Assembly (NCBI GenBank): GCA_035454885.1
Contig: DATIGE010000006.1
Location: 1-61,785 of the forward strand
From: a bacterium
GTDB lineage: Bacteria > UBA10199 > JACPAL01 > GCA-016699445
Length of the DNA: 61,785 nt
Direction: 5' to 3'
Shown here: positions 1-61,785 of the stretch, one piece after another
How the letters are laid out: every line of letters starts with the position of its first letter
Numbering within the stretch: the stretch's first letter is position 1
Made by a program: the position numbers and the translations under genes
The notes under the pieces: model-generated
Databases searched by the model: none
Told to the model about the DNA's origin: nothing
Seen by the model: only the letters and a program-made list of their open reading frames with translations

Positions 1-153
1 GCTCTCGTAGGCGCGAAAGAGGCCCTCGTTCAGCCCCCTCGTTTCGCGCAGGCAAAGGGCGGTCGCCGCGTCGCCGAAAAACTCAAGAATCTTGGCCCCG
101 GCCACCAAACCACCCGAATAGTGAGCGTCTTTTGGGCCGAGTTTCCGGCGCAC
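1..153 (-). CDS. kal: 3-aminobutyryl-CoA ammonia-lyase, 5' part (cut by window edge)
   Basis: Fifty-one codons are readable from a GTG at 153 down to base 1. The peptide holds KDAHYSGGLV, then FFGDAAT and EGLFRAY, the conserved N-terminal pattern of the hotdog-fold lyase Kal, which removes ammonia from 3-aminobutyryl-CoA in lysine fermentation. The GTG is chosen because a GGAAGG Shine-Dalgarno lies 5 bases upstream and because family members begin a few residues before the KDxHY motif. The gene overlaps the 3' end of kamE by 71 bases in another frame. It follows kdd, kamA, kamD and kamE on the same strand, as expected for the pathway. The rest of the protein lies outside the window. The family call is confident; the exact start less so. 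Confidence 0.8.
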   Translation of the reverse strand, partial: MRRKLGPKDAHYSGGLVAGAKILEFFGDAATALCLRETRGLNEGLFRAYES

Positions 154-946
154 CGTGGCCTTCCAGCCGAGGCGCGGGCGTACCCGAAGTCTTGCGGATG
201 ATCTCATGCACGATGAAATTGGCCACCTCCGAGGGCTTGGTGCCCGGACCGAAGCCGGCGTCGAATCCCACGGACCGGGCGATCCGGTGGTCGATGCGCG
301 GCCCGCCCGCGATTTTCACCAAGTGGGGCGTCAGGCGCGCCTCGTCCCGCACCATCCTGGAGAGGGCCTTCAAGTCCTCGAGGTGCTGGTCCTGCTGGGT
401 GACCATCTTGGAAACGAGGATCGCGTCGGCCTTGAGCTCGACGGCCTTGTCCACGAGGTGTTGATTATCCACCTGGGCTCGCAGGTTCACCACCTTGAAG
501 AAGGGATAAGACTCGAGGCCCTTGTCGCCTGAAATCCCCTTGATCGACAGGATCGCGTCGATGCCGACCGTATGCGCGTCACTCCCCGTCGTGGCGCCGA
601 TCACGACGATCTTCCGCCGGATCTCCTTCTGCGCCAGCGCCGTCAGCTCCTCGGCGGGCAGGACGGGAAAGGCGGGCTTGTGCAGCGTGATTTTCGTGAG
701 ATCGACGTGCGGCGCGGCGGACCCGTAGGCGACGAAAAAGCTGAATTCCTCGCCCATGGGCTCCATCGAGCAAACTTGGGGATGAAGGAAGCCGAGTCTT
801 TCCAGGTAGAGACGGGCGGCCTCCTTCGCCAATTCCCCCGCCGGAACGGGAAGCGTGAAGGAGAGCTGCATCTTCCCGTCGTCCCAATGGTCGCCGTAAG
901 GTTTGACTCGATTCTTGTCCTTTCGCTCGACCTTTTCCGATTTCAT
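83..946 (-). CDS. kamE: Lysine 5,6-aminomutase beta subunit (B12-binding)
   Basis: This 287-residue protein is the cobalamin-binding subunit of the adenosylcobalamin- and PLP-dependent aminomutase that moves the terminal amino group of beta-lysine from C6 to C5. The DxHxxG cobalamin motif is present (D123, H125, G128), so H125 is the expected lower cobalt ligand. K136 lies 11 residues later, the spacing known for the PLP lysine of the clostridial enzyme. The N-terminal part contains the GDHWDDG segment usual in KamE. Its ATG overlaps the kamD stop as ATGA, implying translational coupling. The last 71 bases also encode the start of kal in a different frame, and the C-terminal 30 residues are basic and glycine-rich. 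Confidence 0.93.
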   Translation of the reverse strand: MKSEKVERKDKNRVKPYGDHWDDGKMQLSFTLPVPAGELAKEAARLYLERLGFLHPQVCSMEPMGEEFSFFVAYGSAAPHVDLTKITLHKPAFPVLPAEELTALAQKEIRRKIVVIGATTGSDAHTVGIDAILSIKGISGDKGLESYPFFKVVNLRAQVDNQHLVDKAVELKADAILVSKMVTQQDQHLEDLKALSRMVRDEARLTPHLVKIAGGPRIDHRIARSVGFDAGFGPGTKPSEVANFIVHEIIRKTSGTPAPRLEGHGAPETRPKRRSLFGWFGGRGQDS

Positions 947-2694
947 GTCGGAGTCCCTTCAGGCGGAGGCGTCGACGGCGGGACGCCGCCCTCGCGGCCC
1001 TGTCGGTTCTCGGGACGCCCGCCTCCCCTTCCACCCCTCCGCCTGCGGCGGCCGCCGCCCCGTCCTCGACCGCGCCGGTCGTCCATGCGCTCCGGGCGCT
1101 GCCTGCGGTCCTGCGGATGGACGGCGAGAAACGGATGTTCCTGGAATTCGGGTTTCCGTTCCAGAAGCTTCAGAACCGGATTCCAATAATGCCGGTCTTT
1201 CTTGACGACGCCGTCCAGGCCCCGGCCGCCGTCGATCGCGCGCTCCATGTTGGCGAAAAGGCCCTCGGCGATCGCGTTCATGAGACCCATCTTTTCCACC
1301 TTTTGCAGGAGACGGTAGGCGTCCTCGAGGACGGAACGGGCCCGCCGGATCACCTTGCCGTTCGGGCTCCACGAGATCTCGTCACCCAGATCTCGCGCCG
1401 CCTTGAAGATGTAGTTGGCCGCCTTGAGGCTCAAGAACCTGTCTTGAAGGAGCGGATTGTGGATCGCCTCCGTGGGCATGCCCAAGAGTTGGATCTCCTG
1501 ATGGGTCATCACGCCCACCAGGTTGAACATGCTATCGAGGACGTGGCCGAAGAAAATGTCGCCCGTCATGTGCCGCGTGGGCGGCATGTACTTGATGGGA
1601 TGGTGGGGAAAGATCTCCCGGACCATCTCCGCCTGGGCGATCTCGTGGAGGAAGCTGTCTTCGATCTCCGGGTCCATCTCGAAGGCGTGCCCCAACCCCA
1701 ATTGCTGCTCGCGGAGGTTCGCCGCCAGGCCCAGCTGTTCGTTGATGAACTGCGAGGCGAGCACCTGGGGAAAGGCGCGGAACGACTCCGCGGTCGTGAG
1801 GTAGTTGTCCTCGCCCGTATTGATGATGATCCCCGCGTGCGCGATCACGAGGCGCGAAAAATACTGGTCCGTGAACGTCCGCTTCATGTTGATGTCGCGG
1901 AAGAGGATGCCGTACATGCTGTCGTTCAGGAGATAATCGAGCCCTTCCAACGCGCCCAGGACGGCGATCTCCGGCATGCAGAGGCCGGAGGAGTAATTCA
2001 CGAGACGGATGTAACGTCCCGCCTTACGGCCCGCCTCGTCGAGGGCCTTCCGCATGATGCGGAAGTTCTCCTGCGTCGCGTAGGTCCCACCGAAGCCTTC
2101 GGTTGTCGCCCCGTAAGGGACGTGGTCCAAGAGGCTCTGGGCGGTGCTCCGGATGACGGCGATGCAATCGGCCCCTCCCGTCACCGCGGCCCGCGCCTGC
2201 TCGACGTCCTCGTGGATGTTGCCGGTCGCGACGATCAAATACTTGAGGGGCCTCGGCTCGCGCCCGCCCATGGATTCGCGGGTCTTCCGCTTGCGTTCGG
2301 ACGAGTCCTCGAGCTTGCGGACGGCGGTCCGGGCGAGCGGCTCGGTAGCGCGCCGGATGGCGTCGAAATCCGCCTCGGGCAGATCGTCCCACTTGAGTTT
2401 TCCCTCCGCCGCCTTGAGGCAGAGGCTGATCGGAGAGCTCCGGTGGTGAGCCATCGCCCGCCCTAACCAATGCAGGACGCCCATCGCCAGCTTGTCCTTG
2501 GGGAGGGTATCGACGACGACGTTGACCAGCGGCCTCCCCTTGTAGGGCTCTTCGATGCCGATCAAACGGAGCGTGGCCCGTTCGACGGAGACGGTGGTGT
2601 GGTGGTCGACGACGTTTTGGATCTGCAGCGCGATCTTCCGCGCGGCGATTCGGCAGCTTTCGACCTTGTCGCGGTCGAGATTCAGTTTTGACAC
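943..2694 (-). CDS. kamD: Lysine 5,6-aminomutase alpha subunit with RGG-rich tail
   Basis: This 583-residue protein is the catalytic TIM-barrel subunit partnering KamE. The N-terminus and central barrel, including the DCIAVIRSTAQSLLDHVPYG segment, match the KamD family along the length. It is about 60 residues longer than the typical family member because of a C-terminal tail, roughly residues 518-583, made almost entirely of Arg, Gly, Pro and Asp (RGRGRGG-type repeats). That tail is not part of the enzyme fold. The gene starts 12 bases after kamA ends and overlaps kamE by 4 bases, so kamA-kamD-kamE is a tight unit. The tail codons are as GC-rich as the rest, so it is unlikely to be a simple frameshift artefact. 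Confidence 0.93.
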   Translation of the reverse strand: MSKLNLDRDKVESCRIAARKIALQIQNVVDHHTTVSVERATLRLIGIEEPYKGRPLVNVVVDTLPKDKLAMGVLHWLGRAMAHHRSSPISLCLKAAEGKLKWDDLPEADFDAIRRATEPLARTAVRKLEDSSERKRKTRESMGGREPRPLKYLIVATGNIHEDVEQARAAVTGGADCIAVIRSTAQSLLDHVPYGATTEGFGGTYATQENFRIMRKALDEAGRKAGRYIRLVNYSSGLCMPEIAVLGALEGLDYLLNDSMYGILFRDINMKRTFTDQYFSRLVIAHAGIIINTGEDNYLTTAESFRAFPQVLASQFINEQLGLAANLREQQLGLGHAFEMDPEIEDSFLHEIAQAEMVREIFPHHPIKYMPPTRHMTGDIFFGHVLDSMFNLVGVMTHQEIQLLGMPTEAIHNPLLQDRFLSLKAANYIFKAARDLGDEISWSPNGKVIRRARSVLEDAYRLLQKVEKMGLMNAIAEGLFANMERAIDGGRGLDGVVKKDRHYWNPVLKLLERKPEFQEHPFLAVHPQDRRQRPERMDDRRGRGRGGGRRRRRGGRGGGRPENRQGREGGVPPSTPPPEGTPT

Positions 2695-2706
2695 GAACGA
2701 AATCCT

Positions 2707-3945
2707 CTAGTTTTTGGGCTCGATGCCCACGGCACGCCCCTGGAGAAGCCTCTCGGGTCCCTCGGCCTCCAGGTGGGGGTACCTTTTCCGGATCTCATCG
2801 GCGGTCGAGCACGCGCAGTCGGTCTCTTCCGGCTGCGTGTAGGAGGACAAAAATCCCCGGTAGTTCCGGACGACCACCCGCTTGTCCGACTCGGTGATCA
2901 GGTACTGCGGCATGATGGGCACCTTGCCCCCGCCGCCCGGCGCGTCGATGACGAACTCGGGGACCGCCAGCCCCGAGGTGTGCCCCCGGAGGCTCTCGAT
3001 GATCTCGATCCCCTTCTGCACCGGAGTCCGGAAATGCTCGATCCCCTCCGAGAGATCGCATTGATACAAGTAATACGGCTTGACCCTGTTCTTCAAAAGC
3101 TCGTGAAACAAACTTCGTAAAATGACCGGGTCACTGTTTATTTTCCTCAATAATACCGTCTGGTTGTGAACCGGAATACCATGGTCGACCAGGGTGGCAC
3201 AAGACCTTTTCGCCTCCGGGGTCAGCTCATAGGGGTGGTTGAAGTGCGTCATGAAGTAGAGGGGGGCGTACTTGCGGAGCATGACCGCCAGGTCCTCCGT
3301 GATTCTCATGGGGCAGACGACGGGGATGCGCGAGGCGACGCGGATGATCTCGATCGTCGGAATCTGGCGCAGCCTTTGGAGGCAGCCTTCGAGGTATTTG
3401 TCTCCGACGAAGAGGGAATCGCCGCCGGAGACGATAACGTCCCGGACCTCCGGGTGCGCCCTCAGATACTCCATTGTCATGTCGAGCTCGCGTTCGGTCC
3501 TGTGCCCCTTGGCGAGGACGATCCGCCGCCGCGTGCAGAAGCGGCAGTACATGGCGCAGGACGTGGTGATGAGCCAGAGGACGCGGTCGGGATACCGGTG
3601 GACGAGCCCGGGCACCGGGCTGTTCTCGTCTTCCCCGAGCGGATCGCGCATGTCCGCCGGCGCTCGCTTCATCTCGCTGAAGCTCGGGATCGTCTGGAGG
3701 CGGATGGGGCACTCGGGGTTGTTGGGATCGATAAGGCTCGCGTAGTAAGGCGTCGTCGAAAATTTATACTCCTCCGCCGTCGCCCTTCCCGCGTCGACCT
3801 CCTCCAAGGTCAGAGGGAGTATGTGCGCCAGCTCCTCGACGCTCCGGATCAGGTTGTGATACTGCCACTCCCCGCTGTTCCACTGATCCGGGGTCACGTC
3901 CTTCCATGGAAGATATTTTCTCCAATACTCGCCGTTGTGCGTCAT
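2707..3945 (-). CDS. kamA: Lysine 2,3-aminomutase (radical SAM, PLP)
   Basis: This 412-residue enzyme converts L-lysine to beta-lysine, the first step of the fermentative lysine pathway. The radical-SAM cluster motif CxxxCxxC is at C130, C134 and C137. The GGGGK segment near the C-terminus carries the expected PLP lysine at K341, and the substrate-binding SGGDSLF stretch is present around residue 173. Length matches the family, which is about 400-440 residues. KamA homologues can be glutamate 2,3-aminomutases or EpmB, but the neighbours kdd, kamD, kamE and kal support lysine 2,3-aminomutase. The gene lies 27 bases after kdd and 12 before kamD on the same strand. Confidence 0.94.
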   Translation of the reverse strand: MTHNGEYWRKYLPWKDVTPDQWNSGEWQYHNLIRSVEELAHILPLTLEEVDAGRATAEEYKFSTTPYYASLIDPNNPECPIRLQTIPSFSEMKRAPADMRDPLGEDENSPVPGLVHRYPDRVLWLITTSCAMYCRFCTRRRIVLAKGHRTERELDMTMEYLRAHPEVRDVIVSGGDSLFVGDKYLEGCLQRLRQIPTIEIIRVASRIPVVCPMRITEDLAVMLRKYAPLYFMTHFNHPYELTPEAKRSCATLVDHGIPVHNQTVLLRKINSDPVILRSLFHELLKNRVKPYYLYQCDLSEGIEHFRTPVQKGIEIIESLRGHTSGLAVPEFVIDAPGGGGKVPIMPQYLITESDKRVVVRNYRGFLSSYTQPEETDCACSTADEIRKRYPHLEAEGPERLLQGRAVGIEPKN

Positions 3946-3972
3946 GACGGGCCTGCCTTCGCCTCAAGTCTA

Positions 3973-5010
3973 TCACGCGCCAAACCTCGCCTCAAACCAC
4001 TCGCGAAGGTCCGGGAACTCGCGAACGAGGTTTAACGCCAGGTCCGCGTGTCCCGGATAGTAGCCGTTCCCCATGATGAGTCGCGTCTCGTGCCCGATCC
4101 CTTCGGCCCCCAGGACCGCGGCTTGGAACCTCGTCGCCATGTTGAAGAAAAGCGCGGCCCCCGACCGTTTCGCGGCCAGGATCGTCGCCATTTCGGTGCC
4201 CGGAACGTTGACGCAGTTGACCACCAGGTCCGCCATGCGGGCGCCCGTGGCCTGCGAAACGAGCCTGAGGGTTTGACGCGCATCCAGGAGATCCGCTTCC
4301 AAGACGGCGTCGGCGAACGTCAGTCGCCGGGCCGCCGCGACGGCCGCGGCGTCCTTCTCCAGGAGGAAGACGTGGCCTCCCTTGCCCGTCTTTTTTCGGG
4401 CCTCGGCGGCGGCCAGTACGCCGGCCTTCCCGGCCCCGAACACGACGACGGTCTCCCCCACCTTCACCAACTGCGGAATCCAGGCCGGGGCCCCGCAGAC
4501 ATCAAAGACAGCCAGCGCGAGCGGCTCCGGAAAATCCGGCGGGAGCCGGTGGGCGATCCCCGATTCGAAAAGGATCGCGTGTCCCTGGACGGAGACCTGT
4601 TCTTTGTCCAGGTCGATCCCTTCGACCCCGTCCAAGTGGAGCGGGGTCAGGGTCAGGGACACGAGGGTCGCGATCCGTTCCCCCTTCCGGAAGCCCTTCT
4701 TTTCGGCTAAGGGCCCCACCTCCTCGACGGACCCGAGCAAGGTCCCTCCCGAGTTCGTCGCCGGGTTGTGCATCTTGCCGCGCGACCGGACGATCTGATG
4801 GATCTCGCGCGCCATCGCCCTCAGGTCCCCATGCGCCGCGTCCTTCAGCTGGCGGAAACTCGCGGAATCGAGATTCAGGCGGTCGACACGGATCAGGATT
4901 TCATCGGCATAGATCGGAAGGGAGACGTCCAATCTCTCGGCGGCCTGGGGGAACGCGCCGGGCGGCGCCAAAACGCGGTGGATGCCGTAATGGTCTCCGC
5001 CGGAGCGCAT
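3973..5010 (-). CDS. kdd: L-erythro-3,5-diaminohexanoate dehydrogenase
   Basis: This 345-residue NAD-dependent dehydrogenase oxidises 3,5-diaminohexanoate to 5-amino-3-oxohexanoate, the step after the 5,6-aminomutase. The N-terminal GDHYGIHRVL and the NSGGTLLG motif are typical of Kdd, followed by a Rossmann segment with VVVFGAGKAGVLAA around residue 165. The start lies 12 bases downstream of the RNA methyltransferase stop. It heads the catabolic cassette kdd-kamA-kamD-kamE-kal. The cleavage enzyme Kce, which would act next, is not in the window and may lie beyond kal. Confidence 0.92.
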   Translation of the reverse strand: MRSGGDHYGIHRVLAPPGAFPQAAERLDVSLPIYADEILIRVDRLNLDSASFRQLKDAAHGDLRAMAREIHQIVRSRGKMHNPATNSGGTLLGSVEEVGPLAEKKGFRKGERIATLVSLTLTPLHLDGVEGIDLDKEQVSVQGHAILFESGIAHRLPPDFPEPLALAVFDVCGAPAWIPQLVKVGETVVVFGAGKAGVLAAAEARKKTGKGGHVFLLEKDAAAVAAARRLTFADAVLEADLLDARQTLRLVSQATGARMADLVVNCVNVPGTEMATILAAKRSGAALFFNMATRFQAAVLGAEGIGHETRLIMGNGYYPGHADLALNLVREFPDLREWFEARFGA

Positions 5011-5022
5011 CGTTCTATGTTA

Positions 5023-6162
5023 TCACACCTTTGATTCGGAGCGCAGCGAAAGCAGAGAGACCGACTCGATGTGGTAGGTCTGCGGAAACATGTCGATCGG
5101 CTGGACCTTTTCGAGCCTGTAGTGCCGGCGCGTGAGCAGGTTGAGGTCGCGCGCAAGCGTCACGGGGTCGCAGGACACGTAGACGACCTGCCGCGGCTTC
5201 ATGACGCAGACCAAGTCCAAGATCTCCTTGGCCCCGCGGCGCGGCGGGTCCAGGACCAAGAGGTCGGGCACGATCTTCCTGCGGTAGAGCTTCTTCAATC
5301 CCCATTCGGCGTGCCCGGCGATCCAATGCATGTTTGCGACCCCTCGTTCGTTCATCAGCGTCTCGGCGCGGTTCACGGCTTCCGCGCTTTCCTCCACGCA
5401 GTGGACCGCCCCGGCCCTTTCCGCGAGGGGGAAGCTCAAGTTCCCGGACCCGGCGTAAAGCTCGACGACTTTTTTCTTGCGCGTGAAGGCCGCTTCCGCC
5501 TTCCCGAAGGCGAAGTCCATCACGACCTCGACGAGTTTTTCGTTCTGAGCGCGGTTGACCTGCGAGAAGACGGCCGGTCCGGCCGATCTCTCCCGGACGT
5601 GGACCTCGGACGTTCCGTTCAGGGACAGTTCCAACTCCCCGGCTCCGATGGAAGACGCGCGTTTGAGCTCCTCCAACTTGGCGTTCAGCCGGGAATCCGC
5701 GATCTTGCATTCGCCGAAGGTCACGACCGAATGCGTTTTCGGGGCGTGAAAACCGATCGCTCCGCCGGCGTCGACCTGAAGCTGGATGCGGCTGCGGTAG
5801 TGCCACGGATGGGGAGCCCCCAAGATGGGCAGGACGTTGGGCTCGGCGACGCGGCCGACGCGCACGAGGGTTTCGAAGAGAATTCTCTGCTTCCACCGCA
5901 ACTGGGCCTCGTAAGCGACGTGTTGCCATTGGCAGCCTCCGCAGGAGCCGAAGACCTCGCAGGGCGGCGCCGCCCGGTCCGGCGAGGGCTCGATCACGCC
6001 CGCCAGCTCGGCGCGCTCGTATTTGCCGTGGTCGGAAAGGACGCGGACCCGCACGCGTTCGCCGGGCACCGTTCCCGGCACGAAAACCACCTTGCCGTCG
6101 TCGCGGCCCACGCCCTCGCCTCCGAAGGCCAGGCTTTCAATGAGAATTTCTTTCTCGGCCAT
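5023..6162 (-). CDS. TrmA/RlmD-family 23S rRNA or tRNA uracil-5-methyltransferase
   Basis: This 379-residue SAM-dependent RNA methyltransferase has the standard architecture: an N-terminal TRAM beta-barrel (about residues 1-60), four iron-sulfur cysteines (C68, C74, C77 and C152) and a C-terminal Rossmann methyltransferase. LDPPRRG is the substrate-binding motif, and VSCDP carries the catalytic nucleophile C331. Uracil C5 of rRNA or tRNA is the expected target, but the family contains RlmD, RlmC, RlmCD and TrmA, and the sequence alone does not tell which. It starts 2 bases after the LarC-like gene ends, so it is cotranscribed with unrelated genes in the long minus-strand run. Confidence 0.9.
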   Translation of the reverse strand: MAEKEILIESLAFGGEGVGRDDGKVVFVPGTVPGERVRVRVLSDHGKYERAELAGVIEPSPDRAAPPCEVFGSCGGCQWQHVAYEAQLRWKQRILFETLVRVGRVAEPNVLPILGAPHPWHYRSRIQLQVDAGGAIGFHAPKTHSVVTFGECKIADSRLNAKLEELKRASSIGAGELELSLNGTSEVHVRERSAGPAVFSQVNRAQNEKLVEVVMDFAFGKAEAAFTRKKKVVELYAGSGNLSFPLAERAGAVHCVEESAEAVNRAETLMNERGVANMHWIAGHAEWGLKKLYRRKIVPDLLVLDPPRRGAKEILDLVCVMKPRQVVYVSCDPVTLARDLNLLTRRHYRLEKVQPIDMFPQTYHIESVSLLSLRSESKV

Positions 6163-6164
6163 GA

Positions 6165-6617
6165 CTACATTTTGAAGGACTTGAGGGCCGCTTGGTAGAC
6201 CTTTTTCAGCGGGACGCCCTTCTTTTTGGCGAGGGTCTTGCAGGATTCATGCTCGGGAGAAGCATTCAGGACGCGGCCATGGGCATCGCGGCCCACCTTC
6301 ACGACGGCCTCCCCGTACGGCGTTCGAACCCTTTTCAATTCTCGGGCCAACTCGAAGCGTTCGGCTTCCGTCACGCGAACGCCCAGGGTCGTCGTTTCCT
6401 CGAAAAAAACATGGAGTAAAACGTCTCTCCGCTTGGGCTCCGCCAACGCCCCTGCGAGAAAGGCCGGCCTGTTCTTTTTCATGACGATCGGCTGGAACCA
6501 GACGTCCAGTGCCCCCGCGTCAAAAAGGCGGTCCATGAGGATCTCGCACCACTCGGGATTCATGTCGTCCAGGTTGGATTCGAGGACGATCAGTTTGCGG
6601 GATTTGAAATCAGACAC
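6165..6617 (-). CDS. LarC C-terminal (LarC2-type) domain protein
   Basis: This 150-residue protein begins with LIVLESNLDDMNPE, the characteristic opening of the second half of LarC, the nickel chelatase that inserts Ni into the pincer cofactor of lactate racemase-type enzymes. Full-length LarC is about 400 residues. Here only the C-terminal domain is encoded, with its own ATG overlapping the end of larB by 8 bases, and no LarC1 half is seen anywhere in the window. In some bacteria LarC is made from two ORFs by programmed frameshifting, but then the first ORF sits directly upstream, and here that place is held by larB. Either the N-terminal half is encoded elsewhere or this is a derived stand-alone protein. 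Confidence 0.82.
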   Translation of the reverse strand: MSDFKSRKLIVLESNLDDMNPEWCEILMDRLFDAGALDVWFQPIVMKKNRPAFLAGALAEPKRRDVLLHVFFEETTTLGVRVTEAERFELARELKRVRTPYGEAVVKVGRDAHGRVLNASPEHESCKTLAKKKGVPLKKVYQAALKSFKM

Positions 6618-7275
6618 GATTGATCAAGTGCGCGGCAACCGCCGCACCGACTCCGTTATCGATATTCACGACCGTCACGCCGGGCGCGCAGCCGTTAAGC
6701 ATGGCCAGCAGGGCCGCCACCCCGCCCAGGCCCGTGCCGTAACCGATCGAGGTCGGCACGGCGACAATGGGCTTGCCGACCAGGCCCGCGACCACCGAGG
6801 GCAAGGCGCCTTCCATGCCGGCGACCACGACCAGGACGGAAGCCTCCCGAATGCGATCCATCTGCGCGAACAGGCGATGGATGCCCGCGATGCCTACGTC
6901 GTAAATGCGCTCCACCCGGCTTCCCAGGAGCGAGGCCGTCACGAAGACCTCTTCGGCAACCGGGATGTCGGACGTTCCGGCGGCCAAGATGAGCATCATC
7001 CCCTTGGTGTCCGTCTTTTCTCTCGGTCGAAGCCGGAGGGAAAACATCCGGGCCTCCGGATGATAATTCCCCGACGGAAACTCGCGCATCAGCCGGCCGC
7101 CCTTTTCCCCGTCAATGCGGGAGACGAGGACCAACGTCTGCTTTTCCGTCATTCTGCGGACGATCGGCACCAACTGATCGAGGGTCTTGTTCTCCCCCCA
7201 AACAATCTCGGGGACGCCCGTGCGGGCCTCGCGCAGATCGTCGATGCGGGCGAATTGTGTCAAATCCGGATTCAT
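6610..7275 (-). CDS. larB: LarB, nickel-pincer cofactor biosynthesis carboxylase/hydrolase
   Basis: This 221-residue protein matches LarB (AIR carboxylase/PurE-like fold). LarB carboxylates and hydrolyses nicotinic acid adenine dinucleotide at the first step of nickel-pincer nucleotide synthesis. Diagnostic segments are AAGTSDIPVAEE, IYDVGIAGIHRL, VVAGMEGALPSVVAGL and VPTSIGYG, plus the N-terminal FARIDDLREARTGVPEIVWG. It overlaps the CNNM gene upstream by 4 bases and the LarC-like gene downstream by 8. LarE and LarA are not visible here. nadC, which makes nicotinate mononucleotide upstream of the substrate, occurs at 33.4 kb but is not linked. Confidence 0.92.
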   Translation of the reverse strand: MNPDLTQFARIDDLREARTGVPEIVWGENKTLDQLVPIVRRMTEKQTLVLVSRIDGEKGGRLMREFPSGNYHPEARMFSLRLRPREKTDTKGMMLILAAGTSDIPVAEEVFVTASLLGSRVERIYDVGIAGIHRLFAQMDRIREASVLVVVAGMEGALPSVVAGLVGKPIVAVPTSIGYGTGLGGVAALLAMLNGCAPGVTVVNIDNGVGAAVAAHLINRV

Positions 7276-8516
7276 TCGATCTCGACGAGCACTTCGTCGA
7301 TCGACCGATCCGTAGCGGTCTTGATGAGGAAAGTCAAATTACCGAAGTGGAAGACATCGCCCGTCTGCGGGAATTTCTTGAACTGCGTGAGCAAGAATCC
7401 GGCCAGGGTCTCGTAGTTGCCCTTGGGCAGGCTCCAGCGGAATCTTTCGTTGATCTCGTCCACCGGAATCCGCCCTTCGAAGAGGTATTGCGAGGGGCCG
7501 ACCTGTTTTCCGTGGAGGCGCTCGTCGTCGTACTCGTCTTGGATTTGGCCGAGCACGGCTTCGACGATGTCCTCGAGGGTCACGATGCCCACGGCGCCCC
7601 CGAATTCGTCCACGACGACGGCGAACTTCGTGTTCCTCTCTTGAAAAATCCGGAACAGGTCCTGCACGCCCATCTGCGGCGGCACGTAGACGGGGGATTC
7701 CATGAGGGCGGTCACCGGCGCGCGGTCGTCCTTCGCGAAAAGGAGGGACTGAAAATTCAGGACCCCGATGATGTTGTACGCCCTCTTCTGAAAGACGGGG
7801 AAGGACGAGTAGCCCTCTTCACGGCAAATCTCCACCGCCTCACCCACGCTCGTCGAGTCGCGCAGGCTGAAGACCTCGATCAATGGCGTCATGATCTCGT
7901 GCGTCTCCTTCTTGGCGAAGGTCAGTATCTTGAGAAGGCTCTTCTTGAAGACGGGCGAAAGCTCCCGCGGCGCCTCCGACTCTTTCAGGAGGAATTCGAG
8001 TGAGTCGCGGGTGACCTCGTGGCCGTGCATGAGACTCCCCTGGACGCCTCCCAGCAGCCAGAGGGTCAGCCTCGAAAGAGGCCAGACGATCGGCCAGCAG
8101 ACGAAAGAGAAGACGTAAACCACCGGCGCGACCAGGGGCGTCAGGCGGTCCGCCCACTGCTGAAAGAGGCTCTTGGGCACCGCCTCGCCGAAGATGAGGA
8201 CGAGCGGCGAAAGCGCGAGGCCGAAGAACTCGTAATCCACGCCGAAACGGTCGAAGATAAAGAAGGTGATGAGCGTCGAATTGGCGACGATGAAGAGGTT
8301 CTGGCCAAGCAGCGTCGTGCTGAAGAGCCAGGCGGGACGTCGCGCGAGCGAAAGGGCGATCTTCGCCCCCTTGTGCCCCTTCGCGGCGCGATGCGCGAGC
8401 TTGAGCTTGTCCGCGGAGACGAACGCCAACTCCGACCCGGCGAAGAACCCTTCGAGGGCGAGGCAGGCGGCGGTCCAAAGGATGAGAGCGGTCCAAGTCA
8501 TAGAAATCGTCACCAC
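7272..8516 (-). CDS. CNNM/CorC-family transporter with CBS pair (hemolysin-like)
   Basis: This 414-residue inner-membrane protein has an N-terminal CNNM (DUF21) region with about four hydrophobic segments in residues 1-190. It is followed by a CBS-domain pair (about 205-325, including KFAVVVDEFGGAVGIVTLEDIVE) and a C-terminal CorC_HlyC domain (about 340-414). Family members handle Mg or Co efflux or homeostasis; many are labelled hemolysin without evidence. It overlaps the upstream paralogue by 7 bases and larB by 4. Tandem CNNM pairs like this are common, and the longer protein carries the complete regulatory tail. Confidence 0.88.
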   Translation of the reverse strand: MVTISMTWTALILWTAACLALEGFFAGSELAFVSADKLKLAHRAAKGHKGAKIALSLARRPAWLFSTTLLGQNLFIVANSTLITFFIFDRFGVDYEFFGLALSPLVLIFGEAVPKSLFQQWADRLTPLVAPVVYVFSFVCWPIVWPLSRLTLWLLGGVQGSLMHGHEVTRDSLEFLLKESEAPRELSPVFKKSLLKILTFAKKETHEIMTPLIEVFSLRDSTSVGEAVEICREEGYSSFPVFQKRAYNIIGVLNFQSLLFAKDDRAPVTALMESPVYVPPQMGVQDLFRIFQERNTKFAVVVDEFGGAVGIVTLEDIVEAVLGQIQDEYDDERLHGKQVGPSQYLFEGRIPVDEINERFRWSLPKGNYETLAGFLLTQFKKFPQTGDVFHFGNLTFLIKTATDRSIDEVLVEIE

Positions 8517-9493
8517 GTCTGCGGGAAAAATCTTTTCAAGAGATCGTCCATCGTCACCAGGCCGATGACCTTCTGCATGCGGTCCTTCACGACACCCATG
8601 TGCACGCGGTAATGCTGGAATTTTTGGAAAACATGGTCGAGCGTCTCGTCCGGAGACACCTCCATGTGGGGCTTGAGGATGTCCCGCAGGGAAAAGACCT
8701 CCGCGTCCCGGCCGTCATGACGGTACCGAAGGAGCTCCTTGGCGTAGAGGACGCCGATGATCTGGTTCAGGTTCTTCTCATAGACGGGGATCCGGGAAAA
8801 CCTCTTCTCGCGGATGACCCGCAGGATCGCATCCAGCGTCGCCCCCGCCTCGATCGCGACGATCTGTTCCCTCTGGGTCATCACCTTGAAGAGTTTGTGC
8901 GCGGAAAAATCGAGGGCGTTCTGAATGAGCGTCCGCTCCAAGTCCGCCAGCGTCCCCTCCTGCTTGCCGTGTTCGAGAAGGCTTCGGAGCTCTTCCTCGA
9001 CGATCAAGCGCCGGCCTTTCTTGGGATCGCCGCCGAAGAGTCTTACGATCCCGTCAGCGATCTTGGTGAAAACGATCCGGAAGGGATAAACCACCCAGGC
9101 AAAGAGCAGGTACGGCACCACCAAAACCTGCGCCGCCAGCACCGGAATGCGGATCGAGAAATTTTTGGGCAGTATCTCCCCGAAAATGAGGATCACGACG
9201 GTCGTCACCGCCGTGGAGACGAGAAAGGCCGACCGCACCGGCATGCGCGTGAGGACGTCGTAGGCAAGGCTGCCGGCGATGATGGAGATGGCCACGTTGA
9301 CCAACTCGTTTCCGAAAAGGAGCGTCGTCAGGAGCTCGCGCGGTTTTTCGAGGACCCGGTGGATCAGCGTCGCGACACCCCCCGACTCCTTGAGGCGGAA
9401 GCGCTGCATGGGGCTGAGCGAAAAGAGGGCCGTCTCGAAGCCGGAGAAGGCGGCCGACATCGCCAGAAACAATATGAGGATGAGAACGCTCAT
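8510..9493 (-). CDS. CNNM/CBS membrane protein lacking CorC_HlyC domain
   Basis: This 327-residue paralogue of the next gene has a CNNM membrane region (about 1-185) with the FSGFETALFSLSPMQRFRL opening and a CBS pair (about 200-327) ending in VIGLVTMDDLLKRFF. It stops where the CorC_HlyC domain would begin, so it is the short form. Divalent-cation transport is the family expectation; the substrate is unknown. It starts 15 bases after thiL and overlaps the longer paralogue by 7 bases, which suggests the two may assemble or act together. Confidence 0.86.
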   Translation of the reverse strand: MSVLILILFLAMSAAFSGFETALFSLSPMQRFRLKESGGVATLIHRVLEKPRELLTTLLFGNELVNVAISIIAGSLAYDVLTRMPVRSAFLVSTAVTTVVILIFGEILPKNFSIRIPVLAAQVLVVPYLLFAWVVYPFRIVFTKIADGIVRLFGGDPKKGRRLIVEEELRSLLEHGKQEGTLADLERTLIQNALDFSAHKLFKVMTQREQIVAIEAGATLDAILRVIREKRFSRIPVYEKNLNQIIGVLYAKELLRYRHDGRDAEVFSLRDILKPHMEVSPDETLDHVFQKFQHYRVHMGVVKDRMQKVIGLVTMDDLLKRFFPQTW

Positions 9494-9508
9494 CGTGATG
9501 ACTTGATG

Positions 9509-10465
9509 TCAAAAGTGCCGGAAGCCGGAAAAGTCCCCCGTGAGGACGGTCCCGTCGCTCCGAACCCAGCGCAAGCCGCGGGACTTGGGGGTGATGATAC
9601 CGAGGTTCGTGATGGGAATTCCACTGATTTTCTTCGGGATTTTGACGCGGGGGGATGCGGCGAACAGGAGCTCGTAATCCTCGCCTCCGTTCAAGGCCAA
9701 TGCTAGCGGGTCTTCCCCCAGCCGGCGGGCGGCGGCCGCCAGACCCCGGACCGTTGGGATCGCGCCGACGTTCACCTCCGCCCCGACCCCCGAAGCCTCG
9801 AGGAGATGAGGCAAGTCGCCCGCCAATCCGTCCGAGAGGTCCATCAGGGCGGTGACGCCGGGCGTCCTCGCGAGGGCCGACCCGACCGTAATGCGGAGCG
9901 GCGGCCTCCGATGCCGCGCGATGAACGCGCCGAAGCCCCGTCTTCCCTTTTTCAGCGCGGCCAAACCGAGCGCCGAACCTCCGAGCGCGCCCGTCACGTA
10001 AAGACGGTCTCCGGCGCGCGCGCCGCTCCGGAGCAGGACACGCGGTCCGGCCTCCCCGATCAGGGCGACGTTCACAATGAGTTGCTTGGAGGCGTTGGTG
10101 TCTCCCCCCACGATGGAGACGCCGGTGCCGTCCCCGGCGAGTCTGAGCCCGTCAAAGAGCCGCTCCGCGTACCGGCCACGGGTTGCGCGGGGCAATCCCA
10201 ACGACACGAGGGCGAATCGCGGACTCCCTCCCATGGCGGCGACGTCCGAGAGGTTCACGCGCATGGCCTTGAAGCCGATGTCCTCGGGGGTCATAAAATC
10301 GCGGCGGAAATGAACGCCTTCGATCAGAAGGTCGGTCGTCAGCAGAATGGTTCTGTCTCCGACACGGACGGCCGCCGCGTCGTCCCCGGGACCGACGGCG
10401 ACACAGCGCCCTTTCGGCAACTTTGACGTTAGCCGGCTGATGAGCTGGAATTCATTGAGAGGCAT
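9509..10465 (-). CDS. thiL: Thiamine-monophosphate kinase
   Basis: This 318-residue enzyme phosphorylates thiamine monophosphate to thiamine pyrophosphate. The PurM/ThiL fold is recognisable from GPGDDAAAV, TTDLLIEGVHFRRDFMTPEDIG, NLSDVAAMGG, GGDTNAS and the late DLSDGLAGDLPHLLEASG and NGGEDYELLF segments. The ATG at 10465 (MPLNEFQLI) is preferred over an in-frame ATG at 10489, because the upstream lipoprotein gene ends at 10467 and ThiL proteins begin with this E-F-x-LI pattern. It is thus one base from the preceding stop, implying coupled translation. No other thi gene is in the window. Confidence 0.93.
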   Translation of the reverse strand: MPLNEFQLISRLTSKLPKGRCVAVGPGDDAAAVRVGDRTILLTTDLLIEGVHFRRDFMTPEDIGFKAMRVNLSDVAAMGGSPRFALVSLGLPRATRGRYAERLFDGLRLAGDGTGVSIVGGDTNASKQLIVNVALIGEAGPRVLLRSGARAGDRLYVTGALGGSALGLAALKKGRRGFGAFIARHRRPPLRITVGSALARTPGVTALMDLSDGLAGDLPHLLEASGVGAEVNVGAIPTVRGLAAAARRLGEDPLALALNGGEDYELLFAASPRVKIPKKISGIPITNLGIITPKSRGLRWVRSDGTVLTGDFSGFRHF

Positions 10466-10466
10466 C

Positions 10467-12449
10467 TCACGGCACTTCCCGGATTTCACCCTGTTGAACG
10501 GTCAGGATCGAGAGGCGCCGGCGCGCGTCGCCTTCATTGTCGAAGGAAATGCTGCCGGTGACCCCGGCGAAGTTCCGCTTCTTGGAGAGGGCCGCCTGCA
10601 GGGCCGAACGGTCCGCGGACGGATTGTCGCGCAACACTTCGCCCGCGAGCCTCATCGTGTCGTAGGCGTAGGCCTCCAGGATCGTCGGTTCGAAGCCGTA
10701 GGCGCCCTGGAAGGTCGCGACGAAGTCGCGGACGCCGAAGCTCGAACTCTTGGCGTAGAATCCGTTCACGTACACGGCGCCTTCGAGGGCCTCGGCGCCG
10801 GCGTTCAAGAGGCCCGGATGGTCCCAGCCGGCGCCTCCGAGGAGCTTGATGCCTTCGATGCCCGTGATCTTCATGGCGGCGACGACATCCGGGATCTTGC
10901 GGTAGACGTCGGGGACGAACAGGGCCTCGAACGCGACGGGGGCGTCCGGCGACTGTTCCGGGCTGGACGACTTGAGCGTCCTCAAGGCGTCGCTGAAATT
11001 GCGGGACTCCGGGGGATAAGACGCCTGGGCCACCAACTTTCCGCCGCAACGGCTCACTTCCTCCTCGAACGCCCTCTTGTACTCCTGGCCCGCCGGCCCG
11101 TCCGGGTAAAGGATGGCGTATTTTTTGTATTTCTTGGCTCCGCAGGCGTAATCCACGAGGCTCGCGACCTGGTCGGCCACGGTGAGAAAGTTGCGGAAGA
11201 CGTAGAGCCCCTGCCGGGCGACATCCGCCTTCTGCGAAAGGGTGACCAGCGGCATTTGCGCCGACTCGGCGGCGGCGGCGGCCTGATCCACTTCCACCTG
11301 TGCGAGCGGGCCGATCACCAACCGGACGGCCGGATCGGCCGCAAACTCGGAGATGATTTTGGCCGAAACCTTCGGGTCGCCCTGGGTGTCGCGAACGATC
11401 AGGTTCAGCCTCAAGTCCCCCCGACATGGGGCGAACACGCCGGCCCCGCATTCGAGCCCGTGCAGGACCGACTCGCCGTAGACGGCGTACTTTCCGGTGA
11501 GCGGCAACAGGACGCCCACGGCGCCGCGACGATCTTCGGGGGGGAGGGGCCCCACCCCCTGCCCGCGCTTCTCCAGCTCGGCCAACAGAGCCCGGGCATC
11601 GGCCATGAACTCACCCTTGGGGTCGCCCTGTGCGTACGCTAAAGCCCACACGCCCGCGCGGGCGTAGTCGCCCTTTTGGTCATAAAGACGGGCGAGCTTC
11701 CACGCCAGGTAACCTCCGGACGTCTTGCCCTCGAAGCGTTTCCAAAGCCCTTTCAATTTGGACGGATTGCCGAGATCACCCTCGTCCGTATCGGACGCGA
11801 TCCACGCGCGCAGCTCATCCCTCGCCGTCTTCTGGCCCACGACCCAATTGAGGTCGCCCACCTTAGATTCGCCAGGCTGGAGCCCCTCGTAGGCATCAAT
11901 CGCCTCCAAGTAGCCCTGTTTTTCCTGAAAGGCATCGCCGGCCTTCTTGGCCGTCGTCACGCGCAAGGAGGCCGCGCGGACGGCCACCCGCCGGTCTGTG
12001 TTCTGCGGCGGGATCCGGTCCAGCGCGTCGAACACCTTCGCCGGCTCCTCGAGGTAGGAGTGCGCCACCGCCTGCTTGTAGATCGCGTACGCGCCCCACT
12101 CGGGATGGACTCCCCGCTCGCGCGACTTCTTGTAACGGGCGATCGCCCCCGGATAGTCCTTTTCGGTGAAGGCGATCTCGCCGAGGCGAAAGTGGGCCTT
12201 CGGCGTGAGGGCGTTGTAGGGGAATTGGTCGATGTACGCCGCGAAGGCCGTCTTGGCCTCGTCGACCTTTCGGGCGAGATAGAGTTTTTCCGCCTCCTGG
12301 AAACTTTTCTCCATCTCGGGCGTCTTCGTGAGCCGGCTCAAGCCGGACGCGCCGGGCTTTCCACCCCCGCCGCCGGTCGCGCATCCGGAGACCCACAGGA
12401 AGACGGCAAGCATCATGCACACCGGCAAGACGCGGGCCTGACGGTTCAC
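10467..12449 (-). CDS. LpoA-like lipoprotein: TPR region plus periplasmic-binding fold
   Basis: This 660-residue lipoprotein starts at a GTG with an AAGGAG Shine-Dalgarno 5 bases upstream; the GTGA overlaps the grpE stop. The signal peptide ends in a VSGC lipobox. Residues about 45-300 are helical and TPR-like (YdfG/BamD-style repeats on KPGASG to the PKGEFMADARALL region). Residues about 320-660 form a type I periplasmic-binding fold (VGVLLPLTGKYAVYGES, RLVIGPLAQVEV) like LpoA and branched-chain amino-acid binding proteins. This domain order is that of penicillin-binding-protein activators, so an outer-membrane lipoprotein acting in peptidoglycan synthesis is likely. An open frame continues upstream to 13103, but that part overlaps grpE and is rejected. 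Confidence 0.82.
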   Translation of the reverse strand: MNRQARVLPVCMMLAVFLWVSGCATGGGGGKPGASGLSRLTKTPEMEKSFQEAEKLYLARKVDEAKTAFAAYIDQFPYNALTPKAHFRLGEIAFTEKDYPGAIARYKKSRERGVHPEWGAYAIYKQAVAHSYLEEPAKVFDALDRIPPQNTDRRVAVRAASLRVTTAKKAGDAFQEKQGYLEAIDAYEGLQPGESKVGDLNWVVGQKTARDELRAWIASDTDEGDLGNPSKLKGLWKRFEGKTSGGYLAWKLARLYDQKGDYARAGVWALAYAQGDPKGEFMADARALLAELEKRGQGVGPLPPEDRRGAVGVLLPLTGKYAVYGESVLHGLECGAGVFAPCRGDLRLNLIVRDTQGDPKVSAKIISEFAADPAVRLVIGPLAQVEVDQAAAAAESAQMPLVTLSQKADVARQGLYVFRNFLTVADQVASLVDYACGAKKYKKYAILYPDGPAGQEYKRAFEEEVSRCGGKLVAQASYPPESRNFSDALRTLKSSSPEQSPDAPVAFEALFVPDVYRKIPDVVAAMKITGIEGIKLLGGAGWDHPGLLNAGAEALEGAVYVNGFYAKSSSFGVRDFVATFQGAYGFEPTILEAYAYDTMRLAGEVLRDNPSADRSALQAALSKKRNFAGVTGSISFDNEGDARRRLSILTVQQGEIREVP

Positions 12450-13006
12450 GTTTTCTCCTTGGAGGAGGCGGAGGCGACCGTCACGCGGGCGGCACGCAGA
12501 AGGCGGCCGTTCAGGAGATAGCCTTTTTGGTAGACGCGCACGACCGATCCGGGCGCGTATTCCAGACTCTCCTCCTGCTGAATGGCCTCGTGAAAGGCGG
12601 GATTGAACGGCTCCCCGAGGGCCCGGACCTCTTCCACGCCGCACTTTTTCAAAAAATGTTGGAGATGCTTGAGCGTCAGTTGAACGCCGTCGCGGAGCGT
12701 CTTGAACTCCGGAGAGGCCTGCGTCTCGTTCGAGTGCGAAAGCGCGAGCTCCAGATGATCCTTCACATCCAGGAGTTCCCGGAGCAGGTGCTCGCTCGTC
12801 GCCTGGCGGACCTCCTCCTTCTCCTTGGCCACGCGTTTCCGGTAATTCTCGAAGTCGGCGTACGTGCGGAGGTACTTCCCCTCCAGCTCCTTCACCTTGG
12901 CCTCGAGGGCGCTTTTGGCCCCGTCCACATCGTCTTCGGGGACGGTCTGCGTGATCTCGTCTTCCACACCCTCTTCGGATTTTTTCTTGCTGACGTCTTC
13001 GTTCAT
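12446..13006 (-). CDS. grpE: Nucleotide exchange factor GrpE
   Basis: This 186-residue protein is the GrpE cochaperone, which drives ADP release from DnaK. It has an acidic disordered N-terminus, a long coiled coil (about 30-110, with ADFENYRKRVAKEKEE) and the C-terminal beta domain with the FNPAFHEAIQQ and VVRVYQKGYLLNGRLLRAARVTV signature. It is the first gene of the minus-strand run. DnaK and DnaJ are not adjacent, which is less usual for grpE. The 3' end overlaps the GTG of the lipoprotein gene by 4 bases. Confidence 0.95.
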   Translation of the reverse strand: MNEDVSKKKSEEGVEDEITQTVPEDDVDGAKSALEAKVKELEGKYLRTYADFENYRKRVAKEKEEVRQATSEHLLRELLDVKDHLELALSHSNETQASPEFKTLRDGVQLTLKHLQHFLKKCGVEEVRALGEPFNPAFHEAIQQEESLEYAPGSVVRVYQKGYLLNGRLLRAARVTVASASSKEKT

Positions 13007-13029
13007 AAAGTTTTTTTAAGGGGCGGTGA

Positions 13030-13059
13030 AATATAGATAAAGACCTCTGACAAGGGCAA
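13030..13059 (-). promoter_or_regulatory. Probable sigma-70-type promoter for grpE
   Basis: On the minus strand a TTGCCC -35-like box (13059-13054) and a TATATT -10-like box (13035-13030) are 18 bases apart. The predicted start falls about 17 bases before the grpE ATG. The -35 matches 4 of 6 consensus bases and the -10 5 of 6. No sigma-32-type CTTGAA/CCCCAT pair was seen. This is the only promoter candidate I find for the long minus-strand gene run. Confidence 0.4.
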
Positions 13060-13179
13060 CAGGAGATTTGAAGTGACGCGCCGCAGCGGCAACTAATTAG
13101 CAACCTGCCTCAGGCCTCTTCGAAGACCGGGGCAAGAGATCAACGACAACCGAATATCACAAGCCCCAAGGAGGCGAGT

Positions 13180-16100
13180 ATGAAGAAGACATGGGCGATC
13201 CTTTTTCTGCTCATCATGACGGCGGTTACCGCCTTCATGGCCGGTGACGCCGATGCATTTCTTTGCGTCGAGCCGGTGCACCCCGCGTTGGAGTTCAGTC
13301 CGCCGGGACTGGATTTCGGAGCGGTCCCCATCAACGGCTCCAAGTCAATGGGGCTCACCGTCACTTACCACAGCCAACGCTACTACGAGGGCAGCCTCTG
13401 CGTTTGCCGGTGCACCAATCCGGCCAGCGCCTCCGTAACGCTCTCGCTGCCGGCCGGCTCGCCGTTTACCGTGGACTCGACGTCCTTCACCCTCTCCGAG
13501 GAACAGTCGAAGACCGTTCAGGTCACTTACCATCCGACGGGCGCCGAGGGCATCCATACGGCGGACCTCACGGCCTCATTTTCGGCCGGCCCGCAGACCT
13601 TTGCGGCGAATCTGGTCGGCGCCGGATTCGTCGGGCAATCCAACCTGAACATCAGCGTGACCAGCTGGGATTTCGGTAACACGGAGATCGGCGTCGCCAA
13701 GTCCAAGGGGATCTTCATCCAGAACGAGGGATCCGCCCAACTTCTCGGCACGCTCTCGACCGCGTCGCCCTTCGGCGTCTCCTCCAGTTCCTTCTCGGTC
13801 GCGCCCGGATCCAACTACACCTTCTTTGTTTCGTTTCTGCCCGCCTCCCCGGGGCCGGCGTCGGGCGTCTTGAACGTCTCGAGCAACGACCCGGACGCCC
13901 CAGCGTTGGCCATCGCCCTGACCGGCAACGGGGTTCAACAGTACCTCGGGATTTCCACAGACAGCCTCGACTTCGGGACGATTCCGGCCGGCGAGAGCCT
14001 GACGAAGTTCGTTCGTGTCACCAATCTGGCCTGCACCTCGTGCGGCGACCCGTTCATCCTCAACCTGAGCAATTTCGGCGTGAACGGGGGATTCATCGTC
14101 ACGCCGCCGGCGGACGTTTCGCTCGCCGCCGGCGAATCCGCCGTCATCGGGGTCACGTTCGCGCCCTCAGGGAGCGGATCCAAATCGGGCAAACTCAGCT
14201 TCAGCACGAACGATCCGTTGAACGCGAATCTCCAAGTCGATCTCTCCGGCATTGCCGTCAATTCCAACCTGGACCCGTCTCTGCTCAGCATCGATTTCGG
14301 CGATTCGCATCTGGGCGCGACCAAGACGCGCACCTTCTCCATCCGGAACAAGGGCCTCTCGACGCTGACGATCTCCGGCATCTCCGCGCCCTCGTCCCGC
14401 CTCACCGTGGTCCCCTCCTCCGCCTCGATCGCGGCGGGCGCAACCCAAAGCTTCGAGGCCCGGTACACTCCGACATCTTTAAGCGCCACGACTCTCCCGA
14501 ACGAGGTCTTGAACGGCCAGCTGACGGTCTCAAGCAATGACCTCGGCTTGCCATCGATGAAGATCGACGTGGCCGGCCGGGGTGTCTCGCCCGTGATGAG
14601 CGTGACGCCGTTGGACGGCGCGCTCGCCGGCTCGCAGATCGACCTGGGAACACTCTACGCGGGAGACGTGGGGTTGTTCCGCCTCCACGCCACCAACACC
14701 GGAAACGAGCCCCTGACGATCGCGGGCGCGACGACGTCGCTCAGCCTCCTTTCGGCCCAGGGATTGCCGCTCACGGTGGCCCCTCAGTCCACGGCGACGT
14801 TCTACGCTCGCTACGCGCCCGCCGCAGAGGGATCTCACTCTGCCGGCTGGACGATCGCCTCCAACGACTTTTTTCAACCGTCGGCCGCTCTCGCTCTCAA
14901 GGCCACGGCCGTCTCGTCCCTGGACCTCGCCGCCGACCGCCTGGAGATCACACAGGGCATCCAGGACCCGGACAACAGTCTCCCTCTCCTCGCGGGCAAG
15001 AGGACGGTCGTGCGGACGTTCGTCGCATCGACGATCCGAGGCGTCGCGAACACCTCCAATACCATCCGTCGTGTCGACGGCGTCCTGCACGTCCTGAAAA
15101 ACGGATCGGAGGTGCCGGGCTCGCCACTGGCCTCCCAGAACGGCCCGATCTCCGTGGTCCCGTCCCCCGACCGCAAGGTCTCCGACGCGACGCTCAACTT
15201 CGCGGTGCCCGAATCTTTCGTGAAGGGAACGGAGTCCGACCGGTGGACCTTCCGCGCGGACATCAACCCCGCCGCGGGGGGACGCGTGGAACGATTGATG
15301 GAGTCCGCTTACGGCAATAACGTCGTCTCCGAGGAGCTGTCCCTCTACGAGAACTACAAGCCCGTCGTGCATTACTTTCCCCTCACGTTCGTGGACGGCA
15401 GCAACCATGTCCTCTACGCCCTGCCCAATGAGACGCGCATGGCCGAGGGGGCGAATCTCCTAAAAAAAATCTTTCCGGTCTCGGGCCTGACTTACGTCCG
15501 CCGCAATCCCATCGCGCTGCGCGAAGGCTGGGGGAATGACAAGTGGTTCCAGGCCCTCTTCTTCGCCGCCCACCTAGGCAACCAGCCCGTGCCGGACCGC
15601 GTCTACGGCTGGCTTCCGGAGAGTTTCAACGGCGGGCGCGCGGAGGACATTCCCGGACGCGTCGCCTACGGAGGCGGTCTCGCGTCGCCGGTGGTCGGCC
15701 AGGAGACGTTCGCCCACGAGATGGGCCACACCTACGGCCTCTGCCACACGCATTACGTGGAACGCTACGGCGGGAGCGGAGACCGTTGTTTCGCGACCTT
15801 GGACGGCGAGAACTACGACGACGGCCACGCCATCCAATTCAGCGCCATCACGGAGGTCGGCTTCGACGCCGATTCGCTCCGGACGGTCGCCCCCATCGCG
15901 TGGTCGGCCTACGGTTCCTGCTGCGCGGACGTGACCTGCGACAACGGGCTCACCTACACGGACTGCACGGGGGCCGTTCAGGAAGGCTGTCACACCAGCC
16001 AATGCGTCGCGGTCACCTGCGGCGACGGCTCCGGCTTCACCGACTGCGCGAACCAAAGCGTCCCCGCCGGCTGCGTCGGAAAGATCACCAAGTCCTGCTC

Positions 16101-17907
16101 GTCCTCCGGCGCCATCGACGTCATGGCCTACCGGCAGAACTCCGGCCAGTCCCGATGGATCCACCCGCAGCGCTATCAATACCTCTTTCAGAGGCTCCGG
16201 AGCCGCGCGGCCGACCCCAGCAACAGCCGCGGCTGCGGCAACCTCAAGAGCTGCGCGGCGACGGAAAGCCGGCCGTCGCTCCTCATCGCGGGCCAGATCA
16301 CGTCGGACGGCTCCGCCGGCATGTCTCCTCTCTACTCGTCGTCTTCCATACCGGACCTCCCGGACGACGGCGCCGCCGGCTCGACGCCCTACACGCTCCG
16401 CCTGATCGACGCGGCCGGGGCCGCCCTGATGGACTATCCCCTCCGGTCGGGGCAGGCCTCCGCCCTGGAGGATGCCGACCAGCCGGGCCCGGGCGGCCTC
16501 GCGTTCTCGCTCGTGGTCCCCGAGCTCGACGGCTTGGGCGGCGTCCAGCTTCTAAACGGGGACGACGTTCTCACCGAGCGCCGGCGGTCCGCCCACGCCC
16601 CCGCCGTCACGGTCACCTCTCCCACGGGCGGCGAGTTGATGGATGGCGTCCTTGCCGCCGCATGGAACGCATCGGACGAGGACGGCGACGCGCTCACCTA
16701 CTCGGTCCTCTATAGCGCCGACGGCGGCGCGAGCTTCCGCGTGTTGGGAGTTGATCTGACCGACGTCTCGATCGCCTACGACGCCTCGCGCCTCCCCGGA
16801 GGCAAAGAGGCCTTCGTCCGCGTGATCGCAAGCGACGGTTTTCTCACGACGTCCGCCGATTCGCCCCCGTTCGCGGTCGGCGGCAAACCTCCCCAACTGA
16901 CGATTTTGTCGCCCGCCGACGGTGAGACGGTCCTCGCGGGAGCGGCGGTCGTCTTAAGCGTCGAAGCCAGCGATCTGGAGGACGGCGTCCTGACGGGATC
17001 ATCGATCCATTGGACATCCGACACGGCGGGAGACTTGGGCTTCGGCAATCCCCTGACGGCCAATCTCACGGCCGGCCCCCATCGGATCACGGCCCTGGCC
17101 GCCGATTCCAATGGCGACGAAACCGTCGCCACGGTCTCCGTACTCGTCGCCGACGGCGCGCACGCACCGCGCGCGGACGCCGGTCCGGATCAGACGGTGG
17201 ATGAAAAATCATCCATCACCCTGGATGCCTCAACATCCTCCGATCCGGACGAGGGCGACGTCTTGAGCTACTCGTGGACCCAGGTATCCGGGCCGCCGGT
17301 CGCCCTCGGCGGCGCGAACACCGCGCAGGCGACGTTCACGGCCCCTTCCGTCGCATCGGACAAATCCCTCCAATTCGAAGTGGAGGTGACGGATGCCGAC
17401 GGAAACACGGCGACGGATCGCGTGACCGCCGTCGTCAAGAACGTTGCGTTTCCATCCCTAATTCTCTCGACAAAGGAAATCGATTTTGGCACGGTCGCGG
17501 TGGGGGAACGAGCCGCCGCCGCTTTCACGATCACCAACGGCGGAAAAGAAACGCTGACCATCAAGGGGATGGAAACAAGCCGGACCGCGTTTTCGGCCGA
17601 CCCCACCACGGCCACCTTGGAACCCGGACAATCGCTCGACATTCATCTGACCTTCCGGCCCGCGGAAGAGGCCGTGTACGCGTCCAACCTCTACGTGCGG
17701 AGCGACACCGCGGCCGGAGCGCTCTCCCGCATCGTTCTGAAGGGAACGACCAACCGCCCCAAGTCGGCTTGGAACGACAACGGCGCCGGCGCGAGCCTCC
17801 TGCCCCAAGCAGACGACGGAACCGGGGACGTTTCATTCTCGCCGGACCTCTCTCCCGGAGCAGGCAGCTCCGCCGGCGGATGCAGCCTGCTTGGAGGGGG
17901 ATTTTGA
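13180..17907 (+). CDS. Secreted metzincin metalloprotease with ASH and PKD domains
   Basis: This 1575-residue protein has a Sec signal peptide (residues 1-27). About five choice-of-anchor D/ASH (HYDIN-like) beta-sandwich repeats follow (about 35-590), recognised by recurring LDFG-x-V-x-x-G openings. A protease domain contains the full metzincin zinc motif HExxHxxGxxH (H846, E847, H850, G853, H856) and a likely Met-turn DVMAY about 145 residues later, with a Cys-rich insert between. Two Ig/cadherin-like segments, a PKD-like domain (about 1328-1425) and a last ASH domain (about 1428-1535) complete it. The C-terminus is short, GGCSLLGGGF, and may be a surface-sorting tail. The start has an AAGGAGG Shine-Dalgarno. 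It is probably cotranscribed with the next lipoprotein gene. Confidence 0.85.
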   Translation: MKKTWAILFLLIMTAVTAFMAGDADAFLCVEPVHPALEFSPPGLDFGAVPINGSKSMGLTVTYHSQRYYEGSLCVCRCTNPASASVTLSLPAGSPFTVDSTSFTLSEEQSKTVQVTYHPTGAEGIHTADLTASFSAGPQTFAANLVGAGFVGQSNLNISVTSWDFGNTEIGVAKSKGIFIQNEGSAQLLGTLSTASPFGVSSSSFSVAPGSNYTFFVSFLPASPGPASGVLNVSSNDPDAPALAIALTGNGVQQYLGISTDSLDFGTIPAGESLTKFVRVTNLACTSCGDPFILNLSNFGVNGGFIVTPPADVSLAAGESAVIGVTFAPSGSGSKSGKLSFSTNDPLNANLQVDLSGIAVNSNLDPSLLSIDFGDSHLGATKTRTFSIRNKGLSTLTISGISAPSSRLTVVPSSASIAAGATQSFEARYTPTSLSATTLPNEVLNGQLTVSSNDLGLPSMKIDVAGRGVSPVMSVTPLDGALAGSQIDLGTLYAGDVGLFRLHATNTGNEPLTIAGATTSLSLLSAQGLPLTVAPQSTATFYARYAPAAEGSHSAGWTIASNDFFQPSAALALKATAVSSLDLAADRLEITQGIQDPDNSLPLLAGKRTVVRTFVASTIRGVANTSNTIRRVDGVLHVLKNGSEVPGSPLASQNGPISVVPSPDRKVSDATLNFAVPESFVKGTESDRWTFRADINPAAGGRVERLMESAYGNNVVSEELSLYENYKPVVHYFPLTFVDGSNHVLYALPNETRMAEGANLLKKIFPVSGLTYVRRNPIALREGWGNDKWFQALFFAAHLGNQPVPDRVYGWLPESFNGGRAEDIPGRVAYGGGLASPVVGQETFAHEMGHTYGLCHTHYVERYGGSGDRCFATLDGENYDDGHAIQFSAITEVGFDADSLRTVAPIAWSAYGSCCADVTCDNGLTYTDCTGAVQEGCHTSQCVAVTCGDGSGFTDCANQSVPAGCVGKITKSCSSSGAIDVMAYRQNSGQSRWIHPQRYQYLFQRLRSRAADPSNSRGCGNLKSCAATESRPSLLIAGQITSDGSAGMSPLYSSSSIPDLPDDGAAGSTPYTLRLIDAAGAALMDYPLRSGQASALEDADQPGPGGLAFSLVVPELDGLGGVQLLNGDDVLTERRRSAHAPAVTVTSPTGGELMDGVLAAAWNASDEDGDALTYSVLYSADGGASFRVLGVDLTDVSIAYDASRLPGGKEAFVRVIASDGFLTTSADSPPFAVGGKPPQLTILSPADGETVLAGAAVVLSVEASDLEDGVLTGSSIHWTSDTAGDLGFGNPLTANLTAGPHRITALAADSNGDETVATVSVLVADGAHAPRADAGPDQTVDEKSSITLDASTSSDPDEGDVLSYSWTQVSGPPVALGGANTAQATFTAPSVASDKSLQFEVEVTDADGNTATDRVTAVVKNVAFPSLILSTKEIDFGTVAVGERAAAAFTITNGGKETLTIKGMETSRTAFSADPTTATLEPGQSLDIHLTFRPAEEAVYASNLYVRSDTAAGALSRIVLKGTTNRPKSAWNDNGAGASLLPQADDGTGDVSFSPDLSPGAGSSAGGCSLLGGGF

Positions 17908-17908
17908 T

Positions 17909-19414
17909 ATGAAAACATGGCGCAAGAAACGAATCGCGCCGCTGGCCGCGCTCCTTCTCTTGACGGCGGCGGGTTGCGGATCTGAGACACCGGGTTCCGC
18001 AGGGACTCCCAATCCCTCCTCGAGCAACACGATGCTGGTCTTGGACCCTTGGGAACCCGTCGGCGGGCTGGACGGCGGCGCCCTCAATGCCCTCGCCTGG
18101 CAGGAAAACCGGCTCGTTGTTTTGGGCGAGTCGGGCGTCTTCGAATGGATGGAAGGCTCCGGATTCTCCTTACTGCCGGACGCGCCTGCCTTGAGCGACT
18201 TCGGCCTTTCCGAAGTACCGTCGCCCTTCGTGGGCCCCGAGTTCGAGTCCCTGTTCGACGCGGATCCTCCCCTTTTCGCCGTCGCCGGCGGCGAGCTCTT
18301 CCGGTTCGACGGCGCGCGATGGATCGACTCGGGGCAAGAGGCCCAATCGCTGGCGGCCTTGAACGGAATGACCTTTCTGCGGCGCCAGGGTCAGATTCTG
18401 GAGAGCGGCGACGGCCTCGCTTGGGCCCTCAGGACGACCATCCCATCCGAGACGGGCGACGGCATTTGCTGTCTCAGCCGCCCGGCGGCCGATCCCGTTC
18501 GAAACCGTCTCTACCTCTTCAATAGCGTCGGTGTCTTCGCGTATGGGCTGATGGACGGTCTGTGGTCGGCGATGGACGCGGGCGACGACCTGTTTCAAGG
18601 CCCCTTGACCCAGCTCCGCATGATCTTCGTCGACCCGTCCAACGGCGATGTGTACGTGGGCACACTCTTCGACCTCTATGTCTCGACCGACGGCCAGTCG
18701 TGGAGCCCTCCCCTCTTCAAGCAACAGACCGGCATCTGGGGGACGGCCGTTTCCGCGATGACCCGGGACGCCGCAAGCGGAACGCTCTACGTGGCGACGA
18801 GCCGGGGAGTTTTTTCCCGGCAAGGGAACGGCGCTTGGAGTCCGTTGCCCGCTCTCCAAACAACGCCGAACGATCTGGCTGTCCGGGACGGCGTCCTCTG
18901 GGCCGCCACGTCGGAAGGACTCTCGTCCTTTGAGGCCGGATCGGGTTGGACTCCCCGGGAGCCGTCCGGCTTGCGGACCAAGAACATCAGGGCCATGGAG
19001 TTCAGCGGCGGTTTCGTCTTCGCACAATCCGATGAAATCCTGCACGGCACGCTGCCGGGCAGCGACGACGTGGGCGCGGACTTCCACGCCGTCTACAAGC
19101 AGGTGGCGCCGGACTCCTGGGTGCAGGAAAAGCGCCTCGCCGGGATCATGGAATCGACGCCCTCCTTTGACGCAGCCTTGGGCCAGACGGTCTTTGCGCG
19201 GATGACCGTCGACTCCAAGAACCTCCGGGTCGCCGCCACGCCCGAGGGGATCCTCTTCTCCCTGGACAAAGGACCCTGGACGCTTTCGAACGAGGGCCTC
19301 CCGACGTTCCGCATCACGTCCTTCGCCTACGACCCGGCGACCGAAACTCTCTACGCCGGGACTTACGGCCACGGCGTCTTCCGGCTCCCATTAGTTTCAA
19401 TCGGAAGCCGCTAG
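17909..19414 (+). CDS. Propeller-repeat lipoprotein
   Basis: This 501-residue protein begins one base after the protease gene ends. The chosen ATG at 17909 gives a signal peptide with a TAAGC lipobox; an upstream in-frame ATG at 17891 lies within the protease gene. The mature part has repeated W/F-containing blades such as GTLYVATSRGVFSRQGNGAWSP and TLYAGTYGHGVFRL, typical of BNR/sialidase-like or two-component-regulator-type beta-propellers. No catalytic motif is visible. Tight linkage to the secreted metzincin suggests a surface-anchored partner or substrate-binding protein; that is inference. Confidence 0.75.
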   Translation: MKTWRKKRIAPLAALLLLTAAGCGSETPGSAGTPNPSSSNTMLVLDPWEPVGGLDGGALNALAWQENRLVVLGESGVFEWMEGSGFSLLPDAPALSDFGLSEVPSPFVGPEFESLFDADPPLFAVAGGELFRFDGARWIDSGQEAQSLAALNGMTFLRRQGQILESGDGLAWALRTTIPSETGDGICCLSRPAADPVRNRLYLFNSVGVFAYGLMDGLWSAMDAGDDLFQGPLTQLRMIFVDPSNGDVYVGTLFDLYVSTDGQSWSPPLFKQQTGIWGTAVSAMTRDAASGTLYVATSRGVFSRQGNGAWSPLPALQTTPNDLAVRDGVLWAATSEGLSSFEAGSGWTPREPSGLRTKNIRAMEFSGGFVFAQSDEILHGTLPGSDDVGADFHAVYKQVAPDSWVQEKRLAGIMESTPSFDAALGQTVFARMTVDSKNLRVAATPEGILFSLDKGPWTLSNEGLPTFRITSFAYDPATETLYAGTYGHGVFRLPLVSIGSR

Positions 19415-19416
19415 AC

Positions 19417-21105
19417 TCATCGGGGACGGCAGGAGGCCGAGGCCGCAGCGGAGGCGTCCTCGACCGCCATGTTCGCCGAACATAAAAAGTTTCCGCCCTC
19501 GCGGCCTTTGATCCTGGCCACGGCGCGATGGCCGGAAGGGCCGTGCGAAAAGGTAACGTCGTAATCGCCCGGCGGAAGGCGTCTTGAGGCGATCGGCGTC
19601 TCCACCCCGGAGAATTGGCCGGGAACGCTCACCTCGGCGTAAGGATCCGCGACAAAACGCACTTGAACGTCTTTGATCTCGGGGAGGGTCAGCGTCAGCT
19701 TTTCCTCCGCCTTGTCGCTTGAAAAAGTCACGCGCCGTGAGACGGACCGGAACCCCTTCTTGGACGCCATAATCTCCACGGGCGCTCCGAACGGAATCTC
19801 GGGCAGCGAGAAGGCGCCGGTCATCGCAATCTTGCGATCACCGAACTTGACCTCGACCGCCGCATCCGGCGGCGCCGTCTCGACGAAAAGCGTGCCTTGC
19901 GTCCGGACGGACGAAGCGGCCGCGACGGGCACTGCAACGACCGGCCATGTCTCGGGGGCGGCGACCTCCGGAGGAACAGGAACGGCCTTGAAGGGATCCG
20001 CCGCCAGCAAAAATACGACGGCAGCGGCTCCAACGGCGGCGGCGGCTCCGCTGAAGACATACAGCTTCTTCCGCCGCCGCGGCAGCGCTTCCTCCGCGAG
20101 TGTCCGAAGGGTTCCCTCTCCGGTCAGGATCTGCGAGGTCGGCTGAGGATCCCAGTCCTCGGCTTGCCGCCGGATCTCGCCGGCCTTACGGAGCTGGGGT
20201 AAATCGAGGACCCCCAAAAACTCGGCGAACGACTCGCGGTCGCCCATTTCGCCCCGACGCGACATCGCCTCCGTCAAGGCGCGCCGGAACACATTGAGGT
20301 CGGCAAAACGCTCGGACGCCTTCGGGGCCAGCATTTTGGTGAAAACGGATCGGAGGTCCGGGTCGCACTCCTTCGGGATGGCAACGGATCCCGTCCGGGC
20401 CATCTGCAGAACGCCCACGTCGCTGGAGGCCTCGTAGGCCGGCGCCCCGAAAAGGCATTCATAGAAAACGAGCCCGAGTGAGAACAGGTCCGAACGCCCA
20501 TCCAAAGCCCGTCCTTCGGCCTGTTCGGGGCTCATGTAGCGGAACTTACCCTTGATGAGACCGACCTGCGTCTGCCCCGACTGGAGCGCCGACTTGGCGA
20601 TGCCGAAATCCGAGAGCTTCACGTCTCCCTGCGCCGAAATGAGGATATTCGAAGGCGAGACGTCGCGGTGAACGATCTTAAGCGGCCGTCCGGTCTGAGG
20701 GTCCTTGCGCTCGTGCGCGTGCGCCAGGGCCTTGGAGACCTCCGCGATCACGTAATTGGCCAGTTTGAGCGGCAATCTCTGCTTCTTCGCGCGGAGGGCG
20801 CGGAGAACGTCGCGGAGCTCCGTTCCTTCCACGAACTCCATGACGAGGTAGGGATTCTCCGCTTCGAAGTTCAGGTCGTAGACGTCGACGATGTTGGGGT
20901 GCTTGAGATTGACGAGGATGCGCGCCTCATCGGTTAGCGCGCGCTGGTAGTCCTCCTTATCGACGTTGTACGGTGCCAGCAGCTTGATCGCGACGATCTT
21001 CTCGAACCCGCTCGCCCCGAATGCCTTGCCGATCCAGACGTCCGCCATGCCGCCGCGGCCGATCAGCTTGACAAGGGCATAGCGTCCCACCCGATGCGCT
21101 TCCAA
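19417..21105 (-). CDS. Membrane Ser/Thr protein kinase with extracytoplasmic PEGA domain
   Basis: This 562-residue Hanks-type kinase has a glycine-rich loop (GRGGMA, 17-22), ATP lysine K41, catalytic HRD at 146-148 with N153, DFG at 166-168 and APE-equivalent SPE near 193, so it should be active. One transmembrane helix spans about 348-369. A periplasmic part carries a PEGA domain (about 404-475, GTLFVETAPPDAAVEV) and a further beta-rich region. HRDVSPSN in place of HRDLKPxN is frequent in myxobacterial kinases. It converges with the propeller lipoprotein gene. Its phosphorylation targets could include FHA-domain proteins such as the sigma-54 activator at 26.7 kb; this link is inference. Confidence 0.9.
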   Translation of the reverse strand: MEAHRVGRYALVKLIGRGGMADVWIGKAFGASGFEKIVAIKLLAPYNVDKEDYQRALTDEARILVNLKHPNIVDVYDLNFEAENPYLVMEFVEGTELRDVLRALRAKKQRLPLKLANYVIAEVSKALAHAHERKDPQTGRPLKIVHRDVSPSNILISAQGDVKLSDFGIAKSALQSGQTQVGLIKGKFRYMSPEQAEGRALDGRSDLFSLGLVFYECLFGAPAYEASSDVGVLQMARTGSVAIPKECDPDLRSVFTKMLAPKASERFADLNVFRRALTEAMSRRGEMGDRESFAEFLGVLDLPQLRKAGEIRRQAEDWDPQPTSQILTGEGTLRTLAEEALPRRRKKLYVFSGAAAAVGAAAVVFLLAADPFKAVPVPPEVAAPETWPVVAVPVAAASSVRTQGTLFVETAPPDAAVEVKFGDRKIAMTGAFSLPEIPFGAPVEIMASKKGFRSVSRRVTFSSDKAEEKLTLTLPEIKDVQVRFVADPYAEVSVPGQFSGVETPIASRRLPPGDYDVTFSHGPSGHRAVARIKGREGGNFLCSANMAVEDASAAASASCRPR

Positions 21106-21161
21106 GGATTGACCCCTCTCTCAGGGCGCCAATCTAGAGTGTCTCCGCGAATGTGTAAAGG

Positions 21162-21788
21162 TTACTCGCCGGGCTCGACTCTTGGTTCGATCACATCATT
21201 GAGGGAGCCGTCCAAGACAATGGAATCCGTCTTGCCGAAGTCGAAGAGCACGATGTTTATAAAATTCAGTTCAATCGGCTCTCCCCCGGTCCAACCCAAC
21301 CGGACGGCCTCGACGAAGCCTTCCGCGCCTTGATTCCAACTGGAGTAGGCGCGGCCGGAATCATCGCGAACGTCGATGGAGAGGACCTCGTCGGTACTGA
21401 AATACGTTCCGCCCACCGTGGGACCAAATCCGAGCATTTGCCCCTCTTTCCAACTGAAGACGGTAATGCCATTTTCCTCGACGGAAAGCGGGAGCCTTAG
21501 AGTGATGCGGACCCCGTCCTCCTGGCCGGTCAATTCAACAATCGAGCTGACAACGGTTCGAGAGATACCCGGCACCACCGAATAGGTTAGTTCCTCGGAC
21601 GGCAAGGCGACACTTGAGAACTCATGGCTCACGCCGTTCAGGGTGAGACTCGCCTCGTTCAAGGTCGTCTTCTCCTCTGGGATCGGCGATGGGATGCTCA
21701 CATCGGACACTTTCGTACCGCCGTCGCATCCGGCGAATCCCAAAGATGCGATCGTCATGGCGCTCAAGATTATTTTTTCAACTCTCAT
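21162..21788 (-). CDS. Lipoprotein of unknown function, sigma-54 promoter
   Basis: This 208-residue protein has a signal peptide with a GFAGC lipobox (C20) and no family that I recognise. The mature region is beta-rich with little low-complexity sequence, compatible with a single globular sandwich. A GGGGGG Shine-Dalgarno precedes the ATG by 4-5 bases. It stands alone: a 173-base gap separates it from the upstream operon and that gap contains a strong -24/-12 promoter. The kinase gene begins 56 bases further on, so read-through into the kinase is possible. Confidence 0.75.
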   Translation of the reverse strand: MRVEKIILSAMTIASLGFAGCDGGTKVSDVSIPSPIPEEKTTLNEASLTLNGVSHEFSSVALPSEELTYSVVPGISRTVVSSIVELTGQEDGVRITLRLPLSVEENGITVFSWKEGQMLGFGPTVGGTYFSTDEVLSIDVRDDSGRAYSSWNQGAEGFVEAVRLGWTGGEPIELNFINIVLFDFGKTDSIVLDGSLNDVIEPRVEPGE

Positions 21789-21819
21789 AGATCCCCCCGT
21801 GGTTTTGAGAGGATCTTCA

Positions 21820-21834
21820 GCAAGGGCTATGCCA
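21820..21834 (-). promoter_or_regulatory. Sigma-54 (-24/-12) promoter
   Basis: On the minus strand the sequence reads TGGCATAGCCCTTGC, giving the invariant GG, exactly ten bases, then GC, within the TGGCAY-N5-TTGC consensus. The predicted start is near 21808, 20 bases before the lipoprotein ATG. About 100 bases upstream (21896-21902 and 21931-21937) lie inverted arms CCTCCAG and CTGGAGG, a possible activator site. Confidence 0.75.
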
Positions 21835-21961
21835 AGATGGAAATCAATGTGAGCTGATCGAATGCTGAATTAAATCCACAAGTTGTTGGAGTGGTCCTCC
21901 AGGTCTTGAATTTAATAGGCCGTATACTAACTGGAGGTGTTAAGAGCAGACAGGTGACAGT

Positions 21962-22582
21962 TTACTTCGCGCTGGCGTCAACGCCGGTCTTCTTACCCGT
22001 CTCGACGTCGTAGCGCGTGCACGGGCCCAGGCAATAGACGAAGGAAGCCTCGTCCTTTGAAAATCCGGCCACCTTGAAGACCGTCGTGTTCTCCGGATGC
22101 ACGTAGCCCAAGAGGACATTCTCCACCAGGCGTCTCGGGGCTTGACCGCGGGAAACGACCCAGACGTCCCCTACGACGCTGTCTTCGCTGCCGGCCAGCG
22201 GGAAACCGTAGACGGCAACCTCCCGGCCGCTCCATTCCTCCCGCGGCAGGACCGTGATCTCCAGAATCTTGGAACCGGGGACAGAGCGCGCGATCTTTTC
22301 CGCCTCTTTGCGGTCAGGAGAATATCCGGACAGGACGATCTCCCCTTCGCCGGCGTACGTCACCCTGTCGAATTTCCAGAGAAGGGAGGACGCCTTGGGA
22401 TTTTTCTTGGCAATCTCCTCGAACTCATAGGGCAGGATCTCAGGCCTGCGTTCCATCTCGACGCCATAAAGGACGAGCGGCGGGATTCTTGCCGTTTCGG
22501 CCGCTTGGGTGGATAACGAACCGGCGAAAGGCCAAATTGCGGCCCCTAAGGCCAATAGACAGGACCATTTTAGGTTTTTCAT
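21962..22582 (-). CDS. Secreted protein of unknown function
   Basis: This 206-residue protein has a Sec signal peptide ending near AAETA (residue 28) and no lipobox. I do not recognise the family. The mature part has two conserved-looking segments, LSGYSPDRKEAEKIA and AVYGFPLAGSED, and two late cysteines (C184 and C188 region, CLGPC) that could form a disulfide or bind a ligand. It is the last gene of the run that starts at 25724, 22 bases after the preceding lipoprotein, so it belongs to that envelope operon. Confidence 0.7.
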   Translation of the reverse strand: MKNLKWSCLLALGAAIWPFAGSLSTQAAETARIPPLVLYGVEMERRPEILPYEFEEIAKKNPKASSLLWKFDRVTYAGEGEIVLSGYSPDRKEAEKIARSVPGSKILEITVLPREEWSGREVAVYGFPLAGSEDSVVGDVWVVSRGQAPRRLVENVLLGYVHPENTTVFKVAGFSKDEASFVYCLGPCTRYDVETGKKTGVDASAK

Positions 22583-22604
22583 GAGTCGCCCCTTTTTCTC
22601 CGCT

Positions 22605-23393
22605 TTATTTCGAGAGAGCCTCCAGCGCCTCGACGAAGTTATCGTTCCTGCCGACTGTTTGCGCTCCCGCCGTACCGATAAAACCGGCGATGCTCAGACC
22701 CGTCCCGGGCGCCCGTCCCGGCGCGACCAGCGTCACGGTCACCTGGCTTTGTTCGCCGGTCTGAAAGTCGCGCACCGTAAAGAGGTGCTCGCCGATCGGA
22801 AGGACTGCCGGTTTGAACTGGAAGGTCGCATCCGCGGACGACGGCGAAACCAAGTCGGCGCTGGTAATCAAATCGGTCAATATGGATTCCTCGCCATTGA
22901 AGGTGTCGATGATCTGCACCGCGCCCACCGGCTCTCCGTAACCGTCGAAGGTCAGACGTGTTTGTGTCACCACATTGCCATTGGAGATGTTCGCCACAAA
23001 CGGAACCGCCAGCAGGGAAATTTCCACCAAGGCGATCTTTCCGCCCTTGATCTCGATCCCCGTCAACTCCCGCCGACAAATCACCTGGCCGCGGTTGTTC
23101 TTGGCCTCGATCAGCAGTGTGCGATTTTCTCCCTTGGGGATCTCCTCCACAGGGGCCGAAGCCGTCTTGCCGTCCAGTGTGACCGTGATGGGTTCAAAAT
23201 CGTCGCCTGAAATGGTAATCTCATATGACTCGATCTTCAGCACCTCGGGAACGGCGCCCGAAAGATCCTTTCCCTGGGGACAATACGCGTCCTCGAGCGA
23301 GAGGGAGGTCTGAAGTTTTTTCCCTCCACAGGCGGCGAGAAGCGCCATACAGGCCATGACCGTGACGCCAACAAGGATTTTGACCTTTCTCAT
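22605..23393 (-). CDS. Lipoprotein with Ig-like beta-sandwich domains
   Basis: This 262-residue lipoprotein has a signal peptide with LLAAC as lipobox. The mature part looks like two immunoglobulin-like or IPT-type sandwiches, with segments such as YEITISGDDFEPITVTLDG and VTQTRLTFDG followed by GEHLFTVRDF. No enzymatic motif is seen. Its ATG overlaps the stop of the preceding gene as ATGA, implying translational coupling. A structural envelope role next to the OmpA-like and PEGA proteins fits the context. Confidence 0.72.
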   Translation of the reverse strand: MRKVKILVGVTVMACMALLAACGGKKLQTSLSLEDAYCPQGKDLSGAVPEVLKIESYEITISGDDFEPITVTLDGKTASAPVEEIPKGENRTLLIEAKNNRGQVICRRELTGIEIKGGKIALVEISLLAVPFVANISNGNVVTQTRLTFDGYGEPVGAVQIIDTFNGEESILTDLITSADLVSPSSADATFQFKPAVLPIGEHLFTVRDFQTGEQSQVTVTLVAPGRAPGTGLSIAGFIGTAGAQTVGRNDNFVEALEALSK

Positions 23394-23896
23394 GCCCCAC
23401 CTCCCGGTTGATTGGGATCCGTTCCATGGACATACTCATAGACATTGGTCTGAGCGTCGCCGTCGTTGTCGAGGTTTGTATCGAAGTCGGACGGCTTGAA
23501 CGTGATGGTCGCGAAGGGCGCGCCTTTCGGAATCGTCACGTCGCGCGCGGCTTTAGCCAGCAGGATAGACTCGCTGCCTTCGACTGGCCCCAAGATTTCC
23601 ACCACCGCCACGAATTGCTCCTCCCCCACATCGAGCAATTCGCCCGTCCATACGTCGTTGGCCTCGTCCTGGGTCAAGGGTACGGGACCCTGCAGAGCGG
23701 CATCGGTCAAGGGGTCGATCAGGGTCATCTCCACCTGATAGTTTTCGAGGGACAGAAGTTCGAACGGAACCGCGATGCTCACATTGATCCCCGTTCGGCT
23801 CGGACCACCACACCCCCAAACCCCCGAAACCACCGCCTGTACGGCCCAGGCCAGCGCGAAAAGAAAGGCGTAGATTGTCCTATTCCTCAGGATCAT
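23390..23896 (-). CDS. Lipoprotein with C-terminal TSP3-like calcium motif
   Basis: This 168-residue protein has a signal sequence ending in VWGC, a plausible lipobox. The central part is a small beta domain. The C-terminus reads NLDNDGDAQTNVYEYVHGTDP, the DxDxDG-type calcium loop found in thrombospondin type 3 and similar bacterial repeats, ending in PGGGA. It overlaps both its neighbours by 4 bases (ATGA junctions), so it is translated as part of the operon. Confidence 0.7.
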   Translation of the reverse strand: MILRNRTIYAFLFALAWAVQAVVSGVWGCGGPSRTGINVSIAVPFELLSLENYQVEMTLIDPLTDAALQGPVPLTQDEANDVWTGELLDVGEEQFVAVVEILGPVEGSESILLAKAARDVTIPKGAPFATITFKPSDFDTNLDNDGDAQTNVYEYVHGTDPNQPGGGA

Positions 23897-24375
23897 TTCC
23901 CTTCCTCCTTCTTGGATTCCTCCTCACTCCCGGTCAGCGTCAGGATGACGTCAACCCGGCGATTGGGCTCAAGATCCTTGCGGCCGTATCCTTGGACCAC
24001 GGGGTCGCGTTCGCCTTTGGACGTCATCGTAATGCGGTGGGCATCGGCACCCTGATCTCTGAGGTACACGCGCACCGAACGGGCCCGGTCTTCCGCCAAG
24101 GCTTCGTTGTAGTAGGATTCGCCGATGGGGTCGGCGTGACCTTCAAGAATCGCCACTGCCTTCTCATCGCCCTTCATCCTGCCGGCGACGTCGTCCAGGA
24201 CCGCGTGGGCGTCCCCGCGGACCTCGGACTTGTCGAAGTCGAAATAGACGGCCTGTTTCCACGTGTAGGTCGGCTGCGGCCCCCTCCGCTTGGAGACGGT
24301 CCGTCCGCTCGCGCAACCGGCACCGATTGCCAAGGACAGAACCAACGCCGTCGTCTTGAATGTCGCTGCCCGCAT
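23893..24375 (-). CDS. OmpA-family (Pal-like) lipoprotein
   Basis: This 160-residue lipoprotein starts at 24375, where GAGGAG lies 7 bases upstream; a longer frame to 24489 overlaps the upstream gene and is rejected. The lipobox is AIGAGC. The OmpA C-terminal peptidoglycan-binding domain spans about 40-150, with VYFDFDKSEV, the LEGHADPIGESYYNEALAEDRARSV segment and the closing EPNRRVDV. It would tether the outer membrane to diaminopimelate-containing peptidoglycan. The size and layout are those of Pal, but no tolB or tolA is nearby. The C-terminus is a short charged tail. Confidence 0.9.
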   Translation of the reverse strand: MRAATFKTTALVLSLAIGAGCASGRTVSKRRGPQPTYTWKQAVYFDFDKSEVRGDAHAVLDDVAGRMKGDEKAVAILEGHADPIGESYYNEALAEDRARSVRVYLRDQGADAHRITMTSKGERDPVVQGYGRKDLEPNRRVDVILTLTGSEEESKKEEGK

Positions 24376-24392
24376 AAGAGATCTCCTCAAGG

Positions 24393-25724
24393 TTAAAAAC
24401 CGATCAATATTCCGCCGGCCGCCGCCCCCGGTGCGAGAACCGCCGCCAACGCCCCTCCGGTGCCCGCTGCGGCCCCGGCCAGGATCCAAAAGAGCGGCCT
24501 CTTATAGAACGGCTTCTTTCGGACCTCGTGCAGCTTCACGCTTCCCACACTCTGGTCCGCATACTTCGGCGGGTCCTTCAGGACGTCCGTGCGAAGCTCC
24601 TGATTCACCGCGCCGACCATGCCGGCGACGCTCCCTCCCCGGTCGGCGGAAGAAAGGGCCACTTGGTGTTGGCGCTGAACGCTGCCCAGTCCCGTGTCGC
24701 CGATGCGGTAGACGAGCGAGTCGACGCCGCTCGAATTCTTGTCCGAGACGAGCACGATCCGGTCGACGCCCAGGTGATAACCGAGCGTCGATATCAGGCG
24801 CGAGATCTCCAAATCGGTTTTATAAAGGGAGGGCCGGATCGTGACCGAGAGCGAGTCAGCCTCACTTCCCGCCACGCCAGTGCGAGTCAAATGCGCGCTC
24901 ACCTCGGCCGTCTCGCCGGCCTTCAGGTTCACCTGCTGTAGAAATGGAGCGTGGTGGACTGTTTTGACCTCGACCACGTGAAGGCCCGCGGGAAGGTCCC
25001 GAAGCGTCGTCGGTGCGATGCCCTGGTGGACCCCGTTCAAGAACACCTCGCTGCCCAGCGGACTTGCGACCACTTTGACCGACGCCGAGTTCTCGTTGGA
25101 TACGCGCTCGCGGGCATCGTCCAACGCCTTCCTCTCCCAGTTGCTGTAAAGGTTTGCATCCAACGTCATGCGGGGATTCAAGTGAACCAGCCGGTCATAC
25201 TCACGCGCCACGCCTTCTTTTCGGCCTTTCGCATGGTGGACCTTCGCGCGCAGGAGGTGGATCTGGTACAAACCCTCGTTGCTCCCCCCCAACGCAACGG
25301 CGGCGCCAATCTTCTGCTCCGTCGCCGCAAGAAGCTTCTCCGCCTGGGGGTAATTTCCTGCGAGCAGGGATTGTCGCGCCTCTGTGAGCGAGCGCTGGAC
25401 GGAATTGCCCTCGGTCGTGGCATTCACGTATTTCAGGTAGTAACGAAGGATCTCCTCCGTCTCCGCCTCCTCCATGACACGCATGCCTTTGGTCTTCTTC
25501 AGCTCTCCGCGAAGGTTTCGCATCAGATCGTCCAGGGAGCGGGTACGCATCTCCGCGAAGGGAACCAGGGCGACGGTGAACGGGGCCGACGGCGACTTGC
25601 GGATCGTCGAATGTGAGAGGTCATAGGCTTCAAGACCCGACGGCCACAAAGTGATCTGCGAGAGCATCGCGATGATGACAACGGAAGACCGAAATAATGT
25701 TTTCCATTCCATAGCAGGGTTCAT
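24393..25724 (-). CDS. PEGA-domain membrane protein
   Basis: This 443-residue protein has an N-terminal signal or anchor (about 10-33). Residues about 50-95 form a region resembling the TolB-N/CsgG-like fold (VALVPFAEMRTRSLDDLMRNLR). A helical TPR-like part (about 108-205), a PEGA domain (about 215-285, VVASPLGSEVFLNGVHQGIAPT) and a C-terminal hydrophobic helix (about 412-440) rich in Gly and Ala follow. Similar proteins occur in Myxococcota beside OmpA proteins. It leads the coupled operon that continues to 21962. A nearby in-frame ATG at 25712 is an alternative start; the Shine-Dalgarno at either is weak. Confidence 0.78.
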   Translation of the reverse strand: MNPAMEWKTLFRSSVVIIAMLSQITLWPSGLEAYDLSHSTIRKSPSAPFTVALVPFAEMRTRSLDDLMRNLRGELKKTKGMRVMEEAETEEILRYYLKYVNATTEGNSVQRSLTEARQSLLAGNYPQAEKLLAATEQKIGAAVALGGSNEGLYQIHLLRAKVHHAKGRKEGVAREYDRLVHLNPRMTLDANLYSNWERKALDDARERVSNENSASVKVVASPLGSEVFLNGVHQGIAPTTLRDLPAGLHVVEVKTVHHAPFLQQVNLKAGETAEVSAHLTRTGVAGSEADSLSVTIRPSLYKTDLEISRLISTLGYHLGVDRIVLVSDKNSSGVDSLVYRIGDTGLGSVQRQHQVALSSADRGGSVAGMVGAVNQELRTDVLKDPPKYADQSVGSVKLHEVRKKPFYKRPLFWILAGAAAGTGGALAAVLAPGAAAGGILIGF

Positions 25725-25834
25725 TTTTCACGCCGCCTAACGTTCGGCTGCTGTTTTCGCCGCTGTTTATGCCGCTTTTCTCAATCCATTCAACGAAATA
25801 TGTTTTCTGCCCGCCGCCCTTTGTGGACAAATCT

Positions 25835-26479
25835 TTATCCGCCACTCCGAAACAGTCTGGCCTTCGCGAGGTACCTTTCATCCTTCAAGAGCCGCCCTAA
25901 GGACTCGTTGCAGGAGCTGCATGTCGGACGGATCCTGAGCGCCCTCTCGTAAGCGCGAATAGCAATCTTCGGCTTACCCGCCGCTTCGAAGGCCTGTGCC
26001 ATGCGCACCAACTCTTCGACAATTTGGTGTTCTCTTTTGGAACATCCCCGATCCAGAGATTTGAGAATTCGGATCACCTCCATCGGAATGTCCGCCTCGT
26101 GCGTCAGGACAAGATAGTTCTCCAAATGCTCCGTTGCATGGCGCGCATCCTTCACCTTAAAGACCAGGAGCATCCCTAGATCCCGATGTGCCTCGGCGTC
26201 GTCGGGGTTCTTATTCAGAGCCGCCTCGTAATCCCGAACAGCGGCGTCGTAGCGGCCCAAACCACACGCTGCGAGGGCGCGCACCTTCAACGCAGCAGCG
26301 TCTTCCGGACGATTCTCCAGCCGCTCGTCCAGAATCCGGATCGCGGTTTCGAAGCGCCCCCCATCGATCTCGCGCCGCGCCTGCTCGATGGTGTCGGCGC
26401 CAAACACATCCGTGCCGTTCACGATCGCCAAGACCAACAAACCAATGAACCTGTTTGCGTTCACAACGGCCATCTTCAT
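25835..26479 (-). CDS. Secreted TPR-repeat protein
   Basis: This 214-residue protein starts at 26479 (or the ATG two codons later at 26473), giving a signal peptide ending near VFGAD. Tetratricopeptide repeats cover about 30-115 (DAAALKVRALAACGLGRYDAAVRDYEAAL is one unit) and again about 160-205. It sits 110 bases upstream of the PEGA operon and divergent to the FHA-sigma-54 activator. A scaffold function in the envelope complex is inferred from the neighbours. A longer open frame to 26680 lies in the regulatory gap and is not used. Confidence 0.75.
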   Translation of the reverse strand: MKMAVVNANRFIGLLVLAIVNGTDVFGADTIEQARREIDGGRFETAIRILDERLENRPEDAAALKVRALAACGLGRYDAAVRDYEAALNKNPDDAEAHRDLGMLLVFKVKDARHATEHLENYLVLTHEADIPMEVIRILKSLDRGCSKREHQIVEELVRMAQAFEAAGKPKIAIRAYERALRIRPTCSSCNESLGRLLKDERYLAKARLFRSGG

Positions 26480-26565
26480 CAATCGACGTGCCAGAAGTTT
26501 TCCGTGGGGGTGTTCTCTTTCGCCGCAACATTTCCGCGCACTTATGCGAAGGAACGGCCGACGGT

Positions 26566-26585
26566 CTCTGTAAATCTTTACAGAG
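26566..26585. promoter_or_regulatory. Operator-like inverted repeat, site 1
   Basis: Perfect 9-base arms CTCTGTAAA and TTTACAGAG are separated by two bases. The element lies in the 203-base gap between the divergent TPR protein and FHA-sigma-54 activator genes, so it could control either or both. The core TGTAAA recurs in site 2 some 25 bases away. A dimeric DNA-binding protein is the likely ligand; a small hairpin is an alternative. Confidence 0.6.
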
Positions 26586-26604
26586 GGCCCGGATCGTGAT
26601 TGTT

Positions 26605-26616
26605 CCTGTTTACAGG
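26605..26616. promoter_or_regulatory. Operator-like inverted repeat, site 2
   Basis: Arms CCTGT and ACAGG flank TT, giving CCTGTTTACAGG. It shares the CTGT..ACAG frame with site 1, and the two centres are 35 bases apart, about three helical turns. Two related palindromes at this spacing suggest cooperative binding near the activator gene. Confidence 0.5.
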
Positions 26617-26682
26617 CAACCAGGCCGCTTCCCGCGGCACGTCGCCCAGGACAACTGGGTAATGGAAGACAGGAGGTCAAGG

Positions 26683-28323
26683 ATGGCCGATCTCATCGTT
26701 CTCTATCGTGGGCAACCCCTTCTGCGCGAAGGGCTGGAAACCACTCTGACGATCGGTCGGGCGCGTGACAACGACGTCTGCCTGCTGGACGGCACGGCGC
26801 CCTATCATGCCCGCCTCGAACGGGTCGGGGACGAGACCATCCTGACGCCCAAGGACGGACCGGTTTTTTTGAACGGAGAGCGGCTCGTTGGCGCCCGCCC
26901 CCTCCGGGACGGCGACCTGTTCGACGTGGGGGGCTATCGCTGCCAGTTTTTCGAAAACACGAGGTCTCTTTTCAACCCCTTGACCCACGAAAAAACGGCG
27001 ACGGCGACCACGCAATCCACACCCGCGTCCGACCGTCGCGCCTTGCCCACCATCCACTTTCTGACGCCGGAAAAGAAAAAGTTCCGCCGCACGCGGATTC
27101 TCATCGGGCGGGCTCCGAGCTCCGACCTTGCGCTCGATAACGTCTTTGTCTCCTCACAACACGCGGAGATTTTTTTTCACGACGGCGAGTACCGGCTGCG
27201 CGACCTGCACAGCCGGAACGGCACCTTTCTGAACGATCTGCGCACGACCGAACGCCCTCTGCCGCCTGCCGGCACGATCCGATTGGGACGATTCAGCCTT
27301 CCCTACCAGATCGACGGCCCGCCCAAGGGGGCGGCGAACGGAGACGCCCCCGGCGTGACGCTTTCCGGAATCCGCCCGGGCGAGGCCGAGCGCCTGCTCG
27401 TCGGCTCCTCAAAGGCCTTTCAAAGCCTTATTGAGCGGCTGAAGAAGATCGCACCCGGGAACGACTCCGTCCTTCTCCTGGGCGAGACGGGAACGGGCAA
27501 GGACTTGATCGCACAGTTCCTTCACTCGGAGAACCCTAGGCGCCGGACCGGCCCATTTGTCGCGGTCAATTGCGCCGCGATCCCGCAGACGCTCGCAGAG
27601 AGTCAGCTCTTCGGGCACGTGCGCGGGTCCTTCTCCGGGGCCGTGGGCGATCATCGCGGTTATTTCCAGGAAGCCCACAAGGGCACTTTGTTTCTGGACG
27701 AGGTCGGTGATCTGCCCCTAGAGACACAGGCCCGGCTCCTCCGTGTCATCGAGGACGGCTACGTCCGCCCGGTGGGCGGCAATCGGGACATCGCCTTGGA
27801 CGTCCGCCTCGTCTTCGCAACCAATCGCAACCTCGACAAGTCACGCGGCGACGGCAAGTTCCGCGAAGATCTCTTTCAGCGCTTTCAGTGGGTCCTGAAG
27901 ATCCCGCCCCTGCGCGAACGGCGGGAAGACATCCCCCATCTCGTGCGCTACTTCCTGATGCGGCACGCGCCCACGCCCGTCGGCTTCACCGAGGAGACGC
28001 TCGCCGTTCTGCAGCGCCTGCCCTGGCCGGGCAACATCCGCGAACTCAACCGGGCCGTCCGCCGCGCCATCACGAACGCCTTGAGCCACGGGTCGGACGT
28101 CGCTTCATTGGAGGATTTTGAGCTGGAGGGAGGTCCGGTCAGGGTCTCCCACGACGGCTCCAAGGTTTCCGAGATCCGCCAGGAAAAACGCAGGGTGCTG
28201 AAGGAGACGCTCGCATCCCTGAACGGCAACATCAGTCACGCCGCCCAGGCCCTCGGCGTTTCGCGCGTAACGATTCACAAGTGGATCGACGAAGACGGGA
28301 TCGACCCCGGTGAATTCAGATAG
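26683..28323 (+). CDS. Sigma-54-dependent activator with two FHA domains
   Basis: This 546-residue enhancer-binding protein starts at 26683, 10 bases after the AGGAGGT core; a longer frame from 26455 runs through the regulatory gap and is rejected. Two N-terminal FHA domains bind phosphothreonine peptides: about 15-95 (IGRARDNDV) and 135-205 (IGRAPSSDL, SSQHAEI, SRNGTFLND). The AAA+ domain has Walker A GETGTGKD (267-274) and Walker B GTLFLDE (334-340). The sigma-54 contact loop reads GSFSGA (315-320) instead of GAFTGA. A Fis-type helix-turn-helix closes the protein (about 510-546). FHA activators are normally switched by Hanks kinases, and two such kinases are in this window. Confidence 0.92.
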   Translation: MADLIVLYRGQPLLREGLETTLTIGRARDNDVCLLDGTAPYHARLERVGDETILTPKDGPVFLNGERLVGARPLRDGDLFDVGGYRCQFFENTRSLFNPLTHEKTATATTQSTPASDRRALPTIHFLTPEKKKFRRTRILIGRAPSSDLALDNVFVSSQHAEIFFHDGEYRLRDLHSRNGTFLNDLRTTERPLPPAGTIRLGRFSLPYQIDGPPKGAANGDAPGVTLSGIRPGEAERLLVGSSKAFQSLIERLKKIAPGNDSVLLLGETGTGKDLIAQFLHSENPRRRTGPFVAVNCAAIPQTLAESQLFGHVRGSFSGAVGDHRGYFQEAHKGTLFLDEVGDLPLETQARLLRVIEDGYVRPVGGNRDIALDVRLVFATNRNLDKSRGDGKFREDLFQRFQWVLKIPPLRERREDIPHLVRYFLMRHAPTPVGFTEETLAVLQRLPWPGNIRELNRAVRRAITNALSHGSDVASLEDFELEGGPVRVSHDGSKVSEIRQEKRRVLKETLASLNGNISHAAQALGVSRVTIHKWIDEDGIDPGEFR

Positions 28324-29158
28324 AGGGGGCCTCGGCCGGGGCGAGCGGCAGTTCAATCAGATCGACGGGGGAATGCAGGAGGAAGTGCTCCGCCTCGGCC
28401 CTGGTGATATGCCACTCGCCCTGCTCGCCGCGCACCGGAGGAAGATGAGGGAAATGAGAACGATAGGCCCTCAAAACCGGCGGACGGATATCGCGGAGTA
28501 TGGGAGCCGCATCGTTCAAATGGCCCGCCCTCTTCATATAGATGAGGCGCGCCAGGGTGAGGACGGCCCCGACGCCCTGTAAGGCGGTCATGCGGTTGCG
28601 GTCGAACTTGACGTCCCGGCAACACAGCATGGTCTTTTCCTCCCGGTCATCGTGCAAAGCCGCAATCGCCATGGCCCGCACTTCGCCGCCCCATCCGCGC
28701 ATGAGAAAGACCATCGGCTCCATCGTGTCCATGACCTTGAGGAGTTCGAATTCCTTCAATTCGCGTTTCATCGATCGGAAGGTCGCCAAGGATTCCGCCT
28801 CCTCGTAGGAGACCTTCTCGATGATGACGGGAAAAGGTTCCTGCCGTATCCCGCGCCTGAGGATGGCCTGGAGCGGATGAAAATCGGGCGCAACCCCCGG
28901 CTGAAACCGGATCACCTGGCCCAGAATCGCACCGATGCGCTGCCGGAAGGCGTCCGCACTCCACAGGCCCGCTGCGAGGGCCGGCGCCTCCCCCCCCCGA
29001 ACGGCGGTCATGTAGCGATAGGCCTGATTCAGCGACACTTCGAGGGTCTGGCTGAAATCATGTGAAATTCCGGCCAGATGACTGGTCCCTTGAAGGATCT
29101 CCAACTGCGAGAGGACCCTCAGGTGAAAGACGGTGAGCTGGGCGGGATTCAACGACAT
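28316..29158 (-). CDS. Conserved-looking hypothetical protein
   Basis: This 280-residue cytoplasmic protein has no signal peptide and no motif I recognise. Codon third positions are strongly G/C as in neighbouring genes and the composition is that of a globular protein. A central stretch MEPMVFLMRGWGGEVRAMAIAALHDDREEKT resembles a beta-hairpin-containing core. It converges on the FHA activator, overlapping its end by 8 bases, and is divergent from the NYN protein with a 91-base gap. Confidence 0.65.
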   Translation of the reverse strand: MSLNPAQLTVFHLRVLSQLEILQGTSHLAGISHDFSQTLEVSLNQAYRYMTAVRGGEAPALAAGLWSADAFRQRIGAILGQVIRFQPGVAPDFHPLQAILRRGIRQEPFPVIIEKVSYEEAESLATFRSMKRELKEFELLKVMDTMEPMVFLMRGWGGEVRAMAIAALHDDREEKTMLCCRDVKFDRNRMTALQGVGAVLTLARLIYMKRAGHLNDAAPILRDIRPPVLRAYRSHFPHLPPVRGEQGEWHITRAEAEHFLLHSPVDLIELPLAPAEAPSI

Positions 29159-29249
29159 GGATGGATTATCGGAAAAAATTTATCCAAGTTGCGTCCCCCA
29201 CGGAAGGACGTCTTGCGTTTTGGCTTCGGTCCGCTTATCAGGAAACTCC

Positions 29250-30029
29250 ATGACCCAGTCCGCCAGCCAGAACGGCCCCGAGTCGTCCATTGCCGTGTTC
29301 ATCGATTTTGAGAACTTCGCGCTCGGCTTCGAGCGCTCGCGGAAGAAGTTCGAGATCCACAAGGTCCTCGAGCGCCTGCTCGAGAAGGGCAAGATCATCG
29401 TCAAGCGGGCCTACTCCGACTGGACGCGCTACGGGGACTACAAGACGCAGTTGCACGAAGCGGCGATCGAGCTGATCGAGGTCCCCAAGCGCGGCGCGGC
29501 CGGAAAGAATTCGGCCGACATCCGCATGTGCGTCGACGCCATCGACATGGCCCACTCCAAGGGCCACATCGACACCTTCGCAATCTTGACCGGAGACAGC
29601 GACTTCTCGCCGCTCGTCTCCAAACTCAAGGAAAACGGCAAACGTGTCATCGGGATCGGCATGAAGGATTCGACCTCGGCGCTACTCGTCGACAACTGCG
29701 ACGAGTTCATTTATTACGAAGACCTGGAACGTTCGGCGACGACCTCGGCGCCGGAGATCAAGGAATCCCTCCCCAAGCTGAAGAAGGAGGCGTTCCAGCT
29801 GGTCGTCGACACGATCCTCGCCCTCAAGCGCGAAAACCGCGACACGCTTTACTCGTCGATGATCAAGGACACCCTCAAACGCAAGAAGCCCCAGTTCAAC
29901 GAGTCGTACCACGGCTACCGGACCTGGCAGGACCTGCTCGAGGACATGGAGCGCAACGGCGTCCTTCAGCTGACGATGGATCCCCGGAGCGGCACCTACG
30001 TGGTGACCGGGTTCGGGAAGAAGAAGTAA
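29250..30029 (+). CDS. NYN-domain nuclease-like protein with OST-HTH/LOTUS domain
   Basis: This 259-residue protein has an N-terminal NYN (PIN-like, LabA/DUF88) domain at about 12-160 with the acidic pattern VFIDFEN (D19, N22) and LTGDSDFSPLV. A C-terminal OST-HTH/LOTUS winged helix follows (about 180-257, including SMIKDTLKRKKPQFNESYHGYRTWQDLLE). The combination is known from RNA-binding proteins; LOTUS domains bind G-rich RNA and NYN domains can cut RNA. The start at 29250 has AGGA 6 bases upstream and removes 39 codons of unlikely leader. The target is unknown. Confidence 0.85.
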   Translation: MTQSASQNGPESSIAVFIDFENFALGFERSRKKFEIHKVLERLLEKGKIIVKRAYSDWTRYGDYKTQLHEAAIELIEVPKRGAAGKNSADIRMCVDAIDMAHSKGHIDTFAILTGDSDFSPLVSKLKENGKRVIGIGMKDSTSALLVDNCDEFIYYEDLERSATTSAPEIKESLPKLKKEAFQLVVDTILALKRENRDTLYSSMIKDTLKRKKPQFNESYHGYRTWQDLLEDMERNGVLQLTMDPRSGTYVVTGFGKKK

Positions 30030-30087
30030 TCTGTCCCCCAAAAAAGTTCTGGCAACATCGGCCCCGCCGGACCGATAAAGCCCGGCG

Positions 30088-31272
30088 ATGCTGATCGAGC
30101 CCTTCCTGCAAAACCACATCCTGTCCCTGCAGACTCTTGCCACCGGCACGGCGACGCATCTCCGGGACGTTCAGACGGTGACCGGCTATTACCGGGCGGG
30201 GCTCGAGGCCGCCGGGCTTCCGACTCGGCCTCTGGACGAGATGTGCGAGCTGATGGCACCGGCGCGCGACGAGGTTGTGCCCGAACGGATCGCCGCCCAG
30301 GCGGTGATCGCCGTCTTGAGTCGCCACGGCCTTTTTCCCGGCCTGGGAGAATCCCTCCCCGATTTTTTCGGGCGTCTCCTGCCGTTGCGAGAATCTCTAC
30401 GGAACCCGGCTCGCTTCGTCGGATCCCCCGGCTCGGTCGCGCGGCTCTTTCTCAAGCCATGCGAGTTCCTGAAGATCTCCTCGCGGAACCTCGGCGGATT
30501 CCCCACCTACGACAAAATCCATCGGATCTCGACAACCGGAAACTCCATGGTCTATCGCGCGGAGGATGAACTGGACGGCCACCCCGTCGCCCTCAAGGTC
30601 TACACGTCGCCGGACCGCGACAGTTCCCTCCCCCTGTGGATCGTCCTGAACGAGATCCGCTTCCAGGCGAACCCATCCTCGGACGGCGTGGTCCAGGCCT
30701 ACGGCACCGGGCGGATCCCCATGGGAGCCCCCTTCGTCAGCTTCGAATGGATGCCGTCGGAGGACTTGAGGGGGATCGACTCTTATTATCATCCCAAGAG
30801 AAATCCCATCGCTCTGGAGTCGGCCGTCTCGCTCGCCCGACAGCTGATCGCCCCGCTCGCCGCGATTCATGCCGAGGGAATTGTTCACCGGGACGTCAAG
30901 CCGTCGAACTTCGTGATGGACGCCAAGGCCTCCCGGATCAAGCTGACGGATTTCTCGCTGGCGGTGAGGATGGAGGAGGTCCGGCCGGAAACCGCTCCCG
31001 TCGGTACGTCGGGTTTCATCCCCCACGAGGCCTACCAGGCCGAATATGTGGATGGTCCGCGCCGCGACGTCTACGCCCTCGGCATGACGATGCTCGATTT
31101 CTTCGGCCGCACCCTGCCGGCCCGCCTTCGCTCGCGCGTGGGCCATCAGACGCCGGCGGAACAGTCAACCTTGAAGGAATTGCGCCGGATCGTCGGGCGC
31201 GCGATCGACGGGAAACCGCACCGGCGTTACGCCGACGCGGTCGCGATGATCGGGGACTTTGACCGGCTGTGA
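30088..31272 (+). CDS. Cytoplasmic Ser/Thr protein kinase with novel N-terminal region
   Basis: This 394-residue protein has a kinase domain at about 140-394 with ATP lysine K170, HRD at 267-269, N274 and the metal-binding D288. The last is in DFS rather than DFG. The glycine loop is degenerate (TTGNSMV). Residues 1-135 form a helical domain that I cannot name. There is no transmembrane segment. It starts 58 bases after the NYN gene on the same strand and may be cotranscribed. With all catalytic residues except the DFG glycine it is probably active; FHA proteins are possible partners. Confidence 0.85.
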   Translation: MLIEPFLQNHILSLQTLATGTATHLRDVQTVTGYYRAGLEAAGLPTRPLDEMCELMAPARDEVVPERIAAQAVIAVLSRHGLFPGLGESLPDFFGRLLPLRESLRNPARFVGSPGSVARLFLKPCEFLKISSRNLGGFPTYDKIHRISTTGNSMVYRAEDELDGHPVALKVYTSPDRDSSLPLWIVLNEIRFQANPSSDGVVQAYGTGRIPMGAPFVSFEWMPSEDLRGIDSYYHPKRNPIALESAVSLARQLIAPLAAIHAEGIVHRDVKPSNFVMDAKASRIKLTDFSLAVRMEEVRPETAPVGTSGFIPHEAYQAEYVDGPRRDVYALGMTMLDFFGRTLPARLRSRVGHQTPAEQSTLKELRRIVGRAIDGKPHRRYADAVAMIGDFDRL

Positions 31273-31297
31273 ACCGCGGGACGCCGCGCGAATCCCC

Positions 31298-32446
31298 TCA
31301 AGGAAGGAACGACGCCGCCACCTCGTCGGTGAAGAGAAGGCCGTCGGGGGTCAGCGACCAGCCGGAACCGGCGCCTTGGAGGTGGCCCCTTTCCTTCCAG
31401 CGGGCGATCACCCCGGAAAAGACGTCCTCCACGCGGACGCCGAACGAGGAAGCGAAGGCTTGGCCGTCAATCCCCTCGCGCGTCCTCAGTCCCAGCATGC
31501 AGAATTCGCCCATCGCCGTCCGGCGGTCGATGCGGTCCTCGAAGTCGAGCATCTCCCGTTCGAGATATTTTTTCAGGTTTCGGACGTTGTGGCGCCTGAC
31601 GCCGTAAACGGAATCCTCCTTTGATCGGACAAAACCGGCGGCTCCCGCCCCGAACCCGAGATAGTCCCCGTAACGCCAGTAGTTCCGGTTATGGACGCAC
31701 TCGAATCCGGGCCTCGCGAAGTTGGAAATCTCATACGCCGGCAACCCCGCGGCCGCGAGCGACTCGCGGGTCCACGTGAGCATGCGGAGGCCGTCATCCT
31801 CCGGCGGGAGCAAGAGCCGGTTTTGACGGTGGAGCGTCTCGAACGGCGTGTTCGCCTCGATCGTCAGGTGATACGCGGAGAGGTGATCCGTGCCGAGACC
31901 GACGGCCGTCTCGAGGTCGTTCTCCCAATCCGCGAACGTCTGCCCGGGCAGCGCGAAGATCAGGTCGCAGCTCACGTTCTCGAATCCCGCCGCGCGCGCG
32001 TCATGAACCGTCCGGCGTGCGTCATTTCCATCATGAATCCGTCCCAGAGTTTTGAGAAAACGGTCTTGGAACGACTGCACCCCAATGGAGATCCGATTGA
32101 AGCCCATCTCGCGGAAGGCTCTTAATTTTTCCAACGATACTGTTTTCGGGTTCGCCTCCAGCGTGATCTCCGTTTGACGCGACCAGGAAAAATGACGCGC
32201 CAGGGCATCAAGAATCTCTTCAAGCAAAACCGGGGCCAAGAGCGACGGCGTGCCTCCGCCGAAGAAGATCGAGCGGACGGGCCGGCCGCAAAATTCACCT
32301 GATCTTTCGTGGATTTCCCGGATCAAGGCGCCGGCGTACTCCTCCTGAAGGTCGAAGTCCTCGAACCCCCTCGGGACCGAGAAGAAGTCGCAGTAGCCGC
32401 ACTTCACCTCGCAGAACGGAATATGAAGATAGACTGAAAACCCCAT
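31298..32446 (-). CDS. hemW: Radical SAM heme chaperone HemW
   Basis: This 382-residue protein opens with YLHIPFCEVKCGYCDFF, giving the radical SAM cysteines C12, C16 and C19. The fourth Cys of the HemW type follows directly in CGYCDF, replaced here by phenylalanine-phenylalanine context as in HemW (CxxxCxYCxF). Family segments FFGGGTPSLL, RISIGVQSFQD and the HemN C-terminal region with FGAGAAGF are present. HemW is a heme chaperone, not the oxygen-independent coproporphyrinogen oxidase it is often labelled as. It converges with the kinase gene and is divergent from parA. Confidence 0.9.
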   Translation of the reverse strand: MGFSVYLHIPFCEVKCGYCDFFSVPRGFEDFDLQEEYAGALIREIHERSGEFCGRPVRSIFFGGGTPSLLAPVLLEEILDALARHFSWSRQTEITLEANPKTVSLEKLRAFREMGFNRISIGVQSFQDRFLKTLGRIHDGNDARRTVHDARAAGFENVSCDLIFALPGQTFADWENDLETAVGLGTDHLSAYHLTIEANTPFETLHRQNRLLLPPEDDGLRMLTWTRESLAAAGLPAYEISNFARPGFECVHNRNYWRYGDYLGFGAGAAGFVRSKEDSVYGVRRHNVRNLKKYLEREMLDFEDRIDRRTAMGEFCMLGLRTREGIDGQAFASSFGVRVEDVFSGVIARWKERGHLQGAGSGWSLTPDGLLFTDEVAASFLP

Positions 32447-32505
32447 CTTGCCTCTTGATAACTCGCGCCCGTTGCACTAAACAAGACTTCAGAAATCAAA
32501 CTCTT

Positions 32506-33366
<861 letters not shown>

Positions 33367-34194
33367 TCAAAGGATTTCCAGCGAGAGATCGACGGCCCGG
33401 GCCGAGTGCGTGAGGGCTCCGACGGAGATGAAATCGACGCCCGTGGCGGCGTAATCGCGCACGTTCTCGAGGGTGATTCCACCCGATGCTTCGATCTTGG
33501 CCCTGCCGCCGACCTTTTGAACGGCCTTCTTCAGCTCCTCGACGGAGAAATTATCCATCATCAGGATGTCGGCCCCGGCCGAGAGAGCCTCGTCAATCTG
33601 GTCCAACCGTTGAACCTCCGCCTCGACGGGCACGCGGTTCGTGTTGTGCGCCTTCGCGCGTTTGACCGCCTCGGCGATCGAGATCCCCGTGAGGTGATTG
33701 TCCTTGATCAGGTAGCGGTCGTAGAGGCCGAGGCGATGGTTCTTTCCGCCCCCGGCGCGAACGGCCATCTTTTCGAGGGCACGAAAGCCGGGCAGGGTCT
33801 TGCGGGTGTCCAGAATTTGCGCGCCCGTTCCCTTCACCTTCTCGACAAACTGGGCCGTCAGCGTCGCCACGCCGGAGAGATGTTGGAGGAAATTGAGCGC
33901 GGTGCGTTCGGCGCGGAGCAGGTTCTTGAAACGCCCGGAAACTTTTGCAACCCGGGAGCCTTTGGCGACGCGAGCGCCGTCTTCGAAGTAACGCTCCCAC
34001 TGCAAGTGGTGGTCGACGGTGAGAAAGACGCGTCGCGCAATCTCGAGGCCCGCGATCACCAGGTCTTCCTTGGCGACGATAACGCCGGACTTCTCGACCG
34101 CCTCATCGCCGAAGAGGGCGTCCGCGGTGATGTCGCCCGACCCGATGTCCTCCTGGAGGGCGATCTCGATCAGCATTTGGATGCGGTCGGGCAT
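33367..34194 (-). CDS. nadC: Nicotinate-nucleotide diphosphorylase (carboxylating)
   Basis: This 275-residue quinolinate phosphoribosyltransferase makes nicotinate mononucleotide in de novo NAD synthesis. Family segments are clear: LQEDIGSGDITADAL, AERTALNFLQHLSGVAT, ILDTRKTLPGFRALEKMAVRAGGGKNHRLGLYD and, late, EASGGITLENVRDYAATGVDFISVGALTHS. Length is usual. Its stop abuts the parA stop with no spare base. It is divergent from the toxin-antitoxin pair, and the shared 82-base gap holds the palindromes described below. Confidence 0.95.
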   Translation of the reverse strand: MPDRIQMLIEIALQEDIGSGDITADALFGDEAVEKSGVIVAKEDLVIAGLEIARRVFLTVDHHLQWERYFEDGARVAKGSRVAKVSGRFKNLLRAERTALNFLQHLSGVATLTAQFVEKVKGTGAQILDTRKTLPGFRALEKMAVRAGGGKNHRLGLYDRYLIKDNHLTGISIAEAVKRAKAHNTNRVPVEAEVQRLDQIDEALSAGADILMMDNFSVEELKKAVQKVGGRAKIEASGGITLENVRDYAATGVDFISVGALTHSARAVDLSLEIL

Positions 34195-34217
34195 GGTTCC
34201 ACTCTTTCACTATTTGA

Positions 34218-34241
34218 TAGCAATTGCTAGACTTTTCTAGC
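34218..34241. promoter_or_regulatory. Nested palindromes, probable antitoxin operator
   Basis: Two palindromes share bases: TAGCAATTGCTA (34218-34229, perfect) and GCTAGA-CTTT-TCTAGC (34226-34241, perfect arms). They lie 36-59 bases before the antitoxin ATG. Ribbon-helix-helix antitoxins autoregulate by binding such adjacent symmetric sites, so this is the expected operator. The region also lies just upstream of nadC. Confidence 0.65.
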
Positions 34242-34276
34242 TGATATGTCTATCCTTAGCCTCGGAGGTATCGACC

Positions 34277-34501
34277 ATGGCATCCGCCCAATTAGCGACC
34301 CGCATCGATAACAGGGTCAAGAAGACGGTCGAACTCGTCTGCAAGAACCGGGGTTTGAAGATGAGCCGCTTCATCGAAGACGCCCTCTTGGACAAGCTCG
34401 AGGAACTCGAAGACGTCGAAGACCTGAAATCCTTGAGAAAGGAACCGTCCCGCCCTCTGTCCGAGATCCTGAAAGACCTCAAGGCCCATGGCAAAATATA
34501 G
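34277..34501 (+). CDS. Ribbon-helix-helix antitoxin
   Basis: This 74-residue protein has the short beta strand and two helices of a ribbon-helix-helix DNA-binding domain (LATRIDNRVKKTVELVCKNRGLKMSRFIEDAL, first 40 residues) and a charged C-terminal tail that would wrap the toxin. A TCGGAGG-like Shine-Dalgarno precedes the ATG. It overlaps the toxin gene by 14 bases, the usual antitoxin-first arrangement. It resembles RelB/ParD-type antitoxins, but the exact subfamily is not determined. Confidence 0.87.
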   Translation: MASAQLATRIDNRVKKTVELVCKNRGLKMSRFIEDALLDKLEELEDVEDLKSLRKEPSRPLSEILKDLKAHGKI

Positions 34502-34751
34502 GATCGAGATCGTCCGCTCGGCCGAAAAGGCGCTATTTTCGCTCCCCAAGCCTTTCGTCCCCAAGATCGTCAAGGCCATCCAGGACCTGGCGGAAACTCC
34601 GTACCCTCCCGGCTGTCGCAAGCTTTCAGGCCAAAGAAGCACCTTCCGTATCCGGGTCAACGTGTACCGCATCATCTATGAGGTCCACGACGATCTGATC
34701 CTGATCAAGGTTCTTAAGATAGGCCACAGAAAAGATGTCTATCGAAACTAA
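34488..34751 (+). CDS. RelE/ParE-superfamily toxin
   Basis: This 87-residue protein matches the RelE fold: YRIEIVRSAEKALFSLPK at the N-terminus, the central KLSGQRSTFRIRVNVYRIIYEVHDD and the closing KVLKIGHRKDVYRN. The conserved basic and aromatic residues (R51, R55, Y60 and the late HRKDVY) are those used by RelE-type mRNA interferases at the ribosome, although ParE gyrase toxins share the fold. It is translationally coupled to the antitoxin and overlaps the end of valS by 4 bases tail to tail. Confidence 0.9.
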   Translation: MAKYRIEIVRSAEKALFSLPKPFVPKIVKAIQDLAETPYPPGCRKLSGQRSTFRIRVNVYRIIYEVHDDLILIKVLKIGHRKDVYRN

Positions 34752-37378
34752 GAGGCAAAATTCCGGCGCGTTTCTTCCAACCGGACGAGCTTGCCTTGAG
34801 CCTCGCGGAGGGACTCCCGCTCCTCTTCGACGATCTCCGGGTCGGCGCGGCTGACGAAGTTCTGATCTTCCAGGCGCTTGCCGCGTCGCTCGATGTCGGC
34901 CTTGAGTTTTCCGATCTCCTTGTCGAGCCTCTGAACCTCGGCGGCGAAATCGACCAGCCCTTCGAGGGGCACGAAGACCTCGAGGCCTTCGGAGATGACC
35001 ACGTGAGCCATCCCCTTCGGCACAGGGGGCTCTTGTACGACCTGTGTTGATTTGGCTCGCCCAAGGCGTTGGATGATTGGCTGCCAGCTTTCAACATGAC
35101 CTCGGTCTTCAATCTTCTTCGAGTAAATGATCGCCGTCATTTCCTTGGCGGAAGGGATGCGGTTTTCTCCTCGAATAGATCGAATCGCTTCTATGACTGG
35201 TATGATCATGTCGACGATACTCGCGTCCAATCGGGCAGTTTCCTCCGAGAATCCGGTTGTATGCTTTAGAACACTTTCATTGCTTGGGAATCCGCATTGA
35301 TCCAGAAATGGCCTTTTTTGATTGCCTGGCATCAAAGACCAAATTTCGTCCGTAATAAAGGGCATGAAGGGGTGTAGGAGCGACACGCTGGCACCCAAGA
35401 CATCATATAAGACCTGCTTGGTCAGAGTGATCTTGCTGAACTCCAGGTACCAGTCGCAGAAGTCGTGCCAGAAGAATTGGTAGACGGATTTCGCCGCCAC
35501 ATCAAACTCGTAATTCTCAATCGCCTTTGAAACGATGTCGGCTGTTTCACTCAATTTAACAATAATCCAATGATCATAGGGTGAATACGACAAGACATCC
35601 TGCAGGGGTTCGTATCCGCCCAGGTTCATCATCGCAAACCGCGAGGCGTTCCAGACCTTGTTCGCGAAGTTCCGGTAACCTTCGATGATCTGCTCGGAAA
35701 GTTTGATGTCCCGCCCCTGCGCCGCCAGCGCGGCGAGCGCGAACCGGAAGGCGTCGGTCCCGAACCGGTCCATGATCTCCAGGGGATCGATCACGTTCCC
35801 CTTCGATTTGCTCATCTTCTGACCCTGGGCGTCCCGCACCAGGGCGTGTATGTAGACGTCCTTGAACGGGACCTCGTCCATCATCTCCAGGCCGAACATC
35901 ATCATGCGCGCCACCCAAAAGAAGATGATGTCGTGGGCGGTGACCAGGACCGACGTGGGATAATATTTTTCAAGCTCCGGTGTCTTGTCCGGCCAGCCCA
36001 GAGTCGAAAAGGGCCAGAGGCCGGAGGAGAACCAGGTGTCGAGGACGTCTTCTTCCTGGCGCAGTCCGGCCTTCCCGCACTTGGGGCACTTTATCGGGTC
36101 CTCGCGCGCGACAATCGGGTCCTTGGCGCAATCGCAGTACCAGGCCGGAATCCGGTGCCCCCACCAGATCTGGCGGCTGATGCACCAATCCTTGATGTTC
36201 TCCATCCAGTTGACGAAGGTCTTCGTCCAGTTCTCGGGATGGAACTCCGTCCTTCCCTCCCGGACCGCCTGGAGGGCCCTTTCGGCAAGGGGCTTCGTCT
36301 TCACGAACCACTGGAGCGAGAGATACGGCTCGACGACCGTGCGGCAGCGATAGCAGTGGCCGACCGAGAGCTTGTGAGGCTCGGTCTTGACCAGGAGCCC
36401 CTTCTCCTCCAGGTCGGCGACGATCTTCTTGCGCGCCTCGAAGCGCTCCATCTTCTCGTAGTCTCCGCCGTTCTCGTTCATGTGGGCGTCGGGCGTGAAA
36501 ATATTGATGCGCGGAAGTTTGTGCTCGTTTCCGAGAGCGAAGTCGTTGAAGTCGTGCGCGGGAGTGACCTTCACCGCGCCCGTGCCGAACTCGCGGTCGA
36601 CCCGGTGGTCGGCGATGACGGGGATCTCGCGGTCCGTCAAGGGCAGCTTCAGTTTCTTGCCGATCAGCGCCCGGTAGCGCTCGTCCTCGGGATGGACGGC
36701 GACGGCGGTGTCCCCGAGCATCGTCTCGGGCCGCGTGGTGGCAACGACGAGGTTGTCTCCGTACCGAATATGCCACAAATGCCCATTCGTCTCCTGATGC
36801 TCCACCTCGATATCCGAAAGCGCCGTGTGGCAACGCGGGCACCAATTGATGAGGTAGAGATCGCGGAAGATGAGCTTCCTTTCGTAGAGCCGGACGAAGG
36901 CCTCGCGCACCGCTCGGGAGAGCCCATCGTCCATCGTAAACCGCTCGCGCTCCCAATCGCAGGAGGCGCCCAGGCGCTGGAGCTGATGGACGATATGGCT
37001 CCCGTACTTCTTCTTCCACTCCCAGACCCTCTCGATGAATTTCTCGCGGCCCAGGTCCTGCCGCCTCTTGCCTTCCTTCTTCAGTTCGCGCTCCACGACG
37101 TTCTGGGTTGCTATCCCCGCGTGATCCGTCCCCGGCACCCAGAGGGCGTTAGAACCCTTCATCCTCTTATAGCGGACCAGGATGTCTTGGAGCGTGTTGT
37201 TGAGGGCGTGCCCCATGTGGAGGGAGCCGGTGACGTTCGGCGGCGGGATGACGATGGAGAACGCCCCGCCCTTTCCATTCACGTCGGCATGGAAGAGATG
37301 AGAATCGAGCCACCTCTTCAGCCAGCGCTCCTCGACCTCTTTGGGTTCGTAAACCTTGGGCAACTCTTGGTTGGACAT
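34748..37378 (-). CDS. valS: Valyl-tRNA synthetase
   Basis: This 876-residue class I synthetase charges tRNA-Val. The HIGH-type motif is GSLHMGHALN (near residue 51) and the KMSKS motif is QKMSKSKGNV. The editing domain carries VATTRPETMLGDTAVAVHPED. The zinc-type CPRCH and CPKC cysteines are present, and a C-terminal coiled coil (about 800-876, LVDFAAEVQRLDKEIGKLKADIERR) is that of ValS. The length is normal. Divergent from the M24 peptidase gene with a 65-base gap. Confidence 0.97.
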   Translation of the reverse strand: MSNQELPKVYEPKEVEERWLKRWLDSHLFHADVNGKGGAFSIVIPPPNVTGSLHMGHALNNTLQDILVRYKRMKGSNALWVPGTDHAGIATQNVVERELKKEGKRRQDLGREKFIERVWEWKKKYGSHIVHQLQRLGASCDWERERFTMDDGLSRAVREAFVRLYERKLIFRDLYLINWCPRCHTALSDIEVEHQETNGHLWHIRYGDNLVVATTRPETMLGDTAVAVHPEDERYRALIGKKLKLPLTDREIPVIADHRVDREFGTGAVKVTPAHDFNDFALGNEHKLPRINIFTPDAHMNENGGDYEKMERFEARKKIVADLEEKGLLVKTEPHKLSVGHCYRCRTVVEPYLSLQWFVKTKPLAERALQAVREGRTEFHPENWTKTFVNWMENIKDWCISRQIWWGHRIPAWYCDCAKDPIVAREDPIKCPKCGKAGLRQEEDVLDTWFSSGLWPFSTLGWPDKTPELEKYYPTSVLVTAHDIIFFWVARMMMFGLEMMDEVPFKDVYIHALVRDAQGQKMSKSKGNVIDPLEIMDRFGTDAFRFALAALAAQGRDIKLSEQIIEGYRNFANKVWNASRFAMMNLGGYEPLQDVLSYSPYDHWIIVKLSETADIVSKAIENYEFDVAAKSVYQFFWHDFCDWYLEFSKITLTKQVLYDVLGASVSLLHPFMPFITDEIWSLMPGNQKRPFLDQCGFPSNESVLKHTTGFSEETARLDASIVDMIIPVIEAIRSIRGENRIPSAKEMTAIIYSKKIEDRGHVESWQPIIQRLGRAKSTQVVQEPPVPKGMAHVVISEGLEVFVPLEGLVDFAAEVQRLDKEIGKLKADIERRGKRLEDQNFVSRADPEIVEEERESLREAQGKLVRLEETRRNFAS

Positions 37379-37408
37379 GAACGCCGAGAGTAGGAAACGA
37401 GGGATTTA

Positions 37409-37437
37409 TTGTCAAAATCAAAAACTCCCTGTAATTT
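37409..37437 (+). promoter_or_regulatory. Probable sigma-70 promoter, leaderless start
   Basis: TTGTCA (37409-37414) and TAATTT (37432-37437) are separated by 17 bases. The predicted start, 6-7 bases after the -10 box, coincides with the ATG at 37444, and no Shine-Dalgarno is visible before it. If right, the peptidase mRNA is leaderless. Confidence 0.45.
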
Positions 37438-37443
37438 AGCCGA

Positions 37444-38565
37444 ATGGCCGCCGCGCGCCTGATCATCGCCAGCTCCGAGCAATGCGCCGACCTCTACTGG
37501 GCCACGCGTTTTTACGTGCCCGATCCCATCACCTTCATCGAGCACAAGGGGAGGAAGATCCTGATCGCCTCGGACCTGGAGGTCAGCCGCGCCAAGAAGG
37601 AGGCCGACGTCGACCTCGTTCTGTCCCAGTCGGGAATCGAGAAAAAACTTCGTCGAGCCGGGCATAAGATCCGGCCTGGAATCGTCCTGGACGCCGTCCT
37701 GAGGGAAAGGCGGATCAAGCGCCTCCAAGTCCCCTCCTACTTTCCATTGCAGCAGGCGGAAAACCTGAGGAAGCGCGGTTACAAAGTCGAAGTCGTTCCC
37801 GATCCATTCTACCCCGACCGGGAGATCAAGTCGGTTGCCGAGAAACACCATATCACGGCGGCGCTCCGGGCGACCGAGGCCGGCATCCAGGCCGCGATCG
37901 ACGTCCTCAAAAAGGCGAAGGTCAAGGGCGGAAAGATTTACCGGAACGGTGCCGTCCTCACGAGTGAAGCCCTCCGCCGGGTCATCGAGTTGAAGATGAT
38001 GGATTGCGGCGCCCTCGGCCAACACACCATCGTCGCCTGCGGCAAGCAGGCGGCCGATCCGCATTGCCGGGGAACGGGACCCCTCTACGCGAACCAGACG
38101 ATCGTCCTCGACGTTTTTCCGAAATCGATGGCGACGGGCTACCATGGAGACATCACGCGCACGGTCGTCAAGGGCCGGGCCTCCGAGGCTCTCAAAAAGA
38201 TGTACGCGGCGGTCAAAAAATCGCAGGAGACGGGGATCAGGTCGATCCGGCATGGCGTCGACGCGGCCCACGTCCACGGCGAAGTCAGCCGCGTTCTGGA
38301 GGCCGCGGGCTTCAAGACGGGGATCCTGAACGGCAAGCCTCAAGGATTTATCCATTCCACCGGACACGGTCTGGGTCTGGACATCCACGAATCTCCCCGC
38401 GTCAGCCGCCTCTCCAACCGGCTTCGCTCCGGCCACGTCGTCACCGTCGAGCCGGGACTGTATTATGAAAAGCTCGGCGGCATCCGGATCGAGGACGTCG
38501 TCTATATCACCAAGAAGGGTTGCGAGGTTTTGACGAGGATCCCGAAGGTTTTTGAGATCCCCTGA
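37444..38565 (+). CDS. M24-family aminopeptidase (Xaa-Pro type)
   Basis: This 373-residue metallopeptidase has an N-terminal creatinase-like domain (about 1-130) and a pita-bread catalytic domain. The dinuclear metal ligands are recognisable as D in VLDVFP, D in YHGDITR, H in FIHSTGHGLG, E in VEPGLYY and E in RIEDVV. Xaa-Pro aminopeptidase is the best guess; M24 proteins also include Xaa-Pro dipeptidase. The gene is divergent from valS and has no visible Shine-Dalgarno. Confidence 0.9.
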   Translation: MAAARLIIASSEQCADLYWATRFYVPDPITFIEHKGRKILIASDLEVSRAKKEADVDLVLSQSGIEKKLRRAGHKIRPGIVLDAVLRERRIKRLQVPSYFPLQQAENLRKRGYKVEVVPDPFYPDREIKSVAEKHHITAALRATEAGIQAAIDVLKKAKVKGGKIYRNGAVLTSEALRRVIELKMMDCGALGQHTIVACGKQAADPHCRGTGPLYANQTIVLDVFPKSMATGYHGDITRTVVKGRASEALKKMYAAVKKSQETGIRSIRHGVDAAHVHGEVSRVLEAAGFKTGILNGKPQGFIHSTGHGLGLDIHESPRVSRLSNRLRSGHVVTVEPGLYYEKLGGIRIEDVVYITKKGCEVLTRIPKVFEIP

Positions 38566-38613
38566 CCATTTACGACGCAACCTCCCCCGCCGTCCCGGCG
38601 ATGTGTCTGCTCC

Positions 38614-39024
38614 ATGACGTCGATCCCTTCGCTCTGCTCCGTCCTCTCCATTCTCCAGGGCTGGGCCGTCGTTCCCAATGCCCTGGAACGTCCCACCGTC
38701 TTCTTGGAGGAACCGATTTCTCTAGACGCCCTGTCGCGACTGACGACGGGCGAAGGCAGCCGAATTTCGGCTCACGGCATGGAGACGTTGTTTGCCGACG
38801 CGCGCAGTCTGCTTTTTGGGGGATCGACGGATCGCCGCGACGAGATCGGATGGACCTACGGACTCCTCCGGGTCGCCCACCGGCCCGATCGAGGCATCGG
38901 CGATCTCGCGGCCCTCGCCCCATTTTTTGTGGTGGAGGACAATCTGTTCACGACACCGGTGGTGGCGAATGGATTGATGCTCCGGCTCGGGGACCGGATG
39001 ACGGCGTCGGTGGGGCCGTTATAG
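38614..39024 (+). CDS. Hypothetical protein, uncertain
   Basis: A 136-codon frame with strong G/C third-position bias and ordinary amino-acid composition fills the gap between the M24 peptidase and the SHOCT gene, ending back to back with the latter. No family, signal peptide or motif is recognised. The Shine-Dalgarno is poor and other frames overlap it (38601-39032 plus strand, 38570-38923 minus strand). It is the best of the competing frames. If it is not a gene, 38566-39018 would be noncoding with nothing else visible. Confidence 0.45.
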   Translation: MTSIPSLCSVLSILQGWAVVPNALERPTVFLEEPISLDALSRLTTGEGSRISAHGMETLFADARSLLFGGSTDRRDEIGWTYGLLRVAHRPDRGIGDLAALAPFFVVEDNLFTTPVVANGLMLRLGDRMTASVGPL

Positions 39025-39867
39025 TTCCTTGAGCAGTTCTTTCCGCTTGGCCTGGTATTCCTTGTCTGAAATGAGGGCGTCGGCCTTGAGCTGGTCGAGC
39101 TCCTTCAGCCGGTCCCGGACGGTCTTCTCACCAGAGGCCTCGGGGGCGCTGGCGGACTTTTTCGACGGCTTGACCGCTTCCTCGGCGACGATTTCCTTGC
39201 CCTCTTTCTCTTTCTTCCCCTTGCCCTTCTTCACGGGCTCCGCCTTTTCGGCGACGGCGGCGCCGGAAAAACGGCTCAGGTCGAAGACCAGCTCTTCGGG
39301 GTCCCAAGAGATTCGGTTCTGGCCTTCCTGCAGCTCAAGCGTGACCCGGAGTCCCCGCGCCTGCGCGGAAGCGGACGCGGCGCCCTGGGTCGTGCGGTCG
39401 CCCAGAAGTTTGGCGTAGATCTTCGTGAACTTGATGTGGAGGCCGTCGGTCTTGACGAAGGCCCTCATGACGGTGAGGCGGTCGTTCTGGATGACGAGCT
39501 TGGAGTCGCGGGTAAAGTACGAGACGACGACGACCTCCTCGGGCTTGGCCTTCTGAAAGGCATCGACGAGGTAGGGAGTCAGGAACTCAACATTCTTCTC
39601 GTCAAAGAGCTCCCGGTTCTCGATGTCCTTCAGCAGGAGGATCTTCTTGTTGAACTTGATGGAACTCAAGATCGCCTTCATCTGGTCGGCCGTGAAGGTG
39701 TGGGGATGATCGATTCCTCCCTCCTTCTCGGCCTTCTTGGCCCCGTCGAGCTTGATGAAGTCGATCTTGTTCTTGCTCTTATAGATGATCTCGCCGGCCA
39801 ATGCGGGCGTTGAAAACGCCACCGCCGCCGCCGCTAAGAGTCCCGTGATCCTTCGTGAAAAACGCAT
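39019..39867 (-). CDS. Secreted protein with C-terminal SHOCT domain
   Basis: This 282-residue protein starts at 39867, where GGAGGAAACG precedes the ATG; a longer frame to 39987 is rejected. A Sec signal peptide ends at ALAGE (residue 24). The middle (about 30-175) is an alpha/beta domain I do not recognise, followed by a Lys/Glu/Ala-rich linker (about 185-240). The C-terminus [29 protein letters not shown] is a SHOCT motif, a short helical hairpin used for oligomerisation and usually attached to membrane or secreted proteins. Confidence 0.78.
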
Positions 39868-39991
39868 CGTTTCCTCCTGCCTGCCGCGGGAAGCGGCCAA
39901 GGCCGGTATCGGTACGACTTCCCGTCTTTTGAAGTCAAATCCAAAGATGGGACGCAACAAAGTCCGGCTTCGTGAGACAATAGACACCGGA

Positions 39992-40537
39992 ATGCCTATG
40001 GTGACGCCGAATTTCTTCCACTCCGTCCTCCAGTTGGTTCAGGGGGATATCACCCGTCAGCAGGTGGATGCCATCGTGAACGCGGCCAACGCCGAGTTGG
40101 CCGGGGGCGGAGGCGTCGACGGGGCCATCCACCGCGCGGGCGGACCGGAGATCATGGGGGAACTCTCCCGCCGGTACACGGGATGCCCCACGGGTTCGGC
40201 GGTCATCACGGGGGCCGGGCGGCTGAGCGCGAAATACGTCATCCACGCCGTGGGCCCGATGTGGTTCGACGGCTCCCAGAACGAACCCGAGCTCCTGGCG
40301 TCGGCCTACCGGACGAGCCTCCGCCTCGCGGCCGACCACGGGTGCCGGTCGGTGGCCTTGCCCTCGATCAGCACCGGCATTTACGGCTTCCCCCTGGAGC
40401 TCGCGGCCCCGATCGCCCTCGAGACCGCCGCCGCCTTTTATGATCAAGAGCCGGTCTTTGACCTCATCCGCTTCGTTCTGTTCGGACAATCCGCCCTGGA
40501 TACCTTTCAAAGGGCCCTCACCGCTTTGACAGAATGA
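39992..40537 (+). CDS. Macrodomain protein (O-acetyl-ADP-ribose deacetylase type)
   Basis: This 181-residue stand-alone macrodomain has the ADP-ribose motifs [19 protein letters not shown] (first strand and substrate Asn-Asn region), [27 protein letters not shown] and the late [18 protein letters not shown]. Those are the residues of the MacroD/YmdB class, which removes ADP-ribose or O-acetyl-ADP-ribose. The ATG at 39992 is chosen (39998 is an alternative); the frame upstream is in the divergent gene's promoter. It is followed by the sigma-54 promoter of the first giant gene, with which it is not likely cotranscribed. Confidence 0.92.
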
Positions 40538-40583
40538 GACACTCCATTTAGGGGGGTCCACACCCCTTCCTTTTCCTTCATCG

Positions 40584-40620
40584 TTCACCGACGTGAATAT
40601 TTTCATATAAGATAATGAAA
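40584..40620. promoter_or_regulatory. Inverted repeats upstream of sigma-54 promoter (possible activator sites)
   Basis: TTCAC-CGAC-GTGAA (40584-40597) and TTTCAT-N8-ATGAAA (40601-40620) lie 46-83 bases before the -24 box in an AT-rich tract. Upstream positions of this distance are typical for enhancer sites of sigma-54 activators. Neither motif matches the palindromes at 26.6 kb. Confidence 0.45.
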
Positions 40621-40665
40621 TTATTTATCTTTCCCAGGGGACTCCTCACCCCACATCTCGGTGTC

Positions 40666-40680
40666 TGGCACAGTTCTTGC
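40666..40680 (+). promoter_or_regulatory. Sigma-54 (-24/-12) promoter of first giant gene
   Basis: TGGCACAGTTCTTGC has GG, exactly ten bases and GC, and matches TGGCAC-N5-TTGC in full. The predicted start is near 40692, leaving about 8 bases before the ATG at 40700, so the mRNA leader would be very short. Confidence 0.8.
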
Positions 40681-40699
40681 CTTAGATAAGGCTTAAACC

Positions 40700-43600
40700 A
40701 TGTGTGATCCGACCATTACCAGCTGTCCTACGGACGGAGGGGCACCCCTGTCTTCCGTTTTCCCTCAGGACGGTGGTCCCGACCCCCTCGTGTCGGTTCC
40801 GCCGGCCAACGACACGGGTGTCTCAGATGCCATGGCGACCGGCGGAGGCACGAACTGCCTCCCCCCGATGCTCTGCGCCTTGCACCCGTTACCCGTCATG
40901 AGCCCGGCGCGAGCCCAGATCTTCGTCGATCCGCAAAGTACGGATGGACCTGTACGTCGCAGCCCTTTGGCCTTGCCCCCTTCCATTATCGAGGCCCTGA
41001 TCAATGCACCCCTGGTGTCCTGGCCGCGGGACCGCCAGTCCTTCCAAGCACCCTCCCCCAATTCGGTCGTCACCTTAAACGACCGGAACGGTCTTCTGGA
41101 GATTTCCAACCAATATGACCGGGAGTATCAACTGGGCCGGGAGTCGCTCGCGGACATTCGAAGCCGTCTGACGGCCGCGCGGGCCTCCAACGACCCCGCC
41201 GAGATTAGCCGCATCCTTGACGAGATCGCACCTCACCTCGATCAGTTCGGCCGAACCGCCAGAATGATTCAAGATGTCCACACCCAAAACGGACTGAACG
41301 ACTATTCGACGATCGAAAACTGGTTGAACCTCCTCTATGCCGATCGCAGGTCTCAACCGTATTCCGACCCCTCCCAAACCTCGACCGAGTCCATCCGTCT
41401 CGAAGGCGTGATGCTGGGCTTCGGCCTGGCGGGGATCAACAAACACGACACCTCGCAACGTCTTGGGACCGCCGTGAAACTGATGATGGAGCATGAGGCG
41501 CGCGCGATGGCCTCCGAATCCCGTTGGAGCGGGACACGGGTCCTCGGTCTCTGGGGGACCAATCTCGCGGTCGTGGGCGTTTCCGCGGACCAGACCTCGG
41601 CCTATCATCAGGCACTGCGCACCCGCGTTTTGAATTTCTTCCGGACGAATCAGCCATTGCCGGAGGACATCGTACGCTCCATGGGTCTGCAACACTTAAA
41701 CACGAACGATCTGGCCGGGAGGGATTGGCTCGTCGGAAATCCGCGGAACATGGGTCTCACAACCGGCCACGCCTCCGTGGATATTCCGGCCGAAGACGTC
41801 CAACCCATCCGGGCCGACCAGCGCGTTACTCAGGCTTTGAAGGAAATGGCGGCCGCCGAGGCGGAAGCCAAAAGGTTGGGCCGCGAGACGTTTACCGACG
41901 TCGTGCCGGCGAATAGCCCGTCCCGCGCGCGCGCCGAGCGTCCCTTGGCCCGGAGCCCGAGGATCATCCCTGCGGGGACCGACCTGGCGGACATCCCCGC
42001 GCTGCCGCCCCAGCCGAGGGGCCAGGCGCCACAGGAGGCCACGGCGGCGGACGTCAATCCAAGACCGGGCCACGACGCGGGCCATTCGATCGGCCATCAG
42101 ACCCAACTGACCAGCCTCGTCAGTCAAGCTGCGGGGTCCGTTCCGGCAAACGGGGGCGATGTCACACGCACCCACGAACTCATCGACCAAGCCCTTCAAT
42201 TCATGGACAACCCGGAGCCGCGCCAGCCCGCCGTGAGCGTCGAGTCCCACTTGGAGCATGGACGCGATATTTCGCTGGAGCACTACCGTTTCGAGGGGAT
42301 CCTCCGTCCCGAATTCTTCCCTCAACTTTTGCACGAAATCGCCGGAGGACGGCGCGTGTTCATCCAACAGGTCGAAATCCGGGACATGTTCGGCCACAGC
42401 ATGGACCATGCGCCCGACGCGCGGGATACGATGCTTCGGCGAACCCTGGACATCACGATCGCCGGACACGAATACCACGGCCTGGAGGTCTACGCCTCGC
42501 TGAAGGGCGACGAAATCAGGATCGGCCTGATCGAACCGCCGGGCACCCGGCTTTCGGACGCCGACCTGGCGCGCGCCTCGGATTACATCAGCACGAACGC
42601 CCGGCGCATCTTCCCGAATGTGACCCATCACTCCGTTCACAAGGTTCCTCCGCTTCCCGGAGGGTTTTTCGACGGCCGTGGTTACGCCATCGAAAGCCGG
42701 ACGGTGGATGGCCGCACCGAACGGATCGTGCACATCGACGGTGAGCCGCTGACCGACGCCCAACGCGGGGAATTCATCAGCGTCGTTCAAGAGGCCCACG
42801 GCATCCGCATCGAGCCGTCCGAGATCCGCGGAGTTGACAGCATCGCCAACGTCGCGCAGGTGGAGCGTTGGAACGGCTATTTTCGCGTCAGCGAAGCCGG
42901 ACGGCCGATCTATATCAACCTGCCGCCGGGAACGACGCCCCCTCCGGGTTTCGTACCGGGCCACAGCCCCTATGACATCACCTTGACGCCGATGGTGGAG
43001 GTGCCCGCCGGAAGCCCGCCCGAAGTCATTCAAATGGCGATCGAGCGGACCGACCGCATGGCGAACGAAATGAAGAGCATGGGCATCAACCGCCCGAATC
43101 ACGTCTCCGATGCGCAGGCTGCCGCTCCGCGGCTGAGCCCCGACGGAACGGGCGTGGTCGTCGATCCGCGCGCCCCCCGGGCCGACCGGGCCGCCCCTCT
43201 CGACAATCAGGTCCGTCTCGGATGGATCGAGAGGCTCCAGGCCACGCGCGGAGGACGCGTCCAGATGAACGCCGGAATGTTCGGGTTGGCCAGCGTCATC
43301 ACCCAGGGAAGCGTCCACCTCCTGACGGGGCATTCACAGTTCGCCAATCCTTCATTTTATCTCCAGATGGCCCCCGATTACGGCCTCATGGCCGCGGGAA
43401 CGGCGGTGGGTGAGACGGGGGCCAGGGCCTCTCTTCTCGCGCGAAGTGGGGAACTCTTCGTCCGAAATCCGGAAACGGGACAACGCTTTTTCAACCAGGC
43501 GGCGATGAGAACCGAACTCTCGGGTCTTCGAGGAGTCGGCGTTCATGGCGCCGGAATGCTTGGGGCCGTTCTCATGATGGAACTCGGCCATGGGCAACTG

Positions 43601-45004
43601 AACGCCACACAGACGGGGCGCACCCTGGTCGGCATGACGGCCTCCACATTGGCCGCGCGAGGTCTTACGTACGGAACCCTTTACGGCTTGGAGTACGCCG
43701 GAGTGCTTTCCGCCCCTGCCCGCGCCGCCGCCCTCCGGTCTCCTTGGACCGCCGTCGGCGTTTTGGCCATCGAGGCGGTCGGCCTCGCGGTCAATGAAAT
43801 TTATTGGGCCAATCGGGACCGGGCCGAGGCGGAGAGGGATCTGCGCGCGACCGTCGGAAGCCGGATGCACGCCCTCGACGAAATGATCGCTCACAACACC
43901 CTCACAAACGAGGACGGCTCCGTCAATGAAGCGGAGCTACGGCGCCATCAAACGGCCGTCCGGGAGCTCAATGACGCCGTCTGCCAACTCATGGTCTTCC
44001 AGTTTGGCCAACAAACGGAGGAAGGGCGGGACTTCGTGTCGGCCCAATCCGACCTTCAAGGCGCGCGGGGCGAATTGAACGCGTTCCTTCAGGATTATCC
44101 CGAGATACGCGAGGAGATCCAGCGCCAGCCGAACCAAGAGATAGCGATCTTAAGGCGTCACGAGGAAAGGATGCACGACCGGTTTGCCAGCAACCCCTTC
44201 GACACAAGGAGCGGCTACGATTCGAGCCTGCCGCACAATAAACTGGGCATCATCGTCGGCAAACTGGAAACGGCCCAAAACGACTTGACCCGTGCCGAGC
44301 CCTTGTTTCGAGACATGGTCCGGAGGCGTCTCGAATCGGCCCCGATGACGCCGGACCCCGTAAGTCTTTATCAGAGCTCCGCAAGCCTTGCCGCCGGCCT
44401 GAGAAGCGACCCGGTCGCGCTCTACAACCAATTTTTTCATCCGGAGCAGGGTTATCTGGCCTCCCGCGTCCTCTATGCCGATCAGGTCCAGGCGCAGGGC
44501 GGCGACCCCCATTACCCATCCCCGCCTCCTCCGCCGGCTTACCGGCTGGTCCTGGACCCCACACCCGTCGCGCCCCTTAACGAGCTGGGTTTCGATCCGA
44601 CGAATTTCTTCTTTCGGCCTTCGCCCGAGCCCGGCTTCAATCCGTTCGGCCTCCCATTGACGGCCTCCTCGGACCCGCGTGTCGTCATGATTTCCTCGTC
44701 CTCGGGGACGCCGAGTTGGGCCCGGGACTTGAATCTGGAAAACGACTACGGGACACCGACCCCCTTGTTCGAATTGGATGCTCAGGGCCACCTCCGGCCC
44801 ATTTCGCCGCGGCCTCAACCGGCCGACGTCGCCCTGACGGTTTTCCCGGACGAAACCATCGGACCGCTGCAAACGAATAGCGACGTCATCGCCACCGATG
44901 CGGTCACGAGTCGTCCGACACGGCCCGTCGCCATGCTCAATGGACGCCCCGTCACTCGGTTGATCTTCGGAAACGCCCCCTCCGCGCTGATCCCGCGCCG
45001 CTAA
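40700..45004 (+). CDS. Giant protein of unknown function, paralogue A
   Basis: This 1434-residue protein has no signal peptide and no family that I recognise. It is clearly paralogous to the protein at 45.7 kb. Shared blocks include RLEGVMLGFGLAGINKHD, GLWGTN, a GHSMDHAPD/GHEYHG histidine-rich region (about 560-600), VAQVERWN and a late SDPVALYNQF. Five or so hydrophobic segments cluster about residues 855-1035 and could be membrane-spanning. An Ala/Arg/Pro-rich linker lies near 380-460 and a Pro-rich C-terminal 190 residues ends in unique sequence. The histidine-acid clusters might bind metal, but no known active site is recognisable. It is driven by its own sigma-54 promoter; the gene has no cotranscribed partner directly downstream. 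Confidence 0.82.
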   Translation: MCDPTITSCPTDGGAPLSSVFPQDGGPDPLVSVPPANDTGVSDAMATGGGTNCLPPMLCALHPLPVMSPARAQIFVDPQSTDGPVRRSPLALPPSIIEALINAPLVSWPRDRQSFQAPSPNSVVTLNDRNGLLEISNQYDREYQLGRESLADIRSRLTAARASNDPAEISRILDEIAPHLDQFGRTARMIQDVHTQNGLNDYSTIENWLNLLYADRRSQPYSDPSQTSTESIRLEGVMLGFGLAGINKHDTSQRLGTAVKLMMEHEARAMASESRWSGTRVLGLWGTNLAVVGVSADQTSAYHQALRTRVLNFFRTNQPLPEDIVRSMGLQHLNTNDLAGRDWLVGNPRNMGLTTGHASVDIPAEDVQPIRADQRVTQALKEMAAAEAEAKRLGRETFTDVVPANSPSRARAERPLARSPRIIPAGTDLADIPALPPQPRGQAPQEATAADVNPRPGHDAGHSIGHQTQLTSLVSQAAGSVPANGGDVTRTHELIDQALQFMDNPEPRQPAVSVESHLEHGRDISLEHYRFEGILRPEFFPQLLHEIAGGRRVFIQQVEIRDMFGHSMDHAPDARDTMLRRTLDITIAGHEYHGLEVYASLKGDEIRIGLIEPPGTRLSDADLARASDYISTNARRIFPNVTHHSVHKVPPLPGGFFDGRGYAIESRTVDGRTERIVHIDGEPLTDAQRGEFISVVQEAHGIRIEPSEIRGVDSIANVAQVERWNGYFRVSEAGRPIYINLPPGTTPPPGFVPGHSPYDITLTPMVEVPAGSPPEVIQMAIERTDRMANEMKSMGINRPNHVSDAQAAAPRLSPDGTGVVVDPRAPRADRAAPLDNQVRLGWIERLQATRGGRVQMNAGMFGLASVITQGSVHLLTGHSQFANPSFYLQMAPDYGLMAAGTAVGETGARASLLARSGELFVRNPETGQRFFNQAAMRTELSGLRGVGVHGAGMLGAVLMMELGHGQLNATQTGRTLVGMTASTLAARGLTYGTLYGLEYAGVLSAPARAAALRSPWTAVGVLAIEAVGLAVNEIYWANRDRAEAERDLRATVGSRMHALDEMIAHNTLTNEDGSVNEAELRRHQTAVRELNDAVCQLMVFQFGQQTEEGRDFVSAQSDLQGARGELNAFLQDYPEIREEIQRQPNQEIAILRRHEERMHDRFASNPFDTRSGYDSSLPHNKLGIIVGKLETAQNDLTRAEPLFRDMVRRRLESAPMTPDPVSLYQSSASLAAGLRSDPVALYNQFFHPEQGYLASRVLYADQVQAQGGDPHYPSPPPPPAYRLVLDPTPVAPLNELGFDPTNFFFRPSPEPGFNPFGLPLTASSDPRVVMISSSSGTPSWARDLNLENDYGTPTPLFELDAQGHLRPISPRPQPADVALTVFPDETIGPLQTNSDVIATDAVTSRPTRPVAMLNGRPVTRLIFGNAPSALIPRR

Positions 45005-45043
45005 GCTTCAAACGAGAAAATTATCGAGAAACGATTGTAAATC

Positions 45044-45493
45044 CTATCGTGGGGGGAAAAGGCGTCTGTTGAGGTCGTCCAAAGACTCCAAGGAAAGGGA
45101 CAAAACCGCCGTTTTTTGACGGATCCTCTTTTGCACGGCCGGATAGTCATTCACCAACAGTTCCAAGGCTTGACGATAGTGCTCCAACGCCAGACGCTGA
45201 TGTCGCGCCTGGCTGACGGTGGCGGGCAAATGTTCCTCTAGGGAAACCCTGGGATTCCGGGCCAACGCCTCTTCATCCGCCCCATTCCGAAGCAGCGCGG
45301 AAACGGAGGGAGGTAGGCCGGGATTTCCGGAAATCAAGCTGTCCCACTGATGGGCGGGGTCGGGAATCGTAAGAACGGCGGACGATGAGGCGGAGGCGCC
45401 GGACTCGCCCACCTCGCTCGGGCGGTTGCACGCAACGCCCAGGAGCGACGAGGAAAGGGACAGCAGGGAGATCGAGAGAAATCGCGTCAGCAT
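45044..45493 (-). CDS. Small lipoprotein between the giant genes
   Basis: This 149-residue protein starts at 45493, with AAAGGA 8 bases upstream; in-frame ATGs at 45514 and 45586 have poorer signals. The lipobox is LGVAC. The mature part is helical and Pro/Ser-rich near its start, with no recognised family; conserved features are AHQWDSLISGNPGLPPSVS and two charged helices. It lies on the strand opposite the giant genes, its end 40 bases from the stop of the first, so it is transcribed convergently with it and divergently from the second. Confidence 0.7.
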   Translation of the reverse strand: MLTRFLSISLLSLSSSLLGVACNRPSEVGESGASASSSAVLTIPDPAHQWDSLISGNPGLPPSVSALLRNGADEEALARNPRVSLEEHLPATVSQARHQRLALEHYRQALELLVNDYPAVQKRIRQKTAVLSLSLESLDDLNRRLFPPR

Positions 45494-45605
45494 GACGGCA
45501 TTCCTTTCGCTCATCCGGATCAAAAGTTGCTCGGAAAAGCCTTCATGGGCCCCGTCCTCCGGAGACCTGTCATAAATACTGGACACTTATTGGATCGTGG
45601 ACATC

Positions 45606-45680
45606 AAAAGTAATCAATACTTTCCCCACTTTGAATTCCATTTGGCATATAACATATTGATATTAAATATATTTTAACCT
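45606..45680. other. AT-rich promoter-upstream tract
   Basis: A 75-base stretch far more A/T-rich than its surroundings lies directly before the second sigma-54 promoter, with runs such as TATTAAATATATTTTAA. Such tracts upstream of -24/-12 promoters often carry IHF-type bending sites. No good inverted repeat is seen in it. Confidence 0.4.
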
Positions 45681-45688
45681 TCGCCGCA

Positions 45689-45703
45689 TGGCATGCCGAT
45701 TGC
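45689..45703 (+). promoter_or_regulatory. Sigma-54 (-24/-12) promoter of second giant gene
   Basis: TGGCATGCCGATTGC has GG, ten bases and GC in the TGGCAY-N5-TTGC consensus. The predicted start is near 45715. It covers the first codons of an open frame beginning at 45688, so translation should begin further down. Confidence 0.75.
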
Positions 45704-45717
45704 TCATTTCTTCCGCC

Positions 45718-48700
45718 ATGATCGTCAGGACCATTTCCAAATTGATCGCGGAACACCTCGGGAACGAGGGGCCAACAGAGGAAAACCACGGTTCGATGAC
45801 CGAGTCCTCGCCGGCCGGGTCCGCCGTGTCCGGTAGATGGCTGGCGTTGGGACAGGCCTTCTTCAAAGCCCCGCGCCTGTTCCAAGCGCTCCGTCCTTCC
45901 GACCGCACGCCCCCCCTCCTTCCTCCGTCCCTGATTGTGGACCTGATCCGCTCCCGCGAACTCTCTCTCCCTCCGGATCAAAGACAGACGGCCTTGCCGC
46001 CGCAATCCATCGTCACCCTCAATGCGCGGCCTGGCGGGATTGAGATCACGAACGAATACGACGCCACCTACCGGCGGGGCCTCGAGGCCGTCCGGGATCT
46101 CCGTGCGCTCTTGGAGTCGGCCGGTGCCTCCCCGGACCCGGCGGAAATGGCGGGCCTGCTCGAGGACGCCGCCGGCTTGGCCGAGGATTATGGAAAGGCC
46201 GCCGAAATGGTCCATCGCGTCCATACGCGCGACGGGCTGAACGAATACGCCACGATCGAGGCGTGGCTCGGTTCCCTATACGATGCGGCCCGCCGACACG
46301 CGGAGGCCGGACGTCCGGCCCAGGAAACCATCCGCCTCGAAGGTATCATGCTGGGTTTCAATCTCGCGGGCGTCAACAAGCACGACGCGACCTACCGCAC
46401 CGGCACGGCGGTCAAGCTCCTGATCAACGGCACGGCCCGGGATGTCGCCGCCGAGTGGGGCGGCGGGGCGCGGGGATTGGGGTTGTGGGGAACGAATACG
46501 GTCATCGGCGGCGTGCCCGAGGGCCGCGTCGAAGAGTTCCATCGGGAGGTCGAGGGCCGGGTCTATGACTTTCTCAAGCACGACCAGGCCCTCCCGGAGG
46601 AGATTTCGCGGCAGCTCGGCGGAAAAGACGTCCGCACGAGCGACCTGCCGGGGAGGCGCTGGCTTTTGCGCAGCCGCTCCCACCTGGGCCTCAGCGCGGG
46701 GCACCGGTCGCTGGACCTGCGCGTTTCCGACGTCCGCCCGGGCGACGCGGACCTCCGCCTCATCGCCCTTCTTGAAGGCTTGGCCGGCACCGAGTCCGCA
46801 GCCCGCGGCAAGGGCGGCATCGCCAAGGGAGGCGCCGTCGATTTCGCCCGTCCGGCCGGCGCGCGTCCGGCGCCGCTGCTTCGGACACCCGCGCGCCTGG
46901 CGCCCGGCACCGCGCCGCGGGACGTGCCCGCGATGGAGGCGCCCGAACGCGGAGCGCCGAGGACGCCGCTCGCGCTCGCGGACATTGAAGCCGGCCGCCT
47001 GCCCAGGCCCGCCCACGAGACCGGCCACCTGATCCGCCAGCGCATCGATCTGGATGGCTACCTCGCTCAAGCGGCCCGCGAGGCCTCATCGGGCAACGGC
47101 GACGGGGCGCGCGATCGCATTCGGGAGGCGATCGGTTTTCTGGACAATCCGGAGGCGAGACCTCCCGAATCGCTGCCCCGGTCCATCGCCGGCTTTCTGT
47201 CGGACGGCTACGCGCGCTCGCTCGAGCAGCATCGTTTTCCCGGCGTGTTCCGTCTGGAGCTCTTCCCTCAGATCGTGGAGCGCGCATTTCAAGGCGAACG
47301 GTTCTTCATCCAGATGGCCGAATACCGCGACTATTGGGGCCACAACCGCGAGCACGCGGCGGACCCGGGCGACTCGATGCACCGGCTCACCATGGACATC
47401 CTGGCTCGGGGTTACGAGTACCACGGCGTGGAGGTGTTGACGGGAACCCAGGGCGGCGACGAGGTCTATTTCGCCGTTCGCGGAACAACGAGCGAGGGCG
47501 CCGAACTGACCGACGCGGACGTCGCGCGCATCTCGGACCATCTCGCCACCCACTTCAACCGCATCTTTCAAAACGTCGAACACCACATGGTCGTGAAGGT
47601 GCCCGCGCTGACAGGCGGCCTCTACGACGGCCGTCCCTATGTCATCCAGGACGGATCGGTCCATGTGCAGGGCGAACCATTGACCGATGCGGCCAGAAGC
47701 GACCTGTCGGAGGTGATCCGCATGGCTCACGGGATCGAGATCGAGCCGTGCCGGATTTCGCGCGTCGAAAGCATCTCTTCGGTCGCCCAGGTCGAACGCT
47801 GGAACGTCTGGTCGCGCGTCGACGCCGCGACCGGACGGGTGATCGACATCACCCTTCCCCTGGACGCGACGCCGCCCGAAGGTTTCTTCCAACGCATCAT
47901 CCCCCTCTCCACCACGATCACGCCGGCGGTCGAGATTCCCACGGGCAGCTCGCCCGAGGTCATCCGACTCGCCATGGACCGCGCCGGAAAAATCGCGGAC
48001 GACATGAAGGCCGCCGGCGTCGATCGTCCTCAAGCGAACGCCTCGGACGCCGCGCCGCCACCGGTCGTCCGATTGGGCTGGCTTGAGAGAATGCAGACGT
48101 CGCGACCCGGCCGCCACGCCGTCCATGGCGGCGTTTTCGCCGTCGGCGACGCCGTATCCGACCTCATGCTGGGCGAGGGCGGCCGATGGGCGCACCTCGA
48201 CACTTACGGACATCTGGCCCGGACCTATCTCGGCTTGTCGCTCGGCACGGCGGCGGGAGAAACGGCGAGCCGAGGCGCCGTCGCGCTCTTCGACAACCGA
48301 TTGCTCGTCCGCCAGGGCGAAGCCGTCACCCTCAATCGAGCCGCGTTCCGCGCCGAACACGCGGGCGCCAAGGGGTTTGCGATCAAGGGCGGAGGTCTGT
48401 TGGGCGCCATTCTGGCTACGGAGATCCTCGGTTCGGGACGGATCCGCCTGGAGGAAACCGCGTGGACCGGGGGCAGCATGCTGACCGCCATGGGCACGTC
48501 GCGCGTCGCCCTGGCCGGTGCCGCGGGCACGGCGGAACTGGCCGGCTTCGCGCGATTGGCGCGGGGGCTCAAGACGCCCCATCCCGTTACGATGGCGGCG
48601 AGCGTGGTCCTCGAATGCCTGGTGATCAAGGGGATCGGACATTGGCGCCGGACGCGCGCGACGGCAGAGGCGGGCGACGGCGCACGCGACGCCCTGGCCA

Positions 48701-49503
48701 GGGCCATGCACGCCCTGGACGAAACCATCGCCCGGGGCGACGTCCTTGAATCGAGAGGCGATGTCCGGAACGTCACGGAAGCCTTCGGCGACCTGCTCCT
48801 GTTCCAGTTTTCCCAAATCCTTCCCGAAGGCCGCGCCTTCGTCGAAGCCCAGAGCGAGGCCGCCGAAACGGCGGAAACCCTCGACGGCCTCCTCGAACGT
48901 CACCCGGAGGCTTGGGCGCGCATCCAAGACATCCGGGAGGATCCGGCGGCTGATGACGGCGAAGAGGCCCGCCTCATCGCCGATCTCGTCGAGCACGAGG
49001 ATGCACGGGAGTCCTTGTACAGCCTCACGGGCGGTCGGGGCATAGGCCAAAGCGGGGCGCGCGACCTACAGGAGGCGACCGAACGTCGCGATGAGGCCCG
49101 CGCCGCGCTTCAATCGGCGGAAATCCGGTTCCAGGAGGCCGTGCAAGAGGCCCTCCAAAGAGCGCCCCGCGATCCGGCCGTCTCCATGCCGATCGGAGGA
49201 TCGATCTCCTGGCATTACCGAGCCTCCCTCGAGCGCGATCCGGTCGCCCTCTACAACCAGTTCCAGAACTACCTCGCGAGCCGCATTGCCATGGCGGACC
49301 AAGTCCAGGCCGGGCAAGGCGCGGACCTGACCGGACGATTCCCCGGCCTGATCAGCGGGGCCAAAAGTCCGGTCGAGCACGGGGTCGACGTCTCCGTCCC
49401 GCAAATCCCCCCGATGGACTTCGACCCAACCCTGCGGCTCCCCTCCACCGGCGCGCCCACGGACCCCATTTTGGATTTGCTGGGGCTGCCTGCCATGGAA
49501 TAG
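45718..49503 (+). CDS. Giant protein of unknown function, paralogue B
   Basis: This protein of about 1261 residues is the paralogue of the gene at 40.7 kb, collinear over most of its length. Shared blocks are RLEGIMLGFNLAGVNKHD, GLWGTN, GHNREHAADPGDSMHRL, GYEYHGVEV, VAQVERWN and RDPVALYNQF, plus the same cluster of hydrophobic segments in the last third. The N-terminus and Pro-rich C-terminus are shorter. The open frame extends to an ATG at 45688, but the sigma-54 promoter lies there, so 45718 (about 3 bases from the predicted RNA start) or 45796 is more likely. It carries no signal peptide. The next gene, a barrel protein, begins 10 bases after the stop. Function unknown. Confidence 0.8.
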   Translation: MIVRTISKLIAEHLGNEGPTEENHGSMTESSPAGSAVSGRWLALGQAFFKAPRLFQALRPSDRTPPLLPPSLIVDLIRSRELSLPPDQRQTALPPQSIVTLNARPGGIEITNEYDATYRRGLEAVRDLRALLESAGASPDPAEMAGLLEDAAGLAEDYGKAAEMVHRVHTRDGLNEYATIEAWLGSLYDAARRHAEAGRPAQETIRLEGIMLGFNLAGVNKHDATYRTGTAVKLLINGTARDVAAEWGGGARGLGLWGTNTVIGGVPEGRVEEFHREVEGRVYDFLKHDQALPEEISRQLGGKDVRTSDLPGRRWLLRSRSHLGLSAGHRSLDLRVSDVRPGDADLRLIALLEGLAGTESAARGKGGIAKGGAVDFARPAGARPAPLLRTPARLAPGTAPRDVPAMEAPERGAPRTPLALADIEAGRLPRPAHETGHLIRQRIDLDGYLAQAAREASSGNGDGARDRIREAIGFLDNPEARPPESLPRSIAGFLSDGYARSLEQHRFPGVFRLELFPQIVERAFQGERFFIQMAEYRDYWGHNREHAADPGDSMHRLTMDILARGYEYHGVEVLTGTQGGDEVYFAVRGTTSEGAELTDADVARISDHLATHFNRIFQNVEHHMVVKVPALTGGLYDGRPYVIQDGSVHVQGEPLTDAARSDLSEVIRMAHGIEIEPCRISRVESISSVAQVERWNVWSRVDAATGRVIDITLPLDATPPEGFFQRIIPLSTTITPAVEIPTGSSPEVIRLAMDRAGKIADDMKAAGVDRPQANASDAAPPPVVRLGWLERMQTSRPGRHAVHGGVFAVGDAVSDLMLGEGGRWAHLDTYGHLARTYLGLSLGTAAGETASRGAVALFDNRLLVRQGEAVTLNRAAFRAEHAGAKGFAIKGGGLLGAILATEILGSGRIRLEETAWTGGSMLTAMGTSRVALAGAAGTAELAGFARLARGLKTPHPVTMAASVVLECLVIKGIGHWRRTRATAEAGDGARDALARAMHALDETIARGDVLESRGDVRNVTEAFGDLLLFQFSQILPEGRAFVEAQSEAAETAETLDGLLERHPEAWARIQDIREDPAADDGEEARLIADLVEHEDARESLYSLTGGRGIGQSGARDLQEATERRDEARAALQSAEIRFQEAVQEALQRAPRDPAVSMPIGGSISWHYRASLERDPVALYNQFQNYLASRIAMADQVQAGQGADLTGRFPGLISGAKSPVEHGVDVSVPQIPPMDFDPTLRLPSTGAPTDPILDLLGLPAME

Positions 49504-49513
49504 ACCTCTCACC

Positions 49514-50710
49514 ATGCATGCTTTCGCCGGCACGGCCAAAGTCCGCCTGAGGTTCTTCCCGCTCCTTTTTTTGACGTTCCTTCTTCTCCCCGGGGTCTCC
49601 CGGGGAGAAACCACCGGCCTTTCCGGTTTCGACCTGCGCCTCTTCCGTCCGCCGGCCGACGGGAGCGGCCACTTGAACCTGCACGGTTCCCGGTCGTTGG
49701 GCCGGTGGAAATTCTCCCTGGGATCGATCTCCGATACGTCGCAAGGGGTGCTGAAGGTCACGAACCCCCTGACGGCGGATTCCGTCAAGGTCGTCGACCA
49801 ATATTTCACGAATCTTTTCGTCGGATCGGTCGGTCTCACCGATTTCTTTCAGGTGGGGCTGAGCCTTCCCACCGTTTATTTCGAGCAGGGGGAACATTTC
49901 GAAACCGGCGAGCCCTTCACGACCGCGGCCCTCGGGGACATCGGCCTCGAGACAAAGCTCGCGCTCCTCAAGGATTCCGGCCTCCGGCCGGGGATCGCCC
50001 TCGTCTCCATCACCACCTTTCCCACCGGCAGCACGGAGAGGTTCACCGGGTCCTCGAACGTCACCGAGGAGGCAAAACTGGTGGTCGACAAGAAGATCGG
50101 TCCCGTCACCCTGATCCTCAACGGGGGCTACCGGGTGATTCCAAGGACCCAAGTGGCCGATCTTGAGATCGACGACATGGCGACCTACGGCGCCGGATTC
50201 TCCTGGTCCCTTCCCTTCGGCTCCATGGATCTGATCGCGGAGGCGGACGGCGCCCTGGTCCTCGGCAATCCGCGGGAGAGGACCTCCCCTCTCGAATGGT
50301 TGGCCGGTCTGCGGCAAAGGGTTTTCGAGGGATTGAGCATCGAGTTCGCCGGCGGCAGCGGGGTCGGATCCGGCGTGGGCGGAGGCGATTTCCGGATCGT
50401 CGCCGGCCTGACCTTCCGGAACATCCCCCAGGAGAAGAAGTCGGAGGAAACCCTCCTTTCGGAAACGATCTCCTTCCAAAAAGGCCGATCCAAAGTCGAC
50501 CGCAAATCCGAGACTACCCTCGACCGCGTCGTGGATCTCCTGAAGGGCGATAAGAAAAACCAGGTCGAGCTGACGGGAGATCCGGAACTGACGGGGATCG
50601 TCATGGATGACCTCATGGCCCGGGGCGTCTCCCGTGGGCGCATGTCCGCGAACCCGCCGGAACCTTCCGAGACCAAGACGCGAACGGTCGCAGTTCGCGT
50701 GGTCAAATAA
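49514..50710 (+). CDS. Outer-membrane beta-barrel protein with degenerate OmpA-like tail
   Basis: This 398-residue protein has a Sec signal peptide ending at SRGE (residue 32). An alternating amphipathic barrel region (about 45-300) contains strands such as LFVGSVGLTDFFQVGLSLP, IALVSITTFPTG and GAGFSWSLPFGSMDLIAEADGAL. Residues about 318-398 resemble an OmpA domain at its start (ISFQKGRSKVDRKSETTLDRVVDLL) but lack the usual middle, so peptidoglycan binding is doubtful. It starts 10 bases after giant gene B and must be in the same transcript. Confidence 0.75.
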   Translation: MHAFAGTAKVRLRFFPLLFLTFLLLPGVSRGETTGLSGFDLRLFRPPADGSGHLNLHGSRSLGRWKFSLGSISDTSQGVLKVTNPLTADSVKVVDQYFTNLFVGSVGLTDFFQVGLSLPTVYFEQGEHFETGEPFTTAALGDIGLETKLALLKDSGLRPGIALVSITTFPTGSTERFTGSSNVTEEAKLVVDKKIGPVTLILNGGYRVIPRTQVADLEIDDMATYGAGFSWSLPFGSMDLIAEADGALVLGNPRERTSPLEWLAGLRQRVFEGLSIEFAGGSGVGSGVGGGDFRIVAGLTFRNIPQEKKSEETLLSETISFQKGRSKVDRKSETTLDRVVDLLKGDKKNQVELTGDPELTGIVMDDLMARGVSRGRMSANPPEPSETKTRTVAVRVVK

Positions 50711-50759
50711 TCCCGCTTCCCGCGGGACAGCGCTCGCTACGGCGAGTAAAGGAAGCTAG

Positions 50760-51335
50760 ATGCGCGTGATCGCCGGAATTGCCAAAGGCAGGGCCCTGGC
50801 CGGACCCAAGTCGCATACCATCCGCCCCGCCCTGGACAAGGTGAAGGGCGCGATCTTCAACATCCTCTATGACGTCTCGGGCCTGACCGTCCTGGATGTC
50901 TTCGCCGGCACGGGTTCGATCGGCATCGAGGCCCTCTCGCGCGGGGCGAGGCACTGCGTGTTCCTGGACGCCGCGCCCGAGGCCTTGGGCGTGATCAAGA
51001 AAAATCTGGACCTCTGCGTGTTCAATGACCGGGCGACGATCCTGAGGACGAAACTTCCGGAAGACCTGCGGACGGTGGCCAAGCGGAGCCGCATCGCGTC
51101 CTTCGACCTCATCTTCGTCGACCCGCCCTACGACAAGGATCTCGTGAATCCTTCCCTCCGGAGAATCGCGGAGTTGGGCCTCTTGGCCGAGGGCGGCAAG
51201 GTCATCGTCGAACACTCGCCTCGGGAGACGATCGGGGAGATCACCGGGATGACGGTGAGGGATCGAAGGGAATACGGGCAGACGATCGTGTCTTTTTTAG
51301 TAGACACTTCTGCAGACATCTTTCCTAAACTATGA
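50760..51335 (+). CDS. rsmD: 16S rRNA (guanine-966 N2) methyltransferase
   Basis: This 191-residue SAM-dependent enzyme methylates G966 of 16S rRNA. The N-terminus MRVIAGIAKGRAL, the SAM-binding DVFAGTGSIGIEALSRGA and catalytic VDPPYDKDL are the RsmD signature. GGAAG lies before the ATG. It follows the barrel gene by 49 bases on the same strand and may be read through from the sigma-54 transcript or have its own promoter. coaD, the frequent rsmD partner, is 1.4 kb away here with two genes inserted between them. Confidence 0.95.
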   Translation: MRVIAGIAKGRALAGPKSHTIRPALDKVKGAIFNILYDVSGLTVLDVFAGTGSIGIEALSRGARHCVFLDAAPEALGVIKKNLDLCVFNDRATILRTKLPEDLRTVAKRSRIASFDLIFVDPPYDKDLVNPSLRRIAELGLLAEGGKVIVEHSPRETIGEITGMTVRDRREYGQTIVSFLVDTSADIFPKL

Positions 51336-51390
51336 TGACAAATCCTCCACTTCGTGAGAGATAAAGTCGATTTTCCCCAATAAAATCCAC

Positions 51391-51405
51391 TGGCATGCCC
51401 CTTGC
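51391..51405 (+). promoter_or_regulatory. Sigma-54 (-24/-12) promoter of Cys-rich repeat gene
   Basis: TGGCATGCCCCTTGC, followed by T, has GG-N10-GC and fits TGGCAY-N5-TTGCT. The predicted start is near 51417, and AAGGAGG at 51419-51425 then precedes the ATG at 51431, a well-formed short leader. It overlaps an in-frame ATG at 51395, which cannot then be the start. Confidence 0.82.
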
Positions 51406-51430
51406 TTTATACCCTCGCAAGGAGGTTCGT

Positions 51431-51892
51431 ATGAAAAAACTTGTTCTGTTGGTGATCGTCGTCATGGGGGGAGCGCTGCTCCTCCCCTCTCTGGGTCGAA
51501 CCCAGGAATACCGCCGAGTGCACCGTCAGGAGCACCGGACGGCGAGATTCGTAACCGTCGGCGGAACCCAGGGCTCGGCGGTCTGCACCCCCGCGTGCGG
51601 TCAGGGCGAGATCTGCAAGTGGGGCGACAACGGCCAGACTTTCTGCGGCAAGCCCGATATCGTCATCAATTGTCCGGACAACGATCCCTTGTGCGGCATC
51701 GAAGACTCCGACACCCCGGACAGGGCTGACGTCCTCGTCGGGGCGGCCCCCAGTGAGACGGCGCTCTGCACCCCTGCCTGTCCTCAGGGCCAGATCTGCA
51801 AGTGGGGCGACAACGGCGAGACCTTCTGCGGCAAGCCGGACATCGTCATCAATTGCCCCAATAATGATCCCTTGTGCGGGATCGACGATTAA
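51431..51892 (+). CDS. Small secreted protein with two Cys-rich repeats
   Basis: This 153-residue protein has a Sec signal peptide (about 1-25) and two near-identical repeats of about 45 residues, 61 codons apart (first cysteines encoded at 51584 and 51767). Each repeat has six cysteines in the order CTPAC, ICKWG, FCGKPD, INCP, LCGI. The regular pattern suggests three disulfides per unit. No family is recognised. The unit repeats are conserved at the protein level with third-position differences, so duplication is not recent. It has its own sigma-54 promoter and ends at a bidirectional terminator. Confidence 0.82.
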   Translation: MKKLVLLVIVVMGGALLLPSLGRTQEYRRVHRQEHRTARFVTVGGTQGSAVCTPACGQGEICKWGDNGQTFCGKPDIVINCPDNDPLCGIEDSDTPDRADVLVGAAPSETALCTPACPQGQICKWGDNGETFCGKPDIVINCPNNDPLCGIDD

Positions 51893-51911
51893 TCGCGGAG
51901 CATAGGGAACC

Positions 51912-51954
51912 AAGAAAGCCCCCTCTCATTAGTGTATGGGGAGGGGGCTTTCTT
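51912..51954. terminator. Bidirectional intrinsic terminator
   Basis: A perfect 14-base stem (AAGAAAGCCCCCTC at 51912-51925 and its complement at 51941-51954) closes a 15-base loop. The plus strand continues with ATTTTG, and the A-rich 5' arm gives a U-run on the minus strand. It ends the Cys-rich repeat gene and reaches two bases into the stop of the convergent thioredoxin-fold gene. Confidence 0.88.
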
Positions 51955-52576
51955 ATTTTGGCTTCAACTCTGCGATACGAGGAAACGATTTTTCGAATCT
52001 TTCAGGGTGACGGAAGCCTCTGCGGGCCCAAGGTTCCACGGTTTCAGGGTTCGGCGGTATCTTCATGCTCCGCGCGTATTTCCCGGAGGGAACATAAACG
52101 AGCAGGGCCGAAGGGATGATCGAATCCTCGACGATCTCTTCCTCCCCCGTCTTGATGTGAGTGACCTGGACGGGGACGGGCCCCACGATATCCCAAAAGG
52201 GATCGACGAGAGGGTCTGCTTCATTGTCGACCCGAAGGGTCACCACGCGAATCTCGGATTGAGCCTCGTTAAATTCTCTTATGGCCCTCTGATACTCCGG
52301 CGTCTCCACGATCTTGCAGGGTTCGCACCAACTGGCATGAAAGAGCGCCATGATCCCCTGAACGCCGGGCGAACCCGTGAGTCGATAGAGCTCCGCCACC
52401 GTCCGATCCGAAGGAAGGTCGGGTCGAAGTTCGGACGGACCGGGAGACGGGGCCGCGTTTTCGAACTCATCCGTCGGCGGGGTCGGGTCCGCCTTGCCGC
52501 AGGAAGCCGTCGCGATCGAAAGACCGCCGAGAAAAGCCGTGCGTATCGTCGAAGCATACAAGCGATGGAGGGTCAT
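51953..52576 (-). CDS. Thioredoxin-fold lipoprotein
   Basis: This 207-residue protein has a signal peptide with ATASC as lipobox (C26), a Pro-rich linker, and a thioredoxin-like domain (about 58-200) with redox motif WCEPC (C84 and C87) and a later cis-Pro-type segment GPVPVQVTHI. It would be a membrane-anchored extracytoplasmic disulfide oxidoreductase. The usual CGPC of thioredoxin is replaced by CEPC. It converges with the Cys-rich repeat gene and shares its terminator, so the repeat protein is an obvious candidate client; that is inference. Confidence 0.82.
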   Translation of the reverse strand: MTLHRLYASTIRTAFLGGLSIATASCGKADPTPPTDEFENAAPSPGPSELRPDLPSDRTVAELYRLTGSPGVQGIMALFHASWCEPCKIVETPEYQRAIREFNEAQSEIRVVTLRVDNEADPLVDPFWDIVGPVPVQVTHIKTGEEEIVEDSIIPSALLVYVPSGKYARSMKIPPNPETVEPWARRGFRHPERFEKSFPRIAELKPK

Positions 52577-52716
52577 ATCGCTCTCCTCAACCCCATTATC
52601 GGCGGCGGAACCATTTGTCGCGCGCAGAAATGGGCCAGACGGAAATAAGTGCCCATTTTACTGGACGGCCAAAAATCCCTTGCCCGCCGTGGAACAGGCA
52701 TCCTAGACATCTTGAC

Positions 52717-53205
52717 ATGCCCATCACCGCCGTCTGTCCGGGGTCCTTCGACCCTCCCACTGAAGGCCACTTGAACATCATCGAGCGGGGTCTCAAGCTC
52801 TTCGACAAGGTCGTCGTCGCCGTGGCGGTGAATTCCCAGAAAAAATCGATCTTCAGCACCGCCGAACGGATCGAACTGTTGAAGGAGCTCACCAAGGGTC
52901 TGAAGGGCGTCGAGGTCGATTCCTTTGAGGACAAACTCCTGGTCGATTACGCCCGGGCGAAGAAGGCCCAGGTGATCTTTAGAGGGCTCCGAACGATCCA
53001 AGACTACGAGTACGAGTTCCAGATGGCGCTGGCGAACAAGCAGATCGCGCCGGAGATCGAGACCGTCTTCATGATGACGGAGGCCCAGTTCTCGCACATC
53101 AGCTCGAGCCTCTCGAAGGAGATCATCCACCTGGGCGGTCCGGGCAAGGGGATGGTCGCTCCGGTCGTTGAAAAAAAGTTGAAGGAAAAATTCAAAAAGA
53201 TGTAG
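52717..53205 (+). CDS. coaD: Phosphopantetheine adenylyltransferase
   Basis: This 162-residue enzyme makes dephospho-CoA from 4'-phosphopantetheine and ATP. The nucleotidyltransferase TxGH motif is at 15-18 (CPGSFDPPTEGHLNII), followed by NSQKKSIFS, RGLRTIQDYEYEFQMALANKQ and the closing ISSSLSKEIIHLGG, all diagnostic. The start at 52717 fits the N-terminus MPITAVCPGSFDP; the open frame upstream is unused. The coaC and coaB genes of the same pathway are 5.5 kb downstream. Confidence 0.96.
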   Translation: MPITAVCPGSFDPPTEGHLNIIERGLKLFDKVVVAVAVNSQKKSIFSTAERIELLKELTKGLKGVEVDSFEDKLLVDYARAKKAQVIFRGLRTIQDYEYEFQMALANKQIAPEIETVFMMTEAQFSHISSSLSKEIIHLGGPGKGMVAPVVEKKLKEKFKKM

Positions 53206-53228
53206 GGGCGGGGTCACCCCGCCCGTAC
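53202..53228. repeat. REP-like GC palindrome at the coaD stop
   Basis: A 13-base-arm inverted repeat around GGGCGGGGT-C-ACCCCGCCC, with one mismatch in the outer part, overlaps the TAG of coaD. It is G/C-only in the core with no following U-run, so it is more like a dispersed REP-type palindrome or mRNA-end stabiliser than an intrinsic terminator. I saw no second copy in the window. Confidence 0.6.
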
Positions 53229-53239
53229 ACGGGAATGCT

Positions 53240-54439
53240 ATGTCGCGTCTTACCCAAAGAGTCCAACGCATCAAACCCAGCCCCACCCTGGCGATCGACA
53301 GCAAGGCCAAGAAGATGATCGCCGAGGGCATCGACGTCGTCAGCTTCGGCGCCGGAGAGCCGGACTTCGACACGCCGGACCACGTCAAGCTCGCCGCCAT
53401 CAAGGCGATCGACGCGGGCAAGACCAAGTACACGCCGGTCGCCGGCATCATCGAGCTCAAGGACGCCGTCGTCGCCAAACTCAAGCGCGACAACAACCTC
53501 CATTACACGCGGGAGGACGTGATCGTTTCGGCGGGCGGCAAGCACGTCCTCTACAACATCGCCCAGGCGCTTTTCGAGGCCGGCGACGAGGTCATCATTC
53601 CGGCGCCCTATTGGGTCAGCTATCCCGACCAGGTCCTCTTGAACGACGCCAAGCCGGTCGTCGTCCAAACGGAAGAGAAAGACGGATTTTGCCTGCGTCC
53701 CGAAGTCTTGGAAAAGGCGATCACGCCCAAGACCAAGGCGTTCATCCTGAACAGCCCGTCCAACCCGACGGGCGGGGCCTATCCGAGGAAGAATCTCGAG
53801 GCGATCGCCGAGATCCTGGTCAAAAAGAACGTCTTCTGCGTCTCGGACGAGATCTACGAAAAGATCGTCTACGACGGATTCGAGTTCACGAGCATCGCAA
53901 GCCTGAACGACCGGATCAAGGAGATCACGCTGACGGTCAACGGCGCCTCCAAGGTGTACTCGATGACCGGCTGGCGGATGGGTTACGCCGTCGGCCCGCG
54001 CGACATCATCGACGCGATGGCGAAGATCCAGGGGCAGGTCACGTCCAACATCACGTCGATCACGCAATGGGCCTGCGTCGAGGCCCTCAACGGCTCGCAC
54101 GAGTTTTTGAAGACGTGGGTCGCGGAATTCAAGAAGCGACGCGACGTCATCGTCAAGAGGTTCAACGCAATCCCGGGGGTCACCTGCTTCAACCCCCAGG
54201 GGGCCTTTTACGTCTTTCCGAACGTCTCGGCCTACTTCGGTAGGAAATACGGCGGAAAGGTCATTCAAGGATCGGACGACTTGGCGGCCTACCTCTTGGA
54301 GAAGGCCCTGGTCGCCGTGGTCCCCGGTTCCGGCTTCGGTGCCGACGGGTTCATCCGCCTCTCCTACGCGACCTCGATGGCCAAGATCGAAAAAGGCCTG
54401 GAACGGATCGAAAAGGCCTTGGCCGCCCTCACAACTTAA
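53240..54439 (+). CDS. Class I aspartate-type aminotransferase
   Basis: This 399-residue PLP enzyme matches the aspartate/prephenate aminotransferase group. SFGAGEPDFDTP (35-46), SAGGKHVLYNIAQAL, PAPYWVSYPDQV and NSPSNPTGG (171-179) are conserved, and the PLP lysine is K238 in NGASKVYSMTGWRMGYA. Aspartate plus 2-oxoglutarate is the likely reaction; prephenate amination is also possible in this subgroup. It starts 34 bases after coaD, following the palindrome. Confidence 0.93.
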   Translation: MSRLTQRVQRIKPSPTLAIDSKAKKMIAEGIDVVSFGAGEPDFDTPDHVKLAAIKAIDAGKTKYTPVAGIIELKDAVVAKLKRDNNLHYTREDVIVSAGGKHVLYNIAQALFEAGDEVIIPAPYWVSYPDQVLLNDAKPVVVQTEEKDGFCLRPEVLEKAITPKTKAFILNSPSNPTGGAYPRKNLEAIAEILVKKNVFCVSDEIYEKIVYDGFEFTSIASLNDRIKEITLTVNGASKVYSMTGWRMGYAVGPRDIIDAMAKIQGQVTSNITSITQWACVEALNGSHEFLKTWVAEFKKRRDVIVKRFNAIPGVTCFNPQGAFYVFPNVSAYFGRKYGGKVIQGSDDLAAYLLEKALVAVVPGSGFGADGFIRLSYATSMAKIEKGLERIEKALAALTT

Positions 54440-54501
54440 TCCCTCCCGTCCTCCGATAACCTTGTGCTATCCTAGTTTTTTCAAGTGCGGGGGGAACGCC
54501 G

Positions 54502-55911
54502 GTGAAATTCTGGCTTTGGCTTATCTTCTTGGGCGCCGGTGCCGCCGCCACCTATCTCATCGTCCATAATCCCGATTCAAAATCCAAGCGCCCTTCGGTT
54601 GAGGCAAAATCTGAAATTAATGAGCAAGATCAAGAGAATGCAGATTCATTGCCGCCGCCGGGCGGCCCTTCCACCGAGGTGATTCTCCCGATGGACTCCG
54701 GCACCCTGCCCGGCCGCAAAGGCCCGCCGCCGGACGGCGCCCCATCGGAAAAGGAAGAGGAATATGTCCTCCAGGAGGCCCCCGGGGACCGCGACCGGGA
54801 GGACGACGAATTGGACCGTTTAGAGAGGGACATCGCCCTGGGGAACCTCCCCGAGCCCCGGCCGCTCCGGAGGATGCCTCGCCGCCCTTTCAATACCGAG
54901 GCGCCAACCGGCGCGGCCCCGTCGGGGTCTCCCGCGGCGTTCGCCTCCGCTCCGGCACCCGTACCACCGGCCGGTCCCGTCGCGTCCCAGACCGGCGCCG
55001 CCGGACCCGGAGTGACCTCCTCCTCCGGAAGTTTCGGTACCTTTCCGGCCCTACCGGCGACGGCGGTGTCTCCGTCTTCTTCCAGTTCCGCATCCTCGGG
55101 GCGGACCGTCACTTCACCCGCCCCCAAGACGCCGGCCACCGGTAGGACCGAAAAGCAGGTGGCCTCGCTACCGCCCGCCCCCCCCTCTTCTTCCAAGGAC
55201 GTCAAGGGCGACGCCGTACCGCGCGAAGGAACCATCGTTTCTCCCCCGGACGAACTCATCAAGCCCGCCGGGAACACCACTCCGGAAGCGCAAAAAATCA
55301 TCGTAGGCGACGAGGGCGAATCCGCTTGGAGGGAGGCCATGCAAATCCCAGCCGGTTTCGCGGGGCTCTCGCTCGTCCCCAAGTCGGTCGCAGCCGTGCC
55401 GCCCCCCGCCTCCGACCTTGCCGCCGTGAGCGAGACCCAACCCGCGGTGACGCCCATCCTGGGCGCGACCTTCAACTCGGGTTTCGACCCATCCGAACAA
55501 CCGGTTCTCGAAATCCTCAAGGACTGCGGAGACCCGGCTCAGAACCCGAACTGCGACCCGCACCGTCTCCCCCCGGGGGCGCCGTTCCTGAACGATTACT
55601 TCTATGACAACAAGGCCCATCAGGGAGATCTGAATCCCGACACGAAGGACGCGATGGAGATCGGCATCGTCGTGATCGGCACGGACAAGGATGCATCGGG
55701 CAAGGAAATCCCGCAGGCGGAGGCGGCCTTTCACATCTTGCCCGGATTCGCGCCGGGCAAGTACCAAGTCTCTCTCGCGGGAAAGACGGTGAAACTCGTT
55801 GGTTCGTTTGAAGTCGTCGCCGCCGCTCCGGCGCTGGAAACCGCCGCCATGTTCCGCGGCGCCGCCCCCGAAACAAAGCCCGCCGCGAAATCCGTCCCGG
55901 TTCCCAAGTAG
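54502..55911 (+). CDS. Pro/Ser/Ala-rich membrane-anchored protein
   Basis: This 469-residue protein starts at a GTG preceded by GGGGGAACGCC. One hydrophobic helix (about 2-21) anchors or exports it. Residues about 45-300 are low complexity, rich in Pro, Ser, Ala and Gly with an acidic patch near 80-115. The last 150 residues (about 310-469) form a compact domain with DCGDPAQNPNCDPHRLPPGAPF and a beta-rich C-terminus; the two nearby cysteines may pair. No family recognised. A surface or cell-wall-spanning protein fits. Confidence 0.7.
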   Translation: MKFWLWLIFLGAGAAATYLIVHNPDSKSKRPSVEAKSEINEQDQENADSLPPPGGPSTEVILPMDSGTLPGRKGPPPDGAPSEKEEEYVLQEAPGDRDREDDELDRLERDIALGNLPEPRPLRRMPRRPFNTEAPTGAAPSGSPAAFASAPAPVPPAGPVASQTGAAGPGVTSSSGSFGTFPALPATAVSPSSSSSASSGRTVTSPAPKTPATGRTEKQVASLPPAPPSSSKDVKGDAVPREGTIVSPPDELIKPAGNTTPEAQKIIVGDEGESAWREAMQIPAGFAGLSLVPKSVAAVPPPASDLAAVSETQPAVTPILGATFNSGFDPSEQPVLEILKDCGDPAQNPNCDPHRLPPGAPFLNDYFYDNKAHQGDLNPDTKDAMEIGIVVIGTDKDASGKEIPQAEAAFHILPGFAPGKYQVSLAGKTVKLVGSFEVVAAAPALETAAMFRGAAPETKPAAKSVPVPK

Positions 55912-55979
55912 CCTGACGCGATCTTCTTGCTTTTTGAGCCCGGATCTCCTAGCTCCGACCTTCACGAAAGGGGTCGCAC

Positions 55980-56972
55980 ATGGCCATCTCCGCCAACAAA
56001 AGGGCTCACCTTCAGAAACTCTCCACACCGAAAGGAGTCATCGCCGCCGCGGCGATGGACCAGCGCGGATCGCTCAAAAAGTCGATCGCCAAGGAAAAGA
56101 ACGTCGATCCTTCGCAGATCACACAGGCGATGATGGAGGAGTTCAAGACCGCGGTGACCAAGGTGCTCACGCCGCACGCGAGCGCGATCCTCCTCGACCC
56201 CGAGTTCGGTCTGCCCGCCGCCAAGGCCCGTGCGAAGGGCTGCGGGCTCCTCCTCGCCTACGAATCGACGGGCTACGACCAGACGACGCCCGGCCGCATT
56301 CCCCTCTTGATCCCCACGTGGACGGTTTCGAAGTCCGTCGCGGAGGGGGCGAACGCGATCAAGATCCTCCTTTACTACACGCCTTTCGAGGACGCGAAGG
56401 TGAACGCCGTCAAGCATGCCTGGGTGGAGCGGATCGGGGCCGAATGCGCGCATCATGACATCCCCTTTTTCCTCGAGTTCGTAGGCTATCCGACGGGCAA
56501 TGAGGACGAGAAGGGGATCGAATTCGCCAAGAAAAAGCCGGAGATCGTCCGATTGAGCATGGAAGAGTACTCCAAGCCCCGGTACAACGTCGACGTCCTC
56601 AAGGTGGAGGTCCCGGTCAACATGAAGTTCGTGAAGGGGGCCCGTTCCAACAAGGGAGGCGAGGCGGCCTACGACCGCGGGCAGGCGATGGACCTCTTCC
56701 GCTCGGCCGCCGCGGCGACGAAGAAGCCCTTCATCTATCTCTCCGCGGGCGTCTCGGATGATGAATTCCGCGAGAGCCTGGAACTCGCCGCCGAGGCGGG
56801 GGTCGCGTACAACGGCGTCCTCTGCGGGCGAGCGACGTGGAAGGAAGGCATCCCCGTCTACGCGAAGTCCGGCGTGAAGGCGCTGGAGGACTGGCTCAGC
56901 GACCGGGGCGTGCAGAACATCCAGGCATTGAACAAGGTCATCGAACAGGGCGCGCGACCTTGGCATCTATGA
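55980..56972 (+). CDS. Tagatose-1,6-bisphosphate aldolase-like (LacD family)
   Basis: This 330-residue class I aldolase has the family segments GVIAAAAMDQRGSLKK, ILLDPEFGLPAAKARAKGCGLLLAYESTGYD, IKILLYYTPF with the candidate Schiff-base lysine in NAIKILLYY, and LSAGVSDDEFRESLELA. Tagatose 1,6-bisphosphate cleavage is the typical LacD activity, but no other lac or tagatose gene is present, so another sugar phosphate such as a sulfosugar or fructose derivative cannot be ruled out. The end overlaps the convergent PAP2 gene by 35 bases. Confidence 0.88.
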   Translation: MAISANKRAHLQKLSTPKGVIAAAAMDQRGSLKKSIAKEKNVDPSQITQAMMEEFKTAVTKVLTPHASAILLDPEFGLPAAKARAKGCGLLLAYESTGYDQTTPGRIPLLIPTWTVSKSVAEGANAIKILLYYTPFEDAKVNAVKHAWVERIGAECAHHDIPFFLEFVGYPTGNEDEKGIEFAKKKPEIVRLSMEEYSKPRYNVDVLKVEVPVNMKFVKGARSNKGGEAAYDRGQAMDLFRSAAAATKKPFIYLSAGVSDDEFRESLELAAEAGVAYNGVLCGRATWKEGIPVYAKSGVKALEDWLSDRGVQNIQALNKVIEQGARPWHL

Positions 56973-57558
56973 AAACCTGCCGGTAAACGAACCACCCCAC
57001 GAAGAAGCCCGCAACGACGTCCGCGATGTAATGCTGTTTCACCAGGACGACGGACACGGCGACGAGCGCGGCGAGCGGATGCAAGAGCCACCCCATCCCC
57101 TTCTTGAACCTTTCCATGAAGAACGAGACCAGGACGACGTTGGAGACGTGCAGGGACGGAAAGCAGTTATACGGCAGGTCCATCCAGTAGTAGAAATCCA
57201 CGAGCAGATAGGCCCAGCCCCGATCCGCGTCCACCACGGGGCGCAAGCGGTATTCCACGGGAAAGACGAGAAAGATCACGAAGTGGAGCGTCACACAGAC
57301 AAAAACCGAAAGGACGATCTTTTTGAAAAAGGCCAGGTCGTCGACCATGAGATAGGCGATGGCGAAAAAGACGAATTCCAGCAAATAGGCGAAGATCAGG
57401 GCGGGCAGCAACGGGATGGAACTTTCGAACGGGAGATCGAGACGGTAGAATTCCCCGCGGCGTCCCGTGAATTCGTTCAACAGGAAATAGCCGACCATGT
57501 AGTAAACGAGAATGCCGAAGAAGAGCGCGTTCTTCGTCAGGCGGTCGCGAAGGGTCAT
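56938..57558 (-). CDS. PAP2-superfamily membrane phosphatase
   Basis: This 206-residue protein has about five to six transmembrane helices and the PAP2 motifs near the C-terminus: CFPSLHVSNVVLV with the catalytic histidine, and KQHYIADVVAGFFVGW carrying the second histidine. The first motif (KxxxxxxRP) is seen weakly as EYRLRP. PAP2 proteins dephosphorylate lipid phosphates such as phosphatidate or undecaprenyl diphosphate. Its ATG overlaps the end of the AMMECR1 gene by 4 bases, so the two are translationally coupled. Confidence 0.85.
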   Translation of the reverse strand: MTLRDRLTKNALFFGILVYYMVGYFLLNEFTGRRGEFYRLDLPFESSIPLLPALIFAYLLEFVFFAIAYLMVDDLAFFKKIVLSVFVCVTLHFVIFLVFPVEYRLRPVVDADRGWAYLLVDFYYWMDLPYNCFPSLHVSNVVLVSFFMERFKKGMGWLLHPLAALVAVSVVLVKQHYIADVVAGFFVGWFVYRQVFIDAKVARPVR

Positions 57559-58106
57559 CCGGATTGTTTTTCAGAGAAGACGTCCGCTGTAAAGATTTCA
57601 ATCGTCGCCCCGCGCTTCCAGGCGTCGAGGGGGAGGCCCGCCTTGCGGCAGGTGGCCGCGAGAAAGGTCTCCGCATCCCACCCCTCGCGCTCGGCGACCT
57701 GCGGCAGGAGAAGGCCCCGGCGGCGTCCGTCGGAAATGATGAGTCCGTGCCGGCCGACCCGGATTTCCCCGACGTCCGTCACCGTCCGGAAAGAGGACAG
57801 GGCCGAAATTTCGAGCGTCAGCCGCTGAACTTCGTCCGTGGTCACGGGGGGAAATCGCGGATCCTGGGTCGCCGCCGCGATCGCCATATCCTGGACGACG
57901 CGTGCGATCGGCCGGTCCGCAGTCAAGTGACCGATGCATCCCCGCAGTTCCCCGTCCCTCTCGAGAGTGACGAAGGCCCCGCCGACCTCAAGCAAGCCCG
58001 GATTCACGGGCTCGGCAGGCAAGAAGCGGCGCTCCTTCACATAGGTCTCGAGGGCCAACCGGGCCAGGCGGAGAAGCTCCGCTTTTTCTTGTTCCGTCAG
58101 CATCAA
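57555..58106 (-). CDS. AMMECR1-domain protein (AmmeMemoRadiSam system protein A)
   Basis: This 183-residue protein is an AMMECR1 domain, with the signature RGCIGHLTADRPIARVVQDMAIAAATQDPRFPPVTTDE and the later GRRRGLLLPQVAEREGW. In many bacteria it comes with a MEMO1 protein and a radical SAM protein (the AmmeMemoRadiSam set); neither partner is present here. Its molecular role is not established. It is divergent from coaC by 20 bases and coupled to the PAP2 gene. Confidence 0.88.
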   Translation of the reverse strand: MMLTEQEKAELLRLARLALETYVKERRFLPAEPVNPGLLEVGGAFVTLERDGELRGCIGHLTADRPIARVVQDMAIAAATQDPRFPPVTTDEVQRLTLEISALSSFRTVTDVGEIRVGRHGLIISDGRRRGLLLPQVAEREGWDAETFLAATCRKAGLPLDAWKRGATIEIFTADVFSEKQSG

Positions 58107-58126
58107 GCTGCTGATAGATTAATCTG

Positions 58127-58690
58127 ATGTTGAAAGAAAAGACAGTGGTCTTAGGGGTGACGGGCGGCATCGCCGCCTACAAGGCCTGCGAGTTGACGAG
58201 GCGTTTGGTCGAGAGCGGAGCGGAGGTCCATGTCATCCTGACCAAGGGGGCCCAACAGTTCGTGACGCCCTTGACCTTCCAGGCCTTGAGCGGGCATCCG
58301 GTGCACACCGACCTCTTCAGCCTCACCCAGGAACAGGAAATCGGCCACATCGCCCTCGCGGACAAGGCGGACCTCGTTTTCGTCGCCCCCGCGACGGCGG
58401 ACGTGCTCGCCAAGGTGGCGCATGGCCTCTGCGACGACCTGCTCACGACCGTGATCTGCGCGACGCGCGCCCCCGTTCTCCTCGCCCCCGCGATGAACGT
58501 CCACATGTGGGAGAACCCGATCACCCGGGAGAACGTCGCCAATCTCAAGCGGCACGGCGTTCTCTTCGTCGAGCCCGATGCCGGCTTCCTGGCCTGCGGA
58601 TACACGGGCAAGGGACGCCTCCCCGACGCCGACGTCCTCATCGCCGAGGCCGAAAAGGCTTTGAAGGTCCGAAAACTCCGCGCCAAATGA
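58127..58690 (+). CDS. coaC: Phosphopantothenoylcysteine decarboxylase (stand-alone CoaC)
   Basis: This 187-residue flavoprotein is the decarboxylase half of the usual CoaBC fusion. It carries VVLGVTGGIAAYKA at the N-terminus, the PxMNxxMW motif (APAMNVHMW) and the catalytic-loop cysteine in ACGYTGKGRLPD. It makes 4'-phosphopantetheine. The stop overlaps the start of coaB as ATGA, exactly in the linker that joins the two domains in fused enzymes, so the pathway order is kept by translational coupling. Confidence 0.94.
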   Translation: MLKEKTVVLGVTGGIAAYKACELTRRLVESGAEVHVILTKGAQQFVTPLTFQALSGHPVHTDLFSLTQEQEIGHIALADKADLVFVAPATADVLAKVAHGLCDDLLTTVICATRAPVLLAPAMNVHMWENPITRENVANLKRHGVLFVEPDAGFLACGYTGKGRLPDADVLIAEAEKALKVRKLRAK

Positions 58691-59361
58691 AATTCGAAAA
58701 TCTGCGTGTCTTGGTCACGGCCGGTCCCACGCGGGAGTTCTTCGACCCGGTCCGGTTTCTCTCCAATCCATCTTCCGGAAAGATGGGCTACGCCCTGGCC
58801 GAGGAGGCGCGTCTTCGCGGAGCGACCGTGACGCTCGTGACCGGTCCGGTTTCGATTGCCCCGCCGCCGGTCAAGGTCGTCGCCGTGACTTCGGCGGAGG
58901 AGATGTACCGAGCCGTCCTCAAGGAAGCACGTCGCGCCGCCCTGATCCTCATGTGCGCCGCCGTCTCGGACTACCGGCCCGCCTCCTTCTCCAAGAAGAA
59001 GCTCAAGAAGACCGGCAAGCCCCTCTCCCTCACGCTCGTCCGCACGAAGGACATTCTGGCGGAGCTCGGGCGGCGGAAAAAACCGGGGCAGATCCTCGTC
59101 GGCTTCGCCGCCGAAACGCACCGCGTGGAGGCCTACGCCCGGAATAAACTGCGCGAAAAGAATCTGGACGCGATCGTCGCCAACCGCGTGGGACGACCGG
59201 GCGCCGGGTTCGAGGGCGAGCGAAACGAGGCCCTTCTCCTCTCCGCCGCGGGCGGGGCCCTTCACCTCAAGAGCATGTCCAAGAAGGCGATGGCGAGGAA
59301 AATCCTGGGTTTCTTGGCGTATTCATTTGGTGACAAGAAATCGCCATCTGGTGAAGATTAA
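58687..59361 (+). CDS. coaB: Phosphopantothenate-cysteine ligase (stand-alone CoaB)
   Basis: This 224-residue ligase joins phosphopantothenate and cysteine. The ATG at 58687 begins MKFENLRVLVTAGPTREFFDPVRFLSN. The nucleotide-binding NPSSGKMGYAL and MCAAVSDYRP segments and the VGFAAET motif near 140 are those of CoaB. It is in a different frame from coaC and overlaps it by 4 bases. A longer open frame upstream to 58507 lies within coaC and is rejected. Together with coaD at 52.7 kb it covers three CoA steps. Confidence 0.94.
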   Translation: MKFENLRVLVTAGPTREFFDPVRFLSNPSSGKMGYALAEEARLRGATVTLVTGPVSIAPPPVKVVAVTSAEEMYRAVLKEARRAALILMCAAVSDYRPASFSKKKLKKTGKPLSLTLVRTKDILAELGRRKKPGQILVGFAAETHRVEAYARNKLREKNLDAIVANRVGRPGAGFEGERNEALLLSAAGGALHLKSMSKKAMARKILGFLAYSFGDKKSPSGED

Positions 59362-59449
59362 TCGGTTTTTTCGTTGTCAGCCCAAAACAGATCTGGCAAT
59401 AATCGCCACGCAACCACGAAAAAATCATTCACTCAGAGGGGGAATCTCC

Positions 59450-61785
59450 ATGACAACCACAAGGTTTTTCGGAGGACTGGGTCTCGCAGCCCTTCTTTCT
59501 TTCGCCTATTCGCCGCTGGCGGAAGCCGCCACCATCACGGTCACGACAACCGCCGACACGCTGTCCGACGACTCCGACTGCACGCTCCGCGAGGCGATCA
59601 TCTCGGCCAACACCGACTCGAACGCCGGCGAGGACGCCTGCGCCGCGGGTTTCGGGACCGATACGATCGTCCTCCCCTCCGGCACGATCACCATCGCGAT
59701 TCCGGACACGGGCGTTCCCGACGCCACCGACGGCGATTTTGACGTCGTCGTCGACGATCTTGAGATTGTGGGCCTGGGCGCCGGAACTTCCATCATCGAT
59801 GGAGGCGGCATTGACCGAATCTTCGATGTCGGACCGGACGGAAGCAATCCGGCGATCCGCATCTCCGGCGTCACGCTCCAGAACGGCTCGGCGACGGGCG
59901 GGGGCCCCGGAGGCGCCATTTACATGCAGGGCACGGGGGTCTTGAACCTGGCCGATTGCGCGATTTCAAACAATACGTCCGCCGCTTCATCCGGTGGCGC
60001 CATCTTCAGCGCGTCGACCGGCTCCGTTCAGATCACGGATTGCGTCTTCGATACGGACACGGCCGCCGGATCCGGAGGCGCCCTCTTCATCGCCCACGGC
60101 TCCCCGTCCAATCTGACGCTGGTTCGAAGCCAATTCACCAACAACACGGCCGGCGGATCCGGAGGCGGACTTTTCTTGGCCAACGCCCGCGGTATTGTGA
60201 CCGCGACCGACTGCCATCTGGATGACAACACGGCCGCCGGATCCGGAGGCGCCCTCTTTATCGCCAACGGAGGCCCGTCCGCCCTTACCCTGTCAGGGTG
60301 CAGCGCCGACCGTAACACGGCTGGCGGTTCCGGAGGTGGTCTCTTCTTCGCCACCGGCAACGACAGTACCGTGGCGATCACGAACAGCACGCTGGACGAC
60401 AACAACGTCGGAGGATCCGGGGGAGCCCTTTTCGCCGCCTTAGGCGACAACAGCCCCTTGACGATGTCGGGGACCAGCGTCGACCGCAACACGGCCGCCG
60501 GATCCGGGGCCGGCGTCTTCTACGCCGCCGGAAACACGAGCGACACGACGCTGACCGACAGCACCTTTGACGACAACAACGCCGGCTCATCGGGGGCGGG
60601 CCTTTTCCTCAGTGTCACGAGCGGTTCCTTGACGATGTCCGGCGGGAGCGCCAGCCGCGACACCGTCACCGGAGGGTCCGGAGGCGGCATCTTCTACTCC
60701 ACCGGCGGCGGCGACATCTCGATGACGAACGTCACGCTCGACGACGACAACGCCGGCGGACCCGGCGGCGGCCTCTTCGCCTCCACAGGCAGCGGCGATC
60801 TGACGATGTCGGGGGGAAGCGCCAGCCGCAATACGGCTACCGCCGCGCCCGGTGGCGGCATCTTCTACTCTTCCGGCGGCGGCGACGCCTCGCTGACCAA
60901 CGTCACGCTCGACGACGACAACGCCGGCGGACCCGGCGGCGGCCTTTTCGCCTCCATGGCGAGCGGAGACATGACCCTTTCGGGAGGAAGTTTCAGCCGC
61001 AACACGTCCTCCGGACCCGGCGGCGGCGTCTTCTACAGCGCCGGCAGCGGGGTTGCCTCGGTGACGGGGACATTCATTGACGACAATACGGTCACAGCGG
61101 CAAGCGGCGGCCCCGGAGGAGGCCTTTTCTGCACCAGCGGCGGGACGGGGACGCTCACCGTCACCCGAACCAGCATCAGCCGCAACACCGCGGATTCCGC
61201 GGGAGGAGGAATCTATCTCGCCTCCGGGGGCGAGATGTCAGTCTTCGAGTCCTCCATCTCCGATAACGTGGTCCGCGCGGGAACCGGAGCACCCGGAGGG
61301 GGGATCTTCAATGGTCTGACCGCCCTGACGATGGTCGAAAGCGTCGTCAGCGGCAATGCGTCGGATCTGGATGGAGGAGGGATCTATAATCCCGGCGCTC
61401 CGGCTGAGATCGTCAACGCGACGGTCAGCGGCAATACGGCGATCGTCAACGGGGGAGGCGTCTACGCCCCCAACGGCGGCGGCCTCTTCAACGCCACGAT
61501 CTTCGGGAATTCGGCCGCCGCAGGCGGGGGTATCTTCAATCCCGCAGGCACCCTGACGACCAAAAACTCGATCATCGCCGACAACACGGGCGGTGACTGC
61601 ATCGCCCCCCTCACCTCCTTCGGCTACAACCTGGACAGCGACAGCACCTGCGGCCTGACCGGCGCCGGAGACCAGCCCGGCGTCAACCCCGACCTCGGCG
61701 CCCTGGCCGACAACGGAGGCCCGACTCAAACCCACGAGCCCAACACCGGCAGCCCCGCCATCGACGCCGGCAATCCCGCCGGGTG
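59450..61785 (+). CDS. CSLREA/choice-of-anchor Q beta-helix surface protein (3' end cut)
   Basis: The frame is open from the ATG at 59450, with AGAGGGGGAAT upstream, to the window edge: 778 codons, with no stop reached. A Sec signal peptide ends near AEAAT. CTLREAI (about residue 47) is the CSLREA motif. It is followed by right-handed parallel beta-helix rungs with recurring GSGGALF and GPGGGLF signatures, like chlamydial polymorphic outer membrane proteins. The last visible residues, LADNGGPTQTHEPNTGSPAIDAG, are the choice-of-anchor Q domain that precedes a C-terminal anchor. A large surface-exposed or secreted adhesin-like protein is likely. Confidence 0.88.
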   Translation, partial: MTTTRFFGGLGLAALLSFAYSPLAEAATITVTTTADTLSDDSDCTLREAIISANTDSNAGEDACAAGFGTDTIVLPSGTITIAIPDTGVPDATDGDFDVVVDDLEIVGLGAGTSIIDGGGIDRIFDVGPDGSNPAIRISGVTLQNGSATGGGPGGAIYMQGTGVLNLADCAISNNTSAASSGGAIFSASTGSVQITDCVFDTDTAAGSGGALFIAHGSPSNLTLVRSQFTNNTAGGSGGGLFLANARGIVTATDCHLDDNTAAGSGGALFIANGGPSALTLSGCSADRNTAGGSGGGLFFATGNDSTVAITNSTLDDNNVGGSGGALFAALGDNSPLTMSGTSVDRNTAAGSGAGVFYAAGNTSDTTLTDSTFDDNNAGSSGAGLFLSVTSGSLTMSGGSASRDTVTGGSGGGIFYSTGGGDISMTNVTLDDDNAGGPGGGLFASTGSGDLTMSGGSASRNTATAAPGGGIFYSSGGGDASLTNVTLDDDNAGGPGGGLFASMASGDMTLSGGSFSRNTSSGPGGGVFYSAGSGVASVTGTFIDDNTVTAASGGPGGGLFCTSGGTGTLTVTRTSISRNTADSAGGGIYLASGGEMSVFESSISDNVVRAGTGAPGGGIFNGLTALTMVESVVSGNASDLDGGGIYNPGAPAEIVNATVSGNTAIVNGGGVYAPNGGGLFNATIFGNSAAAGGGIFNPAGTLTTKNSIIADNTGGDCIAPLTSFGYNLDSDSTCGLTGAGDQPGVNPDLGALADNGGPTQTHEPNTGSPAIDAGNPAG
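60509..61190 (+). repeat. Tandem coding repeat of about 170 bases
   Basis: Four copies of a 56-58-codon unit begin near 60509, 60683, 60854 and 61022. Each starts GGIFYS or GGVFYA and carries one LDDDN-type and one SGGS-type rung. Copies at 60683 and 60854 are the most alike, with the DDDNAGGPGGGLFAS stretch repeated almost unchanged at the DNA level, so unit number may vary by recombination. Confidence 0.75.

Follow-up and report, generated by a model that had tools for sequence, protein, structure and literature searches.

A pair of giant paralogous proteins with a predicted tandem GGDEF-type nucleotidyl-cyclase fold and sigma-54 promoters in an uncultured bacterium

Introduction

GGDEF proteins usually employ two chains per product, and degenerate GGDEF proteins that serve as non-enzymatic partners are well documented. 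In PleD, D327 and E370 bind the metal, N335 and D344 the guanine and K442 a phosphate, and the b2-b3 loop is the required location of the signature in the GGDEF family (PMC7288161).

Here, we describe two genes, P0001 and P0002, from an uncultured bacterium (GTDB lineage UBA10199; JACPAL01; GCA-016699445). They are located on the window, the whole stretch of 61,785 nucleotides of contig DATIGE010000006.1 that was analysed (Table 1). Their products resemble the GGDEF diguanylate cyclases (PleD, SiaD, DgcB, SadC; PF00990) in the predicted fold and, in part, in the b2-b3 GGDE hairpin, the acidic, Asn and Asp positions of b1-a1-a2 and a Lys-containing helix (AK..GR type) at the end of the domain. 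They differ from these enzymes by a Glu at the D327 position, the lack of an I-site, an insert of about 110 residues, tandem copies of which one is apparently dead, and a giant C-terminal region, and PF00990 gave no match over the curated cut-off (hmmscan) in P0001, P0002 or the homologue of genome G033. Like the class III soluble adenylyl cyclases with tandem C1-C2 (4cly), they have two predicted cyclase-fold domains per chain, but the motifs are of the GGDEF type, the identity is 10% and the ATPase/TPR part is unmatched; the class III profile (Guanylate_cyc) of Pfam or NCBIfam did not match. Tandem GGDEF-like palms, one of them degenerate, are also found in Cas10/Csm1 of type III CRISPR (9g9c). 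P0001 and P0002 differ from Cas10/Csm1 in that they show no sign of an HD domain or zinc finger, and the Foldseek probability is only 0.51. No Cas10 profile of Pfam or NCBIfam matched them, and no cas genes were recognised among the neighbouring ORFs that were read. The LapD/FimX-type degenerate GGDEF receptors provide a functional analogy only, namely an inactive GGDEF domain used for regulation, but these have EAL, HAMP and periplasmic domains that P0001 and P0002 lack.

Results

Genes and paralogy
The original prediction described a pair of giant paralogues sharing five sequence blocks. Its coordinates were exact, and P0001 and P0002 align collinearly over 1255 columns with 38% identity (BLASTP, 682 bits). 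All five blocks were found in both proteins: RLEGVMLGF/RLEGIMLGF, GLWGTN, GHSMDHAPD/GHNREHAAD, YHGLEV/YHGVEV and VAQVERWN. The small ORF between the paralogues contains no Pfam families above the cut-off. The gene downstream of P0002 encodes a protein with a weak OmpA C-terminus under the cut-off (E 0.049), and is probably co-transcribed with P0002.

Table 1. Positions of the genes, promoters and predicted protein regions in the window.
Feature	Position	Strand	Basis or remarks
P0001, paralogue 1, 1434 aa	40700..45004	+	ORF call
P0001 sigma-54 promoter TGGCACAGTTCTTGC	40666..40680	+	19 bp 5' of ATG
P0001 domain A, degenerate GGDEF-fold, ~residues 231-400	41390..41899	+	Alignment to P0002 domain A; predicted fold
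P0001 domain B, ~residues 529-844, insert of ~110 residues	42284..43231	+	Alignment; predicted fold
P0001 Gly/Ala-rich weakly hydrophobic region, ~residues 858-1035	43271..43804	+	
Lipoprotein-like small ORF, 180 aa, between the paralogues	45044..45586	-	ORF call
P0002, paralogue 2, better-conserved copy, 1261 aa	45718..49503	+	ORF call
P0002 sigma-54 promoter TGGCATGCCGATTGC	45689..45703	+	14 bp 5' of ATG 45718
P0002 helical stretch (three long helices) preceding domain A, residues 123-206	46054..46305	+	AlphaFold2, pLDDT mostly 60-94
P0002 domain A, residues 214-383	46327..46836	+	HMM-HMM, AlphaFold2, Foldseek
P0002 helices leading into domain B, residues 441-515	47008..47232	+	AlphaFold2 model
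P0002 domain B, residues 515-800, insert 631-744	47230..48087	+	HMM-HMM, AlphaFold2, Foldseek
P0002 E545 (PleD D327), N553 (N335), D562 (D344)	47320..47373	+	Gapless on DxDxFKxxNDxxGHxxGD
P0002 GGDEV, residues 589-593, b2-b3 loop	47452..47466	+	HMM-HMM and domain B model
P0002 K774, equivalent of PleD K442	48007..48009	+	Motif reading, ADDMKAAGVDRP = ADxALYxAKxxGRNR
P0002 Gly/Ala-rich weakly hydrophobic region	48103..48687	+	
P0002 C-terminal polar region	48688..49332	+	Kept in G013, partly in G033; absent in G027
Secreted protein, 398 aa	49514..50710	+	Begins 10 bp past the P0002 stop
Further sigma-54 site	51391-51405		Before small secreted protein
Further sigma-54 site	21820-21834	-	Before lipoprotein-like ORF

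Sigma-54 promoters and regulon
A sigma-54 promoter of its own had been proposed for each gene, and this was confirmed. The sequence TGGCACagttcTTGC at 40666-40680, upstream of P0001, is an exact -24/-12 consensus, and TGGCATgccgaTTGC at 45689-45703, upstream of P0002, is one base off. The two elements looked for in a sigma-54-dependent gene, an upstream TGGCAY-N5-TTGC and RpoN encoded in the genome, are both present. The site upstream of P0002 overlaps the first ATG of its ORF (45688-49503, 1271 aa), and the start is therefore placed at or after ATG 45718; residues of P0002 are nevertheless numbered from ATG 45688. In the 2.76 Mb genome, TGGCAYN5TTGC was found at 76 sites versus 5 for a reversed-pattern control, and an ORF that starts with ATG and encodes 100 aa or more lies 8-60 bp downstream at 52 of the 73 testable sites versus 14% of random positions, so that the sites, taken as a group, are genuine promoters. 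The same promoter type (TGGCATATCCATTGC) is located 18 bp 5' of the ATG of the homologue in genome G013, and the upstream regions of the G027 and G033 genes contain no visible sigma-54 site of this type.

P0001 and P0002 are part of an extensive sigma-54 regulon in which lipoproteins and giants without a signal peptide are abundant. Besides many lipoproteins and several other such giants (L063, L066, L099 and L107), the set includes a protein with a HopF2-like domain at the cut-off (L109, 25.2 vs 25) and a weak kinase match, as well as a four-member family of small proteins. The hydrophobic and C-terminal region of P0001 and P0002 showed no homology to the other sigma-54 giants at E 10.

This regulon, with its other signal-less giants, HopF2-like protein and weak kinase match, fits an alternative in which P0001 and P0002 are type III substrates (effectors or translocators) that would export a cyclase-like domain via a non-flagellar apparatus. 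P0001 and P0002 themselves have no signal peptide, SctV scored 816 against a cut-off of 692 bits (with FlhA below its own), SctJ- and SctD-like genes are found nearby, and the N-terminus MCDPxxTxC is common to P0001 and the G013 homologue. However, the N-termini of the G027 and G033 homologues differ, and the apparatus is present over the cut-off in 38 of the 46 genomes of the phylum versus 4 for the family. A tight co-occurrence of the two was considered and rejected, since the apparatus is near phylum-wide. It is also perhaps of the secretin-less Myxococcales-like kind, whose role is unproven (PMC3459982). Export by this apparatus is possible, but we consider the proteins improbable as type III substrates.

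Sequence searches and distribution
Searches of Pfam, NCBIfam, PHROGs and PDB sequences with P0001 and P0002 gave only noise and no credible match, which at the sequence level agrees with the claim that neither contains a recognised domain. A PAX match of P0002 (E 0.019) was below the cut-off and made no biological sense. Homologues with identities spanning 24-52% are present in 4 of the 46 genomes of the phylum, namely G000 (two copies), G013 (contig JAJFLM010000344, Deltaproteobacteria bacterium OFTM19), G027 and G033, where the homologue is split across two contig ends (L010 and L012). Beyond the phylum, a search that covered 385 genomes of closer and more distant relatives revealed no further credible member, a marginal match in G332 (E 7e-4) looking like chance once its frames were read, and no homologue was found among phages, plasmids and viral contigs. 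Because the four genomes fall in four different families, spread cannot be told from loss. The G027 homologue has no C-terminal part at all, which identifies the 735-residue core as the conserved unit. In a tree of five rows, the paralogues pair moderately (85/92) with branch lengths of 0.93 for P0001 and 0.39 for P0002, which suggests a duplication within this lineage, with P0001 evolving faster.

Predicted fold of the core
The core of P0002 (residues 66-800, 735 aa) was modelled with AlphaFold2 from an alignment of five rows only, with a mean pLDDT of 64.5 and mostly 70-90 in domain A. The model consists of helices, domain A (214-383), further helices and domain B (515-800) with its insert, and its strand and helix order b1-a1-a2-b2-b3-a3-b4-a4-b5 is that of the nucleotidyl-cyclase fold. 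With a pTM of 0.47, the pairing of domains A and B is without a confident model. The leading Foldseek matches of the core in the PDB were nearly all nucleotidyl cyclases: soluble adenylyl cyclase 4cly had the best E-value for the whole core (2.6e-3), PleD 9g85 and SiaD 7e6g were matched with probability 1.00, DgcZ and Csm1/Cas10 were also listed, and TM-scores to the target were 0.53-0.63 for GGDEF domains. Domain B modelled alone reached a pLDDT of 72 and a pTM of 0.64, and its first 50 matches were, with a single exception, GGDEF domains and other nucleotidyl cyclases; the best E-value was 1.2e-3, the probability reached 1.00 and TM-scores to the target did not exceed 0.54. As no match of the core or domain B had an E-value below 0.001, the case for the fold rests on the consistency of the match list together with the residues described below. 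These models thus suggest that the core consists of two tandem copies of the GGDEF/class III nucleotidyl-cyclase fold. Homology between domains A and B was undetectable in a direct HMM-HMM comparison (E 0.6), and an internal duplication is therefore indicated only by the shared fold and the helix-cyclase-helix-cyclase order.

Domain B was compared with the 11 canonical GGDEF places found elsewhere in the same genome with PF00990. In this unforced HMM-HMM alignment, FIQMAEYRDYWGHNREHAADPGD falls gaplessly on DxDxFKxxNDxxGHxxGD and GGDEVYFAV on GGDEFILLL. The scores are weak (probability ~1%, E 0.03-0.04 for one comparison; equalled by 6 of 200 column shuffles for domain A and 2 of 200 for domain B), and profile libraries therefore miss the family. 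The statement that the proteins belong to no family is not supported at the level of the predicted fold, with the active-site register of domain B being canonical.

Active-site residues
Domain A contains the blocks RLEGxMLGF..GLWGTN. Its active-site positions in P0002 are occupied by G223, N270 (hairpin WGTN) and T240, and the metal ligands are replaced; judging from these residues, domain A is predicted to be dead as a cyclase. Its closing segment LGLSAGH...LLEGLAGTESAARGKG reads like the GGDEF end vTvSiGva...LLxxADxALYxAKxxGRNR, as does that of domain B, TTITPAVEIP...AMDRAGKIADDMKAAGVDRP.

The motif run of domain B, FIQMAEYRDYWGHN..DPGD..GGDEI, falls without gaps on the GGDEF active site, and the GGDEV of P0002 is situated in the family's required loop. 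E545, D591, N553, D562 and K774 of P0002 are the equivalents of PleD D327, E370, N335, D344 and K442. E545, D562, G590, D591 and E592, which correspond to PleD D327 (Glu here), D344, G369, E370 and E371, show no variation among the five homologues, even at identities as low as 24%, and N553 is kept in three of the five. The signature is GGDEV or GGDEI in P0002, G013 and G027, KGDEI in P0001 and RGDEY in G033. The first metal ligand is Glu instead of Asp, the F of GGDEF is V, I or Y, domain B contains no RxxD inhibitory site (I-site), and no equivalent of R446 is evident. In P0001, domain B is partly degenerate, with one Gly lost (KGDEI), Ser at the N335 position and GD changed to RD; P0001 looks like a faster-evolving, partly degenerate copy.

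These residues bear on the metal site that had been predicted from the His/acid clusters. The blocks GHxxxHAxD and YHGxEV fall within the region of the GGDEF active site and the acids E545, D562, D591 and E592 are invariant, so that part of the claim stands. Conservation does not extend to the histidines: GH is GF in G033, the second His is Asn in G027, and YHG is NG in G027 and gapped in G033. The alternative of a new type of metalloenzyme that has an unrelated fold and uses these clusters as its metal site agrees with their presence in both paralogues. The histidines vary among homologues, however, the acids land on GGDEF positions and Foldseek lists cyclases almost exclusively; given the predicted fold, we regard such an enzyme as very unlikely.

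More weight must be given to the alternative that neither GGDEF-fold domain is catalytically active and that P0001 and P0002 form a hetero-complex of c-di-GMP/GTP receptors or structural scaffolds, roles that degenerate GGDEF domains have in many proteins. The loss of metal ligands in domain A agrees with this, as do the Glu at D327 and the missing I-site in domain B, and the loss of N335 and one Gly in P0001 and G033. The strict invariance of E545, D562, G590, D591 and E592 argues for a maintained site instead, and we consider this alternative plausible, but less probable than a pair of one dead and one site-bearing domain.

C-terminal regions
The hydrophobic cluster noted originally is present as weak segments in the Gly/Ala-rich regions. 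Their hydropathy peaks are only 1.1-1.6 (Kyte-Doolittle, 19-residue window), which does not establish transmembrane helices of the ordinary kind, and membrane insertion is a guess. The predicted Pro-rich tail is clear in P0001, but not in P0002.

Discussion

P0001 and P0002 are real, conserved and unlisted proteins, and their predicted fold is a strongly diverged form of a known one and not a new fold. They are probably the founding members of a divergent family of giant proteins with a tandem pair of GGDEF-type domains, in which a dead, regulatory domain A and a domain B with a metal-nucleotide site would form an intramolecular pseudo-heterodimer. In the proposed architecture, a helical bundle precedes each GGDEF-type domain, followed by the Gly/Ala-rich region and the polar tail, with expression depending on sigma-54. 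Building on the computed paralogy, promoters, fold and residue register, we infer the following for domain pairing, catalysis or sensing, product and location. Domain A would be a pseudo-cyclase acting as partner and regulator, and may pack against domain B as do C1 and C2 of mammalian soluble adenylyl cyclase and the Cas10 palms. Domain B would keep its metal-nucleotide site, bind GTP or another NTP, and either make a cyclic nucleotide or sense one. The C-terminal region may tether the protein to the membrane or to a partner. Of the two paralogues, P0002 would be the functional one, and P0001 a partly degenerate one that diverges faster. The strict invariance of the five domain B residues across 24-52% identity suggests that the metal/nucleotide site is maintained. 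Given the change of the first ligand from Asp to Glu and the missing I-site, a modified activity or a role in sensing is more likely than c-di-GMP synthesis in its usual form.

A bolder and rather unlikely extension is that the proteins represent a new class of single-chain, pseudo-heterodimeric GGDEF enzymes, in which a dead and a live domain form one asymmetric site that makes a cyclic nucleotide of a non-standard type; these enzymes would be anchored or exported along with other giants under sigma-54 control.

A single chain that carries both a dead and a live domain would be the equivalent in bacteria of the tandem adenylyl cyclases and Cas10, and would show how far a GGDEF domain can drift beyond all profile libraries with its site retained. 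Signalling domains may likewise be hidden in further giant proteins of unknown function from this uncultured phylum, several of which have similar sigma-54 promoters.

Other giants and export genes

The window also encodes a protein of 1575 aa (13180-17907) with HYDIN/ASH-type Ig-like domains (six matches) and a PKD domain. Beyond the window, L123:2230-14383 carries non-flagellar type III export genes, including SctV (816 bits) and SctJ-like and FHA/SctD-like genes, alongside FHA and TPR proteins; SctV scored above the cut-off in 38 of the 46 genomes of the phylum. A sigma-54-controlled protein of 518 aa without a signal peptide (L109:435-1988) matched AvrPphF-ORF-2 (HopF2-like) with a score at the cut-off, and a protein kinase weakly.

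Further giants that lack a signal peptide and contain a hydrophobic stretch rich in Gly and Ala were found in L063, L066, L099, L107 and L006:1147-4398, four of them preceded by sigma-54 sites; no sequence relation to P0001 and P0002, the giant paralogues, was detectable. The 'NLFNYLDYRHFLRDWLQSAKKNYGFSYRFFSKRAGLKSPSLYKMVMD' start is identical at two contig ends (L099:4735 and L100:4840), with a sigma-54 site before each, which reflects either a recent duplication or an assembly break. Members of a repeated small-protein family (common sequence 'KSSATVxYGKPVDYSEALQYASDNNKTxALxQI') lie scattered through the genome, behind sigma-54 sites.

Locations of sigma-54 sites, small-protein family loci and a tandem repeat
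Feature	Location	Details
Sigma-54 site	window 21820-21834	
Sigma-54 site	window 40666-40680	P0001
Sigma-54 site	window 45689-45703	P0002
Sigma-54 site	window 51391-51405	
Small-protein family	L084:401-5015	
Small-protein family	L091:401-5015	
Small-protein family	L092:2217-5015	
Small-protein family	L115:401-5015	
Tandem repeat	window 60630-61050	period 171, ~2 copies, 83-87% match

Sigma-54 regulon

The predicted sigma-54 regulon of the genome is very large, TGGCAYN5TTGC occurring 76 times genome-wide versus 5 for the reversed control pattern. Throughout the genome, start codons often lie just 14-50 bp downstream of the site, and the leaders would thus be very short. Lipoproteins, secreted proteins and signal-less giants make up most of the putative targets.
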